From positions 496,001 to 560,000 of the forward strand of contig JGZV01000001.1 of the NCBI GenBank assembly GCA_000741495.1: a DNA stretch of 64,000 bases. Direction: 5' to 3'. Below the pieces are notes generated by a model. The model did no database searches and was not told the DNA's origin. It saw only the letters and a program-made list of their open reading frames with translations. This DNA is from Bifidobacterium thermophilum. Its GTDB lineage: Bacteria; Actinomycetota; Actinomycetes; Actinomycetales; Bifidobacteriaceae. Positions 1-64,000 of the stretch are shown here, piece by piece (positions within the stretch are counted from its first letter, which is position 1; the number at the start of each line of letters is the position of its first letter). Made by a program: the position numbers and the translations under genes.

Positions 1-713
1 CGAGTACGACCGCCGTGCGGGTGGTCGACCGGGTTCATGGATTCACCACGGGTGATCGGGCGCTTGCCCATCCAACGAGCACGACCGGCCTTACCGAGCT
101 GGATGTTGGCATGATCGGCATTGCCGACCTCACCGACGGTCGCACGGCAGCGGGCGTCGACGTTGCGGATTTCGCCAGACGGCATACGCAGCTGGGCGTA
201 AGCGCCGTCCTTGGCGACGAGCTGGACAGCGGCGCCAGCGGAACGCGCGATCTTGGCGCCGCCCAGCGGGCGAAGCTCGATGGCGTGCACGATGGTACCG
301 GTCGGGATGTTGCGCAGCGGCAGGTTGTTGCCCGGCTTGATATCGGCCTGTTCGCCGGTCTCAATGAGGTCGCCCTGCTTGACGCCTTCCGGAGCGATGA
401 TGTAACGCTTCTCACCGTCGGCATAGTGCAACAGTGCGATACGGGCGGAACGGTTCGGGTCGTACTCGATGTGAGCGACCTTTGCCGGCACGCCGTCCTT
501 GTCCCAACGCTTGAAGTCGATGAGACGGTACTGACGCTTGTGGCCGCCGCCGCGATGGCGGGAGGTCATACGGCCGTAAGAGTTGCGACCGCCGGTCTTG
601 CTGAGCTTGCGAACCAGCGACTTTTCAGGCGTGGAGCGCGTAAGGTCGGAGAAATCCGACACGGACGCGTTGCGGCGGCCTGCTGTCGTCGGCTTATAAA
701 CGCGGATAGCCAT
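1..713 (-). CDS. rplB: 50S ribosomal protein L2 (3' end outside window)
   Basis: Large-subunit protein needed for subunit association and peptidyl transferase centre assembly. The reading frame begins [14 protein letters not shown] at the ATG complementary to 711-713 and stays open to the window edge, covering about 237 of the usual ~276 residues. The family hallmarks [23 protein letters not shown] and, at the truncated end, the [10 protein letters not shown] motif containing the conserved functional histidine are all present. It is the fifth gene of the S10 operon and starts 35 nt after rplW. Only the last ~40 residues are missing, because of the window boundary and not a mutation. Confidence 0.97.
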
Positions 714-748
714 AATGTAGTTCTTCCTTTGACTTTGTCGGCTAACCT

Positions 749-1045
749 TCAGTTACCGAAGATGTCGATCGTCTGGCCTTCAGCCACAGTCACAATCGCG
801 CGCTTCTGGTTCACACGCTGGCCGAAGCCAGTGCGGGTGCGCTTGCGCTTGCCGGCGCGGTTGAGGGTGTTGACGTTCGTCACCTTGACATTGAAGATCT
901 CTTCGATAGCCTGCTTGATCTGCACCTTGTTCGCATTCGGGGCCACCACGAAGGTGTAACGGCCACGATCGGACTCGGCGTAGCTCTTCTCAGAGACGAC
1001 AGGCTTGAGGATGATGTCGTATGCTGGCTTGTGAATAGCGACCAT
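749..1045 (-). CDS. rplW: 50S ribosomal protein L23
   Basis: Small 98-residue large-subunit protein that lines the polypeptide exit tunnel and docks trigger factor and SRP. It has the typical opening ([12 protein letters not shown]), the [14 protein letters not shown] basic loop that contacts 23S rRNA, and normal length for the family. It begins 5 nt after the rplD stop, so the two are co-transcribed and probably translationally coupled within the S10 operon. Confidence 0.97.
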
Positions 1046-1050
1046 TTGGA

Positions 1051-1716
1051 TCAGGCCTCCTTAGCGGCCGTCGCGGTCTTCGCGGCAACGAAGGCTTCGA
1101 GGCCTTCCTTGGAGAAGACGACATACTGAGCGGTGACCACATCGTACGTGTTGAGCTGATCGGCGAAGATCGGGTGCACGGTCGGGATGTTACGCACCGA
1201 CAGCCACTCGTTGATGTTGTCGCGGGAGAACACCACGGTGGTGAACTGGTTGGAGCTCACGGCGTTCAGCGCGGTAACAGCGGTCTTCGTGGACGGGGTC
1301 TCGATGCCGCCGAAGTCGATGACACCGATATGCCCGGCGTTGGCGCGGTCGGAAAGCACGTAACGCAGAGCCGCGGCCTTCATCTTCTTCGGGGTGCGCT
1401 GGCTGTAGTCACGCGGAACCGGTCCGTGGACGACGCCACCGTGATACCACTGCGGAGCGCGGATGGAGCCCTGGCGTGCACGACCGGTGCCCTTCTGCTT
1501 CCACGGCTTCTTGCCGCCGCCGGAAACCTTGGCGCGGTTCTTCACCGCGTGGGTGCCCTGACGGGCAGCAGCGAGCTGCGCGATAACCACCTGGTGGATC
1601 AGCGGGATATGAGCGTGGACATCCTCGGCAGAGATGCCGAAGATCTCAGCCGGCGCCTCGACGGTGCCAGCAGCCTGTCCCTTGACGTCAGTGACGTTCA
1701 GAGTAATGTTTGCCAT
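1051..1716 (-). CDS. rplD: 50S ribosomal protein L4
   Basis: 221-residue large-subunit protein; its extended loop reaches the exit tunnel. The conserved block [28 protein letters not shown]-type sequence, split here by residues ~55-85, identifies the family together with the [14 protein letters not shown] segment. In gamma-proteobacteria L4 autoregulates the S10 operon; whether it does so in bifidobacteria cannot be read from this sequence. It starts 4 nt after the rplC stop, in the standard order rplC-rplD-rplW-rplB. Confidence 0.97.
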
Positions 1717-1720
1717 GGTT

Positions 1721-2371
1721 TCAGGCTCCCTTCACTGCCGAACGGACGAGAACGATACCGCCCTTGGGCCCAGGAATGGCGCCCTTGATGGCGAGGATGC
1801 CGTTCTCGACATCGGAGGAGACGATAGTGAGGCTCAGCACGGTGTTGGTCTCATGACCCATGCGACCAGCCATGCGCTTGCCCTTGAGGATACGGCTCGG
1901 AGTCGCGCATGCGCCGACGGAACCGGGGCGACGTTCGTTCTTGTGAGAGCCGTGAGTACGACGATAGGACTTGAAGCCCCAGCGCTTGATGGTACCGGCG
2001 AAGCCCTTGCCCTTGGTGGTGCCGGTGACATCCACCAGCGCACCTTCGGAGAACAGCTCAGCGGTCAGTTCCTGACCCGGGGTGTACTCCTCGGCGTTGT
2101 CCGTGCGCACCTCAGCGAGGTGACGGCGCGGAGTGACGCCGGCCTTGGCGAAATGACCAGCGAGCGGCTTGGTCACCTTCGTCGGATCGATCTGGCCATA
2201 GCCGAGCTGCACGGCCTTGTAGCCGTCGGTTTCCTCGGTCTTGACCGCGGTGACCACGTTCGTGGACACATCGACCAGCGTGACGGGAACGAAGAAGCCG
2301 TTCTCATCCCAGACCTGCGACATGCCGAGCTTGCGGCCGAGCAGCGCAGTGCGATTCTTATTCTGTGACAT
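1721..2371 (-). CDS. rplC: 50S ribosomal protein L3
   Basis: 216-residue early-assembly protein of the large subunit that reaches the peptidyl transferase centre. It opens with the usual [17 protein letters not shown] motif, and the [15 protein letters not shown] and [20 protein letters not shown] segments are textbook L3. Length is normal. It follows rpsJ by 17 nt in the S10 operon. Confidence 0.97.
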
Positions 2372-2388
2372 AGCGGTTCCCTCCTCCC

Positions 2389-2697
2389 TTACAGCTTGAT
2401 CTCGATGTTGACATCCGCAGGCAGATCAATATGCATCAGGGAGTCCACGGCCTTCGGGGTCGGGTCCACGATGTCGATGAGACGCTTATGAGTACGCATC
2501 TCGAAATGCTCGCGAGAATCCTTGTACTTGTGAGGAGAACGAATAACACAGAACACGTTCTTCTCGGTCGGCAGAGGAACCGGGCCCACCACAGTGGCAC
2601 CCGCGTTCGTCACCGTCTCGACGATTTTCTTCGCCGATTGGTCGATGACCTCATGGTCATAGGACTTAAGCCTGATGCGGATTTTCTGTCCCGCCAT
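2389..2697 (-). CDS. rpsJ: 30S ribosomal protein S10
   Basis: 102-residue small-subunit protein, the first gene of the S10 operon; the homologous NusE also joins antitermination complexes. Hallmarks are [15 protein letters not shown] at the N-terminus and [14 protein letters not shown] near the C-terminus. The ATG at 2697 is preceded by an AGAAAGGG ribosome-binding site. The gene opens about 400 nt from the divergent esterase, so the operon promoter should lie in 2700-3100, but no convincing -35/-10 pair could be chosen. Confidence 0.97.
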
Positions 2698-3108
2698 TGC
2701 CGTCCGCCCTTTCTAGCGATTCGTTTACTGTTTACCAACCTGTCGCAGGGCACCGGCGAGCCCGACCCAAGGCATACTACCCCGGTCGTAACCACATCAG
2801 TGCGCAGCCAGACAACGACCCACTCGGAGCCGTCGACGCCGCGCTCGCTTTTTTGATTCCAATTTGCGAGCCCAAAACAGGCAACTTGATTATTTAACCA
2901 CGTGCCATGTATAAGATTTCCGCGGCGTGTCGCACTGTCGGAAGGTTGTCCTCGAGCGTGTACGCTGCATCAATCCAATCCACGGCATGAAGCCTTGTCG
3001 AGTATAGGGCAAAGCAGAGCCGAACGCGAACCGGCGCGGCGAAACCGAACCGCCGACGTGCCGCCACACAGACTACACTGGGAATCACGGTTAGGAAGCC
3101 GCCAGACG
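2698..3108. other. Intergenic region between rpsJ and divergent esterase
   Basis: About 410 bases without a supported gene. It must hold the S10 operon promoter (minus strand) and the esterase promoter (plus strand). A TACACT hexamer at 3074-3079 is a plausible esterase -10 element. A TAGTAT hexamer at 2775-2780 (minus strand) could be a -10 for rpsJ but lacks a good -35. Short open frames here have no recognisable features. Confidence 0.5.
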
Positions 3109-4194
3109 ATGACGCTGGAGAATCGAGGCATTATGGCACACGTACGCTATGAACCCGCGCTCGGAGCAACCCCACAACTTGATTTCGGCAATCCACGCTC
3201 GGCGAATTGGTCGGAGTTTGAAGGCGATCTTGACAACTGCGGGTACGACGCCAACGTCGTACGCATCATCAGAGATACCCGTCTCGCGTTCGCGCGCAGC
3301 GACATGCCTCGTTCAGCATGCTGGACCACGCCTGACGACGTCGACAGCATCACCGACATCCCCTATCTTGACGATGGAATACGCGGCCACCTGCTTGACT
3401 TGTATTTGCCTCACGATGCCGTGATCCGCGCAGGCACGGGATATCCGGTCTATATCGATATTCATGGCGGCGCGTTCGTGTACGGGTACAAAGAGCTCAA
3501 CCGCAATTTCAATATGACGCTCGCCCGACACGGTTTCGCAGTGTTCTCCTTGAACTATCGGCCCGCACCGCAGACGGATTTCATCGGACAGCTGCACGAC
3601 ATCGCCGCGGCGCTCGCCTGGATCGGCGAACATGGCCGAGCATATCCCATTGATCTCAATCACGTGTTTCTCACCGGGGATTCCGCAGGCGGCGCCCTCG
3701 CCTTCTACCAGACGGCGATCCAAAGCGATTCGGCGATGGCGAACGCCTATGGCGTAACGCCGTCAGGATTGCATATCACCGGTCTCGCCACAGTTTCCGG
3801 ACTGTTCGACCTGTCACCGTACACGCCTGACAATCAGGGCGGAACCCGCGCCATATCAGCGGCTCCCGGCAACGTGGTAGCCGCGATCGGGCCACAGTTC
3901 TTCAAACGGCTTGCCCATATCGACCCATCGTATCGGTTCAGCGATGCCATTGTGCGCAATACGACTGTTCCGCCGATGTATCTGGTCACCAGCAGCGACG
4001 ATTTCATCGAATCGGAAAGCCTCGCGTTGGCCACGTGCCTGTCGCGGCGGCATGTCGATTTCGAGCTGCATGACACGAAAACCCACCCCGGCGCACCGTT
4101 GGGCCACGTGTACAGCGTGTGCATGTCGTGGATTCCGGAAAGCGAAACGGTGTTCAAACAGATTCACGCGTTCTCGTATCGGCTGCTGAACTGA
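3109..4194 (+). CDS. Alpha/beta hydrolase, hormone-sensitive-lipase-like esterase
   Basis: Predicted cytosolic carboxylesterase of the HSL/alpha-beta hydrolase fold-3 group. The oxyanion-hole motif HGGAF lies about 75 residues before the nucleophile elbow GDSAGG (serine codon at 3682-3684), the order and spacing typical of this family; the C-terminal histidine is likely in the PLGHVYSV segment near 4105. No signal peptide is visible, so the enzyme should act inside the cell; the substrate is unknown. Two in-frame ATGs compete: 3109 (AGGAAG about 11 nt upstream) and 3133 (GAGG 4 nt upstream). It converges on the TetR-family gene, whose end is only 15 nt away. Confidence 0.85.
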   Translation: MTLENRGIMAHVRYEPALGATPQLDFGNPRSANWSEFEGDLDNCGYDANVVRIIRDTRLAFARSDMPRSACWTTPDDVDSITDIPYLDDGIRGHLLDLYLPHDAVIRAGTGYPVYIDIHGGAFVYGYKELNRNFNMTLARHGFAVFSLNYRPAPQTDFIGQLHDIAAALAWIGEHGRAYPIDLNHVFLTGDSAGGALAFYQTAIQSDSAMANAYGVTPSGLHITGLATVSGLFDLSPYTPDNQGGTRAISAAPGNVVAAIGPQFFKRLAHIDPSYRFSDAIVRNTTVPPMYLVTSSDDFIESESLALATCLSRRHVDFELHDTKTHPGAPLGHVYSVCMSWIPESETVFKQIHAFSYRLLN

Positions 4195-4209
4195 CTGCGA
4201 ACCATACGG

Positions 4210-4887
4210 CTATCTGCCCGATGCCGGATTATTGGCATAGGCGAGGAATTCCTGCCACCCACGGCAGGTCAGGCATCTGATGCCGCTGACCAGGTCATCG
4301 CAAATCTGTTCGTCGTTAGAACCGTCGGAATATGCGCTGGCTGCCATCAACCCGTAGATGAGCGAGACAATCTGGACCGCGGTCGTATGCGGGTCAAGGC
4401 CGGCATGCATCTGGCGGGCATCTTGCAACTGTTGGCACAGTTGCGTCCACCAATCAACAGCTTCCCTGCCGCGGCGAAGCAGATACCCGTGCGCCGGATT
4501 ATCCGGCTGGCTCGCAAGACCGCGCAAATACACTTCAAGCAGCAGCCTGTTGCGATTGCCCAGTACGGCGCGGAACATATCACGCGCCCATATGATGGGA
4601 TCAGCCGGCAAGCCATGCTTGTCCAGCTCATCCGCAGCGATGGCCTGCGCCGCGGATTCCATCGCCCCGACCAGCAGATGATCTCTGGTCGGGAAATGAT
4701 ACAGCACGCTAGATTGCGGAATGCCCGTGGCTTTCGATACCTGCCCGATGGTCACCGCGTCATACCCCGATGCGTCGACGATGTCGAGCACCGCCGCCGA
4801 AATCGCCTCTTTTCTCGCGAGACTGGGGGCGTAATTGCCGCGTTTTGCACGATGAGAGGATTGGGACCGGGACTGTTGAGACGTCAT
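4210..4887 (-). CDS. TetR-family transcriptional regulator
   Basis: One-component DNA-binding repressor. The N-terminal helix-turn-helix is clear (AISAAVLDIVDASGYDAVTI then GQVSKATGIPQSSVLYHF, the TetR signature), followed by a variable helical ligand-binding domain of about 150 residues ending at the C-terminus. The frame is open further upstream, but the ATG at 4887 (MTSQQSRSQ) gives a normal TetR length of 225 residues. No Shine-Dalgarno precedes it; a TACGAT hexamer 8 nt upstream suggests a leaderless transcript. Its target is unknown; the convergent esterase is a neighbour, not a proven target. Confidence 0.85.
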   Translation of the reverse strand: MTSQQSRSQSSHRAKRGNYAPSLARKEAISAAVLDIVDASGYDAVTIGQVSKATGIPQSSVLYHFPTRDHLLVGAMESAAQAIAADELDKHGLPADPIIWARDMFRAVLGNRNRLLLEVYLRGLASQPDNPAHGYLLRRGREAVDWWTQLCQQLQDARQMHAGLDPHTTAVQIVSLIYGLMAASAYSDGSNDEQICDDLVSGIRCLTCRGWQEFLAYANNPASGR

Positions 4888-4987
4888 ACCGAGGTATCGT
4901 AACATGCCGATATCGACGCAGCTGCTCGCCACACCGCTGCGCATCCCGCTATTCAGCACAGGAAATCGATGGTGGCGCAACATACAA

Positions 4988-5019
4988 TGTGCCGCCACAC
5001 CTTACGATGTGGCGGCACA
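4988..5019 (-). terminator. Intrinsic-type terminator hairpin after adhE
   Basis: Perfect 12-bp inverted repeat (TGTGCCGCCACA at 4988-4999 and its complement at 5008-5019) with an 8-nt loop, 60 nt after the adhE stop and before the tetR start. It has no long U run on either side, as is frequent for actinobacterial terminators. Confidence 0.8.
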
Positions 5020-5078
5020 AATCAAGCACGGTCAAAGTGCGCGGTTCCGACCCCACCCGCAAGCGGGGCCGGGAAGCG

Positions 5079-7811
5079 TCACTTCACGCGCTCGGAGGCT
5101 TCCTCTGTGGCGGCGACGCCGAGACGTTCGACGCGCAGCTTGTGGCCTTCGGCCTGGGAGACACCGTAGTACGCGGCGATGGCGATGTCCTCCATGTCCT
5201 CGATCAGCGGGATACGCGGGTTCGCCGGCGTGCACTGGTCTTCGTAGGCGCGCATGCCGATGCGATCGATCAGCGACCAGTAGGTGTCCTCGTCAACGCC
5301 GCAAGCCTTGAAGCTGGCGTCCATACCGAGCTTGTTGTCGCGGTAATCCTCGATGGCGCGGGCGAGGTTCTCCACGCCCTCTTCCGGGGTCTTGCCCGGA
5401 TCGACGCCGATGAGGCGGGCGATCTCCTGGTAGCGCTGCGGGGCCACGTACTTGTTGTACTTCGGCCAGCTGGTCGGCTCGGACGGAACCTGGCCGTTGT
5501 AGCGGATGACATACGGCAGCAGGATGGCGTTCGTGTGGCCGTGCACCACATGGCACAGCGCGCCGATGGTGTGCGCCATGCTGTGGCACATGCCCAGGAA
5601 GCCGGAGCCGAAGGCCATGCCGGCCATGGTGGCGGCGTTGTGCATATGCTCCTGCGCGGCGGTCTTCTCCAGGCCGGCTTCACCGTTGACGGACTCGGAC
5701 AGGTTGTCCCAGATGATCTTGATGGCATGCAGCGCCATCGCGTCGGTGAAATCGTTGGAGTACACGGACACGTATGCCTCGATGGCGTGGGTCAAGGCGT
5801 CCATGCCGGAGTCGCAGGCCAGACGACGCGGCTGGGTGCGTGCGAGCACCGGGTCGACGATGGCCACGGACGGGGTCAGCGCGTAATCGGTGATCGGGTA
5901 CTTGTAGCCGGTCTTGTGGTCGGTGATGACGGCATACGGAGTGACTTCCGAACCGGTGCCGGAAGAGGTCGGGATGCACACGAGCTTGGCCTTCTCGCCG
6001 AGCGGCGGGATCTTGAACGCGCGCTTGCGGATATCGAAGAACTTCTCGCGCACATCGGAGAAAGCGATCTCCGGGTGTTCGTACATGAGCCACATGACCT
6101 TCGCGGCGTCCATTGCGGAGCCACCGCCGACGGCGATGATGGTGTCCGGCTTGAACTCGTCACGCATCATGGATGCGCCACGCTCGACGGTCTCAACCGA
6201 CGGTTCCGGCTCGACGTAATCGATGATGCGGAAGGTGACGCGGTTCTGACGGGCGCGCAGCTGGTCGATGATCTTGTCGACCACGCCGAGCTGCTCCATG
6301 ACCTTGTCGCACACGATGACCGCGCGGTTGAGGTTGTACATGTCGCGCAGATACCGGATCGCGTTCGGCTCGAAATAGGTCTTCGGCGGCACCTTGAACC
6401 ACTGCATGTTGTTGTTCCTCCGTGCAATGCGCTTGATGTTGATGAGGTTGACGGCCTGGACGTTGCCGGACACCGAGTTGCCGCCGTAAGAGCCGCAGCC
6501 CAAGGTCAGGGACGGGGCGATGGAGTTGTAGATATCGCCGATGCCGCCGAGGGAGCTCGGAGAGTTCCAGATGATGCGGCAGGCATGCATGCGCAGGCCG
6601 AATTCACGGGCCAGATCCTGGTTGTTGGTGTGGATGGCGGCGGTGTGTCCGGCGCCATGCTTGAGCATCTGCTCGCACATCTCGAAGGCCTGCTCTTTGT
6701 TGTCGGCCTTGAGTACGGCCTGCACCGGGCAAAGCTTTTCGAGGGTGAGCGGCTCCATCTCGCCGACTTCCTTGCATTCGGCGGCGAGGATGGTCACGTC
6801 GGCGGGGACTTCGAAGCCCGCCTCATGCGCGATGTACTGCGGGGACTTGCCCGGCACGATGGAGTTGAGCTTCGGGGAGCCGCCTGAGTAGGCGGTGCAG
6901 CCGAACATGTACTGTTCGAGCTTGGCCTTCTCGTCGGGGTTCACGAAGTAGGCCTTGCGACGCTTGAGCTCCTTGACCAGCGGATCGTAGATGTCCTTGT
7001 GGGCGATGATGGCCTGCTCGGTGGCGCAGATCATGCCGTAATCGAAATGCTTGGAAAGGATGAGGTCGTTGGCTGCACGCTCGATATCGACATCCGTGTC
7101 GACGTATGCCGGGGCATTGCCCGGGCCCACGCCGAGGGCCGGCTTGCCGGAGGTGTATGCGGCCTTGACCATGCCGGGGCCGCCGGTGGCGAGAATCGTG
7201 GCGACGCCATCGTGGCGCATGAGCGCACCGGTCGCTTCGATGGACGGATGCTCAATCCACTGGATACAGTTCTCAGGGGCGCCTGCGGCAATGGCGGCAT
7301 CGCGCACGATCTTGGCGGCTGCAACCGAGCACTTCTGGGCGAACGGGTGGAAACCGAACACAATCGGGCAACGGGTCTTGAGCGCGATCAGGGACTTGAA
7401 AATCGCGGTTGAGGTCGGGTTGGTGACCGGGGTGACACCGGCGACCACGCCGACCGGCTCGGCGATTTCGTCGATACCGAGAACGTCGTCAGAACGGATG
7501 ATACCGACGGTCTTCTGCCCCGCCAGGTAATGGGTCACATGCTCGCAGGCGAAAATGTTCTTGGTCGCCTTGTCTTCGACAAGACCACGGCCGGTCTCGT
7601 CCACAGCCATCTTTGCCAGCTGCAGATGCTTGTTCAGCGCGGCGACCGATGCCTTCGCGACGATATGATCGACCTGCTCCTGATCGAGCTTCTCGAACTC
7701 CTTCAGGGCGACCTGGGCCTTCTTGACCAGCTCATCGACCTCGGCCTGAGCCGCGATCAGCTTCTCTTCGGGGCTTGGCTTGGTTGCCTCTGTTTTCTTT
7801 GCTTCTGCCAA
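5079..7811 (-). CDS. adhE: Bifunctional acetaldehyde-CoA / alcohol dehydrogenase
   Basis: Reduces acetyl-CoA to acetaldehyde and then ethanol, re-oxidising two NADH; it is the redox valve of the bifid shunt. The first ~440 residues are an aldehyde dehydrogenase domain with its catalytic cysteine in FDYGMICATEQ (residue 262). A linker containing NMQWFKVPPKTYFEP leads to an iron-dependent alcohol dehydrogenase domain with the ligand motifs DSGMDALTHAIEAY and GMCHSMAHTIGALCHVVHGH. Length (910 aa) is normal. An ATG at 7838 is in frame, but a TTG at 7811 sits exactly 5 nt after a perfect AGGAGG and gives the usual AEAKK N-terminus, so TTG is preferred. Its promoter carries a Rex/CRP-like operator. 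Confidence 0.96.
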   Translation of the reverse strand: MAEAKKTEATKPSPEEKLIAAQAEVDELVKKAQVALKEFEKLDQEQVDHIVAKASVAALNKHLQLAKMAVDETGRGLVEDKATKNIFACEHVTHYLAGQKTVGIIRSDDVLGIDEIAEPVGVVAGVTPVTNPTSTAIFKSLIALKTRCPIVFGFHPFAQKCSVAAAKIVRDAAIAAGAPENCIQWIEHPSIEATGALMRHDGVATILATGGPGMVKAAYTSGKPALGVGPGNAPAYVDTDVDIERAANDLILSKHFDYGMICATEQAIIAHKDIYDPLVKELKRRKAYFVNPDEKAKLEQYMFGCTAYSGGSPKLNSIVPGKSPQYIAHEAGFEVPADVTILAAECKEVGEMEPLTLEKLCPVQAVLKADNKEQAFEMCEQMLKHGAGHTAAIHTNNQDLAREFGLRMHACRIIWNSPSSLGGIGDIYNSIAPSLTLGCGSYGGNSVSGNVQAVNLINIKRIARRNNNMQWFKVPPKTYFEPNAIRYLRDMYNLNRAVIVCDKVMEQLGVVDKIIDQLRARQNRVTFRIIDYVEPEPSVETVERGASMMRDEFKPDTIIAVGGGSAMDAAKVMWLMYEHPEIAFSDVREKFFDIRKRAFKIPPLGEKAKLVCIPTSSGTGSEVTPYAVITDHKTGYKYPITDYALTPSVAIVDPVLARTQPRRLACDSGMDALTHAIEAYVSVYSNDFTDAMALHAIKIIWDNLSESVNGEAGLEKTAAQEHMHNAATMAGMAFGSGFLGMCHSMAHTIGALCHVVHGHTNAILLPYVIRYNGQVPSEPTSWPKYNKYVAPQRYQEIARLIGVDPGKTPEEGVENLARAIEDYRDNKLGMDASFKACGVDEDTYWSLIDRIGMRAYEDQCTPANPRIPLIEDMEDIAIAAYYGVSQAEGHKLRVERLGVAATEEASERVK

Positions 7812-7846
7812 TTGGTCCTCCTCGAGCCTGTTATGCAAAAGGGGTC

Positions 7847-7862
7847 GCCGCCGGTCGGCGGC
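7847..7862 (-). other. GC hairpin in adhE 5' leader
   Basis: GCCGCC-GGTC-GGCGGC inverted repeat (6-bp stem, 4-nt loop) about 25 nt upstream of the adhE ribosome-binding site. It could stabilise the mRNA or tune translation; no function is known. Confidence 0.4.
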
Positions 7863-7876
7863 TTGTCACTGAGTAT

Positions 7877-7921
7877 TTGTGACCTGCATCACAATGTAGC
7901 GGATATCCGGTACGTTGTCCC
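7877..7921 (-). promoter_or_regulatory. adhE promoter with overlapping Rex/CRP-like operator
   Basis: On the minus strand a GGGACA -35 (7916-7921) and TACATT -10 (7893-7898) are separated by 17 nt. An 18-nt palindrome, TTGTGA-N6-TCACAA (7877-7894), overlaps the end of the -10 and the presumed start site. The half-sites match both Rex (NADH/NAD sensor) and CRP/GlxR-type operators. The position over the start site favours a repressor, and adhE is a classic Rex target, so Rex is the better guess. Confidence 0.65.
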
Positions 7922-8094
7922 ACTTGCGTGGTGTTGAGCGTTTCATGAGAATCGCCGAGCATCTTGTGTGTGCATTTGAACACTTATTGTTTCATTCTGT
8001 GAGTTTTTCTCGAGAATTAGGCACATACCGTACCATGTGACCATCTACAGATAATGTTCACGCAAACAACGTCAGCAAACCGTACAATGGCACC

Positions 8095-10682
<2,588 letters not shown>

Positions 10683-10698
<16 letters not shown>

Positions 10699-10716
10699 AT
10701 GGCTTCTGCGCCGCCG
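10683..10716 (+). terminator. Terminator hairpin of glgX
   Basis: Perfect 11-bp stem (CGGCGGCGCAG at 10683-10693 with its complement at 10706-10716) and a 12-nt loop. The glgX stop codon used by the present frame (10696-10698) lies inside this loop, whereas the stop of the alternative frame lies 19 nt before the hairpin. Confidence 0.75.
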
Positions 10717-10769
10717 GAGCACCCCCTTCGGGAGCAACACCCCTTCGAAGTAATCCCTTGTGTCAAGGA

Positions 10770-11060
10770 ATTCTCAATTTCTCTGGATATTGGCAAAATC
10801 GCCGAGATATTCAGGAAAATGTCTCAATATCTCCCTCAAATCGCTGACAGACACGAGATATTGAGATATTGCCGTCGGTGAGGGTCATGTTGACTTACAG
10901 CACATCGTTGATATTCTGCGATTTTCTCGGGTCACGCATCGGGGCAGGTGGATCGCGGAATCCAAATGTCTCGCGCAATCGCGCCGACATCAAGAGATAT
11001 TTGGATGTATTTCGCAATTTCTCGCGCAATCAGGCCATCTGCTCGAGATATTGAGATTCA
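10770..11060. repeat. Intergenic region with repeated GAGATATTGAGA motif
   Basis: The gap between glgX and rpsI (10717-11181) has no supported gene and is less GC-rich than its surroundings. TCTCAATATCTC at 10822-10833 is the exact reverse complement of GAGATATTGAGA at 10855-10866, which recurs in direct orientation at 11045-11056. Looser copies (TCTCAATTTCTC at 10772, CGAGATATTC at 10804) and a repeated TCTCGCGCAAT (10969 and 11020) also occur. A related sequence lies near 55.81 kb. Its function is unknown; it may be a decayed mobile or RNA-encoding element. Confidence 0.5.
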
Positions 11061-11181
11061 TGTGGTCATGCACCCGTCAAGCGTTGCCGGAAGCGATTAC
11101 CGCAAGTCACACCGGGGAGGCGAGGCACCACTAGGCTGCGCAATTCCCCCACCATCCACGCCAGCACAGCGGTGATACGAC

Positions 11182-11212
11182 AAATGCCGGCACCCTTTCG
11201 GGATACCGGCAT
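11182..11212 (-). terminator. Terminator hairpin after rpsI
   Basis: ATGCCGG (11184-11190) pairs with CCGGCAT (11206-11212) around an inner CCC/GGG pair, 31 nt past the rpsI stop; it closes the rplM-rpsI operon. Confidence 0.75.
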
Positions 11213-11243
11213 CTGCAACGCGCAATAGCGCGCACAAGCAAAC

Positions 11244-11735
11244 TTAACGCTTGGAGAACTGCGGAGCGCGACGAGCCTTGTGCAGACCAGCCTTCTTGCG
11301 CTCGACGACACGGGAGTCGCGAGTCAGGAAGCCAGCCCTCTTCAGCGCGATACGGTTCGCATCGCGGTCAACAGCGTTGAGCGCGCGGGCAACACCGAGG
11401 CGGATTGCGCCAGCCTGACCAGTGGTGCCGCCACCGTCCACGAGGACGATAGCGTCGAACTTGCCCTCAAGCTTGAGCAGCACGATCGGGGAATTCACCT
11501 CACGCTGCAGCAGCTTCGACGGGAAATACTCCTCGAGAGGACGGCCGTTGATGGTCCACTTGCCAGTGCCCGGAACCAAACGGACACGGGCGACGGCCTC
11601 CTTGCGACGGCCAGTGCCGTAGCAGGGAGCGATCTGGGACGTACCGGTGCCAGCACCAGCGTTGGTTTCGGTGGTGTACGAGGTGAGCTCCTCTTCGGTC
11701 TCGAGAACCGCGGAGTCGTTGGTGTTTTCAGCCAT
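11244..11735 (-). CDS. rpsI: 30S ribosomal protein S9
   Basis: Small-subunit protein whose C-terminal tail reaches the P-site tRNA; the expected ending PQFSKR is present. [17 protein letters not shown] and GRPLEEYFP identify the family. The 163-residue length includes an acidic N-terminal extension of ~30 residues common in actinobacteria. An AAGGGAG ribosome-binding site precedes the ATG. It follows rplM by 21 nt, the near-universal rplM-rpsI pair. Confidence 0.97.
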
Positions 11736-11756
11736 GTTTCTTTATCTCCCTTCGGT

Positions 11757-12206
11757 TCACTTGGCCTGCTGAGAAACCTGCGTGATCTCGAAGACCTGCG
11801 GCTTCTGCGGGGTGTGCGGATGCTCTTCGCCAGCGAAGACGTGCAGACGGTTAAGCTGCACCTTCGCAAGACGGTTCTTCGGCAGCATGCCACGGACAGC
11901 AGCGGTGATGATGCGCTCCGGCTTGCGCTCGAGCAGGTCGGCGTACTTGTCGCGACGCAGGCCGCCAGGACGACCGGAGTGCGAATACAGTTCCTTGCCC
12001 AGCTTGTTGCCGGTCAGCGCGATCTTCGAGGCGTTGATCACGATGACGTGGTTACCGGAATCGGCGTGCGGCGCGTACGTCGGCTTGTTCTTGCCGCGCA
12101 GCAAGGTAGCAACCTGCGTCGCGAGACGGCCAAGCACCACGTCGGTGGCGTCGACGACGTACCACTCATGAGTCAGATCATCTGGCTTCGGTGTGAAAGT
12201 CTTCAC
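11757..12206 (-). CDS. rplM: 50S ribosomal protein L13
   Basis: Early-assembly large-subunit protein. [31 protein letters not shown] and the [14 protein letters not shown] segment are diagnostic. The frame is open well upstream, but the GTG at 12206 has AAAGG 7 nt upstream and yields a 149-residue protein beginning with the normal KTFTPKPDD, so GTG is preferred over the ATG at 12224. A 17-nt-spaced promoter lies ~150 nt upstream, leaving a long leader that may be structured. Confidence 0.95.
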
Positions 12207-12346
12207 AGTTATACCTTTTCTCATATTGTGTTCCAAACCAAACCGTCCGCAAGCGCGGAACAGCCCGGTTTTCTTATCGTGGGCTCCCTGAAAGTCCTCG
12301 ATGGCGAGTGGGAAAGCGCTTTGAAGGACCCCTTGGGAACACAACA
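12207..12346 (-). ncRNA. Candidate structured leader of rplM mRNA
   Basis: Between the predicted start site (~12347) and the rplM GTG lie 140 nt. GGAACACAA (12336-12344) and TTGTGTTCC (12226-12234) are perfectly complementary and could close a long stem just upstream of the ribosome-binding site. Inside are AAACCG/CGGTTT arms and a CCGC-AAGC-GCGG hairpin. The layout resembles autoregulatory ribosomal-protein leaders, but no family assignment was possible by eye. Confidence 0.45.
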
Positions 12347-12353
12347 GTCGATA

Positions 12354-12382
12354 AGTATATCGGCACCCCTATCCAAACGCAA
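12354..12382 (-). promoter_or_regulatory. Promoter of rplM-rpsI
   Basis: Minus-strand TTGCGT (12377-12382) and TATACT (12354-12359) are separated by exactly 17 nt, a near-consensus housekeeping promoter pointing toward rplM. Confidence 0.7.
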
Positions 12383-12407
12383 CACGACACGGCATCGATC
12401 CGGAAAC

Positions 12408-12446
12408 GATGATGGCCTGCCGGCACCAAGCCGACAGGCCATCATC
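12408..12446 (-). terminator. Terminator hairpin after malQ
   Basis: Perfect 12-bp stem (GATGATGGCCTG at 12408-12419 with its complement at 12435-12446) plus an inner CGG/CCG pair, starting 22 nt past the malQ stop. It insulates malQ from the rplM promoter just beyond it. Confidence 0.8.
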
Positions 12447-12468
12447 AGAGATATACCGTTGAGCGGAT

Positions 12469-14634
12469 TCAGGCGTTCATGATCTTGGTCAACGACTGAA
12501 GACGCTCGTTATCGAACAGCTGCTCCAGCGGAACAACATTACCGTCATAATCAGCCAGCGGAATACGCCAATTCGGGTACTCGTTATTCGTGCCCGGCTG
12601 ATTCTGCGCGCGCTTCTCGCCGACCGCGTCGGTAATCGACGCCGCGATCAGCTTGCTCGGCGCATCCTTGAGTCCGCGATACAGCGCCTCGACGATCTGC
12701 TGCTCATTGGACTTCTCATCCTTGAGCAAATCGGCGTCCAGATAGCCGTTGTCCACGAGCATCCTCAGCATCGCGTTATGCTCCTTGGTCGCCGAAGCCT
12801 GGAACTCCTCAACCGGGCTGTCCAGCAGGCCGAGACGTTCACGGATCTTCACCTGCTCATACTCAAGATAGCCGTATGACGGCGGCATATCATGCGTATT
12901 GACCGAAGCCAACGCGTACTCGCGCCACGTCTTCGGAGCCTTGAACTCGCCTTCCATCTGCTCGAACCATTCAACAGCGCACCCGAGCACGCCATGACGG
13001 CCAAGGGACTTGGTGACGAAGTCCGGCACCACGCCGAGATCCTCGCCGACGACCACGCCTTCGGCGCGAGCCGCTTCAATCGCGAGAATACCGAGCATGA
13101 TTTCCGAATCGTAGTAGACATAAGCGCCATGCTTGGCGCCCTTGCCTTCCGGAATCCACCACAGGCGGAACAGGCCGAGAATATGATCGATACGGACGGC
13201 ACCGGCACGGGCGAACATGCCGTGCACCATCTCGCGATACACCTGGTAGCCGGTATTCTCCAGCTGAATCGGGTTCAGCGGCGGCTGGCTCCAGTCCTGG
13301 CCCTGCTGGTTGAAGTAATCCGGCGGGGCACCAACCGTGGCGCCCTTGGCGAAACGCTCCGGATTCCACCACACGTCAGAACCCGCCGGGTGAACGCCGA
13401 CAGCCATATCAGCCATCAGACCGATCTTCATGCCAGCGTCCTTGGCGGCCTGCTGTGCGGCTTCCAGCTGCTCGCCGGCAATCCATTCAAGCCAACGATA
13501 GAACTCAAGCGTATCCGGGAACTGGTTGCGCAACGCGGCGACTTCCGGCGACTGCTTGGTGTACTTGCGCTCCCAGTTATCCGGAGTGTCCTCAGGCTTG
13601 CCCCACTTGTCGTAGCACAGGCACCACGTGGCATACGATTCAAGCTCAGCACCCTGCTGCTTCTTGAACACGTCAAACTGCGCCTGACGGCCTGCCGGGC
13701 GTCCCGCCTTGAACACGAGCCACAGAGCGCGCATCTTCATCCGCCACATCGTATCACGGTCAATCAGCTGAGCGTCGCCGTTAAGCGGCTCAACCTGGGC
13801 GTGCAGCTCCTCGACCTGCTTGCGTGCGGCATCATCAAGCAGCTGATACTCTGCGATGGCTTCCGGACGGATATACGTGAAGTTCACGAAACGACGGCTG
13901 ATCGGCAGATACGGCGACGGCGTGAGCGGAGCGACCGGCTCACTGCCGTGCACCGGGTTGATCAGCATGAAATCAGCGCCGGTCTTGCGCTTGGCTTCGA
14001 CCAGCAGCGTCTTCAAATCCTCGAAATCGCCGACACCCCAAGAGCCCTGCGAACGAATCGAATACAGCTGAGCCATCCAGCCCCACAGCTGGCCGTGCTT
14101 CATCGGGTCGATCAGATCGATCTTCTCGGGAGCGCTAATCAGTGTAGCGTCCTGCTTGCGATCGCCCACCTGGACGTGCAAGGTGTGGTAGCCAATCGGC
14201 AGATCCTTCGGCAACGTCAGCGACGCGGTCGCAACAAACTTGCCGTCAAGCGAATACGCCTGCGACCCATCGCCGGCGCCGGCGACAATCTCTCCCTTAT
14301 ACGGCTCGCCGTTCTCCAAGGTGATGGTTGCGCTCGGAATCTCCAAAATACCGGTATTCACCAGCACGGAATCTTCCTTGCCGACCGTATGCAACACGGT
14401 CGGAGCAACCAGACGGGCATGCCGTTCGTCAAGAATCGTATGAATCGAGCGTTCGATGGCTTCATCATTTGAAGCGTCCACGCCAAGGGCCGCGAGCACC
14501 GCCACGAGGACGTCATCCTCGATCTCGTGGTAGTCGTTGCTCTGGCCGACATAACTGGTGCCGATGCCGACGAGCTTGGCGAGACGGATCAGAGGACGAG
14601 CAAGGCGCTCATCGTTTTCGGTCTTCTCTGTCAT
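12469..14634 (-). CDS. malQ: 4-alpha-glucanotransferase (amylomaltase, GH77)
   Basis: Transfers alpha-1,4-glucan segments between maltodextrins, complementing the debranching enzyme encoded nearby. Catalytic residues are visible as D483 (VRIDHILG), E531 (VVGEDLG) and D582 (NTHDMP), the GH77 nucleophile, acid/base and stabiliser. The N-terminal ~170 residues form the extra domain usual in long actinobacterial and enterobacterial MalQ proteins; total length 721 is normal. It is monocistronic, with a strong terminator before the ribosomal genes. Cytosolic, with no signal peptide. Confidence 0.95.
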   Translation of the reverse strand: MTEKTENDERLARPLIRLAKLVGIGTSYVGQSNDYHEIEDDVLVAVLAALGVDASNDEAIERSIHTILDERHARLVAPTVLHTVGKEDSVLVNTGILEIPSATITLENGEPYKGEIVAGAGDGSQAYSLDGKFVATASLTLPKDLPIGYHTLHVQVGDRKQDATLISAPEKIDLIDPMKHGQLWGWMAQLYSIRSQGSWGVGDFEDLKTLLVEAKRKTGADFMLINPVHGSEPVAPLTPSPYLPISRRFVNFTYIRPEAIAEYQLLDDAARKQVEELHAQVEPLNGDAQLIDRDTMWRMKMRALWLVFKAGRPAGRQAQFDVFKKQQGAELESYATWCLCYDKWGKPEDTPDNWERKYTKQSPEVAALRNQFPDTLEFYRWLEWIAGEQLEAAQQAAKDAGMKIGLMADMAVGVHPAGSDVWWNPERFAKGATVGAPPDYFNQQGQDWSQPPLNPIQLENTGYQVYREMVHGMFARAGAVRIDHILGLFRLWWIPEGKGAKHGAYVYYDSEIMLGILAIEAARAEGVVVGEDLGVVPDFVTKSLGRHGVLGCAVEWFEQMEGEFKAPKTWREYALASVNTHDMPPSYGYLEYEQVKIRERLGLLDSPVEEFQASATKEHNAMLRMLVDNGYLDADLLKDEKSNEQQIVEALYRGLKDAPSKLIAASITDAVGEKRAQNQPGTNNEYPNWRIPLADYDGNVVPLEQLFDNERLQSLTKIMNA

Positions 14635-14699
14635 ACGTCCAAGTGTAAGCCCTGAAATCGACCACTGAACGCCATTTTCTCGTATTTTCCGCCTATCGG

Positions 14700-15476
14700 T
14701 CAGCTGTTTTCCTGCGATGCGGCCGGCGAGCGCCGCGCCGCGGCAGCCACGGCCGGCGCCGGATCAGCGCTCAACCGTTGCAACGTCTCGGCGGAAACAT
14801 GCGGATTCAAGGCCACAGCGCGACGGACCATCTGCGCCAGAACCATAGGCGCATTCGGTTCGCACGACACGCCAAGCGTGGACAGGAAATCAAGCGTGTC
14901 GGAATCCAGTTCAGGATTCTGCGCACCCTCCAAGCGCATCTTCCATGAGGTACGAGGGTTACGCAATGCCGCGTCACGCACGCGTGGATCAGGATCCTTG
15001 GTAAGCCTGCCGACCAGCCAGTTCTTGTCATCCTGATTTGCGGCGACCGCCTGACGCACTTGCGGCTCGGGATCTTCCGACAGCTTGACCAGGATATTCG
15101 GGAAGGGCATGTCGGAGGCGAGAAACACGCGATCGTCAAGCGGCGTATGTTGATTACCGGCAACGGCTTCAAGCAGTGCGGTGGCACGGGAAAACGCCGC
15201 CTGTTGCGCACGATCGGGTAACGACCGACGCGCGAACTCGTGAAGTTCGGCGATATCGTCAGTGTGCCGCAGACGCTCATAGGTGACGGTCAGCGGCTCG
15301 AAAGTTGCCGTGCTTGACGCGTTGGATTCCCCGGAATCGGCGGAATCGCCGGACTGGCCGGATTCCTCCGGCGCTTCCTGTGAAGCGACCTGCGATGGCG
15401 TATCCTGCGGCTGTGCCTGCTGCCCGTCAGCCATGGTCGGTTCCTCGTTGTGCTGCGCTGTTGCCGTGTCACTCAT
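14700..15476 (-). CDS. Variant leucine-rich-repeat (LRV/HEAT-like) protein
   Basis: Cytosolic protein of unknown role. The first ~70 residues are Ser/Glu/Gln-rich and probably disordered; the rest is a helical repeat array in which units such as ILVKLSEDPEPQVRQAVAAN and LVGRLTKDPDPRVRDAALRN repeat every ~24 residues, the LRV/HEAT pattern. It lies 4 nt after the yigZ stop and is presumably coupled to it. The start is uncertain: the ATG at 15476 has no Shine-Dalgarno, while an in-frame ATG at 15434 has GAGGA 7 nt upstream. An LRV-like domain also ends the FHA protein at 38.6 kb. Confidence 0.8.
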   Translation of the reverse strand: MSDTATAQHNEEPTMADGQQAQPQDTPSQVASQEAPEESGQSGDSADSGESNASSTATFEPLTVTYERLRHTDDIAELHEFARRSLPDRAQQAAFSRATALLEAVAGNQHTPLDDRVFLASDMPFPNILVKLSEDPEPQVRQAVAANQDDKNWLVGRLTKDPDPRVRDAALRNPRTSWKMRLEGAQNPELDSDTLDFLSTLGVSCEPNAPMVLAQMVRRAVALNPHVSAETLQRLSADPAPAVAAAARRSPAASQENS

Positions 15477-15480
15477 ACGT

Positions 15481-16122
15481 TCACTGTATCGCCCGGTGTT
15501 CCACGCCGATCTTCTCGGCATGCACCGAACCCCTGAATGCTTCGACGACACGCGAGACGAACGCGTCCTCCTGCTCTTGCGCAATCAGAGCGTCCAACGT
15601 GACGACATCAGTGTACCGTTCGTTCGATTGGGAGCCGCCGGATTGGACGATCAGATGGCTGAGCTTGTCCAGTTGCGGGTATTGCACGGTCAAGCGGAAT
15701 CTGACACACGGCACGATACGCGCCTGCTCAGCCGCTTTGATCGCCAGTGAGGCCGCTGAGGAATAGGCGCGGGTCAGACCGCCCGAGCCAAGCAGAATAC
15801 CTCCGAAATACCGGGTGACCGTCACCACGCAATCGGTCAGACCGTTCGCACGCAACACATCAAGAATCGGTTTGCCCGCAGTGCCGGACGGCTCACCGTC
15901 ATCGCTCATCCGCTCGGTCATTTGCCCCTGTCCCCCGCAAATCGCGGCGTACGCGACATGCCGTGCTTTCGGGTGACGTTCACGGATGGTATCCACAAAC
16001 GCCAACGCCTCCGCCAACGTATCCGCGTGACAGGCGTCGCCGATGAACTCGGATTTCCTGTCAACCAGCGAATCCTGTGCGGGGTGGTCCGCGGTATTGA
16101 GCAGTGTGGATGATTCAGCCAT
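15481..16122 (-). CDS. YigZ/IMPACT family protein
   Basis: 213-residue member of the IMPACT (UPF0029) family. The family signature is obvious: GEPSGTAGKPILDVLRANGL followed by VVTVTRYFGGILLGSGGLTRAYSSAA. E. coli YigZ binds nucleic acid and eukaryotic IMPACT regulates GCN2; the bifidobacterial role is not established. The ATG at 16122 has GGAG 5 nt upstream, while the frame's upstream extension lacks similarity, so this start is chosen. It is the first gene of a two-gene unit with the LRV protein. Confidence 0.9.
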   Translation of the reverse strand: MAESSTLLNTADHPAQDSLVDRKSEFIGDACHADTLAEALAFVDTIRERHPKARHVAYAAICGGQGQMTERMSDDGEPSGTAGKPILDVLRANGLTDCVVTVTRYFGGILLGSGGLTRAYSSAASLAIKAAEQARIVPCVRFRLTVQYPQLDKLSHLIVQSGGSQSNERYTDVVTLDALIAQEQEDAFVSRVVEAFRGSVHAEKIGVEHRAIQ

Positions 16123-16850
16123 AGCATCTCCACCATAGCGCACCGTCAAGCTGGCGCGACACGCCGTCGGAGCGCGAAATGCGGACATTCTGTCATTGAT
16201 TAACGATGGTAACGCAAAACCGGAATAATCGCGCGGAAAAATCGCGTTTCGGCGCCATGGATTGCAAACGTTTGACGTCCTCGGCCGACGGGCACATCAG
16301 GAGAAAACCCGGCAAAATGGCGGTATTATGGGAATCACGGAGGCGGCGGACAAAGGCGTACCTCCGACTCCGCCAAACGTTGCGGAGACGCCGGAGTCAA
16401 GCTCATCGCGGTACGATGTCGTGCCGCTTGTGTGACACGCTGTCCCATACTGAATGCAATCCGGTTCCCGACAAATTCCGGCGTATAGGAAAAAACGTGG
16501 TCTGCGGCATGGGGGGCCACCGCCCGGCGAGATGATCCCAGACGCGCGGCGTAACTGGACGGGTTCGAGGAACACATGAGAAGGGCCGCCGAATGGGCCT
16601 GCTGCATGAAGAGCGGATCCCCCCGACCCGCACGCGCTCATACCGGACACCGGAGGGGAACACGGAACGGATGCGACAGCCAGGCAGGATGAACCCGAGA
16701 CCGGGAACGACTACGACAACGGCATCCAGTAATACGACAGGGACGGCCCCGCCGTCGAGACAGGATTCCGCATCCGCCAAGGGCATGTCGGATGGCCGAC
16801 AACGAAGTCCACAGCCCACGTTTTCCCTATACGCCGGTTATTCAGGCATG
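16123..16850. other. Long gap with no recognisable gene
   Basis: About 730 bases between yigZ and the tRNA-Ser terminator. Both strands contain open frames of 90-138 codons, but none shows a plausible ribosome-binding site together with protein-like composition; the plus-strand frame 16593-16940 reads straight into the tRNA. No inverted repeat, tRNA-like fold or mobile-element end was found. Confidence 0.5.
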
Positions 16851-16883
16851 AAAAAAGGGCTTCCAGGATTGTCCGGAAGCCCA
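16851..16883 (-). terminator. Intrinsic terminator of tRNA-Ser
   Basis: Minus-strand GGGCTTCC stem (16875-16882 with 16857-16864), 10-nt loop, followed by six U residues (16851-16856), immediately 3' of the tRNA. Confidence 0.9.
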
Positions 16884-16887
16884 TGGG

Positions 16888-16975
16888 CGGAGTCAGAGGG
16901 ATTCGAACCCTCGAGCCGCGAAACGCGACTAACACCTTAGCAGGGTGCCCCTATCGGCCACTCAGGCATGACTCC
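16888..16975 (-). tRNA. tRNA-Ser (anticodon GCT)
   Basis: Class II tRNA read on the minus strand. The GGAGTCA acceptor strand (16969-16975) pairs with TGACTCC (16889-16895), the anticodon GCT lies in CCTGCTAAGG, a long variable arm follows and the T-loop GTTCGAATC is intact. CCA is not encoded. It decodes AGC/AGU. Confidence 0.95.
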
Positions 16976-17095
16976 ATGCGTACCGTTGCAGGCAACATCA
17001 CCATACCATAGCACCTTTCGCAGACGAACGCACATCGCGCCACGCCCAACCCCGGCGCTACCGCTTGGCAGCCTGCCACGGCATAGGATGGATGC

Positions 17096-18433
17096 ATGAG
17101 CACCGCACCACGACTTCAAGCCGCCAAACGAGACTGGGGGCATGACGAAACCGGTTGCACGGTGCTGCATATCGACATGGACGCCTTCTACGCATCGTTG
17201 GAAGTCGCACGCAATCCGCAACTCAAAGGCAAACCGGTTATTATCGGCACCGGCATACGATCCGTAGTGTCCGCGGCAAGCTACGAGGCTCGCACTTACG
17301 GCGTCAACTCCGCCATGGCGACCGCACGCGCCCGGCAGCTGTGCCCCAACGGCGTATTCTTGCCCGTTGACATGCGCTACTACCGGATGATGTCCCGGCG
17401 CATTTTCGAAGACGTATTCAGCCGCATCACCGACCGGTTCGAACAAGTGTCCGTGGACGAAGGCTACATGGACGTATCCGCCGCACTCCGACAGTGGGGC
17501 GCACCGAGCCGTATCGGCGCATGGATCAGGCAGCAAGTCGCCCAACGCTACCACATCACCTGCTCCGTTGGCATCGCTTCGAACAAGCTGGTTGCGAAAA
17601 TGGCGTCCACGAACGCCAAACCCGACGGCATGCTGCTCATCCCGGTCGAACGTCAAGCACAATTCGTACAGATGATGCCGCTACGCGGCATTCCCGGCAT
17701 CGGACCCTCATTGGAACGCAAACTCAACACGTGGGGGATCAACACGGTCGCCGATCTTGCGACCGCCAGCGAAACCACACTCGCCCAAGCTTGCGGCTCC
17801 GCCATCACCGCACACATCCTGCATATGGCGGCATGGGGGTTGGATGATTGCGAAGTCACGCCGCACACCCCCGAAAAATCCATCGGCTCGGAAAGCACAT
17901 TCGATGAGGACACCTACGATGCCCACCAAGTGCGCAGCCTACTGCGACGCTGCTGCGATGAGGTCGCCCGATCACTGCGCAAACGCGAACTGATGGCCCG
18001 CACCCTGACCGTGAAACTGCGCTACGCGGATCTGTCGTATACGACACGCACCAAAACCATGGACCAACCGGTTGATACGGCCAGCGCCCTGTACCCTCAA
18101 GCGGTGGAACTGCTCAACACGACGCTCGGCCTCGCCCCGGACACGCCGGAAACCGTGGCATTACCGAAAGAAATACGACTCGCCGGCATCAGTGCCAGCG
18201 GCCTGGTCGCCGCACACCAGGCGGTGATCCAGCCGACATTGGAGGATATGCTTCAGGAGCATGACTCCACCAGCGGCGAATCCAAATCCACCCGTCTGCG
18301 AGATGCCGAACAGGCGATGGATGCCGTACGCCAACGATACGGGGTAAACGCCGTCAGCCTCGGTGTCAACGGCGAATCCGGTACGCGGCATCGCGACGTA
18401 TCCAACTCGCGTACCGCTCCGGACACCATGTAG
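17096..18433 (+). CDS. dinB: DNA polymerase IV (Y-family translesion polymerase)
   Basis: Error-prone bypass polymerase. The two catalytic carboxylate motifs are present: HIDMDAFYAS (D27) and SVDEGYMD (D121/E122); the latter has Gly-Tyr-Met where most DinB proteins have Ala-Tyr-Leu, a conservative variation. GIASNKLVAKMAS and the helix-hairpin-helix GIPGIGPSLERKL follow in order, then the little-finger domain. The 445-residue length is slightly long because of a polar C-terminal tail. It stands alone between tRNA-Ser and the convergent dapC. No SOS box was recognised upstream. Confidence 0.93.
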   Translation: MSTAPRLQAAKRDWGHDETGCTVLHIDMDAFYASLEVARNPQLKGKPVIIGTGIRSVVSAASYEARTYGVNSAMATARARQLCPNGVFLPVDMRYYRMMSRRIFEDVFSRITDRFEQVSVDEGYMDVSAALRQWGAPSRIGAWIRQQVAQRYHITCSVGIASNKLVAKMASTNAKPDGMLLIPVERQAQFVQMMPLRGIPGIGPSLERKLNTWGINTVADLATASETTLAQACGSAITAHILHMAAWGLDDCEVTPHTPEKSIGSESTFDEDTYDAHQVRSLLRRCCDEVARSLRKRELMARTLTVKLRYADLSYTTRTKTMDQPVDTASALYPQAVELLNTTLGLAPDTPETVALPKEIRLAGISASGLVAAHQAVIQPTLEDMLQEHDSTSGESKSTRLRDAEQAMDAVRQRYGVNAVSLGVNGESGTRHRDVSNSRTAPDTM

Positions 18434-18482
18434 CGGCAGACACCGTTACACCCGCGACCGTATCGGCCCGCCTGCATGCCCC

Positions 18483-19667
18483 CTACCGGCGTCCTGCGCG
18501 GCGCAACGCCGAGCACGCCAGTTCAATGGTCTCATCGTCCGCGGTGGACGAGAATCGCAAGGAATCCGCGGCACCATAGAATTCACCCGGACTGGGCACA
18601 ATACCCAGTTCGGCGAGCGCGGCCATATCCTGCCAGCAGTCACCGTTCATCGCTTTGACCCACACGTAGAGTCCCCCCTGCGGCATATGTGCGTCATACC
18701 CGTAGTCACGCAGCGCGGTGACGAGGCTGTCAAGCCGGTAATGGTAGCGTTTCCATTGGGTGTGTACGGATTCGACGTCACGCAATCCGGCCGCCATGGC
18801 CGCTTGGACCGGACCAGGGATGATCAGGCCGAGTTGCTTACGGTACGTGGACATGCGGGCGATGACCGCGGCGTCACCGGCGATGAAAGCAGTACGGTAG
18901 CCGGCCATATTCGACTGTTTGCTCAGTGAATACAGCATGAGGATGCCGTCGGCGGACCCTGCGCACACGGCAGGCGATAACGCGGATGGGGTGGACGATA
19001 AGGAGAATGAGTTCGCACCCCGGGCTTCATTGGAATCCTCATGGGCGGCGGCGGTACGCCAATCCATCATCGCGTAGCATTCATCAGACAGGACCATCGC
19101 GCCGATTTCGCGGGCGGCGGCGACAATACCGGCAAGCTGGTCGGCGGATAATACGGCTCCGGTCGGGTTTGACGGGGAGTTGACCCAGACGGCTTTAACC
19201 CCTGGAATATCCCGCCATGAGTCGGTATCGGCGACATCATCGACTTTGTGTACGGTTGCGCCGGCGATCTGCGTGCCGATTTCGTACGTCGGGTAAGACA
19301 CTTTGGGTTGGATGATGACATCCCCCGGCCCGAACCCGAGCAGGGACGCCATGAGGGCGACCGCCTCCTTGGAACCGACGGTAGGGACCACGCCAGCACC
19401 GATAGCGTCCATATCAACGCCGCGGCATACGCGCATCCAATGGGCGATGGCGCCACGCAGGTCGTCAGTGCCGACGGTTTTAGGGTATCCGAACGCGTTA
19501 CGCTCGTTGGCAGCGGCAGCCAGCGCGCGTTGCACTGATTGCGGAACCGGGTCGACCGGCGAGCCGACAGACAGGTCGATCTGCCCGTTCGACGTGGCGG
19601 CGGCCACACGCCGGTAAGTGGCGAGTTTCGACCAGTCGTACGTGTTATCGAATGCCGCGAATCCCAT
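18483..19667 (-). CDS. dapC: PLP aminotransferase, probable succinyldiaminopimelate transaminase
   Basis: Class I/II fold-type I aminotransferase predicted to make N-succinyl-LL-2,6-diaminopimelate in lysine/peptidoglycan precursor synthesis. The cofactor lysine is K250 in YSLSKQSNMAGYR; VNSPSNPTGAVLS and the DECY motif bind PLP, and LRFSSTADDE is the C-terminal substrate-carboxylate region. In actinobacteria dapC usually lies directly behind a 7Fe ferredoxin gene, exactly the arrangement seen here (fdx-dapC, 141-nt gap), which supports this function over other class I enzymes. Length 394 is normal. Confidence 0.85.
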   Translation of the reverse strand: MGFAAFDNTYDWSKLATYRRVAAATSNGQIDLSVGSPVDPVPQSVQRALAAAANERNAFGYPKTVGTDDLRGAIAHWMRVCRGVDMDAIGAGVVPTVGSKEAVALMASLLGFGPGDVIIQPKVSYPTYEIGTQIAGATVHKVDDVADTDSWRDIPGVKAVWVNSPSNPTGAVLSADQLAGIVAAAREIGAMVLSDECYAMMDWRTAAAHEDSNEARGANSFSLSSTPSALSPAVCAGSADGILMLYSLSKQSNMAGYRTAFIAGDAAVIARMSTYRKQLGLIIPGPVQAAMAAGLRDVESVHTQWKRYHYRLDSLVTALRDYGYDAHMPQGGLYVWVKAMNGDCWQDMAALAELGIVPSPGEFYGAADSLRFSSTADDETIELACSALRRAGRR

Positions 19668-19753
19668 GTCTTACACTCCTGTACGCTACTGTGCTGGTTG
19701 ATGCTTCCCGCTGGCGCGGGGCCTCCGCGTCTTTGACGGGGGCGGATATGCGA

Positions 19754-19788
19754 GGACGGCCGTCACACGACACGTGCGGCAGCCGTCC
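19754..19788 (-). terminator. Hairpin between ferredoxin and dapC
   Basis: GGACGGC (19754-19760) pairs with GCCGTCC (19782-19788) across a 21-nt loop, 20 nt past the ferredoxin stop. It may be a partial terminator that keeps dapC expression below that of the ferredoxin. Confidence 0.5.
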
Positions 19789-19808
19789 AACACGCCTGAA
19801 CGTGAAGC

Positions 19809-20135
19809 TCAGGACTCCTGATTCTGCGGGGGCAGGGCAGCCACCTGGTCAGGATCCTTGCCGATCGGGCCGGCAGCGGAAGCGCCGCCCAAATCGCCGA
19901 CCTCGTCGAAGAAGCTTACCGCGGCATCCTTATACCAAGCCCACTCGTCAGGAAGATCATCCTCGTAGAAGATGGCTTCAGTCGGGCATACCGGTTCGCA
20001 AGCGCCGCAATCCACACATTCATTCGGGTTGATGTACAGCGAACGTGAACCTTCGTAGATGCAATCCACCGGGCATTCGTCGACGCAGGCTTTGTCTTTG
20101 ACGTCAACGCACGGCTGGGCAATAACATAGGCCAT
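19809..20135 (-). CDS. fdxA: 7Fe ferredoxin (3Fe-4S/4Fe-4S)
   Basis: Small cytosolic electron carrier. The N-terminal half has the cysteine pattern QPCVDVKDKACVDECPVDC for the 3Fe-4S cluster and the second half CVDCGACEPVCPTEA for a 4Fe-4S cluster; the C-terminal ~50 residues are acidic, as in other actinobacterial FdxA proteins. The ATG at 20135 follows a strong GAGGAGG and gives 108 residues. It starts 11 nt after the permease stop, so they may share a transcript, and dapC follows. Confidence 0.94.
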   Translation of the reverse strand: MAYVIAQPCVDVKDKACVDECPVDCIYEGSRSLYINPNECVDCGACEPVCPTEAIFYEDDLPDEWAWYKDAAVSFFDEVGDLGGASAAGPIGKDPDQVAALPPQNQES

Positions 20136-20145
20136 GGCTACCTCC

Positions 20146-21702
20146 TCATTCGCGTTCCACACTACCCACGGTCGGGGACGTGGCAGGTTCGGCCGGCTTT
20201 CCTGCTTGCGACGCGTGATCGGTCAAACCGCCGGTGCCGAGCAGCGAATGCCGGTACGAGTATCCGAAGTATATCAGGAAACCGACAATCAGCCAGACCA
20301 GGAATCGCAACCAAGTGAGCACGCTGAGGTTGAGCATCAGCCAGAAGTTCGCGAGCGCGATGAGTATCGGCACCCACGGGTTGCCCGGCATGCGGAACGC
20401 GCGCGGCAGATCGGGACGCTTACGCCGCATGATCGGGATGCCGAGCGCCACCAGCGTGAACGCGGACAATGTACCGATATTGACCATATCCGCGAGAATA
20501 TCAACGTTCAGGAGGCAAGCCACCAACGCGACCACCACGCCTACCATAATCTGCAGGCGTGCCGGCGTACCATGCTTGCCGACCTTCGACAGGCTGCGAG
20601 GCAGCAGGCCGTCACGGCTCATGGCGAAAATCACGCGCGTCAACCCGAGCAGCAGCACCATCACCACGGTGGTCAAGCCGATGACGATACCAAGGGAGAT
20701 GATTTTCGCCGCCCATGTGGCGCCGGCCAGCTCGAAACCGGTCGCCAAGGACGGGCTGTCCACTTTCGCAAGCTGCTTGTACGACACCATGCCGGTCGTG
20801 ACGATGGCGACCAGCATGTACAGGACCGTAACCATCGTCATCCCCAAACCGATACCGAGCGGAACATTGCGACCCGGATCTTTCGTCTCCTCAGAGGCTG
20901 TCGCCACTACGTCAAAGCCGAGGAACGCGAAAAACACGAGCGCCGCACCGGACAGGATGCCCGGCACACCGTAGACGGTCGGTTGCATGCCAGTCATCCA
21001 CTGCCACAACGGTTGCATCATCGCCCCGCTCGCCGAAGCCCCACGCACGCTTGACGCCGGCTGTTCCGGCGGGATGAACGGCGTGAAATTACTCGCCTTG
21101 ATGTAGAAGAACCCTACGATAACAACAAAAAGGACGATACCGATTTTCAGGACCGTCAACGCGCTATCGACACGCGTGGATAGTCTGGTGCCGAATACTA
21201 GCAGCACCGTGAACAGCCCCACAATCATCAGCGGCGCCACATCAACCGACAGGCTGCCGACATGCACTTGCGTGGTGGTGTTCCAGCCGATCAGATGCAG
21301 AAAATCGTTGAGATACACGCCCCAATATTTTGCGATGACCGAGCCGGCCATGAGCATTTCGAGGATCAGATCCCAGCCGATCACCCAAGCGACCAGCTCC
21401 CCCATCGTCGTGTATGTGAACGTGTACGCCGACCCTGCGACCGGGATCATCGACGCGAATTCCGCGTAGCACATGACCGCGGCACCGCACACGATACCCG
21501 CGATCAGGAAGCTCACAATCGCCGCCGGACCGGCATGGTAGGCGATCGCCTGGGCGCCCACGGAGAAAATACCCGCGCCGACAGCCACGGCGACGCCCAT
21601 CATCGCCAAGTCCCACACGCCTAGCGTGCGAACCAGTTTGCGTTCGCTGTCCCCGGTTTCGGCGAGCGTCTGCTCGACTGATTTGGTTCGGAAAAGATGC
21701 AT
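20146..21702 (-). CDS. APC-superfamily amino acid permease
   Basis: Integral membrane amino acid transporter of the cationic amino acid transporter-like branch (YfnA/CAT type). About 12 hydrophobic helices are visible; the first contains the APC helix-1 motif VAVGAGIFSVG, and the segment FFAFLGFDVVATASEETKDPGRN is the conserved helix 6-loop region. The substrate cannot be deduced. The ATG at 21702 (MHLFRTKSVEQTL) gives a typical N-terminus; an ATG 21 nt upstream is also possible. The stop lies 11 nt before the ferredoxin start. Confidence 0.88.
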   Translation of the reverse strand: MHLFRTKSVEQTLAETGDSERKLVRTLGVWDLAMMGVAVAVGAGIFSVGAQAIAYHAGPAAIVSFLIAGIVCGAAVMCYAEFASMIPVAGSAYTFTYTTMGELVAWVIGWDLILEMLMAGSVIAKYWGVYLNDFLHLIGWNTTTQVHVGSLSVDVAPLMIVGLFTVLLVFGTRLSTRVDSALTVLKIGIVLFVVIVGFFYIKASNFTPFIPPEQPASSVRGASASGAMMQPLWQWMTGMQPTVYGVPGILSGAALVFFAFLGFDVVATASEETKDPGRNVPLGIGLGMTMVTVLYMLVAIVTTGMVSYKQLAKVDSPSLATGFELAGATWAAKIISLGIVIGLTTVVMVLLLGLTRVIFAMSRDGLLPRSLSKVGKHGTPARLQIMVGVVVALVACLLNVDILADMVNIGTLSAFTLVALGIPIMRRKRPDLPRAFRMPGNPWVPILIALANFWLMLNLSVLTWLRFLVWLIVGFLIYFGYSYRHSLLGTGGLTDHASQAGKPAEPATSPTVGSVERE

Positions 21703-21842
21703 ACGGTAGTCAAATCCTCTCATGAATGTTCATGCGCCATGTCCGGATACGTGTCCGAACCGGCGTGTGCCTGGTGTCCGATACGGATGGATGTGCGTAC
21801 GCCAACCGTGATACGGCTGATGTGCCGCGATCGCTGATGGTG

Positions 21843-23042
21843 TTACAGTTCAAGTCCGACAATCACCGGTTCAGGAATCAAACGGATACCGTACGCGTGT
21901 TCGACACCGTCACGGACCGTGCGGGCGAGCACGGCGATATCCTCAGCTCGGGCGGAGCCGCGATTGGTCAGGGCGAGCGTGTGCAGTGTGGACAGACTCG
22001 CCGGAGCGTTATCGGCAATCGCGTAGCCCTTGTGGAAGCCGGCGTGGTCGATCAGCCATGCCGCAGAAGTTTTGGTTCCCGGCTCACCGGACGGCAGTGT
22101 CGCCGGGAATCGTGGCGCATCATCAGGCAGTGCGACCGCTTGCGCCGCATCAAGAATCGGGTTGGTGAAGAAGCTGCCGCAGCTATGCCGGTTGAAATCC
22201 GGGCTGTCCGTGCCGGTCGTCTCACGCTGGGCGTGCAACGCCGCGGCGATGGTATCGTCACGTTTGGCGCCGGCCATGGCGGGGATACGGTAACGATGCG
22301 CATCCTCCAGCATGCCTTTGGCGGCACGCACGGCGAGTACCGCGTCACGGATCGCGGTGACGGCCATACGGTCGCCGACCTCAACGCCAAGCGCTTTGGC
22401 GAGCTGACCGTAGCCGACCGTACCTTCGTCGCTGTTGCGTAGACGGAACGTGACCGACAGGACCACGAACCGCGGTGTCGGGAAGAAACGGCTGGAGGGG
22501 CGTGCCGGAGCGTCATACATACTGGTTTTCAACGCGGAAGTGCGGTAGCCGAAATCCAGGTGTTCCGCGTCCAACGTGACGATGCGCGCATGCTGGCGGT
22601 CCCACGCGTCGACCTGTGTGACGCTGGAAGCGACCTCCTGACCGTATGCGCCGATATTCTGCACGACAGACGCTCCGACCGTGCCGGGAATACCGGACAA
22701 GCCTTCGACGCCTTCCAATCCGTGGGATACGGTGACGGCGACGAAATCATCCCAATTGCAACCGGCATCCGCGCTCACGGATACTGTACCGTCGGCTTGG
22801 GAGTCACCGAAACGGATTTCCTGGCGGGCGTCGCGCACGACAACACCGTCAAACGGGTCATCGCTGACCAGAAGATTCGAGCCGCCACCGATCACGCTCA
22901 ACGGCACGCCGGCATCATCGGCTTCGCGTACCGCGGCGATCACCTCGTCACGCGTATGGGGGGTAAGGAATGTGCGGATCGGCCCGCCGACACCGATGGT
23001 GGTCAGGTCGGCGAACGTGGTACTGCTGTGCGCTGTAGTCAT
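21843..23042 (-). CDS. murB: UDP-N-acetylenolpyruvoylglucosamine reductase
   Basis: Catalyses the NADPH/FAD-dependent second step of UDP-N-acetylmuramate synthesis for peptidoglycan. The FAD domain shows TIGVGGPIRTFLTP and VIGGGSNLLVSDD; the catalytic serine lies in HSCGSFFTNPIL, then SAAWLIDHAGFHKGY, and the final glutamate is in IPEPVIVG. At 399 residues it is somewhat longer than E. coli MurB, as in other actinobacteria. It follows rpmG behind a terminator, in the arrangement common to the phylum. Confidence 0.95.
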   Translation of the reverse strand: MTTAHSSTTFADLTTIGVGGPIRTFLTPHTRDEVIAAVREADDAGVPLSVIGGGSNLLVSDDPFDGVVVRDARQEIRFGDSQADGTVSVSADAGCNWDDFVAVTVSHGLEGVEGLSGIPGTVGASVVQNIGAYGQEVASSVTQVDAWDRQHARIVTLDAEHLDFGYRTSALKTSMYDAPARPSSRFFPTPRFVVLSVTFRLRNSDEGTVGYGQLAKALGVEVGDRMAVTAIRDAVLAVRAAKGMLEDAHRYRIPAMAGAKRDDTIAAALHAQRETTGTDSPDFNRHSCGSFFTNPILDAAQAVALPDDAPRFPATLPSGEPGTKTSAAWLIDHAGFHKGYAIADNAPASLSTLHTLALTNRGSARAEDIAVLARTVRDGVEHAYGIRLIPEPVIVGLEL

Positions 23043-23100
23043 ACCGCCATACTAGCCGCAGGCTTGCCGAGGCATAGTCCAACCACATGCTTGCCGGATA

Positions 23101-23129
23101 ACAAAAAAGCCTGACCGAAGTCAGGCTTT
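23101..23129 (-). terminator. Intrinsic terminator of the tRNA-rpmG unit
   Basis: AAAGCCTGAC-CGAA-GTCAGGCTTT hairpin with six U residues on the minus-strand side (23103-23108), between rpmG and murB. Confidence 0.92.
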
Positions 23130-23158
23130 CCGATGAACGTGGAAACGTTCGAACAGAT

Positions 23159-23329
23159 TCAGCGGGTTTCGCGGTGAACCGTCTGCTTGCCGCAACGCGG
23201 GCAGAACTTCTTCAGCTCCAGGCGGTCAGGAGTGTTACGACGATTCTTGGTCGTGATGTAGTTACGCTCCTTGCACTCCGTGCATGCCAGCGTGATACCC
23301 GGACGGATGTCGGCGCTCTTGCTTGCCAT
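23159..23329 (-). CDS. rpmG: 50S ribosomal protein L33
   Basis: 56-residue basic protein of the large subunit, beginning [19 protein letters not shown] and ending KQTVHRETR. Four cysteines in two CxxC pairs (CTEC, CPRC) make it the zinc-binding (C+) form; no C- paralogue is in this window. An AGAGGT ribosome-binding site precedes the ATG. It lies 52 nt downstream of tRNA-Met and is probably co-transcribed with the tRNAs. Confidence 0.96.
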
Positions 23330-23380
23330 GTTGGTTCACCTCTGTGATCGATTACGTACCGGCGGTGTCGCCGGCCTTTG

Positions 23381-23454
23381 TAGCGAGGAAGAGACTCGAA
23401 CTCTTGACCTTACGATTATGAGTCGTACGCTCTAGCCAGCTGAGCTACCCCGCC
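23381..23454 (-). tRNA. tRNA-Met (anticodon CAT, elongator type)
   Basis: 74-nt cloverleaf on the minus strand: GGCGGGG acceptor, D-arm AGCTCAGCTGGCTAGAGC, anticodon CAT in GACTCATAATC, T-loop GTTCGAGTC. The first base pair is intact, so it is an elongator and not an initiator tRNA. CCA is not encoded. Confidence 0.95.
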
Positions 23455-23459
23455 ATGAG

Positions 23460-23531
<72 letters not shown>

Positions 23532-23532
23532 G

Positions 23533-23614
23533 TGGCTGGTAATGGATTCGAACCATTGAAGCACGAAGCGCCTGATTTACAGTCAGGTCCCTTTGACCGC
23601 TTGGGAAACCAGCC
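23533..23614 (-). tRNA. tRNA-Tyr (anticodon GTA)
   Basis: Class II tRNA with the long variable arm characteristic of bacterial tRNA-Tyr; acceptor GGCTGGT/ACCAGCC, anticodon GTA in GACTGTAAATC, T-loop GTTCGAATC. It is the first gene of the tRNA-Tyr/Thr/Met-rpmG cluster. Confidence 0.95.
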
Positions 23615-23653
23615 CTTGCCGCAAGCGACCTAGCCGCAACCGGCAACTTGGCT

Positions 23654-23682
23654 ATCATGGCATTTTTGCGCGACAAATGCAA
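23654..23682 (-). promoter_or_regulatory. Promoter of the tRNA-Tyr/Thr/Met-rpmG cluster
   Basis: Minus-strand TTGCAT (23677-23682) and CATGAT (23654-23659) with a 17-nt spacer, about 40 nt upstream of tRNA-Tyr. Confidence 0.6.
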
Positions 23683-23686
23683 ATCA

Positions 23687-23778
23687 GGCGTGTCGCACTG
23701 CCGATAATTTCGCCGCAAACCCGCGAAATTCCAAGCGACACGCCGTGACCGCGCGCGTGTCGGAAACGCGGTCACGGC
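23687..23778. terminator. Stacked inverted repeats after hisC
   Basis: GCCGTGACCGCG (23742-23753) and its complement at 23767-23778 form a 12-bp hairpin that should terminate hisC. Adjacent to and overlapping it, GGCGTGTCGC (23687-23696) pairs with GCGACACGCC (23735-23744) around an inner AATTTCGC/GCGAAATT stem (23706-23713 and 23723-23730). The structure sits immediately upstream of the tRNA promoter. Confidence 0.7.
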
Positions 23779-23792
23779 ATACGCCGGTCAGC

Positions 23793-24872
23793 TCAGATGC
23801 CGAGCGCCTTGAGTTCGGCGCACACGCTGATCACCCGGTCGTTGGCTTCCTGCTCCCCGATGGAAATGCGGATGCCCTCGCCGCTGAACACGCGCACCGA
23901 CAGTGCAGCCTTCACAAAATGTTCCGCAGCCTCATCGGTCCGCTCACCGATCGGCAGCCAGAAGAAGTTCGCGTACGGTTCAGGGAACTGCCAGCCCTGT
24001 TCGCGCAGCGCGGCGACCACGCGCGTACGCTCGTCGATCAACGCCTTGACACGCTTGTCAAGCTCGTCATACGCATCCATCGAGGCGAGCGCCGCGGTTT
24101 GCGCGATTTCAGTGACACCGAACGGGATGGCGACCTTGCGCATGCCGTCGATCACATCCGCCGGGGCGATACCGTAACCGATGCGCAAGCCCGCCAAGCC
24201 ATACGCCTTGGAGAAGGTTTGGGCGACCACGATATTCGGGTATTCACGGAACAAATCCATGGCGACATTCGTGTCAGCATCCGTGTTGAACTGGATGTAC
24301 GCCTCATCGAACAGCACCAGCACGTCCTTGGGCACGGCGGCCATGAGCTTACGCGCGTCCGCATCAGACAGTGACGTAGATGTCGGGTTGTTCGGGTTGT
24401 TGACGATGACCAGACGCGTGTGCTCGTTGATGGCGGCGATCATCGCGTCGATGTCGTGGCTGCCGTCAGGACGGTTCGGCACTTTCACGCTGGTTGCGCC
24501 CGCGTTCGCCACGATGATCGGGTACGCTTCGAAGCTGCGCCACGGGTAGATGACCTCATCGCCGGGGCCTGCAACCAGATTGACCAGCTGGGTGATGACC
24601 TCGGTGGATCCGCAGCCCAGGACGACATTCTCCGGTTTGACGCCGAACTGGTCGGCCAAACGCTCCACAACCGCCGTTCCACGCATATCCGGATACCGGT
24701 TCATACGGCCCACGGCCTTGTCGACAATCGCCTGTTTGACACTCGGCAGCGGCTCGAACGGGTTCTCGTTGCTGGAGATCTTGTACGCGGTCAGGCCCGG
24801 CGTCTTCGGGGCGGGCTTGCCTTGCTTGTAGCTGGGAATGGTATCGATGATTGCACGATGTAGGTATGCCAT
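23793..24872 (-). CDS. Histidinol-phosphate/aromatic aminotransferase family enzyme
   Basis: PLP-dependent class I/II aminotransferase. YKISSNENPFEPLPSVK at the N-terminus, NNPNNPTST, DEAYIQF and the cofactor lysine K222 in QTFSKAYGLAGLRIGY define the HisC family. There are no other his genes alongside, and in actinobacteria a second HisC-like enzyme (Pat) acts on aromatic amino acids; this gene may be either hisC or pat. Length 359 is typical of both. Monocistronic, ending at a strong hairpin. Confidence 0.85.
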   Translation of the reverse strand: MAYLHRAIIDTIPSYKQGKPAPKTPGLTAYKISSNENPFEPLPSVKQAIVDKAVGRMNRYPDMRGTAVVERLADQFGVKPENVVLGCGSTEVITQLVNLVAGPGDEVIYPWRSFEAYPIIVANAGATSVKVPNRPDGSHDIDAMIAAINEHTRLVIVNNPNNPTSTSLSDADARKLMAAVPKDVLVLFDEAYIQFNTDADTNVAMDLFREYPNIVVAQTFSKAYGLAGLRIGYGIAPADVIDGMRKVAIPFGVTEIAQTAALASMDAYDELDKRVKALIDERTRVVAALREQGWQFPEPYANFFWLPIGERTDEAAEHFVKAALSVRVFSGEGIRISIGEQEANDRVISVCAELKALGI

Positions 24873-24951
24873 GACTCAATCCTATACGCGGTAGCGCCAT
24901 CAACCGTGTTACGAACCGGTTGAACGGTCACCATGCGGACAAGCGGCCGAA

Positions 24952-27900
24952 TCATCGCCTGCGCAACAGCGACCACGGCAGGATATGGCGATGCCCGGCT
25001 GTGGCGGCATGAACCGCTGCGACATCCTGCGGCGTGAGCGCCGGCACGTCAACCGCCCCGAAGACCGCTGTCGACGCCTGATCGGCGACATGCCCGGCGA
25101 TATCGCATACCAGTGTGCGATTGACAATCGCGGCGATATCCCGGTCTGTGGCGGTATCCGGCCAGCGGGCGCCATCATCCCACGCGGTGTCCTGCAACTC
25201 AAGCCATGCGCCGAGCCAGGCGGCGCGCCTCATATCCGCGTCGTCTGAACCGTTACCGTCTTCAACCGCACGGTCAAACGTACGCCATCGGCGGCGGCGA
25301 CGCTCTGCGCGGACACCCATCGGCAGGCATGCGACCACGCCGATGGCGGCGACCGTCATCATGGCGTCCAGCCACTGGTGCGCCCACGACACGCCGGAAC
25401 GTTCCATCCAAACGGGCGAACCGGCAGGCGTGTCCGACGCACCGGATGCGCTCCGTCGGTGTGCGGTAGACGACGAAGACGATGACGGGGACGCCGAAGA
25501 CGCTGACGAAGCGGACGGGTTTGCCTGTGGCGTTGCGGCGGCGAGGCCCTGCGGGGCATCCGCGGATTGTCGGCTTGCCGCCGGCGTCACATCGAACGGC
25601 ACCCAGCCGACCCCCGACAAGTATGCTTCATCCCACGCGTGCAGCTGCTTCGCGCTGACACTGTACGACCCGTTTTCGTCAACCACGCCGCTGGTACTGT
25701 AGCCCAGCACCATGCGGGTGGGAACGCCGAGCGCTCGGGCAAGCACGGCGAACGCGCTCGCGTAATGCGCACAGTAGCCGCTTTTGCGCGTGAGGAAAGC
25801 GCCGACCATCGCAAGATCGCTGTCATCACCGTCGGCGGAACCTGGAACATCCAGCGAATAGGTGAACCCGTTCGATGAGAAATACCGGACCAAGTATTGC
25901 AGCGCCTGCTCCTGCTGGGTAAACGACGACCCCGTGGACGGCACGCCTGCCGCTTTCGCTTGGGTGACAACGGCGTTGACGCTGCCCGGCAGTTTCGACG
26001 GCAGGGCACGGTATCGGGCGAGAACCGCCCGGTCGAGCGCATCAACCCGCGTGAACGGGTCGGTTCCATCGACAAGACTGCTGTCCAACACGACGGAGGT
26101 CACAGCGGATACCGCGATCCCCGCTGTGGCGAGCGCCTGTTGGACCGCTTGCGCGTCCGAAGCGTCGACCGCGCCCACGGTCGCCGGCATGACCAGGATT
26201 TGGGTGGACCAATCCGAGGAGGAGGCGAGCGCCATAGTGTCCTTGTCGGGGTTGTATCCGATGGCGTTGGCGAAAGACGTGCTTATCGTGTACGTGAAGG
26301 CTGTGCCCGGCGTGGCGGTGCTGTCGGTGTAGCCCCCGTATGCGGACCATGCGTAGGCGAGCGCGCCGGGGAATGAGCCCGAGTGGGCGGCGGTGAGGAT
26401 GCCGTCGGTTGAGATGATGGGGATGAGCAGCCAGTTTCCGCTGCGTTGTGCAGCGCCCGAGGAGACCAGTTCGGCACGTGCCGCGTTTGCGGCTGCCGCG
26501 TCCGGCACGGTGAGGTGGCTGGCATCACGCAAATCGGATACCGAGCGGTTGATGGTTTCTATGGATTGGAATCCGAGCGGCGAGGTGATGGGGTCAAGGT
26601 AGATGCCGGAGGTGGTGTATGTGTCGCCTTGTTTGGTGGTTTCGGTATGCGAGTAAATGCTGCATGATGCGTCGATATGCCAGTCGCCGCTCATGCCGGA
26701 GTATTCCAACGGCAGGCCGGCGGCGGGCAGGAGGCGCGTGGAGAGCCGGTCGACGGTAATGGCGGTGTTGGCGACGTGTTTGCCTAGCCAGTTGTCGCTG
26801 GACAGGTGGGCGTCCAGTGTGCCGCCATCGTAGGCCAGGTAGGTGGCGAGCGGTTCTGCGGCTTCGCAATCGCCGCCTGACAGGTCCATGAGCTGTCCGG
26901 CGGCTTGGGACACCTTCTTGGATGCCGGTGTCGCCGATTTCGTATCACGGCCGTACAGGTTCGCACTGTTGGAAAGCGACGCGCCGAAGCTCCACGTGCC
27001 GGCGCTGAAGTCGTCGAGGGTCGCCATACGCAGGTAGCGCGCCCGGTTGGACTGGTAGGTCAATGCTGTCGCCGATGAGCCTGAGGTCAGGGAACGTTTG
27101 AGGTCGATCATCGGGTTGATGGTTGCGGAGCTGAATGTGCCGCCCGTTTCGAACCTCAGGTGCACGGATTGGGCGAGACGCAAGCCGGGCGCGGTGCATC
27201 CGGCAACCAGTGCCACGGTGAGGGCGGAAGCGAGAGCGGGCGTGGCGACGCTTGCTGCACGCGGATGAACGGCCCAGCAGGCGAGCGCCAGGATGCCGGC
27301 CATGGCGAGCACGCCAGCCCACGGGACGTCGTGCAGAATGGTCGCATAGGCGGCCGCGCCCACGATGATGGGTATCAGTCCGATCCATGGGAGCGCGGGT
27401 ATGCACAGGATCATGCGTATGACCAGCAGGAATACGGCGATAGCGGCGATCATGGCAGCGTCACAGACCGGGGTCAGGGACAGCGGTGGCAGCTGGACGA
27501 GCATCTGCCGCACGCCTGAAACCACGGTGTCGCCGAACTGCCGCCACGCTTGGACGACCGGAATGCGAACGGTTTCATACCGTCCGCCGGTTGCGGTCTG
27601 GTCGATGACGGGATACCACGGCAGGAATCCCATGGTGTCACGCAACCGCAATCCTGTGATGATGATGCCGCCAATCACGGTGACGACTGCGAAAGCGATG
27701 CCGCGTACCGTTGCGGCCAAACGTCGGCGCGTGCAACGGTTCGGGGTCGGGATGCACGAGACAACGGCGAGTACGGCAACTGTAACACGTGCGACTCGCG
27801 GCCACCACATGCGCTCGCTGTGGACGAGCAGCGTCAGCCATTGGACGGCCAGCTCAAGGGCGATCATGACGGTCGCGGCACGTACAACGAGACCGGTGAC

Positions 27901-29229
27901 GGCGGTGAGTGGTGACGGCGGTATGGAAGCACGCGTGCTGTCGTGGTGGTGACGACGCCGGTTGCCGTGTCGTTGATTCCCGATGGTGATGTGGCGTACG
28001 TGGGGTTCTGGCTCATGTTCCGCACTGTCATCGAGGTCGTGCCGTTGCAGCCGGTAATCCTGGTTCGCGGATACGCAGACCACGCGCACATCCGTCTGTC
28101 CGGCGGTGTGCAGTCGCGCAATCAGCTTGTTTGCCGTGGGTTGTGCCGTGATTACCACTACACTGACGGGCATGTGTTGGGCGGCGGCCGCATGGCATAC
28201 CGTGGCGGCGGCGTCTTCGCCGCCTCGTGCCGGATCGTCGCGTGCCATGCCGCCATCATCTTGCTGGCGTATGGATGCGATCAGCCGCAATGCTTGGCTT
28301 GACCCTGTGGCCACTGCATGACCGTCGGTGATGATGAGTTTGCCGCCGGCATGTTCCAGTCCGGCGGCGAGCAGAACGTACCGGCTCATCGCCTCGTAGG
28401 CGATGGCGTCAGCTTGCCTGTCTTCCGTGCAGGAAGCCATATCGCATACCAGCAGCACCGCGTGGACCGTACTACGCGGTACCCGTTTGACAACGAGATG
28501 CCCGGCGCTGGCGCTGCGCTTCCACGCGATATGACGCACTGGATCACCCGGCTCGTATGCGCGCAACCCTGCGAAGCCGAAAGCCGACCGTCCGCCGCCA
28601 CGAGCCCCGGAGGCGGTGTCGCCGCGGGTCACGGCAACCGGTCCGGGTTCCGGAACCACAACCAGTTCGGACGCGTCCCGGGTGATTGAACGGACCGCAA
28701 ACAAGCCAAGCGGCTCATGCCATGAGGATACGATGGTGACCCGCCGATACCATCCTCGCCCGGTCGGAGCCATACCCGCATACCGGTCCGGATTGAGGCG
28801 GATATACGCCGCGGATGTCGCGACATCACGCGGACCCGCCACCGTGGCCAACACCCGTTGCCAACGGTTACGGGAAGAACCGTGCATTGAAACCAAACCC
28901 TGCGACGCAGCCGTACCAACCGGCCATAGCATGTACTGCAGTCCAGCGGCACAAGCGGATAACAGGCACACGCCCGTCCATGCGATCGCCGCCGCAACCA
29001 ACACCCGCGCATCAAACGTGAATGCCGCCAGCCACAGCATCAAGGCCGTAAGCATTGTCAGCCAACCGGCAATCGTGGGACGAATCATGCCGCGGCGGAG
29101 CGACCACGGCACGCCGGCCCGGCGGAGCGCAGCCTGCGACGCAATCGGACGGTTGTCACCCTTGCGATGCTCCCTGACCGCGGTTGTAGCCCGCCGAACG
29201 CCCGTCATCGTATTACCTGTCACCGGCAT
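24952..29229 (-). CDS. Fused DUF58 protein and transglutaminase-like membrane protein (TgpA type)
   Basis: A single 1425-codon frame joining what are usually two genes. Residues ~50-100 form two membrane helices, and GLRAYEPGDPVRHIAWKRSA (~221-240) is the DUF58 signature. From ~430, some six hydrophobic helices resemble the TgpA N-terminal domain. A long extracytoplasmic part ends in a transglutaminase-like domain with a complete triad: C1153 (KSGYCAHYAS), H1197 (QLHAWDEAY), D1213 (PFDVTPA). A Ser/Ala-rich linker, one more helix (~1300) and a cytosolic tail follow. No stop or frameshift separates the halves. It overlaps the moxR end by 17 nt (a second ATG at 29208 avoids this). MoxR-DUF58-transglutaminase is a recurrent trio; the substrate is unknown. 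Confidence 0.85.
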   Translation of the reverse strand: MPVTGNTMTGVRRATTAVREHRKGDNRPIASQAALRRAGVPWSLRRGMIRPTIAGWLTMLTALMLWLAAFTFDARVLVAAAIAWTGVCLLSACAAGLQYMLWPVGTAASQGLVSMHGSSRNRWQRVLATVAGPRDVATSAAYIRLNPDRYAGMAPTGRGWYRRVTIVSSWHEPLGLFAVRSITRDASELVVVPEPGPVAVTRGDTASGARGGGRSAFGFAGLRAYEPGDPVRHIAWKRSASAGHLVVKRVPRSTVHAVLLVCDMASCTEDRQADAIAYEAMSRYVLLAAGLEHAGGKLIITDGHAVATGSSQALRLIASIRQQDDGGMARDDPARGGEDAAATVCHAAAAQHMPVSVVVITAQPTANKLIARLHTAGQTDVRVVCVSANQDYRLQRHDLDDSAEHEPEPHVRHITIGNQRHGNRRRHHHDSTRASIPPSPLTAVTGLVVRAATVMIALELAVQWLTLLVHSERMWWPRVARVTVAVLAVVSCIPTPNRCTRRRLAATVRGIAFAVVTVIGGIIITGLRLRDTMGFLPWYPVIDQTATGGRYETVRIPVVQAWRQFGDTVVSGVRQMLVQLPPLSLTPVCDAAMIAAIAVFLLVIRMILCIPALPWIGLIPIIVGAAAYATILHDVPWAGVLAMAGILALACWAVHPRAASVATPALASALTVALVAGCTAPGLRLAQSVHLRFETGGTFSSATINPMIDLKRSLTSGSSATALTYQSNRARYLRMATLDDFSAGTWSFGASLSNSANLYGRDTKSATPASKKVSQAAGQLMDLSGGDCEAAEPLATYLAYDGGTLDAHLSSDNWLGKHVANTAITVDRLSTRLLPAAGLPLEYSGMSGDWHIDASCSIYSHTETTKQGDTYTTSGIYLDPITSPLGFQSIETINRSVSDLRDASHLTVPDAAAANAARAELVSSGAAQRSGNWLLIPIISTDGILTAAHSGSFPGALAYAWSAYGGYTDSTATPGTAFTYTISTSFANAIGYNPDKDTMALASSSDWSTQILVMPATVGAVDASDAQAVQQALATAGIAVSAVTSVVLDSSLVDGTDPFTRVDALDRAVLARYRALPSKLPGSVNAVVTQAKAAGVPSTGSSFTQQEQALQYLVRYFSSNGFTYSLDVPGSADGDDSDLAMVGAFLTRKSGYCAHYASAFAVLARALGVPTRMVLGYSTSGVVDENGSYSVSAKQLHAWDEAYLSGVGWVPFDVTPAASRQSADAPQGLAAATPQANPSASSASSASPSSSSSSTAHRRSASGASDTPAGSPVWMERSGVSWAHQWLDAMMTVAAIGVVACLPMGVRAERRRRRWRTFDRAVEDGNGSDDADMRRAAWLGAWLELQDTAWDDGARWPDTATDRDIAAIVNRTLVCDIAGHVADQASTAVFGAVDVPALTPQDVAAVHAATAGHRHILPWSLLRRR

Positions 29230-30184
29230 GCGGCACCGGGGTACGTGCGATCAGCGTTTCAACCACGTCGCGGGCACGATCGGTGGCGGATGAGCCGTAA
29301 CCGGCATCCTCCAACACCAGTCGATGAGGCAACACCAGCGGGGCGGCCCAACGCACATCGTCAGGAAGCACGAAATCACGGTTCTCATATAAGGCTTTCG
29401 CACGGGACATAGCCGCAAGTTGCAAGCTGCCACGCGGCGACACGCCGTACGACACACCGTCCGTATGCCGTGTCCCCGACGTGAGCGCCACCAGGTAGTG
29501 CGCGACCGGCTGCGAAAGCCGCACACGCGTACACAATTCGCGTATCGCTTGAATGCGTTCGATATCCGCAACCCGATGCAAGCCTTGCAACGGGCGAAAC
29601 GCGTGATCGGACATCACCATCCGTTCCTCGGTTTGCGCTTGCGGATAACCGAAGCGCATGCAGGTCATGAACCGGTCAAGCTGCGCTTCAGGCAGCGGAT
29701 ACGTGCCTTCAAGCTCAATCGGATTCTGCGTGGCGATAACCATGAACGGCTGGTCAAGATGATGGGTCTGCCCATCCACGCTGACCTGCCCCTCCCCCAT
29801 CGCCTCAAGCAGGGCGGACTGCACTTTCGGGTCCGCACGGTTGATTTCGTCAGCGATAACGACATTCGCGAAAATCGGGCCGGGATGAAACACGAACGAT
29901 TCCGTCGCACGCGAATACACGTTCATGCCCAGTAAATCCCCCGGCAGCAGGTCAGGCGTGAACTGGATGCGCCGCACCGAGCCGCCGACAGCCGTCGCAA
30001 GCCCACGTGCGAGCGTGGTTTTCCCCACTCCGGGCACGTCCTCCAGCAGCACATGGCCGCCTGCCACGAGCGTCAGCACTGTCGCTTCAACCACCTGTCG
30101 CGGGCAAGCGAGCGTACTCGCCAACGCATCAACCACCTGATGCGTCGCATCCTGCGCCCGCTTCGGGTCCATCACTGTGACCAT
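29213..30184 (-). CDS. MoxR-family AAA+ ATPase
   Basis: Cytosolic chaperone-like ATPase. Walker A is EDVPGVGKTT (K55), Walker B VVIADEINRADPKVQ, sensor 1 IATQNPIELEGTYPLPEAQLDRF, the arrangement specific to MoxR proteins. The ATG at 30184 follows GGGGGAGAG and gives 323 residues; an upstream ATG at 30265 adds an unlikely extension. It is the first gene of the moxR/DUF58-transglutaminase unit and probably remodels or activates its partner at the membrane. Confidence 0.93.
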   Translation of the reverse strand: MVTVMDPKRAQDATHQVVDALASTLACPRQVVEATVLTLVAGGHVLLEDVPGVGKTTLARGLATAVGGSVRRIQFTPDLLPGDLLGMNVYSRATESFVFHPGPIFANVVIADEINRADPKVQSALLEAMGEGQVSVDGQTHHLDQPFMVIATQNPIELEGTYPLPEAQLDRFMTCMRFGYPQAQTEERMVMSDHAFRPLQGLHRVADIERIQAIRELCTRVRLSQPVAHYLVALTSGTRHTDGVSYGVSPRGSLQLAAMSRAKALYENRDFVLPDDVRWAAPLVLPHRLVLEDAGYGSSATDRARDVVETLIARTPVPHAGDR

Positions 30185-30274
30185 GACGCTCTCCCCCACC
30201 TTGTACATCGCGTGCCGGAATGCACGATACCCACCATGGTATCGCTGCGAAATGTCACACAACACCTGGGGACA

Positions 30275-30304
30275 ACAAAAGCCCCGGCTGAACAGCCGGG
30301 GCTT
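30275..30304 (-). terminator. Intrinsic terminator of groES
   Basis: AAGCCCCGGCTG (30279-30290) and CAGCCGGGGCTT (30293-30304) form a 12-bp stem followed by UUUUGUUGU on the minus strand. Confidence 0.93.
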
Positions 30305-30320
30305 GAACGATGACAGAACG

Positions 30321-30614
30321 TCAGTTCAGGATTGCGAGCACGTCACGGGCGGAGACGATCAGATAATCCTCGCCCTGATAGTGCACTTCGGTGCCGCCGT
30401 ACTTGGAGTACAGCACCTTGTCGCCGACCTTGACGTCCATCGGGATGCGCTCGCCCTTGTCGTCGCGACGGCCGGGGCCGACAGCCAGCACTTCACCCTG
30501 CTGCGGCTTCTCCTTGGCGTTGTCCGGGATGTACAGGCCCGAAGCGGTCTTGGTTTCGGCTTCCGCCTGCTTGACAATGATCTTGTCTTCCAACGGTGTG
30601 AGTGAGATCGACAC
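30321..30614 (-). CDS. groES: Co-chaperonin GroES (Hsp10)
   Basis: 97-residue lid of the GroEL folding chamber. [20 protein letters not shown], the mobile loop, and [15 protein letters not shown] are diagnostic. It starts with GTG at 30614, preceded by GGAGGT. No groEL follows; the gene is monocistronic and ends in a strong terminator, so groEL must lie elsewhere, as is usual in actinobacteria. HrcA/CIRCE control is directly visible upstream. Confidence 0.97.
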
Positions 30615-30718
30615 TGTGGACCTCCTCTTTCTAAGAGAAATCGATACTTCCCGCGCCAGGACATCGCTTTCAAGAGGCTGACGATCACTATCGGCGCCGT
30701 CCCTTTGCGCTATCTCTC

Positions 30719-30759
30719 ATCGTAGCGCGTTGTTAGCACTCTGCCAACTCGAGTGCTAA
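30719..30759 (-). promoter_or_regulatory. groES promoter with CIRCE operator
   Basis: A perfect CIRCE element, TTAGCACTC-N9-GAGTGCTAA (30733-30759), overlaps a promoter with -35 TTGGCA (30742-30747) and -10 TACGAT (30719-30724), 17 nt apart. The -35 lies in the CIRCE spacer, so HrcA binding should block polymerase directly. Confidence 0.95.
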
Positions 30760-30798
30760 CGCTGAGAGTGAAAACCGCGGAAAACCGGCGTTTACCGG

Positions 30799-32079
30799 TC
30801 ACGATACGCGACGCTTCAGCGCGGCACGCAGGTTCTGTCCAAGCGAATCCGAAGTCGCTTCAGGCACATCCACCCGGGCATGCTCTTCGGCACGGTGGAA
30901 GGTATCGGCGTTGTTCATCGGCACATCATGCGCTTGGGCGTGACCAGTGGATTGGCCGCCGTTGCCGGCCTTCTTGGCAGTCTCACCGGCGTCGATATCC
31001 TTGGCATCCACCGGCACGGCTTTGGCGACCTGCTTGGTCGACTTGATCTCCAAGCTCTCGGGCACCGCCGTTGTTGCCGGCTCATCGGCGTGGTTGCGCG
31101 GCGCACCCCACGAGAAGGAGATGAGATCCTGATGGCGTTCAGCGGCCATGTCAAACACGTCGAGTGTTGTCGCCGGGCTGACGCGGCTGAGCTCCACGGT
31201 CACATCCTTGGGTTCGGCAGGAGCGGCCTGGGCGTTCGGCGCACGATGGTCGTCACGTGCCGTCGTCTGAGATTCCCGCGACGCTTCGGGCGATTCAACC
31301 GCTTCATACTCGTGTCGCGCTTCCTGCACGTCAACCACTTGCGCATCGACCGGCTGGGCGTCCTGCACCGCTTGCGTCTGCTGCCGCTGCTGCGCTTGCG
31401 CCGCCTTACGGGCGAGCGCCCGATCGCGTTCCGCCAAGGTCTGTTCAACCGCCTGATGGATTTCACGCTGCTCCATAATGCCGGTTTCCACGGTGTCGGC
31501 ACCAGCCGGGGCCCCGGCCTGCGAAGACGCGGCATCCGCCGTGGCTGACTTGCCGGGCACGGCAGCTTGCTTGCGTGCCATAACGGCGTGCGTCTGACGT
31601 TCCTGCCGCAGCGCTTGGGCCACTTTGTGCTCCCACTGGCGGGCGTGACGGCTTGCCCGCACACCTAAGGCCAGTGTCAGCAGCATCAGTGCGAACGGAA
31701 TCAGTGCGAACGCCATCGGGAAATGCAGCAGGTACGCCGCAACCGCGACGATGACAACGGCAAGCGCGAGTACCGCGACAACGATACGACGATGACGAAT
31801 CGACGCACGGCGCAAGCGACGTACCTCGGCGATATGCTCGTGGGATACTCGAACCTGTGCCTGTGCTGGCATCGCAGCCCCTTTCGTCACCGGCGGATGC
31901 TCATCGGAAAACCTGGTCCCGCTGTGCTCATCAATCAGATGCAGCGATGGGGAAAACCGGTCCTGACGGCGTCTGATCACCCGCTTCATGCTGTCGGCTG
32001 TCCTCGTGGGCAGCCATCCAATGATGAAGACCACCAGTACGGCAAGTACGACAATCGTACTGATGTCCTCGTAATCCAT
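30799..32079 (-). CDS. Membrane protein with long Gln/Ala-rich tail, unknown function
   Basis: 426 residues with no recognised domain. Helix one (~8-24) is followed by a basic stretch with a KRVIRRRQDRF cluster; two further helices (~100-145) form a hairpin; the remaining ~280 residues are charged, rich in Ala, Gln and Glu, with coiled-coil-like segments (HQAVEQTLAERDRALARKAA) and presumably cytosolic. The topology suggests a membrane-anchored scaffold, perhaps linked to cell envelope or division, but that is inference. It is transcribed away from the GNAT gene and toward groES, without sharing its CIRCE promoter. Confidence 0.8.
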   Translation of the reverse strand: MDYEDISTIVVLAVLVVFIIGWLPTRTADSMKRVIRRRQDRFSPSLHLIDEHSGTRFSDEHPPVTKGAAMPAQAQVRVSHEHIAEVRRLRRASIRHRRIVVAVLALAVVIVAVAAYLLHFPMAFALIPFALMLLTLALGVRASRHARQWEHKVAQALRQERQTHAVMARKQAAVPGKSATADAASSQAGAPAGADTVETGIMEQREIHQAVEQTLAERDRALARKAAQAQQRQQTQAVQDAQPVDAQVVDVQEARHEYEAVESPEASRESQTTARDDHRAPNAQAAPAEPKDVTVELSRVSPATTLDVFDMAAERHQDLISFSWGAPRNHADEPATTAVPESLEIKSTKQVAKAVPVDAKDIDAGETAKKAGNGGQSTGHAQAHDVPMNNADTFHRAEEHARVDVPEATSDSLGQNLRAALKRRVS

Positions 32080-32167
32080 AATTTATAAGAATAGAAGACC
32101 TATCTGAAAAAACAGCTTGCTGAGCTTATGGGCGTGTCGCGTTCGCTAACGGCATATCGGCAATGCG

Positions 32168-32806
32168 TCATGCGGCAGGCAGTCTCCCGTCGGCGAGCGC
32201 TTGCGCCAAGCCGCCTTGCGGACGGTCTTCGGCAAATAGCGCGTAGGATTCATGGTCTCGCCATTGCCCGTTGACATACATGTAGCGGCGACGCAAACCC
32301 TCATCAATCGCGCCGAGTTTCTGCGGCACGCGCCGTGAACGCCGGTTCTGTGGAAGAATCGCGATTTCGATGCGATGCAGTTTCGGCCCGTCCGCAGCGT
32401 CGAACGCCCAGTCGGCGAGCACGGCCACGGCGAGCGGGGCGATACCATGACCGGCCATCTCGCGGTCCACCCAATAGCCGACCAGCCCGGTACGTATTGC
32501 ACCGTAGGCGATGGCGCCGAGCGAGACCTGCCCGACGATGCGCGTGCCATCGGTGATGAGGAACAACGCTGCGGTACCGTCACGCTCGTACTCGCGTTGG
32601 GCGTGAATCCACTCGTTGAATGACAGTCCAGGGCCGCCGAGCGGATCATCGGACTGCCATGGTTTGAGCCAGTCACGGTTGCGCCAGCGCAGGGATTGCA
32701 ATTCGTCTTCGTCGCCAAGCGTGCATGGTCGCAGCGTGAGCGGCAGCGTGCCTTCGGGGGGCGTGCAACGCCTGAGGCATGATGAATTCGCGCGGCCGCC
32801 GACCAT
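32168..32806 (-). CDS. GNAT family N-acetyltransferase (RimJ-like)
   Basis: Acetyl-CoA-dependent acetyltransferase of the RimJ/RimL type. TLRPCTLGDEDELQSLRWRNRDWLKPW is the characteristic start, GQVSLGAIAYG the central strand, WVDREMAGHGIAPLAVAVLADWAF the acetyl-CoA binding loop (the usual Q/RxxGxG is modified to EMAGHG), and LHRIEIAILPQNRRSRRVPQKLG the closing motif. The substrate may be a ribosomal protein N-terminus or another amine. The start is uncertain by a few codons. Confidence 0.88.
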   Translation of the reverse strand: MVGGRANSSCLRRCTPPEGTLPLTLRPCTLGDEDELQSLRWRNRDWLKPWQSDDPLGGPGLSFNEWIHAQREYERDGTAALFLITDGTRIVGQVSLGAIAYGAIRTGLVGYWVDREMAGHGIAPLAVAVLADWAFDAADGPKLHRIEIAILPQNRRSRRVPQKLGAIDEGLRRRYMYVNGQWRDHESYALFAEDRPQGGLAQALADGRLPAA

Positions 32807-32949
32807 GGATTCTGCCGCGCAATGATTGAAACACTGACATCGTTTTCATTGTGCCACGGGTTGTGCGGACGGTTGCGGCAATCCCGCGCGTGTCCGAAAA
32901 CGTATCATGCACGGCCGCGCCTTCCGACGGTCGTGGTATCTGTGGGGGC

Positions 32950-33627
32950 ATGAGCATCACCGACGCTTCCCCCGCTTCCGTTGAGCCGGCCATGAGCGGC
33001 GGCAACGCGGCAATCGCTGCTGCCAAACGTGCCGCCCGACATGCCGCGCTGGCACGACGCAAGACCGTCACCGCCACAGAATTCACGCAGGCACGGCACG
33101 CGCTGGGCCGGTATGCTGGGCTCCTGTGCCGCGCGCTGCCCGAACATGCCACGGTGGCCGCGTACGCGTCCATGGGGACCGAACCACCGATGGATGACGT
33201 GTTGGCCGACCTGCTTGACGCCGGTATGCGCGTCCTGGTGCCGCGACTGGGACCGGGGGCGGATGACGCTCCGGCGTGGAGTGAGCTGGATGGTCTTGCG
33301 TCACTGCACGATATGCCCCGCAGCGGGACAGGCGGTTTGCGGCCGCGAGAGCCCGGCACCCGAGTCTTGGCGGCGGAAGCGCTCAACGAGGCGGCGCTCA
33401 TCCTGGTGCCCGCCTTCGCCATCGATACGCACGGGATCAGGCTCGGCCGTGGCGCCGGATGGTATGATCGCGCCCTCACGCACGCCTCACCGTCAGCACG
33501 CATCGTCGGCGTATGCTGGCCGTGGGAGTTGACGGATACGCCCGTCCCCCACGTCGGCCATGACGTACCTGTTCACGGTGTCCTCACCCCGGCAGGGCTA
33601 CGCATGATTCGCCCGCTGGGCGCATGA
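32950..33627 (+). CDS. 5-formyltetrahydrofolate cyclo-ligase
   Basis: ATP-dependent conversion of 5-formyl-THF to 5,10-methenyl-THF (one-carbon metabolism). The C-terminal signature VPAFAIDTHGIRLGRGAGWYDRAL and the N-terminal basic ATP-binding start (AAKRAARHAALARRK) identify it. The chosen ATG at 32950 follows GGGGG and gives 225 residues, close to the family norm; the open frame before it lacks similarity. It is followed by the FmdB-like zinc ribbon gene on the same strand. Confidence 0.9.
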   Translation: MSITDASPASVEPAMSGGNAAIAAAKRAARHAALARRKTVTATEFTQARHALGRYAGLLCRALPEHATVAAYASMGTEPPMDDVLADLLDAGMRVLVPRLGPGADDAPAWSELDGLASLHDMPRSGTGGLRPREPGTRVLAAEALNEAALILVPAFAIDTHGIRLGRGAGWYDRALTHASPSARIVGVCWPWELTDTPVPHVGHDVPVHGVLTPAGLRMIRPLGA

Positions 33628-33729
33628 TTCCGGTTCGCGGACCGAGAACATCATCGCTGTCACCGATTCGACTAGGATGTGAACAGATTACGTAACACAC
33701 CGACCTGTCGATTTCGTGGAGGGACCATC

Positions 33730-33918
33730 GTGCCAACCTATCATTACCGTTGCAAGAACTGTGGCTATGATTTCACCGAGCAGCAGTCATTCAGCGACGA
33801 ACCGATCACCGTATGCCCGCAGTGCGGCCAAGAGCAGGTGCACAAGGTCTACGCAGCGCCTTCCATCGAATTCAAAGGCAGCGGCTTCTACCGTACGGAT
33901 CGCGGCAGCTCGAAGTAA
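33730..33918 (+). CDS. FmdB-family zinc ribbon protein
   Basis: 62-residue putative regulatory zinc ribbon. Two CxxC knuckles (YHYRCKNCGYDF and VCPQCGQEQ) and the ending IEFKGSGFYRTDRG are typical. It starts with GTG, preceded by GGAGGG 6 nt upstream; the ATG frame 51 nt upstream is not supported. It commonly lies next to the formyl-THF cyclo-ligase gene in actinobacteria. Confidence 0.92.
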   Translation: MPTYHYRCKNCGYDFTEQQSFSDEPITVCPQCGQEQVHKVYAAPSIEFKGSGFYRTDRGSSK

Positions 33919-33936
33919 CCAGCATCCGTCATTCAC

Positions 33937-33967
33937 GCCCCCCGGAGCCTCAAGGCACGGGGGCTTT
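33937..33967 (+). terminator. Terminator after FmdB-like gene
   Basis: GCCCCC (33937-33942) pairs with GGGGGC (33959-33964), followed by TTT; about 20 nt past the stop codon. Confidence 0.75.
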
Positions 33968-34033
33968 GCCATCTTCTGACCACAATCACCCGCACAGGTG
34001 GCGCCGCCGGACACCACCAGCCATGATGGGCGC

Positions 34034-34759
34034 ATGAGACAACACGAATCATCCTCACCGTCACACCGCCCACATCTTGGTTTGGCGCAACGCCGCCGCA
34101 TCGCAATCATGCGACGCGTGGCACGCACCCTACTCATCGCCATCGCCGTGTTCAGTATCCTGCAATGCGTCACCGCCACCGTCGCCACCCAACCCATGTT
34201 GAGCACCACCGGCAATATCACACGCGGGCAACGGCTGACCGCCAACGACGTGACCGTCATCACCGTGCCGGCGCACACGTCATTCGCCAACGCGCCAACC
34301 GAACCCAAACACATCGAATCCCGCATCGCCCTCGTGGACATGCCGGCCGGCACACTGGTCCTGCCGTCGCACATCCGCGGAACACCAGTCGCCCCGGAAG
34401 GCACCACCGTCATCGAAACACGACTGGCAAGCAGGCCGGAAGGTGTTGACGCCGGCGACGAAATCGACCTGATGATCGGACAGGCGTGCGCCAGCATCAT
34501 GCCCGATACGTCCGACGCGTCGGAAACGCCGGAAACACCGGAATCATCCGAAACACCGGACGGGCAGCATGCGCAAGATACCGCACCAACAACACCGAGC
34601 CGTCAATGCACCATCGCCACGCAAGCGACACTCATCGCCTTCAGCCAGCGCACAGACGGCACCACCGCAGACAGCGCATCCATCGCCATGCGCCCCGAAG
34701 AAGCACTCACCATCATGAGTCTGCCCGACAGCCTGCCGGTCATCGCCACGCGACGGTAA
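34034..34759 (+). CDS. SAF-domain protein, CpaB/RcpC-like
   Basis: 241-residue protein with one N-terminal membrane helix (TLLIAIAVFSILQCVTATVA) and an extracytoplasmic SAF domain (NITRGQRLTANDVTVITVP, ESRIALVDMPAGTLVLPSHI). CpaB-type proteins participate in Flp/Tad pilus secretion in other bacteria, but no tad genes are present here. A Ser/Thr/Glu/Pro linker with repeated SETPET-like units follows in the middle. In bifidobacteria this gene commonly sits beside the cyclo-ligase/FmdB pair. Its true role is unknown. Confidence 0.8.
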   Translation: MRQHESSSPSHRPHLGLAQRRRIAIMRRVARTLLIAIAVFSILQCVTATVATQPMLSTTGNITRGQRLTANDVTVITVPAHTSFANAPTEPKHIESRIALVDMPAGTLVLPSHIRGTPVAPEGTTVIETRLASRPEGVDAGDEIDLMIGQACASIMPDTSDASETPETPESSETPDGQHAQDTAPTTPSRQCTIATQATLIAFSQRTDGTTADSASIAMRPEEALTIMSLPDSLPVIATRR

Positions 34760-34817
34760 GACACGACGCCGCCAAACGGCAAGCCAGCGGGTCGGCGCAG
34801 CGCATCAGCACGACACG

Positions 34818-35027
34818 TCAGTGCCCGCGCTCGCTGAACACCGCCCAATGAGGCGGCAGTTCGCCCAAAATCCGCTGATCGTCATCGGCGGCACGCTGTT
34901 CGGCGGTCAAGGTGTCGGACGGTTCAAGTTTGACACCATCCGCATCAAAACGCTCCGTACCCTGCAACGTCACCCGGTGGTGGCGACGCGGGGTACGACG
35001 ATGCGAATCATACGCGGGCGCCATCAC
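34818..35027 (-). CDS. Small basic protein coupled to the degenerate helicase gene
   Basis: 69 residues, unknown. The first third is rich in Arg and His (RRTPRRHHR), the remainder acidic, ending HWAVFSERGH. Its ATG overlaps the stop of the 1204-codon gene (ATGA, 4 nt shared), a strong sign of genuine translation and of co-expression. No domain was recognised. Position and coupling suggest that it works with the FHA/helicase-like proteins, perhaps as a nucleic-acid or protein adaptor. Confidence 0.7.
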   Translation of the reverse strand: MMAPAYDSHRRTPRRHHRVTLQGTERFDADGVKLEPSDTLTAEQRAADDDQRILGELPPHWAVFSERGH

Positions 35028-38000
35028 GCCTCCCCATACAACGTGCCGATACGGGCGACCATACGGTCCACTTCCTTATCAGGGTTCACGAACGCGGCGA
35101 CGCTCCACACCGTCATCGCCGACCAGCCAAGCCGGGCGAGCTCCTGCGGGAGCAGACGGTGACGTTCACGCGTGGACTGCATACTCATGAACTGCGCGTC
35201 ATCCGTAAGCACGGCAAGCGCAAACGGCTTGCCCTTCGCGCCGACCACCAGCGGAATACGCACACCGTCGCTGAACCCGTAATCCACTGCAACCTCCAGC
35301 CCGCGCGCCTTGACACGCTGGGCGAGATCATTGAACAGCACATTGTCAGCAACCTGAACCGGTGTCGGACGGACAGCCGTCGCGTCAAGCGTCGAAGCCC
35401 ACGACAGCAGCTGCTTGAGCAGACGCGGACCGGACTGGTGCAACCGCTCATCATCCATGTCTTCAGGGCCGAAGGAGGCGACAATATCAAGATTACGGTC
35501 GGCGAGCGCCAACGCGTCAAGCAGCATCCCCTTGCCGCCGTCGCCTTCCAGCGGACCGAACTGCTGAATCAGACGCCCGTGCGTGGTTTTCGCGTAACAC
35601 ATGGAAACGATGACATCCGTCGCTTGCGCACCGGCGACCTCATCAAGGCCGATAAGCCGCACGTGGCGCAGGAAACGCCCCATGGTCTTGTCTTTGGAGG
35701 CGAGCGACTTGAGTTCAGCGCCTAAGCGGGTGCGGAACACTTCAGTCATCGTGACCACGGTGAGCACGTAGGATACGGGGACCACAGTGAAGGATTTCGC
35801 CCGATCACAAATCAGTTTGGTCACGGTTTCGATTTCCTGCTGGCTGCTTTCCACCAGCCCTGAGGAAATGACCGGCACGCCGGTCGCCTCGATCCGATGC
35901 AGACGCACCATGCCTTGCATCCCCTCAGTCGGGACGGCACGGCGAACCGGCCCGTAACCGGCTTCCTGGAGGAACGCGGACAAGCGCGGCGAGCGGCGGG
36001 TCAACCGCGGTCGGGCCTCGACATGCGGCAGCAAGCCGATCAGCGTTTTCACACTCGGCGAGGTCACAGTCGCATCATGCGCGATAATGACGATCTGCCG
36101 GGCGCGGCAGATGATGGACAGCAGTTCAATGGCCGGCATGTGGGCGGCAGCGTCGATAATCGCCACATCCGCCAGCGGCGTGGGGTCAGTCAGCGCGGCG
36201 AGCGTGGACGGGGTCGCCATAAGTACCGGCTTGGCCAAAGCCATGATTTGCGGGTGGTCGCGCAATACGCGTCCCAACGGCGTGTTCGGGCCGCCGGCGA
36301 GCACCGTATGCAGTTGGTTCGCTTCCTGTGTCTTGGAAAACAGCAAGTCGCACAGTTTGCGCAGCGACTCTTGATGAATCATCGGGCCGATTGAACGCAC
36401 ATGCTCGGTATCGACCTGGCTGAACCGGTCCGCAGCCGTTTGCAAGGCGGAACCATCCTGGTTCGAGATGATTGCGGACTGTTTGACGATATCCTCGAAT
36501 ACGGTCGTCCACCACGACAGCTGGAGTTCACCCTCCACCGCTTCAACCGACACGTGGCGGGCACGCAGATCATCAACCAGCTCATCCAAACCGACCGACT
36601 TGAATTCCTGTTCAAGCACGCATCGTCCAGGCAGCGTGTCCAACGCCATATGGTCGTTATACAGGGCTTTGAGACGCTCTTCCAGCGTGTTGAAATCGAG
36701 GGATTCAAGATTGCCGCCCTTGGGTGTCGTGGCAAGCACCGCGTCCAAGGACGTGATATTACGCATCAGGGCGTCCTGCGTTTCGAGAATCGTGTCCAGT
36801 TTCGGCGGCAGGACAGGCCATCCGCCGTGAGGCACGAACAGATGCCACTGCTCGGACTGCTTGGCGACTACAACCAGCGCATCATGCAGATTCTCGACTT
36901 GTGCGCCCACGCGAAGCAGGCCCTTGGCTTCTTTGACCAGCCGGCGACGCTCCCAGAACCCCAGATCGGAGCCTTCTGACTTGCGTTGCTGCTTCGACTT
37001 GCTGGCCTCGATCATCGAATCGATGTCGCGTTCGAAAATCTCCGGCTGGAACACGTCAAGCACGCGGCGCAGATTCTTGAGCACGGTGACCTGCCGACCC
37101 CACTCCTGAGCGGTGGTGGGGACCGGGAACCCGCAAGTCTGCACGGTGGTCGCAACCTGCTCGCGGGTTGCAGGCAGCAGCTTCTGCATCAAATCGACCA
37201 CACGCTGGTACGCGTTGACAGCCTGCTCTTCAGTGGTCAGCGACGCCTGATACCACGCGGTATCATCCGGGCCGACGGTGTATTCACCGAGCTCGCCTGC
37301 GGCACGCAGCTTGTTCGCCCACTCATCCATATGCCCGTTCAACGTGCGGGCCGCGGTGTCGCTCAATCGCACGTGAGTGGCGGGATGGGTAGGCAAGGTC
37401 GCGATACTGGCGAGATTCTGGATGGTCTGGTACGCGGACACGCCCCAACGCTCGTTGATACCGTGCAAATCGCCCAAATAGCGGGTCAGGCGTGAACGCA
37501 CGCCGACCAGTTCGTCAGACAACTGATCGAAGCGGCTTGACGCATTGCCCGCCCGATAGCCGACCGCGGCGATCAGCTGCTTGTCAATCGCAAGATTGCC
37601 CTGCTCATCGGCAATATCAAGCACCAAATCACCAATGACATTACTGCCCATGATTTTGGTAAACCGGCGCTTCTGCTCGGCCACGCACGGCACATACAGC
37701 ACCGAACGACCGTTCATGATGCAACGCGAGGCGATGGCCGCAGCCTGCGCCGCACTGCCGTTGCCGACTTCACTATCCAACACGATGGAATGCCCTGCGG
37801 CAACAACATTCGCGGCATACCGCACGGTGTTGTCCACATCGCCAACCTCGTATTCGGCATGCGGGTCGCCATCGAAGGGACTGTATTCGGGAATCTTGTC
37901 GGATTCGATATCGTGAATCGCCTGGGCATCGCCGGCGAGCGCATCAAGCATGGTGTTACCGGTCGGCCCCTTGCGCAACGCGTCGATAATCCGCTGGCTT

Positions 38001-38638
38001 TCCAGCAGAATCTGCGCGCTCGGATCCATGAAACAGCCGACGATGATGTACCGGTCAATATCGAAATCGGCGAACGCCCGGCGTGCCTGCTTCTCAATCG
38101 CCGCGAACACGGCGGATGTTTCCGGCGTGCCATTGTCGTAGTTCGAACCGTCAAACAGCTCGTCTTCATCAAGATTGACGCCCTGATCATGCAATTCGGT
38201 CACAAACGCGGGGTTGAGTCTGCCACGTCCGGTGAATTTGATCGTGGCGTCGGTTTCACCGCCGCCCGGCTTACGGGTCACGTCCACCGGGTACAGCAGG
38301 ACAGGCACGGATTTGCCGGACCACGTGGCCACGCCGACAACCATGGACAGTTCCGCGACGCCACTGATCCGGCTTTTCGCGGTCTGATCCTCGTACACGC
38401 GTTCCAGGCGACGCCCGGCGGCACGCAACATGCCAGTGTCGCGGAACAGGGAATCGAGCGGCGCTTTGCCGCTGGCGAACAGCTGGGCGATACCCGACGG
38501 GTGGGCATGGGTCAAGTCAAGTTGGGCGGACAACTGGCTGATATCTTCAAGCGGAGACGGTGCCAGCGAATTACGGTAGTCGTCCCGCCAACGCCGCATC
38601 TGGCGCAGCGCCTGATCGGATTGGGTGAATTCGCTCAT
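35024..38638 (-). CDS. Catalytically degenerate SF1 helicase/Vsr-like nuclease protein
   Basis: 1204 residues with the layout of large DNA2/Upf1-type helicases carrying a C-terminal Vsr-like nuclease, but the active sites are eroded. The region equivalent to Walker A reads DSEVGNGSAAQAA (G292-S295), lacking GKT/S. The Walker B/DEAx equivalent reads VAIIDAAAHMPAIEL (D829), lacking the glutamate. The C-terminal Vsr-like segment (~1120-1195; IPLVVGAKGKPFALAVL then TDDAQ...RLLPQELARLGW) lacks the IExDG glutamate. The reading frame itself is intact, so it is probably a maintained non-enzymatic scaffold. It begins 8 nt after the FHA gene's last stop and overlaps the 69-codon gene. Confidence 0.75.
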   Translation of the reverse strand: MSEFTQSDQALRQMRRWRDDYRNSLAPSPLEDISQLSAQLDLTHAHPSGIAQLFASGKAPLDSLFRDTGMLRAAGRRLERVYEDQTAKSRISGVAELSMVVGVATWSGKSVPVLLYPVDVTRKPGGGETDATIKFTGRGRLNPAFVTELHDQGVNLDEDELFDGSNYDNGTPETSAVFAAIEKQARRAFADFDIDRYIIVGCFMDPSAQILLESQRIIDALRKGPTGNTMLDALAGDAQAIHDIESDKIPEYSPFDGDPHAEYEVGDVDNTVRYAANVVAAGHSIVLDSEVGNGSAAQAAAIASRCIMNGRSVLYVPCVAEQKRRFTKIMGSNVIGDLVLDIADEQGNLAIDKQLIAAVGYRAGNASSRFDQLSDELVGVRSRLTRYLGDLHGINERWGVSAYQTIQNLASIATLPTHPATHVRLSDTAARTLNGHMDEWANKLRAAGELGEYTVGPDDTAWYQASLTTEEQAVNAYQRVVDLMQKLLPATREQVATTVQTCGFPVPTTAQEWGRQVTVLKNLRRVLDVFQPEIFERDIDSMIEASKSKQQRKSEGSDLGFWERRRLVKEAKGLLRVGAQVENLHDALVVVAKQSEQWHLFVPHGGWPVLPPKLDTILETQDALMRNITSLDAVLATTPKGGNLESLDFNTLEERLKALYNDHMALDTLPGRCVLEQEFKSVGLDELVDDLRARHVSVEAVEGELQLSWWTTVFEDIVKQSAIISNQDGSALQTAADRFSQVDTEHVRSIGPMIHQESLRKLCDLLFSKTQEANQLHTVLAGGPNTPLGRVLRDHPQIMALAKPVLMATPSTLAALTDPTPLADVAIIDAAAHMPAIELLSIICRARQIVIIAHDATVTSPSVKTLIGLLPHVEARPRLTRRSPRLSAFLQEAGYGPVRRAVPTEGMQGMVRLHRIEATGVPVISSGLVESSQQEIETVTKLICDRAKSFTVVPVSYVLTVVTMTEVFRTRLGAELKSLASKDKTMGRFLRHVRLIGLDEVAGAQATDVIVSMCYAKTTHGRLIQQFGPLEGDGGKGMLLDALALADRNLDIVASFGPEDMDDERLHQSGPRLLKQLLSWASTLDATAVRPTPVQVADNVLFNDLAQRVKARGLEVAVDYGFSDGVRIPLVVGAKGKPFALAVLTDDAQFMSMQSTRERHRLLPQELARLGWSAMTVWSVAAFVNPDKEVDRMVARIGTLYGEA

Positions 38639-38645
38639 CCTCGAC

Positions 38646-39265
38646 TCACTTTCCTACCGCTTTGCGGTATTCCTGATAGCCCTGATTGTGCGCGAGCGCC
38701 GCATCGACATCAGCATTCCCCTGTGCGGCAAGCCATGCGTACAGGTCATCGTACAGCGTGGGGTTCATCGCAAGGAACGGCAACAGTTGGGCGTGTCGCG
38801 CAATCTGGAACTGATCAGTGTAGTCGGTGGTGGTTTTCGCTTGCGCCGCAGTGAAACCGCCGACTTCGATCTGTGGTTCTTTATGGTCGAAATCGCCGCG
38901 GGAAACACGGTCGAACACCGAGCCGGGTTCGAACACCGGCTTGAACGGGGTCTGCTGGGGTTGGGCGGATTGCTGGGATTGCAGGGATTGCTGGGCGTCC
39001 GAGCCTGAACGGCGGGGGTTGAGCCGGCGGCTGCCGTCTGGGTCGCCGAGGCCGGATCGGAGCTCACCGGGCGGGCGAAACGGCTGTAATCCTGGCCATT
39101 TGGCAACTGATCAGGCTGAACGATGACGGGATTGGATTGTGGGGCAGGCTGCACCGGCTGGGCCGGCTGGGCAGTGCGGCCGGATTGCGGCATGGCACCG
39201 AACAAGTCGTGAACCGACACGACGGAATCGTCGCGGTGTGCGGGTTCGCTCGGCTTGACGGGGGG
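38646..39265 (-). pseudogene. Displaced 3' part of the FHA gene (linker plus LRV-like domain)
   Basis: The FHA frame ends at 39111, but coherent protein sequence continues in the -1-shifted frame ([18 protein letters not shown]) from a G6 tract at 39260-39265, and then returns to the original frame at a G5 tract at 39014-39018. It runs on as QTPFKPVFEPGSVFDRVSRG to a stop at 38646. The last ~70 residues (LLPFLAMNPTLYDDLYAWLA, then DVDAALAHN) match an LRV-type repeat domain. Removing one G from the first tract and adding one to the second restores a continuous ~662-codon gene. Confidence 0.7.
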
Positions 39266-40634
39266 TGACGGGCTCTGCCGACGCATCGGATGGCGCGGAA
39301 TCAGCGGATGGTGCAGGGTGCTGCACCGGCAGCACGGGCTGCGGTGATTGAGCCGGTTCAGCAGCCTGTGCGGGCTGGGTTGGCTGCACAGGCTGTGCCG
39401 GTTGGACAGACTGTGCTGGTTGGACAGGCCGTGCTGGTTGGACAGGCTGCTCGGGCTGGACAGGCTGAGCGTCCGCAGCCGACTGGACCGGCTGGGCATT
39501 CCTGGCGCGCAACTGCTCCTGACGCTCGGTTTCCTCACGCTGGGCGCGCTCCTGACGCTGGAGCTCGGCCTCCTGCTCACGCTTGAGCTGCTGCTCACGC
39601 AACTGTTCCAGCTCCTTGCTGTGCTCTTCGGCATCGGCGAACAAGTCACGTGGACCGGTCTCAACCGGCGTCCCCGGCTGGACAACCAGCGGAAGCTCCT
39701 GAATCGGATGCTCTTGGGCGAATTGACGCTGCTGGGTTGCCGTCACCACGGCATCAGGCAGCACGGCCGCAGCAAACGGTTGCGGCCGCATCTCAACGGC
39801 GGGTTCAACAGTCGCAGTTGGTTGGGCAGGCTCGACAGTCTGGGTAGGCTGGGCTGACGCGGCTTGCTGAACGACCGGCTGCATCGGTGTCGCCGGCTGC
39901 GTAGGCTGAGCGCTCGCCGGCTGCGTAGTCGTATGCTGGGCTACAGGGACAGTATCCTGCGGTTCCGCTGGAGTACGAGTATGCGTATCTGACGGCTGGG
40001 CTTGCTGATCAGGCTGGGATCCCTCACCGGCCGGCTGCGGCTCGTCCGCCGCCGGTTCCGTTCCCGCGAGCCGCGGTACCTGCAAGGACGCATCACGCAG
40101 CTGGCGAAGACGATCAGCCACATTCTGCGAGCTGAACATTGCCGTCGGCTCGCCCGCACGCAAGTTCAGAATATCGTCAACGGACATGTCAGCCGGATCA
40201 GGCTCCTGCTTGGCACCATCACGCGCGTACGCGAACAGGTCGGTCACTTCCGGTTCGGTATGCTCCAGCGCTTCAACGCGAATGAAATCAACGGGTACGT
40301 CGCCGAATTGCAGACGAATCGGCGAATACGGGAGCTGAAAATCGACTTCGGCTTGCAGACGCGTCAACTCGCCGTTCTCGTGAACCATATATGAGCCGTT
40401 CGTGGAATTGAGGTCGCGAATGTCGGCCGTGCCGTCATCGTGTACGGTAAGCAGGGCGTGGCGCTTCGACATGGAACGCCCTTCATCAACGATTTCAAAA
40501 CGACGATGACCATCATCGGCGAGCGGGCGAAGGGGTTTGCGCCCGATTTCCAGGCTTTCTCCCGGCTTGATATCCATCTGCTCGGCGCCATTGACCTTGA
40601 TGATCCACTGCTGCCCGGATCGCTGCTCCGTCAC
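39111..40634 (-). CDS. FHA-domain protein with Pro/Gln-rich linker (truncated by frameshift)
   Basis: Phosphothreonine-binding adaptor. The FHA domain occupies ~24-90: [24 protein letters not shown], and [11 protein letters not shown] contain the key Gly-Arg, Ser-x-x-His and Asn-Gly residues. A ~350-residue linker rich in Gln, Pro and Ala follows, with QPxQP-type repeats and a short charged coiled coil (~345-385). As sequenced, the frame ends after an atypical Arg-rich tail, because a G6 tract at 39260-39265 throws it out of frame. FHA proteins usually read Ser/Thr kinase signalling, often at septation or secretion sites. It is the first gene of the operon with the degenerate helicase. Confidence 0.8.
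39355..39480. repeat. Tandem-like repeats encoding QPVQPAQ units
   Basis: Imperfect units built on ggttggacaggc and ggctggacaggctg recur across this stretch, encoding the Pro-Val-Gln-Pro-Ala repeats of the FHA protein linker. Such repeats are prone to length change. Confidence 0.7.
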
Positions 40635-40884
40635 CTTGCGGCCTTCCTTTCGCCTTATACGCGCATGTGCACACTATCTGCCATTGTGCCATGCCTCCAC
40701 TATTTTCGCTCAATTCCCCGCATGTATTGACAAGTCCCACGCAATAGGCGAACACGCAACGCGCCGGTGAGGCCAGCCGCCGCCAGCGGCGGCAGAAGCA
40801 GAATAACGACACTCACGCTCATCTCAGCGTCGGCAGAAACAGAATGATGGTCGTTCAATGATGTGGCGGGATGACTGGTGAGAA
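40635..40884. other. Intergenic region upstream of the FHA operon
   Basis: Contains no supported gene. An 8-bp-arm palindrome GCCGCCGC-CA-GCGGCGGC lies at 40776-40793, and a 21-nt imperfect direct repeat (CAGCGKCGGCAGAARCAGAAT) starts at 40784 and 40825. The FHA operon promoter should be here; none was convincingly identified. Confidence 0.5.
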
Positions 40885-40928
40885 AACAAACGACCCCGAC
40901 CGCCCACGCGGGGACAATCGGGGTCGTT
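40885..40928 (-). terminator. Intrinsic terminator of rplJ-rplL
   Basis: AACGACCCCGA (40889-40899) and TCGGGGTCGTT (40918-40928) form an 11-bp stem, followed by UUUGUUUU on the minus strand. Confidence 0.92.
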
Positions 40929-40976
40929 ACGCTTAAAAAAAACTCAAGCGAAATGGTGCGGCTCAAGCCGCGGTCA

Positions 40977-41360
40977 TTACTTGAGCTCGACGGTGGCGCC
41001 AGCCTCTTCGAGCTGCTTCTTGGCCTTCTCGGCGTCTTCCTTCTTGGCCTTCTCGAGAACCGGCTTCGGAGCCTCGTCCACGAGCTTCTTGGCGTCAGCC
41101 AGGCCGAGGTTGGTGATGGCCTTGACAGCCTTGATGACCTGGATCTTCTTGTCGCCGGCGGAGGTCAGGACGACGTCGAACTCGGTCTTCTCTTCCTCAG
41201 CGGAATCGCCAGCAGCCGGAGCGGCGGCAACGACGGCGGCGGCCGGAGCGGCAGCCTTGACGTCGAACTCATCCTCGAAGGCCTTCACGAACTCGGAGAG
41301 CTCGACGAGGGTCATTTCCTTGAACGCATCCAGGAGCTCTTCATTGCTGAGCTTAGCCAT
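40977..41360 (-). CDS. rplL: 50S ribosomal protein L7/L12
   Basis: 127-residue stalk protein that recruits translational GTPases. The N-terminal dimerisation helix ([21 protein letters not shown]), Ala-rich hinge and C-terminal domain ([29 protein letters not shown]) are standard. It follows rplJ by 111 nt. High expression is expected. Confidence 0.97.
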
Positions 41361-41471
41361 AATGGCTTCCTTTCAATCATGCAACGGGTTGGTTTTGGGT
41401 TGGTGTCCCGTAGCCTACATCTTTTCTTATTGGTGAGATACCGATATCGTGACGGGCGGACCCGCGCGAGA

Positions 41472-41993
41472 TCAGGCAGCCTTTTCCTGCTTCTCGCGCA
41501 GAGCGTCGATGGTGCGCACGGCCTTGGTCGGCAGTGCGGTGAACAGGTACGCAGCCTTGGACATGGTGCCCTTGATTGCGCCGGCCATCTCGGAAAGCAG
41601 TTCCGGACGAGACTTGAGGTCTGCCAGCTGCTTTGCGCCCTCGGCGTCGTACACGGTTCCGTCGTAGAAACCGCCCTTGACGATAAGGGCCTTGTTCTTC
41701 TTGGCGAAGTCACGGAGGATCTTCGCACCGGCAATGGCGTCGCCATTCACGAAGGTGATGGCGGTCGGGCCGGCGAGCAGCTCATCGAGCCCCTCGATAC
41801 CGGCTTCCTTTGCGGCGATGCGAGCCAGCGTGTTCTTAGCCACAGCGTAGGAAGTATCGCGGCCTAGCTTTTCGCGCAGCTCAGAGATCTGCGGAACGGT
41901 AAGCCCGCGGTACTCGGTCAGGTAAATCGCGTCGGCGTTACGGAACTTGTCCGTAAGCTCGGCGACCACCGCTTCCTTTTCGGGCCTCTTCAT
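41472..41993 (-). CDS. rplJ: 50S ribosomal protein L10
   Basis: 173-residue base of the ribosomal stalk. MKRPEKEAVVAELTDKFRNA, YRGLTVPQISELREKLG and FVNGDAIAGAKILRDFAKK are typical. The frame is open upstream, but this is through the untranslated leader; the ATG at 41993 with AGGAAGGA upstream is the real start. It is presumably regulated by L10(L12)4 binding to its leader. Confidence 0.97.
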   Translation of the reverse strand: MKRPEKEAVVAELTDKFRNADAIYLTEYRGLTVPQISELREKLGRDTSYAVAKNTLARIAAKEAGIEGLDELLAGPTAITFVNGDAIAGAKILRDFAKKNKALIVKGGFYDGTVYDAEGAKQLADLKSRPELLSEMAGAIKGTMSKAAYLFTALPTKAVRTIDALREKQEKAA

Positions 41994-42175
41994 GGCGTTC
42001 CTTCCTAAGTCAACCGTTGACGTTCGGAACCAGCCCACCAAACCGGGCAATAAAAAAAACCCTGCACGCAGGCAGAGCACACACGTCGCCGAAGCGGCTT
42101 TCTGTTCAACCTGCGATGGCTTGGCGAACCAATTTCGGCGGCCTTGCGGCCACACCAACGGTCTGTGGTTTACAA
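41994..42175 (-). ncRNA. L10 (rplJ) mRNA leader
   Basis: The ~180-nt leader between a TATGCT -10 hexamer (42182-42187) and rplJ contains the conserved ACAGACCGTTGG and AGCCATCGCAGGTTGAACAG elements of ribosomal L10 leaders, which bind the L10-L12 complex. A short CCTG-CGTG-CAGG hairpin followed by eight U residues (42050-42070) lies downstream and could act as an attenuator. Confidence 0.75.
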
Positions 42176-42277
42176 GCGGATAGCATACGCGACGACGCGG
42201 ACTTGCTGGCTACCGGCGTGTCGTGCCGTCTTGGACCCAGGAAAACCGGCATAACCCACTTCCCGCTTCACGCTCGA

Positions 42278-42997
42278 CTACCGGCCATATTGTCTAAGCT
42301 TCTTGTCAAGAATCGCAAGGATGATGCCCCCGTATTCCGGCCACTGAGGCGACATCAGAATACGCTGTTTCTCCTTTTCGAGCTCGTTCCGGGTCTTTGC
42401 CGATCCGCCATGGCACCGAGCGAGAAGCCTTTGCAAATACTCACTGATGTAGCTCTTCCTGTTGGCGACGAGCCGCCGCTCATTCAGATTCAACACCGCG
42501 ATATCCGCCTCGGCATCATCATCGCCATCGGCACCACACATATACCCAGACGCTTGACGATAGGAAATCCTCCGCCTGCATTCTTCTTCCGCCGGGTCGA
42601 CGTGCAACTCGATATTCTTCCGCTTCTTGTCGCAACATTGCTCGCCATCACCGGTAGCACCGTCACAGCATGCGAACATATTGCGGTAATCAATCGACAG
42701 CCTGTCATCTTCCTTGGCAGCCTGCGGATCATGTTTTCCCCGTTCGCTATGGCGAGGATGCCAATGCTCGATATGCGCCCGGGAGCCGCTTCCGCTTCCC
42801 CTGGAGTGGATTCTACGCTCGCAATATACGCACAACCTGTGCTGTTTCTCGGTCAAATCCTCAAGTAGAGGCGGCTTGATTTCAGGCGGCAAGTGGTCAT
42901 AGTCCTGCGGAGTGTCAGGCGTCACCTTCATTATTCCGACGGCCTCCACGTATGCGTTTGGCGCCCCGCCCGTTTTATCCACATACAGCATAATCAT
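42278..42997 (-). CDS. ptuB: PtuB-like HNH endonuclease (TIGR02646-type), Septu-like system
   Basis: 239-residue predicted nuclease. The zinc/HNH elements occur in the order expected for TIGR02646/PtuB: CVYCERRI, AHIEHWHPR (the catalytic His region), NMFACCDG and CCDKKR. It overlaps the ATPase gene by 4 nt (ATGA), so the two are made together. PtuA-PtuB pairs are anti-phage modules found alone (Septu) or as effectors of retron Ec78-type systems; no reverse transcriptase or msr-msd is seen here, so this is the stand-alone form. It sits between rplJ and the pilus operon, an accessory insertion. Confidence 0.75.
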   Translation of the reverse strand: MIMLYVDKTGGAPNAYVEAVGIMKVTPDTPQDYDHLPPEIKPPLLEDLTEKQHRLCVYCERRIHSRGSGSGSRAHIEHWHPRHSERGKHDPQAAKEDDRLSIDYRNMFACCDGATGDGEQCCDKKRKNIELHVDPAEEECRRRISYRQASGYMCGADGDDDAEADIAVLNLNERRLVANRKSYISEYLQRLLARCHGGSAKTRNELEKEKQRILMSPQWPEYGGIILAILDKKLRQYGR

Positions 42998-44331
42998 TCG
43001 CCGCCCAGTGTCATGAAGTCATACGCGGCACGTTCCCGAGCCAGTTCAGCGTCATCCGGGCCAATCAGGGATTCAAGTTCATCCAACAGCGTCTTGGCCT
43101 GACCATATGCCGAATCGTCAAGCGCTTGCTCCAACCGCTTGAACATGTTCCTGACCTCGCCGGGACGGTCGTGGGCGCCCATGACATGGGTGAGGACGTC
43201 GTTCGAGCTGCTGCCTGCCACATGCCCCTGATATGGCCGCCCACCTGTCTCGTCGATGATACGCAGGCAGGATGAGTCCTTCACCGAGGAAAGTACCAGA
43301 GGCGCATGGCTCGTGACTATGAACTGTACTTTCGGGAAGGTTTCCGTCAGCACTTCAAGAATGTGTTCTTGCCATTTCGGGTGCAGGTGAAGATCGACCT
43401 CGTCGATGAGCACGACACCGGGGGTGCGGGACACCACTTGCTCACCCAACGCCGGATTCAGCATCGCCATGCGGAAGGCGATATCGCCGACCATGCTCAT
43501 GACACTACGGTAGCCATCGCTCAACATGCCGATCGGCAACTCGGTGACACCGTCATTATGACGGTAGGTCACGATGATCTGCCCTAGGTCAACCGAATAC
43601 TCGACATCGATCGCTTCCGCGTCTTCGTCCTGCAAGTGGGCGACACAGCTTGCCATCGCCTTACGGACCGCAATATACAGCGGACTTTCCTTTTTGCGGG
43701 CCGCACTTTGCAACGCCATACGCATGAACCAGTACCTCATGAGGTTGTCATTCGTGTATGCGTCCAGGCAGTCGATATACCCGTTCAGTCTTGATACGCC
43801 GCCACTGAAATCACGGTCGTACACGTACGCGCTGGTTTTCTTGTGCGTCCAGACGCGCCCGGTCCCGTAATATCCGAGCATCGGCAGAATCAGGCTCTCA
43901 TCATGCGATTGGACGCGTTGCTGGCATTCATCCGCATACGCGTTGATTTCCTTGCAATCGCCTTTGCCTGCGTGCCCTGTTGAAAGGATTTGCCTCGCCC
44001 ACATCATCTCGGGCGCCCCGCCGTGCGGCAAGTCGTCACGATAGCCATAGGCAGTGACGCGGACGGGATATTGCCGCTCAGTCTGGACCTGATCGCCTTG
44101 CAGGAAAGATACTCTGCGGACATCGGTGTCCTTGTTGAACTTGCGTGAATGGTTCTTACCTTTGGAGTCCGGCAACCTGATGAGGAACGCCCCGAGAGCG
44201 ATGGCCGCGGCGTCGAGAATCGCCGATTTGCCTGCACCGTTATTGCCGATGAGTACGGTCATGCTGGGGTCAAAAGCGATGTGGGCATCTTCGAAGGACC
44301 GAAAGTTCTGTAGTTCAAGCGAGCTTAGCAT
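42994..44331 (-). CDS. ptuA: PtuA-like AAA/ABC-type ATPase, Septu-like system
   Basis: 445-residue RecF/OLD-like ATPase. LELQNFRSFEDAHIAFDP and Walker A LIGNNGAGKSA (29-36) open the protein, LSDGYRSVMSMVGDI is the ABC-signature region, VVLIDEVDLHLHPKWQ is Walker B, and FIVTSHAPLVLSSV the H-loop. This architecture, paired with a TIGR02646 HNH protein, is that of Septu PtuA. The ATG at 44331 follows AAGGAG by 5 nt. It is inferred to sense infection and license the HNH nuclease. Confidence 0.75.
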   Translation of the reverse strand: MLSSLELQNFRSFEDAHIAFDPSMTVLIGNNGAGKSAILDAAAIALGAFLIRLPDSKGKNHSRKFNKDTDVRRVSFLQGDQVQTERQYPVRVTAYGYRDDLPHGGAPEMMWARQILSTGHAGKGDCKEINAYADECQQRVQSHDESLILPMLGYYGTGRVWTHKKTSAYVYDRDFSGGVSRLNGYIDCLDAYTNDNLMRYWFMRMALQSAARKKESPLYIAVRKAMASCVAHLQDEDAEAIDVEYSVDLGQIIVTYRHNDGVTELPIGMLSDGYRSVMSMVGDIAFRMAMLNPALGEQVVSRTPGVVLIDEVDLHLHPKWQEHILEVLTETFPKVQFIVTSHAPLVLSSVKDSSCLRIIDETGGRPYQGHVAGSSSNDVLTHVMGAHDRPGEVRNMFKRLEQALDDSAYGQAKTLLDELESLIGPDDAELARERAAYDFMTLGGE

Positions 44332-44486
44332 GCCATCTCCTTGTGACAGATACCGAGGTCTTGCGTCGCCTCATGGTCCGAACCGTATGCCGCCGGCATT
44401 ACCTGAACACAACGTGCTGGCATACCACTCGAACGGGAAAGGCCGGTGTTATGGATAATGCTACTATGAACCGCCTCCGCGCCCAA

Positions 44487-44508
44487 CCGGCGTCCGATGG
44501 GACGCCGG
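44487..44508 (-). terminator. Terminator hairpin of the pilus operon
   Basis: CCGGCGTCC-GATG-GGACGCCGG, a 9-bp perfect stem 10 nt past the sortase stop. Confidence 0.75.
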
Positions 44509-44517
44509 CGTGTCGGG

Positions 44518-45651
44518 TCAGTAGCCGTGACGGTTGGTGGTGTGTTGGATGGGCATCCAGCGGTTGTTGCGGTGCAGTACCGTCCAGCCGATGAGGGTGA
44601 TGGCGACAGCGGCGGCGGTGATGATGACGCCGAGCAGGCGGGAGTCACCGCGGGCGTCCTGCGGGTAGGGGGCTGGCACGGGCATGCGCACGCGGTGGCC
44701 CGACACCAGCAGACGATGCGTGTTGACGCCGTACGGTGTGCAGGTCATGAGCGTAACCCGGTCCTCGCCGGGCCGGATGCGCAGATACCGGTCGCCTTCG
44801 GTCGGCAGGATCACGGTGATTGAGTCCACCTGGTAGGCGAGCGTCTCCCCCATGACCTTGATGTAGAAGTCGTCGCCTTGTTTGAGTTCGTCGATGCGGG
44901 TGAACATGAGGGCGCTGACCATGCCGCGATGTCCGGTGAGCACGGCATGCGTGTTCTTGCCGCCGACCGGCAGCGACGTACCGTATAGGTGGCCGGACCC
45001 GCGGTTCAGGGAGTTCGCGCTCGTGCCATGGTAGATGGGCAGGTTCACGGAGATTTTCGGGATGACGATCGAGCCCATGATGCCGTCGTTGGACGCGTTG
45101 AGCAGGCTCATGTACGTGGCGTCCTGCGCTGACATGGAATCGTTGTCGTCGTTGGTGGTGGAGCGGCCGGAGTCGGTGGTGAACGGATCCTGCGCCTCGC
45201 CGATGGTCGGCTGGCCCTCGGCGGCGAGCTTCCTGTTGTAAGCACGAGCCGCGGCAAGCGCTTCCTTGGCTTGCGGGTATGGCCAGCCATTCACGTTCTT
45301 GTCGACTTGCGCGGCGAGCTGGGCCTGATGCTGGTGGTCGATGAATTGCAGCGCATACGGGTAGCCGATGATGGAGACGCCGACGATGGCGCAGATGATG
45401 GCGATGGCGGTGAATATGCGCGCCTGCAGGCGTGCCGAGCGGGCCTGGCGCATGCGTTCGGCGTGGTCGGGCGCGAACAGTTCGGGCATGGTGCCCGGGT
45501 TGGGGACGAATGCCGTGGCACCGGGTGATGCCGTGCCGGATGGCGTGGTCTCGGTTGGCGTGTCGCCTGCGGTGGATGGTGTGTCTGGGCGGCTGACGCT
45601 GCTGGCGTCTTGCTGATCCGTGGTGTGCCCGCGGTGTTGGTTGTGTCGCAT
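44518..45651 (-). CDS. srtC: Class C (pilus-polymerising) sortase
   Basis: Membrane transpeptidase that links pilin subunits. A Pro/Thr-rich N-terminal region precedes a membrane helix (FTAIAIICAIVGVSIIGYPYA), then the sortase barrel with H241 (LTGHRGM), C304 (TLMTCTPYG) and R313 (THRLLVSG), and a second C-terminal helix (LLGVIITAAAVAITLIGWTV), which is typical of class C enzymes. It is the third gene of the pilus operon, behind a strong hairpin after fimA that may limit its expression. Confidence 0.93.
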   Translation of the reverse strand: MRHNQHRGHTTDQQDASSVSRPDTPSTAGDTPTETTPSGTASPGATAFVPNPGTMPELFAPDHAERMRQARSARLQARIFTAIAIICAIVGVSIIGYPYALQFIDHQHQAQLAAQVDKNVNGWPYPQAKEALAAARAYNRKLAAEGQPTIGEAQDPFTTDSGRSTTNDDNDSMSAQDATYMSLLNASNDGIMGSIVIPKISVNLPIYHGTSANSLNRGSGHLYGTSLPVGGKNTHAVLTGHRGMVSALMFTRIDELKQGDDFYIKVMGETLAYQVDSITVILPTEGDRYLRIRPGEDRVTLMTCTPYGVNTHRLLVSGHRVRMPVPAPYPQDARGDSRLLGVIITAAAVAITLIGWTVLHRNNRWMPIQHTTNRHGY

Positions 45652-45780
45652 TGCCGCTCCTTCCGCTACAACCTTACCGTATGGTGGCGGCGAGGCTCAT
45701 CACGCGCGAGACTTTATGCGCCATATGCAAACAAGCCTCCACCATCTGGCTGCGCCAGGATCGCGCCAATATGGGGTGAC

Positions 45781-45814
45781 GGCAAACTACGGAGAATGGC
45801 AAACTACGGAGAAT
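45781..45814. repeat. Tandem duplication of 17 bp in the fimA-srtC spacer
   Basis: GGCAAACTACGGAGAAT occurs twice in perfect tandem (45781-45797 and 45798-45814), immediately next to the fimA hairpin. Confidence 0.9.
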
Positions 45815-45818
45815 GCGT

Positions 45819-45872
45819 GGAGCCCTGTGGCCGGGGGATGCGGGGGTTCCGTATCCGGGGCCACAGGGCTCC
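45819..45872 (-). terminator. Strong hairpin between fimA and srtC
   Basis: Perfect 14-bp arms (GGAGCCCTGTGGCC at 45819-45832 and its complement at 45859-45872) around a G-rich 26-nt loop, ~65 nt past the fimA stop. It probably terminates or stabilises the abundant major pilin transcript, with read-through to srtC. Confidence 0.8.
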
Positions 45873-45937
45873 AGGGGGCGCGGTATGGCGCGGGGGCGCT
45901 ACATGGGCGCCGGGCGCGCCGCTACCACGTCATACGC

Positions 45938-47857
45938 TCAGGCCAGACGGGAGGCCTTGCGGGCGCGAACCGCGAACAGGGCGGCCAGCGCGACAATCGC
46001 CACGCCGATGACGCTGAAGAACGCGATGCCCGCGGCACCGGTCTTCGGCAGCTGCGTGATGGAGGTCACGTTGTTCACGGTGACGGTCGAGGTGTCATCA
46101 ATCGCAGTCACCAGACCATTCGCGTTCTTCGTATCATACTGGTACGTCACGTTCTTCAGCGACTGGTCACCGGAAGTTGCATCGCCGGCGGCATCGTTGG
46201 ACGTGTCATCGTTCCATCCCGCGCCGATCGTGACACCGAACGAAGGCAGCGCACCCTGGTAGTAGCCCTTCGGCGCCTTGATCTCGTGGACCGTGTATGT
46301 GCCGGCCTTGAGACCATCGAAGGCAATCTGGCCGTCGGAACCGGTCACGAAAATGCCGGTCCCGGCTAGCTTCGCGGCATCAACGGTCTTGTCGGCTGTG
46401 TCGTATGCGGCGGACGCGGTCGGCTCGTCAGTGCCAGCGGTGCTCCACTTGCCGTCGACGCGCTTCAAGTACTGGCCGTCGAGATCCTTGATGGTGAACT
46501 GGGCGTTCGCCAGCTTCGTGTCGGGATTCTTCACGTACTGCTTGACGAGGCTGAACTTGAACGAGTACACGTTCACCGTCGGGCCGTTCACCTCATGGTG
46601 CCCGGTGGTGGTGTGGTCGGAGAAGTCGACCTTCACGCTGTTCGCGTTGCCGTTCGGGTCCACGCCCGACACCAGGTCCGTGCTGCTCGCCTTGTCGGTG
46701 ACGAACGCGTTCTCGTTGAGAGTCGCCTTCAGCACGACCTTGATGACATCACCGGTCTGCCATGCGATGCTCTTTGCGGTGTTGCCATCGCCGTTGACCA
46801 GCTTGCCGAAGTCAAACTTCATGCCGGTGACCGTGATGCCATCGGAAGCCTTGGTCACATCAGCCGTGTAATCGGCGTCCTTTGTCAGAACGCCGTTAGT
46901 GACCTCAGTGCCGTCGTTACGGTACAGCTTGACACCGTCAACGGCAACTGTCGGATTGCTGAACGGGATTTTCTTGTTGGCGTTCTGCTCGAAGGTATCC
47001 GTCAGCACCAGCTTGCGGGCGTCACCGGCCGACAGGTCAGCGGCGTTCTTCGTGTATCCGGCGTAATCCGGGATTGTGGTCGACAGCTCGAAGGTGACCT
47101 CGTCGCCCAGCGAATACGACGGCGTCGTATACGGCTTCGTCGGGTCGTCGTTCTGCACGACCTGCTTGGTCACCGGGACCTCGGTGTTCTTCATGGTAAT
47201 TTTGCCCACATCGAGAGAGTCGTTAGCTGCTTGCGCCAGAGACGCAAACGTGGTGCCCACGAGCATCGGCACCGACTGCGTGCTCTTGTTGGAACCTGCA
47301 GCAGGCGCGTACTTATCGATGATCAGGTACAGGCCCTCAGGGAGCTGGTTGCTCGCGCCGGCAGCGCTCGCATTCACGTTTTCTTTCGAGAAGCTGGGCT
47401 TCCAACCGCCTGCGATGAGCTTGGCGAGCTCATCGGCGAACTGGCGTTCAGTGGCGTTATCTTTGTAACCCCACGACGAGGTCTCAGAATGACCGACCAC
47501 CTGCTTGAGACCTTCCTCAGCGGCAGACTCAGTGGCAGACCCAGTGGCGGTCACGTGGGCGTTCTTCAAAGCATCCACAATTTTGGCTTCATCCGTGGGA
47601 TCTTCGACAACATACTTGAATGTATCGAGGTTCAGGTTGCCGTCTTTGTCCTTTTCATAGCCGCTGTTATAGGCTGCGATCTTGTAGGCCGTCAGCGTAT
47701 GATCAGTGGTGTCATGCTCCGCTTTGATGGTCAACGTGCCCTCGTTTGTCGAGGCAGTGCCCGCGGCCTGCGCGGCACCGGCGCCAAGCGCCAGACCGCC
47801 AACGGCCATGGCCGCAGCGGCCACACCCGCGAAGAACCTCTTCAAAGAAGTCTTCAT
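45938..47857 (-). CDS. fimA: Major pilin subunit (LPKTG-anchored)
   Basis: 639-residue shaft pilin. A Sec signal peptide (MKTSLKRFF ... GAGAAQAAG, ~1-32) is followed by pilin-type Ig domains, an E-box-like YTVHEIKAPKGY near ~545 that should form isopeptide bonds, the sorting signal LPKTG (603-607), a hydrophobic helix and a basic tail. The lysine used in polymerisation is not certain. AAGGAG precedes the ATG. It lies between the tip-protein gene and srtC, the typical bifidobacterial pilus operon order. Confidence 0.92.
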   Translation of the reverse strand: MKTSLKRFFAGVAAAAMAVGGLALGAGAAQAAGTASTNEGTLTIKAEHDTTDHTLTAYKIAAYNSGYEKDKDGNLNLDTFKYVVEDPTDEAKIVDALKNAHVTATGSATESAAEEGLKQVVGHSETSSWGYKDNATERQFADELAKLIAGGWKPSFSKENVNASAAGASNQLPEGLYLIIDKYAPAAGSNKSTQSVPMLVGTTFASLAQAANDSLDVGKITMKNTEVPVTKQVVQNDDPTKPYTTPSYSLGDEVTFELSTTIPDYAGYTKNAADLSAGDARKLVLTDTFEQNANKKIPFSNPTVAVDGVKLYRNDGTEVTNGVLTKDADYTADVTKASDGITVTGMKFDFGKLVNGDGNTAKSIAWQTGDVIKVVLKATLNENAFVTDKASSTDLVSGVDPNGNANSVKVDFSDHTTTGHHEVNGPTVNVYSFKFSLVKQYVKNPDTKLANAQFTIKDLDGQYLKRVDGKWSTAGTDEPTASAAYDTADKTVDAAKLAGTGIFVTGSDGQIAFDGLKAGTYTVHEIKAPKGYYQGALPSFGVTIGAGWNDDTSNDAAGDATSGDQSLKNVTYQYDTKNANGLVTAIDDTSTVTVNNVTSITQLPKTGAAGIAFFSVIGVAIVALAALFAVRARKASRLA

Positions 47858-47884
47858 GATCTTTCTCCTTCATTGTATTTGCGT

Positions 47885-47904
47885 GCAGAAGGTTGTCCTT
47901 CTGC
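47885..47904 (-). other. Hairpin in fimA 5' region
   Basis: GCAGAAGG-TTGT-CCTTCTGC (8-bp stem) about 20 nt upstream of the fimA ribosome-binding site. It could terminate part of the tip-gene transcription or protect the fimA 5' end. Confidence 0.5.
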
Positions 47905-48074
47905 CCCTTCCCGACGCGTGTTCACACACGAGACTGGGAAAAAATTCTTTATGTTATCGTTTGCCGACTTCGACGTGGCTATACACCATGCTATACCCCG
48001 TCCCGGCAGGGGAGGCAATTGAAACACCTGCAATCCGCTGATTGCCGGCGTCCCGGCATGCCCCCCGGACGCGG

Positions 48075-51000
48075 TCACTTGCGCCTGCGACGCCGTGCGA
48101 TGCCATACGACACCGCCGCCACGCCGAGCACGATCAGGCCCACTATCACCACATTTCGTGGAGTCCACTCACCTCCCGTCAATGGTAGAGATGTGATGGA
48201 AGTCTCATTCTCGATGGAACCCAGGTCGATATTCAACAGGGTACGATCCATCGGATCGGACTGCGAAGCGCGCACGATGGTGAACGTGTAGGTTTTGTCC
48301 GACAGCTGGTGGTGGGCAGGCGCCTTCGTCTCCTTGAGCTCGTACTTGCCCCACGGAAGGTTCTTCAGCGTGATTTCACCCTTGCCGGGGTTGGTATCGC
48401 AGTACCACTCTGCGCATGTATGGGTTGCCGACGTGGTGTGGGTCCAATCAGTGACGGTCTTTTTGTACTTCGGGGTGTTGGGCGCATAGTCGGGGTACAA
48501 GATCAACTGCCACTCAGACCCTGGCAACAGATTCTCACCACTCTCGTCGGTTTTCTTCCACGTGACCGAACCTGTCATCCCCATGTTGAGAATCTTGTTG
48601 CCATTCCCTTTGATATCGGCGAAAGAGCCGCCGATCTCGACCGCTTTGGAGGCATCAGTGGTCACTGTGAACGTGTATTCGGTGTCCGCCAGCTGGTACA
48701 GGGTCGGGGCCACGGTCTCTTTCAGCTTGTACGTGCCGACAGGCAGGCCCTTGATGCTGATGACGCCAGCCGTGCCATCCGCATCCTGGTATGTGGTCGT
48801 GTCGCCGACGCAGCGCGAGGCATCGATCTGCGCGTTGTTGTCCGCGAGGCAGAACACTTCACCCGACGCATCAGTGATCTTCCATTGTGAGCCGGCAAGC
48901 TTGCCTGAATGGCTGGGATCGTTCGCGTTGCTGCCGTCGACCTTGTACCACGTCACCACGGTCGGGGTATCGGGCACCTGAAGCACGCCGTCGGCGTTCA
49001 CGAGGCTTGGGGCGTCGCCTGTCCAGTTCACTTTGCCGTCCTTGACCGTAAAGGAATACGACGTGGCGTTGAGCGTATACCCCACCGGAGCGGTCGCCTC
49101 TTTCAGCGTGTACGTGCCGTCGTCCAGATCCTTCACGGTGAACTTGCCGACGCCGCTGTCCGTATCTTCCAACGTGTCGGTGTCAGCGGCCAGACGCAGG
49201 GACGGCTTGACACTGTCCGTCGTGGTTCTCACAACGGCATCCGAGGCATGCGACATGCCGGTGCCGGTTGACAAGGTTTTGTCTGTCGCATTGATAACGG
49301 TCCCCGAGGTCTTCGCCGCGGCCATAGTGGCTTGGGAATCGACCAGGTCTGAAGTCACTTCGGTCGGGCAGCTGGTCCCGCTCGGGGCGCCATCCGTCGC
49401 CTTGCCGATGCCCACGGTGATGGCGGAGCCGCCGGTGAACGAGAAGTTCGTGTTGCCGGTGGCCTTGTACCAGTTCGCCGTGTTGTCGTTCGTGTTGCTG
49501 TTCGAGAACAGGAATTGCTTGCCGGAAGTCGCCTTGTCGATGATGGCGTACACGTAATCACTGCTGCAGGAGGCCTGCTTCATCTTGACGTAGTTGCCTT
49601 CAGTCAGCCACGAGCCATCATTCTTCTGGTACTTGAGGTAGACGTCACCCGTCCAGCCGGACTCCGTGTGATGGAAGTAGACCACCATCTTTGAGCTGTC
49701 GACATTGATGACAGTGACATGGAGCCGGACCGACTTGTTGCCTGCGGTGGCGACCACCGTGGTGCTTCCGGTTTTCTTGGCTGTCACCAGGCCAGAGCCG
49801 CTCACCGAGACGATGTCAGGATCCAACGCGGACCAGCTGGTTGCCACGGTGTTCGGGTCGACAGTCGCTTGGAACAGTTGCGTCTTGTTGACGAACATTT
49901 TGACGTCCGCCTCGGCGCTCACCGTCTTGCCAGCGTCGCCTGAGGCTTTGGCCACGGTGGAACCGTCGCTTGTCACCGTCAACGAATTGACATTGACGGC
50001 GTTGACCGTGACATTCACGCTCGAGCAGATGCCACTGTTCGTGACCGAGCAGGCCGTAATGGTGGATCCTCCAGCCGCGACGCCGGTGACCACGCCGTCG
50101 GTCACCACAGCGACGTTGGTGTTGGACGATTTCCATGTCACTTGCTGGCTCGCCTCAGCTGGGGCCACGGAAGCTTTCAGGGTGATGGTCTTGTACGCCT
50201 CGACCTGCACACTGCCGCCACTGACCGGGGTGTCGCCCTGGGTCAGGGTAATGCCGGTGGCGGCAGTGGTGTTGTCATTCACTGTCCAACTGGTGGGTGT
50301 ACTGGCATCGGTTTTCGTGAGGGTCCAGCTTGATCCGGCGAGTCCGGTCTTCGAGCTGTCGCCCTCGGCGTATTTCGTCCAGCTGACGCTGCTCTTCTTC
50401 TTGTCGCCGATCGCGTAAGCGGTACGGCCGTCAGCAGCCGTGAAGGAGTGCATCATCTGGTCATCGGAAGTAGTGACTTGTGTACCGTTCTTGTCGTACA
50501 CCAACGACGTCAGGAAATTAACGTTGGCATCCCCTTTCTGCTTGGTCTGAACGGTATAGATGTTGGTGTTGAGCCGGTAACCTTCCGGCGCCTTCGTCTC
50601 TTTGATGAAATAGTTCGCATTCGGCTTGAGCCCTTTGACAACTACCTTGCCTTCCTTGTTGGACCAATCGTTACTGCCGTTGTCAGTCACCGAGATGATG
50701 GCGTTGTTGCCGCTCTTCGCGTCATCGATTGAGCCGTATACACTCCACGAGGCTCCGGAAAGAGTCGTCTTGCCGTCCGAGTTGTCGACTTTGCTCCAGC
50801 CTATGGCGGAGCTGTCCTGCGTGTAGTACGCGTTCCACGGCAGGTTATGGCGTTCCTGGTCCATGTCGATGACGGACGCGGAGTTGCCGCCTTCGAAATT
50901 GGTGAACGGGGTGCCGTCGGTGTACGTCACCGGCGTGGGGTTATCTACCTCGAAGTCCCCGCCCACATACACGCGGCCGTTGGTGGACACATGCGACTGG

Positions 51001-52616
51001 AAACCGCCGTTCGGCACATAAATACTGCCGATCCATGCCGCCGCAGGGTCGTCGCTCGTGGTCATCTGCTTCTCGGTCTTGGTGGCACCGTCCTTTGATA
51101 TCACCGTCTGGTTGCCGGTGCCTTGGCCGCCGCGGATGGTCAGCTGCGTGGTGTACGGGAAGTTCCAGAGCACCTGCTGGGCACGCTTGGCATACATTGC
51201 AGGCTCATTATCACTGCCCGACTTGGTGTAGGAGTAGTACCCTCCGATTTCCGTCACATCGGAATCGGTAATCTGGGAGGTTGCATTGCCGCCCCACCAC
51301 ATGCGCCAGCCGTTGTGGAAGTCCAGGGTGTTCGTCTTCGTTGTCGATCCGTCATCGTTGATCACGTTCACGACCACCGAAGCGCTGTCCGGGATGCTGC
51401 GGAACCAGAAATCAACACCTGAGTACTTGTCACCGTCAGTCGACAAGTCCGAAGCCTTGACATTGAAGACCTGCAGGGCAGACTCACCGTCGCCGGTTAG
51501 GGTGATGAGCTTCTCGTTCACACCGCCGGTGAATTTGAATTTGTAACTATCGATGGTCTGGGTGTTGTAGACCTCATGCTTGAAGTAATCATACTTGTAC
51601 CGCGTCAAACCATTCGCGTACGGCGCACTGATGACCGTGGTGTAGGTGCCATTGGCGGTGAGGCGGGTAAGGTCCTTTGATTCTTTTTGCAGGGTATCGG
51701 TGCCGAAGTTGGCGTATTCGACACCGTTGATCTTGAAGGATTTGGAGGGGTCCTTAAGCGTATCCCAGCCACCTTCATATCGAGTGCCGTCTAACACCCT
51801 CGCCAAAGAGGTGTATTTGGGCAAATTAGAATTGCCCCATTCACGGGAAACTGATGAATTAGACGGTACCGTCGCCATGTATCTGAATTTTCGACTATCA
51901 CTAGGGTAACCAACCCAGCCACCGCCGTAGTTGTTGGCCTGCTCGGTTCCCCATGCCGCGACATCAATGTCTTTGTTAATGTCTTTGTCGCCCATCAACG
52001 TAGTGATGCCCGATTTGTCCAAACCGCGCACAGCCAGCACGCTGGCATCTCGATCAATACCCTCATCATCCTTATATGTTTCAGCAGGGCGGAACTGGGA
52101 GCCGAAGCCTACCACACCGAAGCGGAAGCCCTGGCCGCCCCAGCTCTTCTTGACCTGACGCATGGCAAGACGCCCATCGACCAAGGTCAGACCCTCGGCC
52201 TCTGCCGCATAGGATCCGGTGATACCGGTTTCACCGTTGAGATTGTCCTGCACCGTTTTGCCATTCGAGTCGATTTTCTCGCCGATATACATGTTGCCGC
52301 CCACATAGGTGGCGACGCCGGTATCCGGGTTGTTCGTCGTCGTAACATTGTCGCCGAGCGACAAGGTCTGCGGCGGGGATATGGCGCCGGCATCCTTGAT
52401 CGAGGAATCCCAAGCGCCTCCTGTGAGCGTGGAATCACCCTTCGCGGTGAACGCCACCACATACGACAGCATCATGGCCGACGCTGCGCACACCGCTGTG
52501 GCAATGACAGACAGACGACGCGCGGATGCGCGCAACGCCACCCCATTGCCGTGCGCATACCGGGCCGCCCCGCCGCCCCTGTGCTTTGGGGCCCTCGCCT
52601 TCCACGGGTTCACCAT
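48075..52616 (-). CDS. Large pilus tip/adhesin protein with SpaA, BIG2 and CBM-like modules
   Basis: 1513-residue surface protein, minor or tip pilin. A signal helix (~35-58) precedes a ~540-residue N-terminal adhesin region. SpaA/CnaB-type domains end in E-box motifs: FIKETKAPEGY (~665), TLKEATAPVGY (~1175), KLKETVAPTLY and ELKETKAPAHH. The second is interrupted by ~350 residues with two BIG2-like modules (~805-870, ~905-970) and a segment (~973-1075; MVVYFHHTESGW, GDVYLKYQKNDGSW) resembling starch-binding CBM25/26. LPLTG (1477-1481), a helix and an RRRRRK tail anchor it. AAGG precedes the ATG. It starts the pilus operon. Confidence 0.88.
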   Translation of the reverse strand: MVNPWKARAPKHRGGGAARYAHGNGVALRASARRLSVIATAVCAASAMMLSYVVAFTAKGDSTLTGGAWDSSIKDAGAISPPQTLSLGDNVTTTNNPDTGVATYVGGNMYIGEKIDSNGKTVQDNLNGETGITGSYAAEAEGLTLVDGRLAMRQVKKSWGGQGFRFGVVGFGSQFRPAETYKDDEGIDRDASVLAVRGLDKSGITTLMGDKDINKDIDVAAWGTEQANNYGGGWVGYPSDSRKFRYMATVPSNSSVSREWGNSNLPKYTSLARVLDGTRYEGGWDTLKDPSKSFKINGVEYANFGTDTLQKESKDLTRLTANGTYTTVISAPYANGLTRYKYDYFKHEVYNTQTIDSYKFKFTGGVNEKLITLTGDGESALQVFNVKASDLSTDGDKYSGVDFWFRSIPDSASVVVNVINDDGSTTKTNTLDFHNGWRMWWGGNATSQITDSDVTEIGGYYSYTKSGSDNEPAMYAKRAQQVLWNFPYTTQLTIRGGQGTGNQTVISKDGATKTEKQMTTSDDPAAAWIGSIYVPNGGFQSHVSTNGRVYVGGDFEVDNPTPVTYTDGTPFTNFEGGNSASVIDMDQERHNLPWNAYYTQDSSAIGWSKVDNSDGKTTLSGASWSVYGSIDDAKSGNNAIISVTDNGSNDWSNKEGKVVVKGLKPNANYFIKETKAPEGYRLNTNIYTVQTKQKGDANVNFLTSLVYDKNGTQVTTSDDQMMHSFTAADGRTAYAIGDKKKSSVSWTKYAEGDSSKTGLAGSSWTLTKTDASTPTSWTVNDNTTAATGITLTQGDTPVSGGSVQVEAYKTITLKASVAPAEASQQVTWKSSNTNVAVVTDGVVTGVAAGGSTITACSVTNSGICSSVNVTVNAVNVNSLTVTSDGSTVAKASGDAGKTVSAEADVKMFVNKTQLFQATVDPNTVATSWSALDPDIVSVSGSGLVTAKKTGSTTVVATAGNKSVRLHVTVINVDSSKMVVYFHHTESGWTGDVYLKYQKNDGSWLTEGNYVKMKQASCSSDYVYAIIDKATSGKQFLFSNSNTNDNTANWYKATGNTNFSFTGGSAITVGIGKATDGAPSGTSCPTEVTSDLVDSQATMAAAKTSGTVINATDKTLSTGTGMSHASDAVVRTTTDSVKPSLRLAADTDTLEDTDSGVGKFTVKDLDDGTYTLKEATAPVGYTLNATSYSFTVKDGKVNWTGDAPSLVNADGVLQVPDTPTVVTWYKVDGSNANDPSHSGKLAGSQWKITDASGEVFCLADNNAQIDASRCVGDTTTYQDADGTAGVISIKGLPVGTYKLKETVAPTLYQLADTEYTFTVTTDASKAVEIGGSFADIKGNGNKILNMGMTGSVTWKKTDESGENLLPGSEWQLILYPDYAPNTPKYKKTVTDWTHTTSATHTCAEWYCDTNPGKGEITLKNLPWGKYELKETKAPAHHQLSDKTYTFTIVRASQSDPMDRTLLNIDLGSIENETSITSLPLTGGEWTPRNVVIVGLIVLGVAAVSYGIARRRRRK

Positions 52617-53048
52617 GTGTCACCTTCCTCATTCGCCTACCGGAAGTCCCCCGCCAGACGGATACATCTCACGCGCGGCACCGGGCCAACCGCCGCCCGG
52701 GAAGCCCCGAGGATGGCCCCTTGGGGCTTGCCGCACTATTTCCCAGTATACCAAGTCCCACCAGTCGCAATACGGCATGGCCCGGATACCCGCTCCACCT
52801 CCTTGCGTCGAAGCCCCGCCAAATGATTTTCGTCGGACGTTTGGCTTCAATCATCTGGCGGCCTTACCACACCGTTACAGCGTTCAGAAAAAAACGACAC
52901 GCCGGCACTACCCAGATTCCCGTCGTATCTCCCACAGCGAATCCTCCCCGCGGTACACCATCCCCGCGGCATAGCGAGCGGGGCCGCCGCAACGCGACAG
53001 CCCCGCAACACCCCGGCAGACACCCGCCGGCAATTCACCGCCCTACGG
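52617..53048. other. Promoter region of the pilus operon and end of the permease gene
   Basis: No gene is supported in these 430 bases. A minus-strand TATACT (52745-52750) is a plausible -10 for the pilus operon. Its predicted leader contains a hairpin with AAGCCCC/GGGGCTT arms (52697-52726). A GCGGGGC/GCCCCGC hairpin at 52978-53006 lies after the permease. No long homopolymer tract of the kind that phase-varies other bifidobacterial pilus genes was seen. Confidence 0.55.
52978..53006 (-). terminator. Terminator hairpin of the purine permease gene
   Basis: GCGGGGC (52978-52984) pairs with GCCCCGC (53000-53006), 15-nt loop, 43 nt past the stop. Confidence 0.6.
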
Positions 53049-54443
53049 TCACAGCACCGCCATGCAGACGAAATCAAGGATGAACAGCGCAGAGACCACC
53101 CAGATCACCGGATGAACCTCCTTCGCCTTGCCCTTGCAGGTCTTCACAATGCAGTACGTGATGAAACCGCCGGCGATGCCGTACGAGATCGAATAGGAGA
53201 ACGCCATGAACACGGCGGCAAACAGCGCCGGAATCGCGTCATCGATATTGTCCCACGCGATTTCCTTGAGGCTTGCGGCCATCATGCAGCCGACAATCAC
53301 CAGCACGCCGGCCGTCGCGGCGGACGGGACAGCGGAAATCACCGGGGACAGGAATGCGGACAGGGCAAAGCAGATCGCCACCACAACCGACGTCAGGCCC
53401 GTGCGGCCGCCGGCGCCGATACCAGCCGCAGACTCCACATAAGTCGTCGTGTTCGAGGTGCCGAAAATCGCGCCGATCGACGTGGCGATGGAATCGGCGA
53501 ACAGCGCACGATCCATCTTCGAGCTGAAGCCGGAACCGTTCTCCAGAGCCTTCTCATCCTCGTCGGAGAAGATGCCGCTGCGGCGTCCCGTACCGATGAA
53601 GGTGCCCAGCGTGTCGAAGGTATCGGACATCGAGAACGCGAAAATCGTCACCAGCACCAGCGGGATACGCGCCGGGTCGGAGAACAGGGCCGGGAAGCCC
53701 TTGGCGCTGAAGATCGCGCAGAAGGTGGTCGGCAGCTGGGAGAAGGTCTGGCCGATCGACACGGAATTCGACATCGTGGTCAGGCCCATCGGGATGCCGA
53801 TGATCGTGGTGATGATGATGGTCAGCAGCAGGCCGGCCTTCACCTTGGTCACCGTGAACACGATGGCCAGCAGCAAGCCGATGAGGAACAGCCACAGCGT
53901 CGGGTTGTTCAGCGTGGCCAGGCCCGGGGTCGCGGCGGTTGCCAGACCCTTGCCGGCGGACTTCGTATCCTTCGGGGTGAAGGTGATGAAGCCGACATTG
54001 AGCATGCCGACATATGCGACGAACAGGCCGATGCCGCCGCCGATCGCGTGCTGCAACACCTCAGGAATCGCCTGGATGATCATCTTGCGGATCTTGGTGA
54101 CTGTGATGATGATGTTGATCAGGCCGCACAGGAACACCATGCACAAGGTCTCCTGCCACGTGAACTTCAGACCGAAGCACACCGTATACGTGAAGAACGC
54201 GTTCAAGCCCATGCCCGCAGCCTGCGCGTACGGGACATTCGCAAACAGGCCCATGACCAGCGTGCCGATGATCGCGGCGATGATGGTGGCAAGGAACACG
54301 CCGCCCCACGGCATACCCGTCTGGCTCAGGATCTGCGGGTTGACGACGATGATGTACGACATCGCGAAGAACGTGGTCAGGCCTGCGGTGATCTCGGTGG
54401 ATACCGTCGTACCGTTCTCCTTGAGATGGAAGAACTTCTCCAT
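53049..54443 (-). CDS. NCS2-family purine (guanine/hypoxanthine) permease
   Basis: 464-residue membrane transporter of the AzgA/PbuG subgroup. It opens MEKFFHLKENGTTVSTEITAGLTTFFAMSY, with the highly conserved NPQILSQTG and GMGLNAFF motifs; FAFSMSDTFDTLGTFIGTGRR and FGTSNTTTYVESAAGIGAGGRTGLT are the substrate-binding helices 8 and 10 regions. About 14 helices are expected. The start at 54443 follows AAGGAGAGAGC; the open frame upstream is not protein-like. Monocistronic, divergent from the DUF559 gene. No purine riboswitch was seen upstream. Confidence 0.92.
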   Translation of the reverse strand: MEKFFHLKENGTTVSTEITAGLTTFFAMSYIIVVNPQILSQTGMPWGGVFLATIIAAIIGTLVMGLFANVPYAQAAGMGLNAFFTYTVCFGLKFTWQETLCMVFLCGLINIIITVTKIRKMIIQAIPEVLQHAIGGGIGLFVAYVGMLNVGFITFTPKDTKSAGKGLATAATPGLATLNNPTLWLFLIGLLLAIVFTVTKVKAGLLLTIIITTIIGIPMGLTTMSNSVSIGQTFSQLPTTFCAIFSAKGFPALFSDPARIPLVLVTIFAFSMSDTFDTLGTFIGTGRRSGIFSDEDEKALENGSGFSSKMDRALFADSIATSIGAIFGTSNTTTYVESAAGIGAGGRTGLTSVVVAICFALSAFLSPVISAVPSAATAGVLVIVGCMMAASLKEIAWDNIDDAIPALFAAVFMAFSYSISYGIAGGFITYCIVKTCKGKAKEVHPVIWVVSALFILDFVCMAVL

Positions 54444-54675
54444 GGGTTCTGCTCTCTCCTTGATTGCTTTGATTGCTTGGCTGCCAGGCGACGGGTGGCG
54501 GGCGGACGCCACGAAAGCGCGCCACGCACCCGGTCCGGCAGACGCGTTCACCATACCATGTGGAGAAGTCATGAAGACGGCGGGGCGTCTTCCGACCACA
54601 TCAGGCGGGCACGGTGGCCTCACGGATTCCACATCACCTAACGTAGCGCAAACAACAGTACAGAAAGGGCACATC

Positions 54676-55689
54676 ATGCAAAGCACCAATACACAGCACA
54701 ACACCCCCACCCTGCATAGCCAGTTGCACGCACACCACACCATCATCAAACAATCATGTGAACAAGCCACCCAGCGGACAGACAAACCACTCATCGTCGG
54801 ATACCACACCGCCCTCATCCTCCAATACATCCCCACACCAGCACAATGCCGCAAAAAATCCGCGATCCAAACCGTCGACGTACCAGGCATGGCCAAACTA
54901 TGGAAAGCAGGAATCACTCCACACCAATGGATCATCGGCAGCGCGGAATCACTCGTCCCCATTCTGCCCAAGCTTTACGCGTTCGACCTGTTTCACGCAT
55001 GGGCGCAAATGGCCACCACAAGCACATTCGAACAGCTCATCATCATGGGAGATGCCATCGTCCAATTACTCGCAGACGCCATCACCGCAGGAATCCCGGA
55101 CTCCGGAACCCCTATACATGCCAGAGGATCGAACATCACCGTCCAATTAAGCGAAGAACTCGCCGGGCGGTTACAGCACGCGCAGCACAGCATGGCATCC
55201 AACCCCACCAGCGCACAATCCGTAGTACGTACAGCACTCGGAGAATTCATCAAACGCCCAGAACGATACCGCGGAAAAAGCCAATGCCACAAAGCATACC
55301 GGCATATCACAGGAACCGCCCTCTCGCCGCAAGAAACAAGAACCAGACTGGCCCTGACACGGCACGGCCTACCCGAACCTGAATGCAATATCACCATCAG
55401 AGACCTGCATTTCACATCCGGCGCACCCGTGACCGTGGACTTGGCATGGCGAACCGCGAAAATAGCCATCGAATATGACGGAGATCATCACCGGACCCAA
55501 CGCGCGCAATGGATGAATGATCATCAAAAACGCAATCTTCTTCAAAACAATGATTGGAAAGTATTCGTCATCGACGCCGCCGCCCTTGCCACAGATGAAG
55601 CGCGAGCAAACTTCGCCTTCTCAGTTGCGAGAGCACTGGAGCTGAGAGGCACGCCAACGCGATTCACGCCGGTAGCACGGCCATGGTAA
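54676..55689 (+). CDS. DUF559 / Vsr-like PD-(D/E)XK domain protein
   Basis: 337 residues with an AbiEi-like, two-part layout: an N-terminal ~220-residue region of unknown fold and a C-terminal endonuclease-like domain. There VTVDLAWRTAKIAIEYDGDHH supplies D255 and the E266-Y-D268 pair, followed by QRNLLQNNDWKVFVID-type sequence, as in DUF559/Vsr proteins. Unlike the helicase-like protein at 35 kb, these acidic residues are retained. Codon use is noticeably richer in A-ending codons than the neighbours, consistent with horizontal gain. AGAAAGGGC precedes the ATG. It probably acts on DNA; partners are unknown. Confidence 0.8.
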   Translation: MQSTNTQHNTPTLHSQLHAHHTIIKQSCEQATQRTDKPLIVGYHTALILQYIPTPAQCRKKSAIQTVDVPGMAKLWKAGITPHQWIIGSAESLVPILPKLYAFDLFHAWAQMATTSTFEQLIIMGDAIVQLLADAITAGIPDSGTPIHARGSNITVQLSEELAGRLQHAQHSMASNPTSAQSVVRTALGEFIKRPERYRGKSQCHKAYRHITGTALSPQETRTRLALTRHGLPEPECNITIRDLHFTSGAPVTVDLAWRTAKIAIEYDGDHHRTQRAQWMNDHQKRNLLQNNDWKVFVIDAAALATDEARANFAFSVARALELRGTPTRFTPVARPW

Positions 55690-55789
55690 TGCACCGTTCA
55701 TCACCAAGGGCATCATGACGATGCCAGCCTGACAAGAACACGCGAATAGGAGCATCTCCATATCTTCCCATCGATGCCCAAGATTGAGA

Positions 55790-56000
55790 GAAGTTGAGAA
55801 AAAAGTCCCAATATCTCTCGATTTGATGCCATGCTACGGAGAAATCGAGAGGCGGAAGGGCAAACGGCGGCTGCCAATCGATGAAACATGGCGGAATGAT
55901 GCGGTTTGCTTGAACAGGCAGTCGCCATGGAATCCCAATAAGTCTCCAGTTGTTGAGCGTGAAAGGAGTTATTGAGGAAAAAGTCTCAACAACTTAAGCT
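55790..56000. repeat. Intergenic repeats (AAAAAGTCYCAAY motif, inverted AGTTGTTGAG)
   Basis: The 490-base gap between the DUF559 gene and pstB holds no supported gene; a 63-codon frame at 55784 lacks a ribosome-binding site. GAGAAAAAAGTCCCAATATCT (55796) and GAGGAAAAAGTCTCAACAACT (55974) are related direct repeats, both followed within ~17 nt by GATGC. AGTTGTTGAG (55948-55957) and CTCAACAACT (55985-55994) are perfect inverted arms. The CCCAATATCTCTCGAT stretch resembles TCTCAATTTCTCTGGAT at 10.77 kb. Confidence 0.5.
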
Positions 56001-56043
56001 GATGCATGCGAACAACGAGTTATGAAGATTCCACCTGGGTGCC

Positions 56044-56190
56044 GCTACGATTCGGCTGATGGATCAGCCTCACGTGCAATTGTTGAGCCCCGCGCTCACG
56101 CGCAGGGCAACACTTTCTGGCCGGCTGAAGCCGGCTTGCGTCGGCCCACTGGGCCGACGCTACGATTTGGCTGATGGATCAGCCAAATCG
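56044..56190. repeat. Cluster of palindromes downstream of pstB
   Basis: Four inverted repeats in 150 bases. A 26-nt sequence centred on GGCTGATGGATCAGCC occurs at 56044-56069 and again, with one change, at 56159-56184. GCCGGC-TGAA-GCCGGC lies at 56120-56135. GCGTCGGCCCA and its complement flank one base at 56138-56160. The last palindrome (ACGATTTGGCTGAT arms, 56161-56190) includes the final codons and stop of pstB and probably terminates the pst operon. Confidence 0.7.
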
Positions 56191-56958
56191 TCCCGATACA
56201 TACCGTTCGGCTTCTTCGTTTTGGGGGTTGTTGAACATCGTGGTCGTGTCGGCGAAATACTCGAGATGACCAGGCTGGCCGACGGCCTTCAGATTGAAGA
56301 AGGCGGTGAAATCGGCGATACGCGCCGCCTGCTGCATGTTGTGGGTCACAATCACAATCGTGTAATCATGCTTGAGCTCGTTGATCAGATCCTCCACGGC
56401 GAGCGTCGAAATCGGGTCGAGCGCCGAGCACGGCTCATCCATCAGCAGCACCTGAGGGTGAACAGCCACAGCGCGCGCAATGCACAAGCGCTGCTGCTGG
56501 CCGCCAGACAAGCCGATACCCGGATTATCCAGACGATCCTTGACCTCATTCCACAGGTTCGCGCCACGCAGCGCCCACTCGACCAGATCATCGGCGTCCG
56601 ACTTATTGAGATGCTTGTTGTTGAGCTTCACGCCAGCCAACACGTTCTCGCGGATCGACATGGTCGGGAACGGGTTCGGGCGCTGGAACACCATGCCGAC
56701 ATCACGGCGGACAGCCACCGGGTCCACATCCTTGTCATACAGGTTGCGGCCCTCCAGCAGCACCTCGCCCTTCACGTGAGCGCCGGGGATAATCTCATGC
56801 ATGCGGTCAAGCGTGCGCAGCACCGTCGACTTGCCGCAGCCGGACGGCCCAATGAATGCCGTCACCTTGTTCGGCTCGATGTTGATGTTCACATCCTCCA
56901 CGGCCAGAAAATCGCCGTAGTAGATGTTCAGGTTCTTGACATCAATACGTTGTCCCAT
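56179..56958 (-). CDS. pstB: Phosphate ABC transporter ATP-binding protein
   Basis: 259-residue ATPase that powers high-affinity phosphate import. Walker [11 protein letters not shown]-loop, the ABC signature [15 protein letters not shown], Walker [16 protein letters not shown] and the PstB-typical [21 protein letters not shown] are present. It is the last gene of pstSCAB, 57 nt after pstA. The stop codon lies within a palindrome that probably serves as the operon terminator. Confidence 0.97.
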
Positions 56959-57015
56959 TGTTTTCCTTCAATAGTTCCGACAATTCCAGAACACGGATAC
57001 GCCGAAGCGTCCACG

Positions 57016-58029
57016 TCAGCGTTCAGCCTTCACCGCGAACACGCGGGCGACCAGACGACCGATGAGGTTCAAAATCAGCACGATCACGATGAGCATCAAA
57101 GCCGCAGCCCACGCACGCTGCATCGGGATGTCGGTGACGCACGAAGCGCTCGCGGACGCGGGGCACGCGACCTTGAGCTTGCTGTACTCCTGGTATACAT
57201 AGACCGGCAGCGTGGTCATCTGGCCGCTGAACAGGTTCACGTTCGTCGTGGAGATGTAGCCGGCCGTCATGAGCAGGGGGGCCGTTTCGCCGACCACGCG
57301 CGCGATTGCGAGAATCACGCCCGACACGATGCCCGGCAATGCCGTACGCAGCACGATCTTGGTGATTGTCCGCTGCTTGGTCACACCCAGCGCGTATGAG
57401 GCTTCGCGCAGATCGTTCGGCACGATCTTGAGCATTTCCTCACTGGATTTAACGACTGTCGGGATCATGAGCAGCGACAATGCGACCGAGCCTTCGAAAC
57501 CGTTGAACGTGCCCGGGCCCACCAGGATCGTGAACATGGAGAACGCGAACAGGCCGGCCACGATCGAAGGCACGCCGCTCATCACGTCAATTAGCAGGCC
57601 GATGGACTTGGCGAATTTGCCACCACGCGAGTATTCGATGAGGAACACCGAGCACATGATGCCGATCGGCACCGAAATGACCAACGCGCCGAGCGTGATC
57701 TCCAACGTGCCGATAATCGCGTGCTGGATGCCGCCGTACCCGCCGGACGCGGTCGGCTGGCCGCCGATCACGCCGGACATGTTGTACGACAGGAAGTTCA
57801 GGTTCAGGCGCTTGACACCGTTGGCGATCGTCGTCCACAGCACGGAGAACAGCGGGATCAACGCGACAATGAACGCGACCGAGATCAGCGCCCCCATCGC
57901 CACGTCCTTGCGCTTGCGCCGGGCGATCATCGAGCGCGTGGGCTGGAACTTGTCGAAGTCAATGACCGGAGCGTCCTTCATCAGCGACTCGCCGGCGGCT
58001 TGCGCATACTCTAGCGAAGCAGTCATCAT
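57016..58029 (-). CDS. pstA: Phosphate ABC transporter permease PstA
   Basis: 337-residue inner-membrane permease with about six helices and the EAA-type coupling loop EMLKIVPNDLREASYALGVTKQRTI. The ending ARVVGETAPLLMTAGY is typical of PstA. Its ATG overlaps the pstC stop by 4 nt (ATGA), coupling their synthesis. The N-terminal ~40 residues are cytosolic and basic. Confidence 0.95.
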   Translation of the reverse strand: MMTASLEYAQAAGESLMKDAPVIDFDKFQPTRSMIARRKRKDVAMGALISVAFIVALIPLFSVLWTTIANGVKRLNLNFLSYNMSGVIGGQPTASGGYGGIQHAIIGTLEITLGALVISVPIGIMCSVFLIEYSRGGKFAKSIGLLIDVMSGVPSIVAGLFAFSMFTILVGPGTFNGFEGSVALSLLMIPTVVKSSEEMLKIVPNDLREASYALGVTKQRTITKIVLRTALPGIVSGVILAIARVVGETAPLLMTAGYISTTNVNLFSGQMTTLPVYVYQEYSKLKVACPASASASCVTDIPMQRAWAAALMLIVIVLILNLIGRLVARVFAVKAER

Positions 58030-58979
58030 GCACTCACTTTCTGCGTGATCTTACGGGCGATGAAATTGACGATGAACGTGATCAGGAACAGCACCAGGCC
58101 GGTCGCGATCAGCGTGGACACGCCCAACGAATTCGCCTCCGGATACTGGGCGGCAATATTCGCAGCAATCGTCTGATTCTGCGACGCCTGCAAAATCCTG
58201 AACGAGTAGTGCAGGCCCGGCGACAGGATCATGAGCACGGCCATCGTCTCGCCGAGGGCACGGCCCAAGCCGAGCATCGACGCGGACACCACGCCCGACT
58301 TGCCGAACGGCAGCACCGCGATTTTAATCATCTCCCACTTGGTGGCGCCAAGCGCAAGCGCTGCCTCCTGCTGCAGACGCGGAGTCTGCAGGTAGACGTC
58401 ACGCGCCATGGACGTGATGATCGGCAGGATCATGACGGCGAGCACCACGGCCACAGTAGCGACCGTACGCGCCGGGTTCGCGGCCGGGCCCTTGAACAAC
58501 GGGATCCAGCCGAGATACTTGGCCACCCAATTCCAGAACGGGTAGATGGCAGGCACCAGCACGATGCCGCCCCACAAGCCGTAAATCACCGACGGGATAG
58601 CGGCCAGCAAGTCGACAATCGTGCTCAGCGCGGTCGCCAATCCCTTGGGGGCGTACTGCGAGATGAACAGCGCGATGCCGACGGACACGAAGAAGGCGAT
58701 GAGCAGGGCGAGCGCCGCGACCAGGATGGTACCGAACGCGAGCGGGCCGACATACTGCCAGAAATTATGCGCCTTACCGCCGGTGAACGACTCGATGGTC
58801 GCCTTGTTGGCGTTCTGGTCGCCGCCAATCAGCGGCCAGGCGCGGAAGAAGAGGAAGAGAAAGACCGCGGCCAGGACAACAAGAATCAGCGCGCCGCATG
58901 CGAATGCGACCCATTTGAATATCTTGTCCGCTGATTTGCCGCCGACCGGCTGGTCGAGGGTGGATTTCTCGGAACTCAC
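58026..58979 (-). CDS. pstC: Phosphate ABC transporter permease PstC
   Basis: 317-residue partner permease. The loop RDVYLQTPRLQQEAALALGATKWEM and GLGRALGETMAVLMI are conserved PstC motifs. It starts with GTG at 58979, with AAGGAG 7 nt upstream. It is separated from pstS by ~200 nt containing two overlapping hairpins, which may set the ratio of binding protein to permease. Confidence 0.95.
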   Translation of the reverse strand: MSSEKSTLDQPVGGKSADKIFKWVAFACGALILVVLAAVFLFLFFRAWPLIGGDQNANKATIESFTGGKAHNFWQYVGPLAFGTILVAALALLIAFFVSVGIALFISQYAPKGLATALSTIVDLLAAIPSVIYGLWGGIVLVPAIYPFWNWVAKYLGWIPLFKGPAANPARTVATVAVVLAVMILPIITSMARDVYLQTPRLQQEAALALGATKWEMIKIAVLPFGKSGVVSASMLGLGRALGETMAVLMILSPGLHYSFRILQASQNQTIAANIAAQYPEANSLGVSTLIATGLVLFLITFIVNFIARKITQKVSA

Positions 58980-59004
58980 AGGTTCTCCTTATGGGCTGAC
59001 ACCC

Positions 59005-59072
59005 GAAACCGGGCACATGGTGGAACCGGTTTCAGGCCGCTCCCGCTGAGTCAGCCAGGACGCGGCCTGAAA
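59005..59072 (-). promoter_or_regulatory. Two mutually exclusive hairpins between pstS and pstC
   Basis: TTTCAGGCCGC (59030-59040) is complementary to 59062-59072 (11 bp), and GAAACCGG (59005-59012) to CCGGTTTC (59026-59033). The arms share bases 59030-59033, so only one can form fully. They are placed to attenuate or process the pstS-pstC transcript. Confidence 0.55.
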
Positions 59073-59177
59073 TCGTTTCATCATTCCATGTTCGATACTA
59101 CCGTCTGTCAGGCGTGCGACTGTCCGAACCGGACGAAACCTATTCGGACCGCCGCGCTTGACAGGTTATGTGAAGGT

Positions 59178-60311
59178 TCACTTGGTTTCGATCGCGTCGA
59201 TCGACTTGGTGACCTTGGCGCGCAGCGTGTCGCTCATCGGGGCGGAGCCGGCGTTGTCGGCGGCGACCTGCTGGCCGTCCTCGCTGATCACGTAGGTGAG
59301 CCAGGACTTCACGAACTTCGCGGTGTTGACGTCCTTGTAGGCCGGGCACACGACGTCGTAGGAGATCAGCACGACCGGGTAGGCGCCATCCGTGGTGGTG
59401 GTGTGGTCGAGCTTGACGACCACTCGGTTGTCGCCCTTGGCGGAATCGTCGAGCGGGGAAGCGTCCACGACCTTGGCGGCGGCTTCAGCCGAATACGGGA
59501 CGTACTTCTCGCCGACCTTCACGGCGACCGTACCCAGGTCGCCGGCCTTGGAGGCATCAGCGTAGCCGATGGTGCCGTCGGCCTGGCTGACCGTGTTGAT
59601 CACGCCATCGGTGCCCTTGGCGCCCTGGCCAACCTCGTTCGGCCAGTTCTCGCTCAGGTCGTAGCTCCAGTTGTCCGGGGCGACATCCTTGACATAGCCT
59701 AGGAAGTTCTTGGTGGTGCCGGACTTGTCGGAACGGTGGACCACGGTGATCGCGGTGTCAGGCAGGTCGACCTTCGGGTTCTGCTGCTTGATCGCGTCAT
59801 CATTCCACTTGGTGATCTTGCCGTCGAAGATCTTGGCGATGGTCTCGCCGTCGAGGTTGAGGTGCTTGTCCTTGCCGGAGATGCCCTTCAAGTTGAACAC
59901 GATGGCGATCGGGGAAATGTACACCGGGACGTCGAACGCGGTGCCGGAAGCGCACACGCTCTTCGACTGGGAGACCTCGTCATCGCTCAGCGAGGCGTCG
60001 GAGCCGGCCCACGCGGTGGCACCGGTGAGGAAGGTGCTCACGCCGGCGCCGGAACCGCTCGGATTGTAGGAGATCTTCGCATCCGGGTTCTGCGCCTGGT
60101 AGCTGGCGATCCACGCCTCAACGGCGGACTGCTGCGAGGAGGCGCCGGCACCCTGGAACTCGCCTGAGATCTTCTCGGCGGACGATGTGGACTTGCCGGC
60201 AGCGCTGGAGCTACCGGACACAGGCTCATTGTTTCCGCAGGCGCCAAGTGCCGCAAGCATGGCGACACCGGAAACAGCAGCGATGGAACGTACAAGCAAA
60301 TTCTTTCGCAT
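59178..60311 (-). CDS. pstS: Phosphate-binding lipoprotein PstS
   Basis: 377-residue extracellular phosphate receptor. A lipoprotein signal peptide ends in the lipobox LGAC (C25). FQGAGASSQQSAVEAW, YNPSGSGAGVSTF and VHRSDKSGTTKNFLGYV are the phosphate-coordinating loops. It is the first gene of pstSCAB and lies directly behind a PHO box and the two-component genes. Confidence 0.96.
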   Translation of the reverse strand: MRKNLLVRSIAAVSGVAMLAALGACGNNEPVSGSSSAAGKSTSSAEKISGEFQGAGASSQQSAVEAWIASYQAQNPDAKISYNPSGSGAGVSTFLTGATAWAGSDASLSDDEVSQSKSVCASGTAFDVPVYISPIAIVFNLKGISGKDKHLNLDGETIAKIFDGKITKWNDDAIKQQNPKVDLPDTAITVVHRSDKSGTTKNFLGYVKDVAPDNWSYDLSENWPNEVGQGAKGTDGVINTVSQADGTIGYADASKAGDLGTVAVKVGEKYVPYSAEAAAKVVDASPLDDSAKGDNRVVVKLDHTTTTDGAYPVVLISYDVVCPAYKDVNTAKFVKSWLTYVISEDGQQVAADNAGSAPMSDTLRAKVTKSIDAIETK

Positions 60312-60450
60312 GTCTTCAAATCCCTCTGAAATCGCATCAGGCGGGAATCCCGCCCTGTGCCTCGGGGCCGCAGCCCCGCATCATAAACATGGCACCTTTC
60401 CGTTCATGACAATTCAAGCGTATGGGAGATTACGAGGGTGGCGGACCAAA

Positions 60451-60471
60451 TCAGGTGAACGGAAGATGAAC
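60451..60471 (-). promoter_or_regulatory. PHO box upstream of pstS
   Basis: Minus-strand GTTCATCTTCC followed directly by GTTCACCTGA: two direct repeats with 11-nt periodicity, the layout of actinobacterial PhoP/RegX3 binding sites. It lies 140 nt upstream of the pstS start. Confidence 0.75.
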
Positions 60472-60541
60472 TCTTGTCGATTTCACAGGATGCACAGGTG
60501 GCCTGGCATCGCGATCCGCGGGAAGATGCGGGTCCGCCGGA

Positions 60542-61246
60542 TCACTTGGCGGGGGCGTCGATCTTGTAGCCTAGGCCGCGCACGGTCGTCAGGTACTGCG
60601 GGTGGGAGGGGTCGGCCTCGATCTTGGAACGCACACGCTTGACATGCACGTCAAGCGTCTTGGTATCGCCGACATAGTTCGACCCCCAGATGCGGTCGAT
60701 CAGCTGATGGCGGGTCATCACGCGGCCCTTGTTCTGCATGAGGTATTCCAGCAGCTCGAACTCCTTGAGCGGGAAGAACACGTCCTGCCCGCGCACGGTG
60801 ACCTGATGCTCGCCCACGTGCATGGTGATATCGCCGCACACCAGCGCAACATCATCATCCTGGGCGCCCGGCGTCTGCGCCGCCGACTGGTTGCGGCGCA
60901 ACACCGCACGGATACGCGCCAACAGCTCGCGGAACGAATACGGCTTGGTCACGTAGTCGTCCGCGCCGACCTCAAGGCCTACGACCTTGTCGATTTCCGC
61001 GCTTTTCGCGGTCAACATGATAATCGGCACGCGGCTCTGCTCGCGGATGCGCCGGCACAGCGCGATCCCGTCGATGCCGGGAAGCATCAGATCGAGTAGC
61101 ACCAGGTCGGCACCGCCGCGCGTGAACAGTTCCAGGCCTTCCTCGCCGGTCTCGGCCGCCTCCACGTCGTACCCCTCACGGGTGAGCTGATAGACCAGCG
61201 GCTCACGGTAGGATTCCTCATCCTCGACAATCAGAATGCGTGTCAT
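60542..61246 (-). CDS. OmpR/PhoB-family response regulator (PhoP/RegX3-like)
   Basis: 234 residues: receiver domain with the phospho-acceptor D52 in LVLLDLMLPG, acidic pocket VEDEE, K in VTKPYS, then a winged-helix DNA-binding domain (FFPLKEFELLEYLMQNKG, VKRVRSKIE). The gene follows its cognate histidine kinase by 20 nt and precedes pstS, so it is very probably the phosphate-starvation regulator that binds the nearby PHO box. The name phoP or regX3 depends on convention and is left open. Confidence 0.92.
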   Translation of the reverse strand: MTRILIVEDEESYREPLVYQLTREGYDVEAAETGEEGLELFTRGGADLVLLDLMLPGIDGIALCRRIREQSRVPIIMLTAKSAEIDKVVGLEVGADDYVTKPYSFRELLARIRAVLRRNQSAAQTPGAQDDDVALVCGDITMHVGEHQVTVRGQDVFFPLKEFELLEYLMQNKGRVMTRHQLIDRIWGSNYVGDTKTLDVHVKRVRSKIEADPSHPQYLTTVRGLGYKIDAPAK

Positions 61247-61266
61247 ACTACTGTTCCTGCTCCTGT

Positions 61267-62700
61267 CTATTCCACTGTTCCAAGCTGTTCAGCCTTATTC
61301 GCCTGCTCAAGCGGCTGCGCATGATCGCCCGCGAGCGCAGCGTCGGCAGCACCCGCACCCGCATTACCGGCACTCGCCCCCGCACCGTCACTTGCATCAG
61401 CTTCGCCGGCATCACCGTCCAATGGAAGCTCAATCGTGAACGTCGAGCCGCTCCCCTCATGCGACCACGCTGAAATCGTGCCGCCGCACTCCTCGACGCA
61501 ATGTTTCGTGATTGCCAACCCGAGCCCGGTTCCGCCGGTGTCGCGCGACCGAGCGGGGTCGACACGGTAGAACCGTTCGAAAATGCGGTCCAACGACTGT
61601 TCAGGAATGCCGATCCCCTGATCGATCACGCGGACCGTCACCGTGCCTTCGGCGTCATGACGCGCGATATCAGCTGTTACCGTCGTGTCCGAAGGTGAAT
61701 AGTGGATTGCGTTCTCAATCAGGTTCTTCACCGCCGTGGTGAGCGCGCGACGATCCACACGCACCACAGCAGGCCCGCCCGAATGCGTCACCCGGATGTC
61801 GATATGCTTGTGTTCCGCCTGCACGGCGTTCTGCTGGGCAGCATCCTTGACCACATCCAACGCGTCCACCTGCTGCGCTGACGCGACCCCCGACGTGCTT
61901 TCCACGCGCTGCAATTCGATAAGCCGTTGCACCAGATTGGTCAGACGCTCGGATTCTTTGGAAATCCGGCCCGAGAAATACCGTACGGCATCCGGATCGT
62001 CGGCGGCATCAGTAATGGTTTCCGCAAGCAAAGCAATAGCTCCGGCGGGGGTTTTCAACTCATGCGACACGTTCGTCACAAAATCACGACGCATCATCTC
62101 GAAGCGGCGGCGTTCGGTGATATCGCGGATGAACACGGCCACACGGTTCTCATCAATCGCACCGGCGTGGATAAGCAGATGACGCTGTCGCGCCGGATTC
62201 ACCGTACCTGCCTTGACGCCACGCCCGGGATGGTCCCCACTCTGGCGCCCATGGCTATCCACTGTGATTTCCCGGTCACGCGTCTGCCCGTCAACCGCAA
62301 CCATGGCGACAACCTGCGCGAGATCGTCATTGATCAAGCCGGCATCGCCGACGAGCGCGAGATTACGGGCGGCCGGGCTGACGTATCGAATGCGGTCGCC
62401 GTCGTCCACAATGACAAGCATGTCCGGCATCACGTTGATGAACTGTTCTTCAGCCGCACGAACCGTGCCCTCGCCGAACACGCTCGACGCCCCGCGCAAG
62501 CCGTCACGGGAATCGGCATGGTCACCGTTCGCACGAGGCACAGCAGAACGTGCTGCGAGAGCATCGCCATTGCCGGTGTCCCCATGCTTCCCGGCACCCG
62601 TGCGGCGTCCCCAACGGTACCCAAGCAGGACGGCGAGCGCCAGTACCAGCATCGCAACAACCACGACGATCACGGTAATCGTCCACTGATGTGCGTCCAT
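61267..62700 (-). CDS. Sensor histidine kinase (PhoR/SenX3-like)
   Basis: 477-residue kinase with a single N-terminal membrane helix (TITVIVVVVAMLVLALAVLLGYRW), a PAS-like sensor (~85-190), HisKA with H213 in VSHELKTP, and HATPase with N-box NLIENAIHYSP, DQGIGIP and GTGLGLAI. The single helix and intracellular PAS domain resemble SenX3, which senses transporter state and not phosphate directly. The C-terminal ~50 residues are an Ala/Gly-rich tail. It is the first gene of the phosphate cluster. Confidence 0.92.
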   Translation of the reverse strand: MDAHQWTITVIVVVVAMLVLALAVLLGYRWGRRTGAGKHGDTGNGDALAARSAVPRANGDHADSRDGLRGASSVFGEGTVRAAEEQFINVMPDMLVIVDDGDRIRYVSPAARNLALVGDAGLINDDLAQVVAMVAVDGQTRDREITVDSHGRQSGDHPGRGVKAGTVNPARQRHLLIHAGAIDENRVAVFIRDITERRRFEMMRRDFVTNVSHELKTPAGAIALLAETITDAADDPDAVRYFSGRISKESERLTNLVQRLIELQRVESTSGVASAQQVDALDVVKDAAQQNAVQAEHKHIDIRVTHSGGPAVVRVDRRALTTAVKNLIENAIHYSPSDTTVTADIARHDAEGTVTVRVIDQGIGIPEQSLDRIFERFYRVDPARSRDTGGTGLGLAITKHCVEECGGTISAWSHEGSGSTFTIELPLDGDAGEADASDGAGASAGNAGAGAADAALAGDHAQPLEQANKAEQLGTVE

Positions 62701-62854
62701 CGTTCCTCCCTGTGCCGCAATCCGCGGCGGCTCCGCATCAAGCGTAACCTCGCGGACGCGTTGGCGTACCCGAGTTTGATTGAAGTTCGCTTGTTGTTAA
62801 CCTTCGAGGGGACACTCCCGCGACATGCGGGCCGGCATGAACTGCACGCAACGG

Positions 62855-63550
62855 TTACAGCCGGCGCACGATATCGATGGCGAGACGGGCGGCGGTATCT
62901 GCGTATTCGGAGATGTCGAACTCCTTGAACACCTCGTAGTCGGTGTCGGCGTTGTCGCTCAACGCGCGGATAACCAGGGCGGGGACATCGTTGCGGGCGG
63001 CGACATGCGCGACCGCGGCACCCTCCATTTCGACCGCGTCAGCACCGGTATCCTCGCGCACCTGCTTGACTTTCTCAGGCGAATCAACGAAATAGTTGCC
63101 GGAAGCGATCGTGCCGACCATATGCTTGATGCCGGCCGCGTCAAGCGCCGCCGAAGCGACATCCAACAGGTGGGTGTCGGAATGGAATTCCTCGGTTTTC
63201 GGCTTCCACTGGCCGACCAGACGCATATCCGTGTCCAGATAGCGCAGCGTGCCGCCGAGCACAACATCGTTGATATGCAGGTCGCGGTTGAGATTGCCGG
63301 CGATGCCGGAGAAGATCACGGCCTGCGGATGGTAGGTGTCCACCAGATACTGCGTGGTAGCGGCCGCGTTGACCAAGCCCATGCCGCCGACCGTTGCGGC
63401 GACCTCAACCTGCTCGCCCGCGTTCGTGGTCAATGTGCCGTGCGCGACATCAAGGCTTGCTTCGCGGCGATGCTCCACACGGTCCAATGAAGCCGCGATC
63501 AGCGCGACTTCCTCGTCCAATGCGCCGATGATGGCGATAGTTGCAGTCAT
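62855..63550 (-). CDS. mtnN: 5'-methylthioadenosine/S-adenosylhomocysteine nucleosidase
   Basis: 231-residue enzyme that cleaves MTA and SAH to adenine and a thioribose derivative, recycling methylation by-products and enabling autoinducer-2 precursor formation. IGALDEEVALI, VIFSGIAGNLNRDLHINDVV, VEMEGAAVAHVA (catalytic/ribose-binding Glu) and IRALSDNAD (catalytic Asp) are all standard. Monocistronic, between the DAHP synthase and the two-component kinase. Confidence 0.95.
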   Translation of the reverse strand: MTATIAIIGALDEEVALIAASLDRVEHRREASLDVAHGTLTTNAGEQVEVAATVGGMGLVNAAATTQYLVDTYHPQAVIFSGIAGNLNRDLHINDVVLGGTLRYLDTDMRLVGQWKPKTEEFHSDTHLLDVASAALDAAGIKHMVGTIASGNYFVDSPEKVKQVREDTGADAVEMEGAAVAHVAARNDVPALVIRALSDNADTDYEVFKEFDISEYADTAARLAIDIVRRL

Positions 63551-63653
63551 ATTGCTCCTTTGTGTTGCGTATGGGTATTCGATTCGTCATTGTGGCCGGC
63601 GGCGCGGCCGGAATGCTGGCAGGGATGCTGGCAGGGATGCGAAAACGCCGGGG

Positions 63654-64000
63654 TTACTCGTTCCAGCGGCGTTGTGAGACGGCGTCCGCCAGTTCGCGTA
63701 GCAGCTGCTCCGTGTCAGGCCATGACAGGCAACGGTCGGTGATGGATCGGCCGTACACCAGCCGATCAAGCGGGGCGGGCTTTTGGTTGCCGCCCTCAAG
63801 GAAGCTTTCCATCATCACGCCGGTGATACCCCGCTCACCTTGGGCGATCCGCGAAGCGATATTGCGTACGACCTGCGCCTGACGATGCTCATCCTTGCCG
63901 GAATTGCCGTGCGAACAGTCGATGATCAGCCCGTGGGCGGCCGCGGAATCAGCGGGAAGCATCGCACGGATATCCGTCATCGCTTGTGTGACGGATTGCG
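63654..64000 (-). CDS. 3-deoxy-7-phosphoheptulonate synthase, C-terminal part
   Basis: The last ~115 codons of a class I (AroF/G/H-type) DAHP synthase, the entry enzyme of the shikimate pathway; the 5' end lies beyond the window. LIIDCSHGNSGKDEHRQ, GVMMESFLEGGNQK and YGRSITDRCLSWPDTEQLL are the family's conserved C-terminal motifs, including metal- and PEP-binding residues. Which paralogue it is, and any feedback specificity, cannot be told. Confidence 0.92.
   Translation of the reverse strand, partial: QSVTQAMTDIRAMLPADSAAAHGLIIDCSHGNSGKDEHRQAQVVRNIASRIAQGERGITGVMMESFLEGGNQKPAPLDRLVYGRSITDRCLSWPDTEQLLRELADAVSQRRWNE

Follow-up and report, generated by a model that had tools for sequence, protein, structure and literature searches.

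The DNA analysed here, referred to as the window, is a 64,000-nucleotide stretch of the Bifidobacterium thermophilum genome. A three-gene operon occupies positions 34818–40634 of its reverse strand, on which all features given below lie, in the order FHA-linker-LRV_2 gene, pseudohelicase gene, and a small gene designated PPHW. An intrinsic terminator-like hairpin (40889–40928) following rplL sets the operon apart from ribosomal genes. A preliminary description had proposed an operon of FHA, helicase-nuclease, and small-protein genes; this operon is real, and the same order is found in the loci of relatives within Bifidobacteriaceae. The arrangement is constant in this family, with the FHA gene before the helicase gene at 72 of 72 loci and the small gene after it in 67 of 67. 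The junctions required some correction. The spacing between the first two genes is tight but measures 7 nt (38645–38639) rather than 8 nt, and the second and third genes do overlap, but through TGATG (1 nt) or GTGA (4 nt) rather than the ATGA that is present at this junction in many relatives. No description of an operon of this composition was found in the open-licence literature, and the bifidobacterial PFNA cluster (kinase Pkb2, FN3), which was also considered, is a separate locus. A Septu (PtuAB) pair lies near the operon within the window.

The first gene (38646–40634) would comprise ~663 codons if intact. FHA domains bind phosphothreonine on proteins, and the one recognized earlier in this product is canonical (residues 30–88; 40371–40547; PF00498, 30.4 bits vs. 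a cut-off of 20.7); its phosphothreonine-binding motifs IGR, SMSKxH, and STNGxY, including the GR, SxxH, and NG residues, are kept throughout the family. The protein is more than an FHA domain alone, since it continues through a linker into a C-terminal LRV_2 domain (38685–38852), identified by a profile match (PF25591) that reaches 47.7 bits against a cut-off of 27 in the L035 orthologue and also exceeds the cut-off in the window copy. Contrary to the earlier reading, the gene is not a single open frame here: an in-frame stop (39113–39111) ends the ORF that begins at 40634 after 507 amino acids (39111–40634). Comparison with the 99% identical orthologue L002 revealed one surplus C in a C-run (39260–39265; six C here, five in L002), causing a +1 frameshift, and one C missing near 39003 (approximate site, 39002–39004). 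These two compensating 1-nt homopolymer indels restore the frame downstream, which runs to a TGA at 38648–38646. Because the gene is one open frame in all the remaining bifidobacterial loci examined, the break in the window represents either a sequencing or assembly slip or a strain mutation.

The preliminary proposal that a Ser/Thr kinase controls the pseudohelicase, perhaps at DNA, the septum, or a secretion site, is a conjecture. The FHA domain does retain its phosphothreonine-binding residues and the genome contains five kinase matches, and gene order suggests that the FHA protein and the pseudohelicase may be physically coupled. Across the families compared, an FHA gene immediately upstream of the helicase gene was found in Bifidobacteriaceae only. 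Phospho-control through the FHA adaptor is therefore unlikely as the ancestral role, and the FHA protein as the ancestral partner, a candidate that was considered, is unsupported for the same reason.

The second gene (35024–38638) encodes a protein of 1204 amino acids, delineated by its ORF, profile matches, and a structural model. The organization previously attributed to it, an SF1 helicase followed by a C-terminal Vsr-like nuclease, was borne out by its AF2 fold and by a Pfam match of residues 1104–1197 (35048–35329) to the MTES_1575/Vsr-type REase family (PF18741; E = 1.3e-11, 44.9 bits vs. a cut-off of 38.2). A helicase fold, the absence of which would have spoken against the original proposal, was found in the model (pLDDT 89): residues 203–1086 (35381–38032) are predicted to adopt an SF1B, Upf1-like fold in which two RecA-like domains are laid out as in Upf1 and Ighmbp2. 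The best PDB matches were Upf1, Ighmbp2, Dna2, and Sen1, with Z about 15–17 (Upf1, Z 16.9 over 401 residues), although these matches align only ~400 of 1100 model residues and leave a long helical insertion outside the aligned part. The likeness to these proteins, which are active enzymes, is thus one of the helicase-core fold. According to the model and its conservation, the insertion separates the halves of RecA domain 1 (residues ~347–799; 36242–37600), and it contains the best-conserved region of the pseudohelicase in Bifidobacteriaceae (residues 465–584).

The motif changes noted at the outset were likewise found. The P-loop reads SEVGNGSAAQ (Walker A position EVGNGSAAQ, 37745–37771), Walker B reads DAAAH (IIDAAAH, 36140–36160), and in the nuclease domain, which lacks its catalytic acids, D has become P and E has become L. 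The Walker A sequence GxxxxGK[ST] and the Walker B DE occur in 0 of 67 distinct Bifidobacteriaceae proteins, and motif losses common to all 67 orthologues are far beyond chance. Conservation scores within the family are 0.80 for the helical insertion segment, 0.76 for the dead nuclease, and 0.53 for the P-loop, which is among the least conserved segments. Judged by these residues, the bifidobacterial protein has lost both its ATPase site and its nuclease site. Catalysis by an unusual route, involving a different way of binding nucleotide or a nuclease site built anew, is very unlikely, as motifs III (GD..Q), IV (R), V (Q), and VI (R) are degraded along with I and II in Bifidobacteriaceae. What speaks for such a route is that all 65 family proteins parsed carry P in place of the nuclease D; because this replacement is itself conserved, the nuclease pocket is under constraint.

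Retained helicases with lost motifs have precedents. Walker motifs were lost lineage-wide in the PriA pseudohelicase of Deinococcus radiodurans, for which DNA binding was measured and the partner, DnaB, is known (PMC4504706). The K-to-R change seen there is also present in families f25 and f35 of the present set; PriA belongs to another helicase family. In AddB and RecC, inactivated SF1 domains recognize Chi along their former ssDNA track (PMC4824097); they resemble the bifidobacterial protein as an SF1 fold with lost motifs that is retained as a recognition module. They provide the clearest precedent for an alternative in which the pseudohelicase serves as an inactive subunit in a complex that processes DNA breaks or carries out recombination, with the active helicase-nuclease encoded elsewhere. 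The SF1 fold is compatible with this alternative, which is nevertheless unlikely. AddB and RecC are complexed with an active motor, whereas the pseudohelicase is not known to have a partner of this kind, no recombination gene is conserved next to it, and its near relatives are Hhe and PDC-S37 rather than AddB. AddAB itself was a weak structural match, low in the Foldseek list (TM about 0.11, probability 0.51), and was absent among the VIA-align matches listed, although kinship may still exist.

The proposal that a pseudo-enzyme is being maintained was supported. An orthologue is present in 101 of 101 genomes of the genus and in 159 of 161 good genomes of the family, even in reduced genomes of 0.8 Mb, and dN/dS values of 0.03–0.11 between Bifidobacteriaceae pairs reveal purifying selection alongside the shared P-loop loss and constant gene order. 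Homologues with intact Walker motifs, which had been named as a sign of a single decayed allele, do exist, surviving in genera of the Dermatophilaceae type (Knoellia, Pedococcus, Flexivirga). The loss nevertheless dates far back and is common to many lineages; genus-wide presence, the uniform loss, dN/dS, and the position of the loss in the tree rule out a single decayed allele or pseudogene. The same evidence refutes the reading of the helicase gene as one decaying on its way out, to which almost no weight can be given even though every catalytic motif is lost and the FHA gene of the window carries two frameshifts.

In a rooted tree, one deep P-loop loss covers 12 or more families within the order and is placed before they diverged; three further losses are independent, for a minimum of four changes. 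Inheritance looks vertical, because every sampled GTDB family with more than one member is a single clade, and the neighbours mscL, FmdB-like, and 5-FCL are common to several families, including those with intact orthologues. Nuclease acids are kept despite the lost P-loop in families f5, f6, f15, and part of f11, so that nuclease action without a motor may be possible outside bifidobacteria.

PDC-S37, Hhe, and ProA are candidate or described anti-phage helicase-nucleases. Homology to them is clear and extends over the SF1B helicase and the MTES_1575/Vsr-type nuclease, and intact relatives of the pseudohelicase also have a DUF4011-type N-terminus. The PADLOC PDC-S37 profile matched the window protein with E = 1.4e-59 and an intact orthologue with E = 9e-249, and sequence comparison places the origin of the family among candidate anti-phage helicase-nucleases of the PDC-S37/Hhe type. 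In contrast to these, the pseudohelicase lacks motor and nuclease residues, is shorter, is a vertically inherited core gene, has PPHW and FHA partners, and falls far under the curated NCBIfam cut-offs (NF042953, NF058533), scoring 183.7 of 1500 and 62 of 2000 bits on the ProA/Hhe profiles. The MTES_1575 architecture combines an SF1 helicase with a Vsr-type REase, wHTH/DUF3320, and HEPN (PMC3710099). The bifidobacterial protein shares the helicase and the same REase family, over its cut-off, but Pfam detected no HEPN, transglutaminase, or DUF3320 module in it. This kinship is what favours a non-catalytic role in phage defence, in which the protein would sense phage DNA or protein and signal through the FHA protein. 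Such a role is quite unlikely, given that the pseudohelicase is near-universal, mostly single-copy, and vertical, with conserved housekeeping synteny around it. Its intact relatives were scattered in a GTDB scan, whose sample is biased to intact relatives by the search patterns GTGKSQTI and LFVAEKRA.

The third gene (34818–35027) overlaps the pseudohelicase stop and encodes a short, acidic protein of 68–69 amino acids (a 69-aa ORF in the window) with a PPHW tail. It is present across the order, beyond Bifidobacteriaceae, and several other families have a homologous tail as a C-terminal fusion to the helicase (loci L092, L094, L095, L097, L099, L117, L123, L127, L128, L132, and L164). In an AF2 model of the natural fusion L092, the tail has a pLDDT of about 32–49 and its position is not placed. 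The PPHW protein is a deeper and better-supported partner of the pseudohelicase than the FHA protein.

The reading favoured here, with a probability of roughly 0.55, is that of an ancient pseudohelicase, which descends vertically from an enzyme of the PDC-S37/Hhe kind made up of DUF4011, an SF1B helicase, and a Vsr-type nuclease, and which is kept as a binding platform. The ATPase site would have been lost first, in an ancestor common to no fewer than 12 families in its order, and the nuclease site afterward. By analogy with AddB/RecC and Deinococcus PriA, the protein may still bind a nucleic acid or protein ligand via its helicase groove and conserved helical insertion, while PPHW may bind the pseudohelicase or tether it to a common partner. 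In bifidobacteria, the scaffold is probably phospho-regulated; the FHA-LRV_2 adaptor would recruit it to, or free it from, a threonine-phosphorylated protein. More tentative, and short of even odds, is the fuller scenario in which domestication of an anti-phage-type helicase-nuclease close to the root of Actinomycetales, together with four or more losses of its motor, gave a core scaffold with PPHW as a short acidic docking protein, which the FHA-LRV adaptor wired into Ser/Thr phospho-signalling in Bifidobacteriaceae.

The usual view of defence genes is that they move between genomes and do not last long. In the present case, a single lineage of defence-type helicase-nuclease seems to have joined the core genes of a large bacterial order, with repeated loss of the motor, and software that searches genomes for defence systems can misread such core genes as defence systems. 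The graded series, which leads from intact proteins to fully dead ones by way of motor-dead proteins that retain nuclease residues, constitutes a natural experiment on the change from enzyme to scaffold, and the three-gene operon supplies partners that can be tested in bifidobacteria amenable to culture and genetics.

The 1204-residue protein (ORF at 35024-38638, minus strand) has, as modeled, the SF1B fold, into which a long helical stretch is inserted. Its sole Pfam match is the MTES_1575 REase family; NCBIfam returns the ProA and Hhe anti-phage proteins, both far under cut-offs, and PADLOC returns PDC-S37 (E=1.4e-59) and Hhe. A structural model of residues 105-1204, built with AF2 from 63 sequences (pLDDT 89, pTM 0.76), matches Upf1, Ighmbp2, Dna2, Sen1, and Aquarius, and sequence-based profile searches of the PDB gave the same families. 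The helicase organization proposed in the preliminary description is thus borne out, and the possibility that the protein lacks a helicase fold fails because both approaches lead to SF1B families.

Orthologues occur in 101/101 genomes of the genus, 159/161 good genomes of the Bifidobacteriaceae, and 231/233 good genomes of the order (E<=1e-3; paralogues may be counted in). The motif losses first read from the window's protein proved common to bifidobacterial homologues: all 67 distinct family proteins lack the Walker A and B residues, with GxxxxGK[ST] or DE at the Walker positions in 0/67, and the nuclease D position is proline in each of the 65 family proteins parsed. The gene has a dN/dS of 0.03-0.11 in pairs from this family, in which the P-loop ranks with the segments of lowest conservation (0.53), and the highest conservation falls in one stretch of the helical insertion (0.80) and in the dead nuclease (0.76).

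Across the order, the loss is graded. Among the sampled groups, coded f1-f39 (f1 taken as Bifidobacteriaceae), f4, part of f17, f33, and f39 keep the P-loop, DEASQ, motifs III-VI, and nuclease acids unaltered. In f5, f6, f15, and part of f11, the nuclease acids are largely retained without the P-loop lysine, while both motor and nuclease residues are gone in f1, f3, f8, f9, f13, and f20. From these residues, we infer catalytic loss in the bifidobacterial protein and its dead relatives. In a 63-row tree from which the motif columns were excluded, every multi-member GTDB family was monophyletic (17 changes across 18 groups, the fewest possible), matching the prediction of vertical inheritance. 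Parsimony on a tree with intact outgroups gave four P-loop losses: one shared by f25 and the class-level f35, one shared by loci L133 and L135, one in locus L131, and one in the common ancestor of f1, f2, f3, f5, f6, f8, f9, f11, f13, f15, f19, and f20. The trees were quick, with SH-aLRT the only support, and genus names for the intact clade came from a GTDB scan and tree placement. As read from sequence, the P-loop loss is ancient and shared. In different families, intact ones included, mscL, an FmdB-like protein, and 5-formyltetrahydrofolate cyclo-ligase are recurrent downstream neighbors; the window retains SAF-domain and cyclo-ligase genes at 32851-34759 (plus strand), so that the order-wide synteny downstream of the operon is preserved.

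The three-gene order is likewise upheld in bifidobacterial homologues, with an FHA-LRV gene directly upstream at 72/72 Bifidobacteriaceae loci (two of the 72, missed by the regular expression, were confirmed by eye) and a small PPHW gene 3' of the helicase gene at 67/67 distinct loci. A terminator-like hairpin 3' of rplL suggests that the operon is a separate unit from rplL. Beside rplJ/rplL, overlapping ATPase and HNH genes (42278-44331, minus strand) match PtuA (E=1.4e-126) and PtuB (E=3.3e-40), which identifies them as an anti-phage pair of the Septu type.

The small partner, a 69-residue ORF overlapping the stop of the 1204-residue ORF, ends in a conserved tail of acidic residues and PPHW (or PPHF/PPHY). 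Its gene also follows the helicase gene in most families of the order, and the tail forms the helicase's own C-terminus in f9, most of f13, and part of f5, f15, and f17; by the gene-fusion argument, the two proteins would work together. The tail was not found in f20, nor was it seen in the downstream sequence (up to 900 nt read) of intact relatives scattered outside the order, and modeling a natural fusion did not reveal its docking position. Locus L147 (f35) has a K-to-R P-loop and a downstream PPHW-tail ORF, which is absent in the other three f35 loci sampled.

An intact FHA partner comprises FHA, a long linker that is rich in Pro/Gln and carries xDLFxxA motif repeats, and LRV_2. Short xDLFxYA/PRDLFADA repeats lie in the otherwise poorly conserved linker (about 39600-40300, minus strand) and are candidate docking motifs. 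The window's FHA ORF has 507 codons and a stop at 39111. Relative to L002, a 99%-identical bifidobacterial locus, it has one C more at 39265-39260 and one fewer near 39003, two mutually compensating 1-nt homopolymer indels (39003-39265, minus strand). Because every other bifidobacterial locus examined has a single open frame, the break reflects either a strain mutation or a pair of assembly slips.

The phosphothreonine-binding residues of the FHA domain are conserved, and the window's genome has five Ser/Thr kinase matches. One of its other LRV_2 proteins, with a double LRV_2 (locus L155, genome G000, contig C3, about 156.7-159.9 kb), adjoins a second FHA protein and an ORF that is PP2C-phosphatase-like by eye and has no Pfam match; LRV_2 may mark phospho-signaling in this genome. 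No FHA-LRV gene was seen directly upstream in the other families sampled. In f20 (L101, L239, L240, L241), the pseudohelicase gene lies close to, or is oriented divergently to, a MoxR-DUF58-large membrane protein cluster, which resembles a portion of the PFNA cluster of bifidobacteria; L239 also has an LRV_2 protein in the vicinity.

By analogy with AddB/RecC and Deinococcus PriA, the best-supported mechanism is that the 1204-residue protein would act as a motor-dead binding platform. In Bifidobacteriaceae, the FHA adaptor could plausibly exert phospho-control, which looks like a later addition.

Follow-up and report, generated by a model that had tools for sequence, protein, structure and literature searches.

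A putative sortase-pilus tip protein of Bifidobacterium carries a CBM25/26-type module nested in a CnaB domain and exchanged between species

Results

The 64-kb window, by which we mean the whole stretch of DNA analyzed here, belongs to a Bifidobacterium-type genome of 2.10 Mb and carries a pilus operon on its minus strand, in which the tip gene comes first and is followed by those of the major pilin and a class C sortase (Table 1). The occurrence of an LPXTG signal, a class C sortase, and a major pilin in one cluster confirms the sortase-pilus context, and of 47 tip ORFs with at least 900 aa, 42 are followed within 6.5 kb by a homolog of the class C sortase. The size of the first protein, its head domain, and the gene order suggest that it is located at the pilus tip. 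Its closest named relative is found in B. boum, with 71% identity in the best tblastn segment and 91% across the aligned insert region, and the next in B. apri, with about 50% identity. This close relative in B. boum is split over three ORFs (L107, 6751-10316, and L067); intact copies exist elsewhere, and the second tip gene of B. boum (L129) is intact.

Other scans of the window returned little. We detected no G or C runs of at least 8 nucleotides that would indicate phase variation, promoter and terminator scans gave a signal no higher than the shuffled level, and an Rfam scan recovered 4 tRNAs and nothing else. The sortase gene adjoins a PtuA/PtuB-like pair (42278-44331, minus strand; NCBIfam scores of 228 and 82 bits, both below cut-offs), a pair of the Septu/retron-Ec78 type that combines an anti-phage ATPase with an HNH nuclease, and further along the same strand (35027-38638) lies a 1204-aa protein with an MTES_1575 restriction-endonuclease-like domain at its C terminus.

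Table 1. Pilus operon, domains of the tip protein, and nearest glucan genes in the window
Feature	Residues	Window position	Strand	Basis or remark
Tip pilin, LPLTG-anchored		48075..52616	-	1513 aa ORF, placed as in the initial annotation
N-terminal head, choice-of-anchor A type adhesive domain	62-598	50823..52433	-	TIGR04215, 36.9 bits (cut-off 29)
CnaB1	600-738	50403..50819	-	SpaA stretches, alignment
CnaB2, first half; predicted isopeptide Lys748	743-785	50262..50390	-	K in 37/37 insert-bearing tips; model
Big_2 Ig domain 1	786-875	49992..50261	-	Pfam Big_2; 7quz, Z 13.4, 1.1 Å
Big_2 Ig domain 2	876-972	49701..49991	-	Pfam Big_2, second stretch; 4hu8, Z 10.4
CBM25/26-type module; K995, W1003, W1049, C1018	973-1086	49359..49700	-	Family profile, fold
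Low-confidence linker	1087-1150	49167..49358	-	pLDDT <50 at 1090-1145
CnaB2, second half; E-box Glu1173, predicted isopeptide partner Asp1216	1151-1216	48969..49166	-	E in 37/37; D in 26/37, N in 11/37
CnaB3	1219-1345	48582..48962	-	SpaA
CnaB4	1347-1475	48192..48578	-	Best SpaA stretch 1349-1451
LPLTG sorting motif, then membrane segment and Arg tail	1477-1481	48174..48188	-	Sequence
Major pilin, LPKTG		45938..47857	-	639 aa; NF033902 SpaH/EbpB, 90.3 bits (below cut-off 95); LPXTG anchor
Class C sortase		44518..45651	-	377 aa; NF033745, 267.4 bits (cut-off 160)
MalQ		12472-14634		>33 kb from tip gene
GH13 enzyme		8095-10695		>33 kb from tip gene

The tip protein matches Pfam SpaA in 4 stretches (179.6 bits, E 1.3e-53, above the cut-off), and its head belongs to a domain type that scores above the cut-off for Pfam pAdhesive_15 in a relative (L089). 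The initial annotation had described a SpaA-type domain as interrupted and later resumed with its E-box; we find the same for the second SpaA/CnaB domain, which starts at S743, breaks at about residue 785, resumes at about residue 1151, and carries its E-box at Y1169-Y1180. The putative isopeptide triad of this split domain (K748, E1173, and D1216) is K, E, and D or N in all 37 insert-bearing tips, the window's included, and the conserved residues suggest that a K748-D1216 isopeptide bond locks CnaB2. The two BIG2-like segments proposed within the insert likewise hold up, as the isolated segment matches Pfam Big_2 in two stretches (53.2 bits, cut-off 22.8, E 2.9e-14) and the model of the region described next matches a Big_2 structure.

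An AlphaFold model of residues 738-1202, built with 35 relatives, has a mean pLDDT of 84.2, with values below 50 only at residues 1090-1145, and a pTM of 0.60, at which the placement of the domains relative to each other is unreliable. Compared by VIA, model residues 47-136 match a Big_2 structure (7quz; Z 13.4, 1.1 Å, 82 residues), and model residues 237-342 match both a CBM25 with bound maltotetraose (2c3x; Z 12.4, 2.1 Å, 92 residues) and a CBM26 (2c3h; Z 10.0, 3.1 Å, 92 residues). Matches that span model residues 3 to 461 with just 82 residues aligned are to the CnaB folds of BcpA (3rkp; Z 9.1, 2.3 Å) and 6fwv (Z 9.7, 2.1 Å), so that in the model the two halves of CnaB2 appear to close round the insert. 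The best 50 Foldseek matches of this 465-aa model were mainly Big_2 and Ig chains and included no CBM25, and the module was therefore also modeled alone (residues 970-1086, 37 rows; pLDDT 90.3, pTM 0.85). With this model the first three Foldseek matches are CBM25, CBM25, and CBM26 (2laa, 6.8e-6; 2lab, 1.4e-5; 2c3h, 9.2e-3), and the first eight VIA matches are all CBM25/26, led by 2c3x with maltotetraose (Z 12.2, 2.1 Å, 92 residues) and followed at ranks 9 and 10 by the Ruminococcus bromii starch adherence protein Sas6; all of the best 50 VIA matches are alpha-glucan modules or enzymes that carry one. Residues 973-1086 thus model as a CBM25/26 beta-sandwich.

At the sequence level the window's module is a divergent CBM25/26 relative that does not reach the Pfam cut-off, an identity that we draw from the family profile, the fold, and relatives at the same position. 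Pfam hmmscan of the window's own module gave no CBM match at E 10 or 0.1, and the best PDB matches of the single sequence, antibody chains and a diabody at E 0.016 and worse, were set aside as chance Ig-like similarity. A profile of 31 tip modules, drawn from 36 tip rows after one insert-free row, two broken frames, and two multi-CBM rows were dropped, matched just two PDB sequences with E values under 0.9, the CBM26 2c3g (1.4e-7) and the CBM25 2lab (1.8e-7). Modules at the same site exceed the Pfam cut-offs in 5 of 9 other tips chosen for scanning, three with CBM_25 (cut-off 27.3; Aeriscardovia L142 and L140 with 38.5 and 39.7 bits, Pseudoscardovia L143 with 39.8) and two with CBM26 (cut-off 28.1; B. 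criceti L147 with 42.6 bits, B. globosum L124 with 29.4); genome scans also placed CBM26 above its cut-off within the B. criceti and B. globosum tips and CBM_25 at its cut-off within one more tip (G030). The CBM25/26-like segment of about 100 residues that the initial annotation had noticed is therefore upheld by fold, family profile, and same-site relatives, and lacks a Pfam CBM match of its own.

Tip modules have a mean column identity of only 24 to 26% among themselves. A cysteine at the position of Cys1018 occurs in 38 of the 43 distinct tip modules and in 13 of 13 distinct modules of other proteins, mostly amylases, but the 2c3g and 2lab chains in the alignment lack it; being common to tips and amylases, it suggests that the family draws on a single stock of modules. 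Some tips carry several modules: the G060 tip (L089, 6849-12395; 1848 aa) has three CBM modules and the G030 tip (L091, 5984-11194; 1736 aa) has two.

To place the insert among homologous domains we aligned 47 named tips. A conserved head motif retrieved them from 49 loci, two ORFs being present at some of these, and we omitted truncated ORFs together with one near-duplicate. The insert of the window's tip is 382 aa long between residues 773 and 1154 and, judged by the CnaB fold, runs from about 786 to 1150 (~365 residues). A CBM-type insert of 309 to 495 aa occupies the same site in 36 of the 47 tips, and the site is nearly empty, with 12 to 30 aa, in 7 (four Collinsella, B. choloepi, the second tip of B. 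cuniculi, and one of Pseudoscardovia suis), so that the segment is a true insertion relative to homologous CnaB domains, as the initial annotation had supposed. Three further tips have intermediate inserts of 122 to 154 aa, and one tip of Pseudoscardovia radai (L150, 6606-13340; 2245 aa, eight E-box matches) has 436 aa at the site, in which a CBM is undetectable. Of the 36 insert-bearing tips, 33 show the module with the CBM profile (E 0.01), the exceptions being L123, L126, and L128; the remaining 11 tips gave no match.

A closely related genome of the same genus, G101, also has a tip without the insert (L156, 4948-8304); this tip has no LPXTG match and carries LLPYAGG near its terminus. On a tree of heads this insert-free tip forms a starred group with those of the window and B. 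apri, both of which have the insert, which indicates that the insert comes and goes. The tree of 48 heads lends no support to a single origin of the insert: it needs 7 state changes, at least 3 of them forced by starred branches, with L150 coded as insert despite the lack of a CBM match in its 436 aa and the three intermediates coded as empty. In a sample of 396 genomes spread evenly over the phylum, profile A5 (E 1e-6) matched 37; the window's genome alone matched the whole profile, and the matches of the other 36 lie in the Ig part or at the E-box end, with a few partial overlaps. The matched genomes include no second member of the window's family, a phylum-even sample being no measure of that family.

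The CBM module moves between tips of different species, which is new in this analysis. Among the 630 pairs formed by the 36 insert-bearing tips, 14 have heads that are at least 65% identical, 6 of which have CBMs no more than 45% identical; tips whose heads are 79 to 81% identical have CBMs 24 to 31% identical. The second tip of B. boum (L129) shares 81% amino acid identity in the head and 92% in CnaB1 with B. merycicum (L137), and over residues about 922-1043 its DNA is 97 to 100% identical to that of B. ruminantium (L121), compared with 42 to 55% to B. merycicum (40-residue blocks); in the 40 residues after the module it is back to 94% with B. merycicum. A two-breakpoint test on this tip gave residues 745-1039 as the best segment, ruminantium-like at 261 of 293 informative sites inside it and at 155 of 958 outside (chi-square 411; maximum 14 in 20 shuffles), which indicates that the exchange took part of the Ig arm too; fine windows place abrupt transitions near residues 922 and 1043, where the module ends. 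Between B. merycicum and B. pongonis the segment found, residues 955-1067, is the module itself (99/143 sites inside, 192/1286 outside; chi-square 211 versus 22), and in B. globosum the test is unclean, with a signal that runs from residue 958 through the end and no discrete CBM segment. In other pairs the module is more conserved than the sequence around it: between the window and B. apri it is 68% identical, versus 27 to 60% for flanking parts and 43 to 48% for the Ig neighbors, and between B. cuniculi and B. italicum 77%, versus 30 to 63% elsewhere and 51 to 54% for the Ig neighbors.

The Bacillus halodurans module BhCBM25 contacts maltotetraose via W34, W74, H26, D81, and N76, according to the part of PMC4625611 considered here. 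By alignment, the window's platform has W1003 and W1049 as two of the three aromatics and K995 at the H26 position, a lysine shared by B. boum and B. apri. In a MAFFT alignment of 31 tip modules the W34 position is W in 29, among the best-kept residues, the W74 position is W in 21, and the H26 position is Y in 13, H in 6, K in 3, W in 1, and another residue in 8. An HMM alignment of 43 modules gives W in 26 at W34, W in 20 at W74, and Y in 12, H in 12, and K in 4 at H26; the counts differ because loop lengths vary and columns shift. The incomplete counts at W34 and W74 mean that some tips may have lost or altered binding, and the tips of Aeriscardovia have a complete YIHY...W...WDNNG motif.

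The initial annotation had linked the tip to glucan metabolism genes nearby. The nearest that we identified, among the 24 ORFs of the window that were scanned, are MalQ and a GH13 enzyme; the genes exist, but at their distance (Table 1) the proximity argument is weak. The relevant glucan link is genome-wide, as amylases with related modules lie on other contigs: the CBM26/CBM_25 amylases and further CBM25/26-bearing frames of this genome are on contigs C2, C3, C7, and C11. In a sample of 112 genomes of the genus, 40 of which have this tip type as detected by its head, 32 were assigned as insert-bearing from several searches combined. CBM25/26 occurs above cut-off in other proteins of 26 of these 32 genomes, the remaining 6 having none, versus 18 of the 80 without an insert tip (Fisher 1.4e-8, uncorrected for phylogeny); starch CBMs are present in 3 of the 8 genomes that have a tip head and in which no tip with a CBM-type insert was found. 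Two loci, L093 and L095, encode clustered large proteins that carry CBM_25, numerous Big_2 domains, and SLH repeats and include amylases; they resemble a cluster described in the part of PMC13271388 considered here.

Discussion

Discussion of the sortase pili of gut bifidobacteria usually centers on adhesion to the host. A starch-binding module appears to be present on the pilus tips of many bifidobacteria and to come from the same stock as those of their starch enzymes, and the pilus may grip food starch, beyond the gut wall alone. We consider it likely that the tip protein is the end of a sortase pilus whose CnaB2-nested Ig-Ig-CBM25/26 arm binds alpha-1,4-glucan and tethers the cell to starch, with alpha-glucan or starch as the predicted ligand of the module. 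Two rigid Ig domains would project from CnaB2 with the CBM25/26-type module at the arm's end, where alpha-glucan chains would stack on its tryptophan platform; by holding starch granules or fragments, the module would tether the cell where secreted CBM-bearing amylases act, and the pulling force on the pilus would run through the isopeptide-locked CnaB chain. CnaB2 may serve as a docking bay for an exchangeable module, by which tips would come to differ in glucan preference. As a more tentative proposal, which we put forward with some reservation, tips could be modular glucan grapples with a CnaB socket, an Ig-Ig-CBM arm, and a CBM cartridge that passes between species through recombination at its boundaries, retuning the alpha-glucan gripped.

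The lysine in place of His26 in the window, B. boum, and B. apri could instead mean that the CBM25/26 fold has been re-aimed at host glycogen, mucin-type glycans, or a neighbor's polysaccharide, with its specificity diversified by swapping. The low mean column identity (24 to 26%) and the divergence of CBMs (24 to 31%) between tips with 79 to 81% identical heads are in keeping with such a change, as is the N-terminal head, which provides a separate adhesive domain. We nevertheless think a re-aimed module unlikely, given that the stacking tryptophan is kept in 29 of 31 modules (MAFFT), that the best 50 VIA matches are all alpha-glucan modules or their enzymes, and that CBM25/26 starch enzymes are found in 26 of 32 insert genomes versus 18 of 80, uncorrected for phylogeny. 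Ig arms act as rigid spacers elsewhere, and the insert might likewise be a structural spacer or a decoy, a CBM fold without sugar binding that serves stiffness or immune variation; its absence from close relatives such as G101 would fit, and swapping and low identity are compatible with surface variation, but conservation of the tryptophan platform, the canonical H-W-WDN motifs of the Aeriscardovia tips, and a CBM better kept than its Ig neighbors in both the window/B. apri (68 versus 43 to 48%) and the B. cuniculi/B. italicum (77 versus 51 to 54%) comparisons make this improbable. A role of the module in docking CBM-bearing amylases of the same cell, or their glucan-bound complexes, to assemble enzymes on the pilus surface would suit the module stock and Cys1018 shared with amylase CBMs (38/43 tips, 13/13 others) but seems very improbable to us, since CBM25/26 are glucan binders with, to our knowledge, no protein-docking role.

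Binding of starch by the pilus tip would bear on several reports of pilins raised on starch, here taken from parts of two papers. The sortase-pilus genes MM0196_0074-0078 of B. pseudocatenulatum MM0196 are raised on starch (PMC11286577), which cites the same rise for B. adolescentis 22L, and pilin-related proteins of B. globosum 45 are raised as well (PMC13271388); the part of the latter considered here states that what pilins do in starch metabolism still awaits elucidation and proposes that pilins may aid the assembly of enzyme complexes, a suggestion that would also suit amylase docking. On this partial coverage, B. globosum is the only species of these studies with both starch-raised pilins and a demonstrated CBM tip, in different strains (45 and 2093B, the latter with L124). 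Such rises have been reported repeatedly without a cause, and a CBM25/26-type module at the tip would offer a direct and testable one; cartridge exchange, if real, would account for the unexplained rise. Swapping further suggests that specificity evolves by cartridge exchange within a covalently locked domain, which is useful for protein engineering, and how bifidobacteria use starch matters in practice for prebiotics. In the literature covered, mostly titles and the starts of abstracts and exclusive of Duranti 2014 (22L) and Milani 2017 (fimbriome), we found no pilus tip of a bifidobacterium described as carrying a starch-binding module.

Several known systems resemble the tip protein in part. 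FimB/SpaC-type minor pilins share its multiple CnaB domains, LPXTG anchor, and neighboring class C sortase, but a nested carbohydrate-binding module is undescribed for them in the literature examined, which was seen in part; homologs in Collinsella aerofaciens (L133, L139, L141, and L146) have the same head and CnaB order with the site empty at 26 to 30 aa. The modules of Bacillus halodurans amylase G-6 (2C3V/W/X, 2C3G/H) and Paenibacillus polymyxa amylase (2LAA/2LAB) share the beta-sandwich over 92 to 94 residues and the tryptophan platform positions; these Bacillus and Paenibacillus CBM25/26 reside in secreted enzymes, whereas the tip module is nested in CnaB, with Cys1018 and a lysine for His26. 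Bifidobacterial amylases with Big_2 and CBM25/26, in this genome (C7 and C3) and genus-wide, show the same Big_2-CBM neighborhood and the shared cysteine, but unlike the tip they are catalytic GH13 proteins and not sortase-pilus proteins. Sas6 of R. bromii, which we take to combine a CBM26 with Ig-type domains, belongs to an amylosome-type system, unlike the sortase pilus. It resembles the tip module by VIA (7uwu, 7uww; Z 9.5) and is, like the tip, noncatalytic and on the cell surface; the Sas proteins of the R. bromii amylosome attach by dockerin and cohesin, and the tip instead has an LPXTG anchor.
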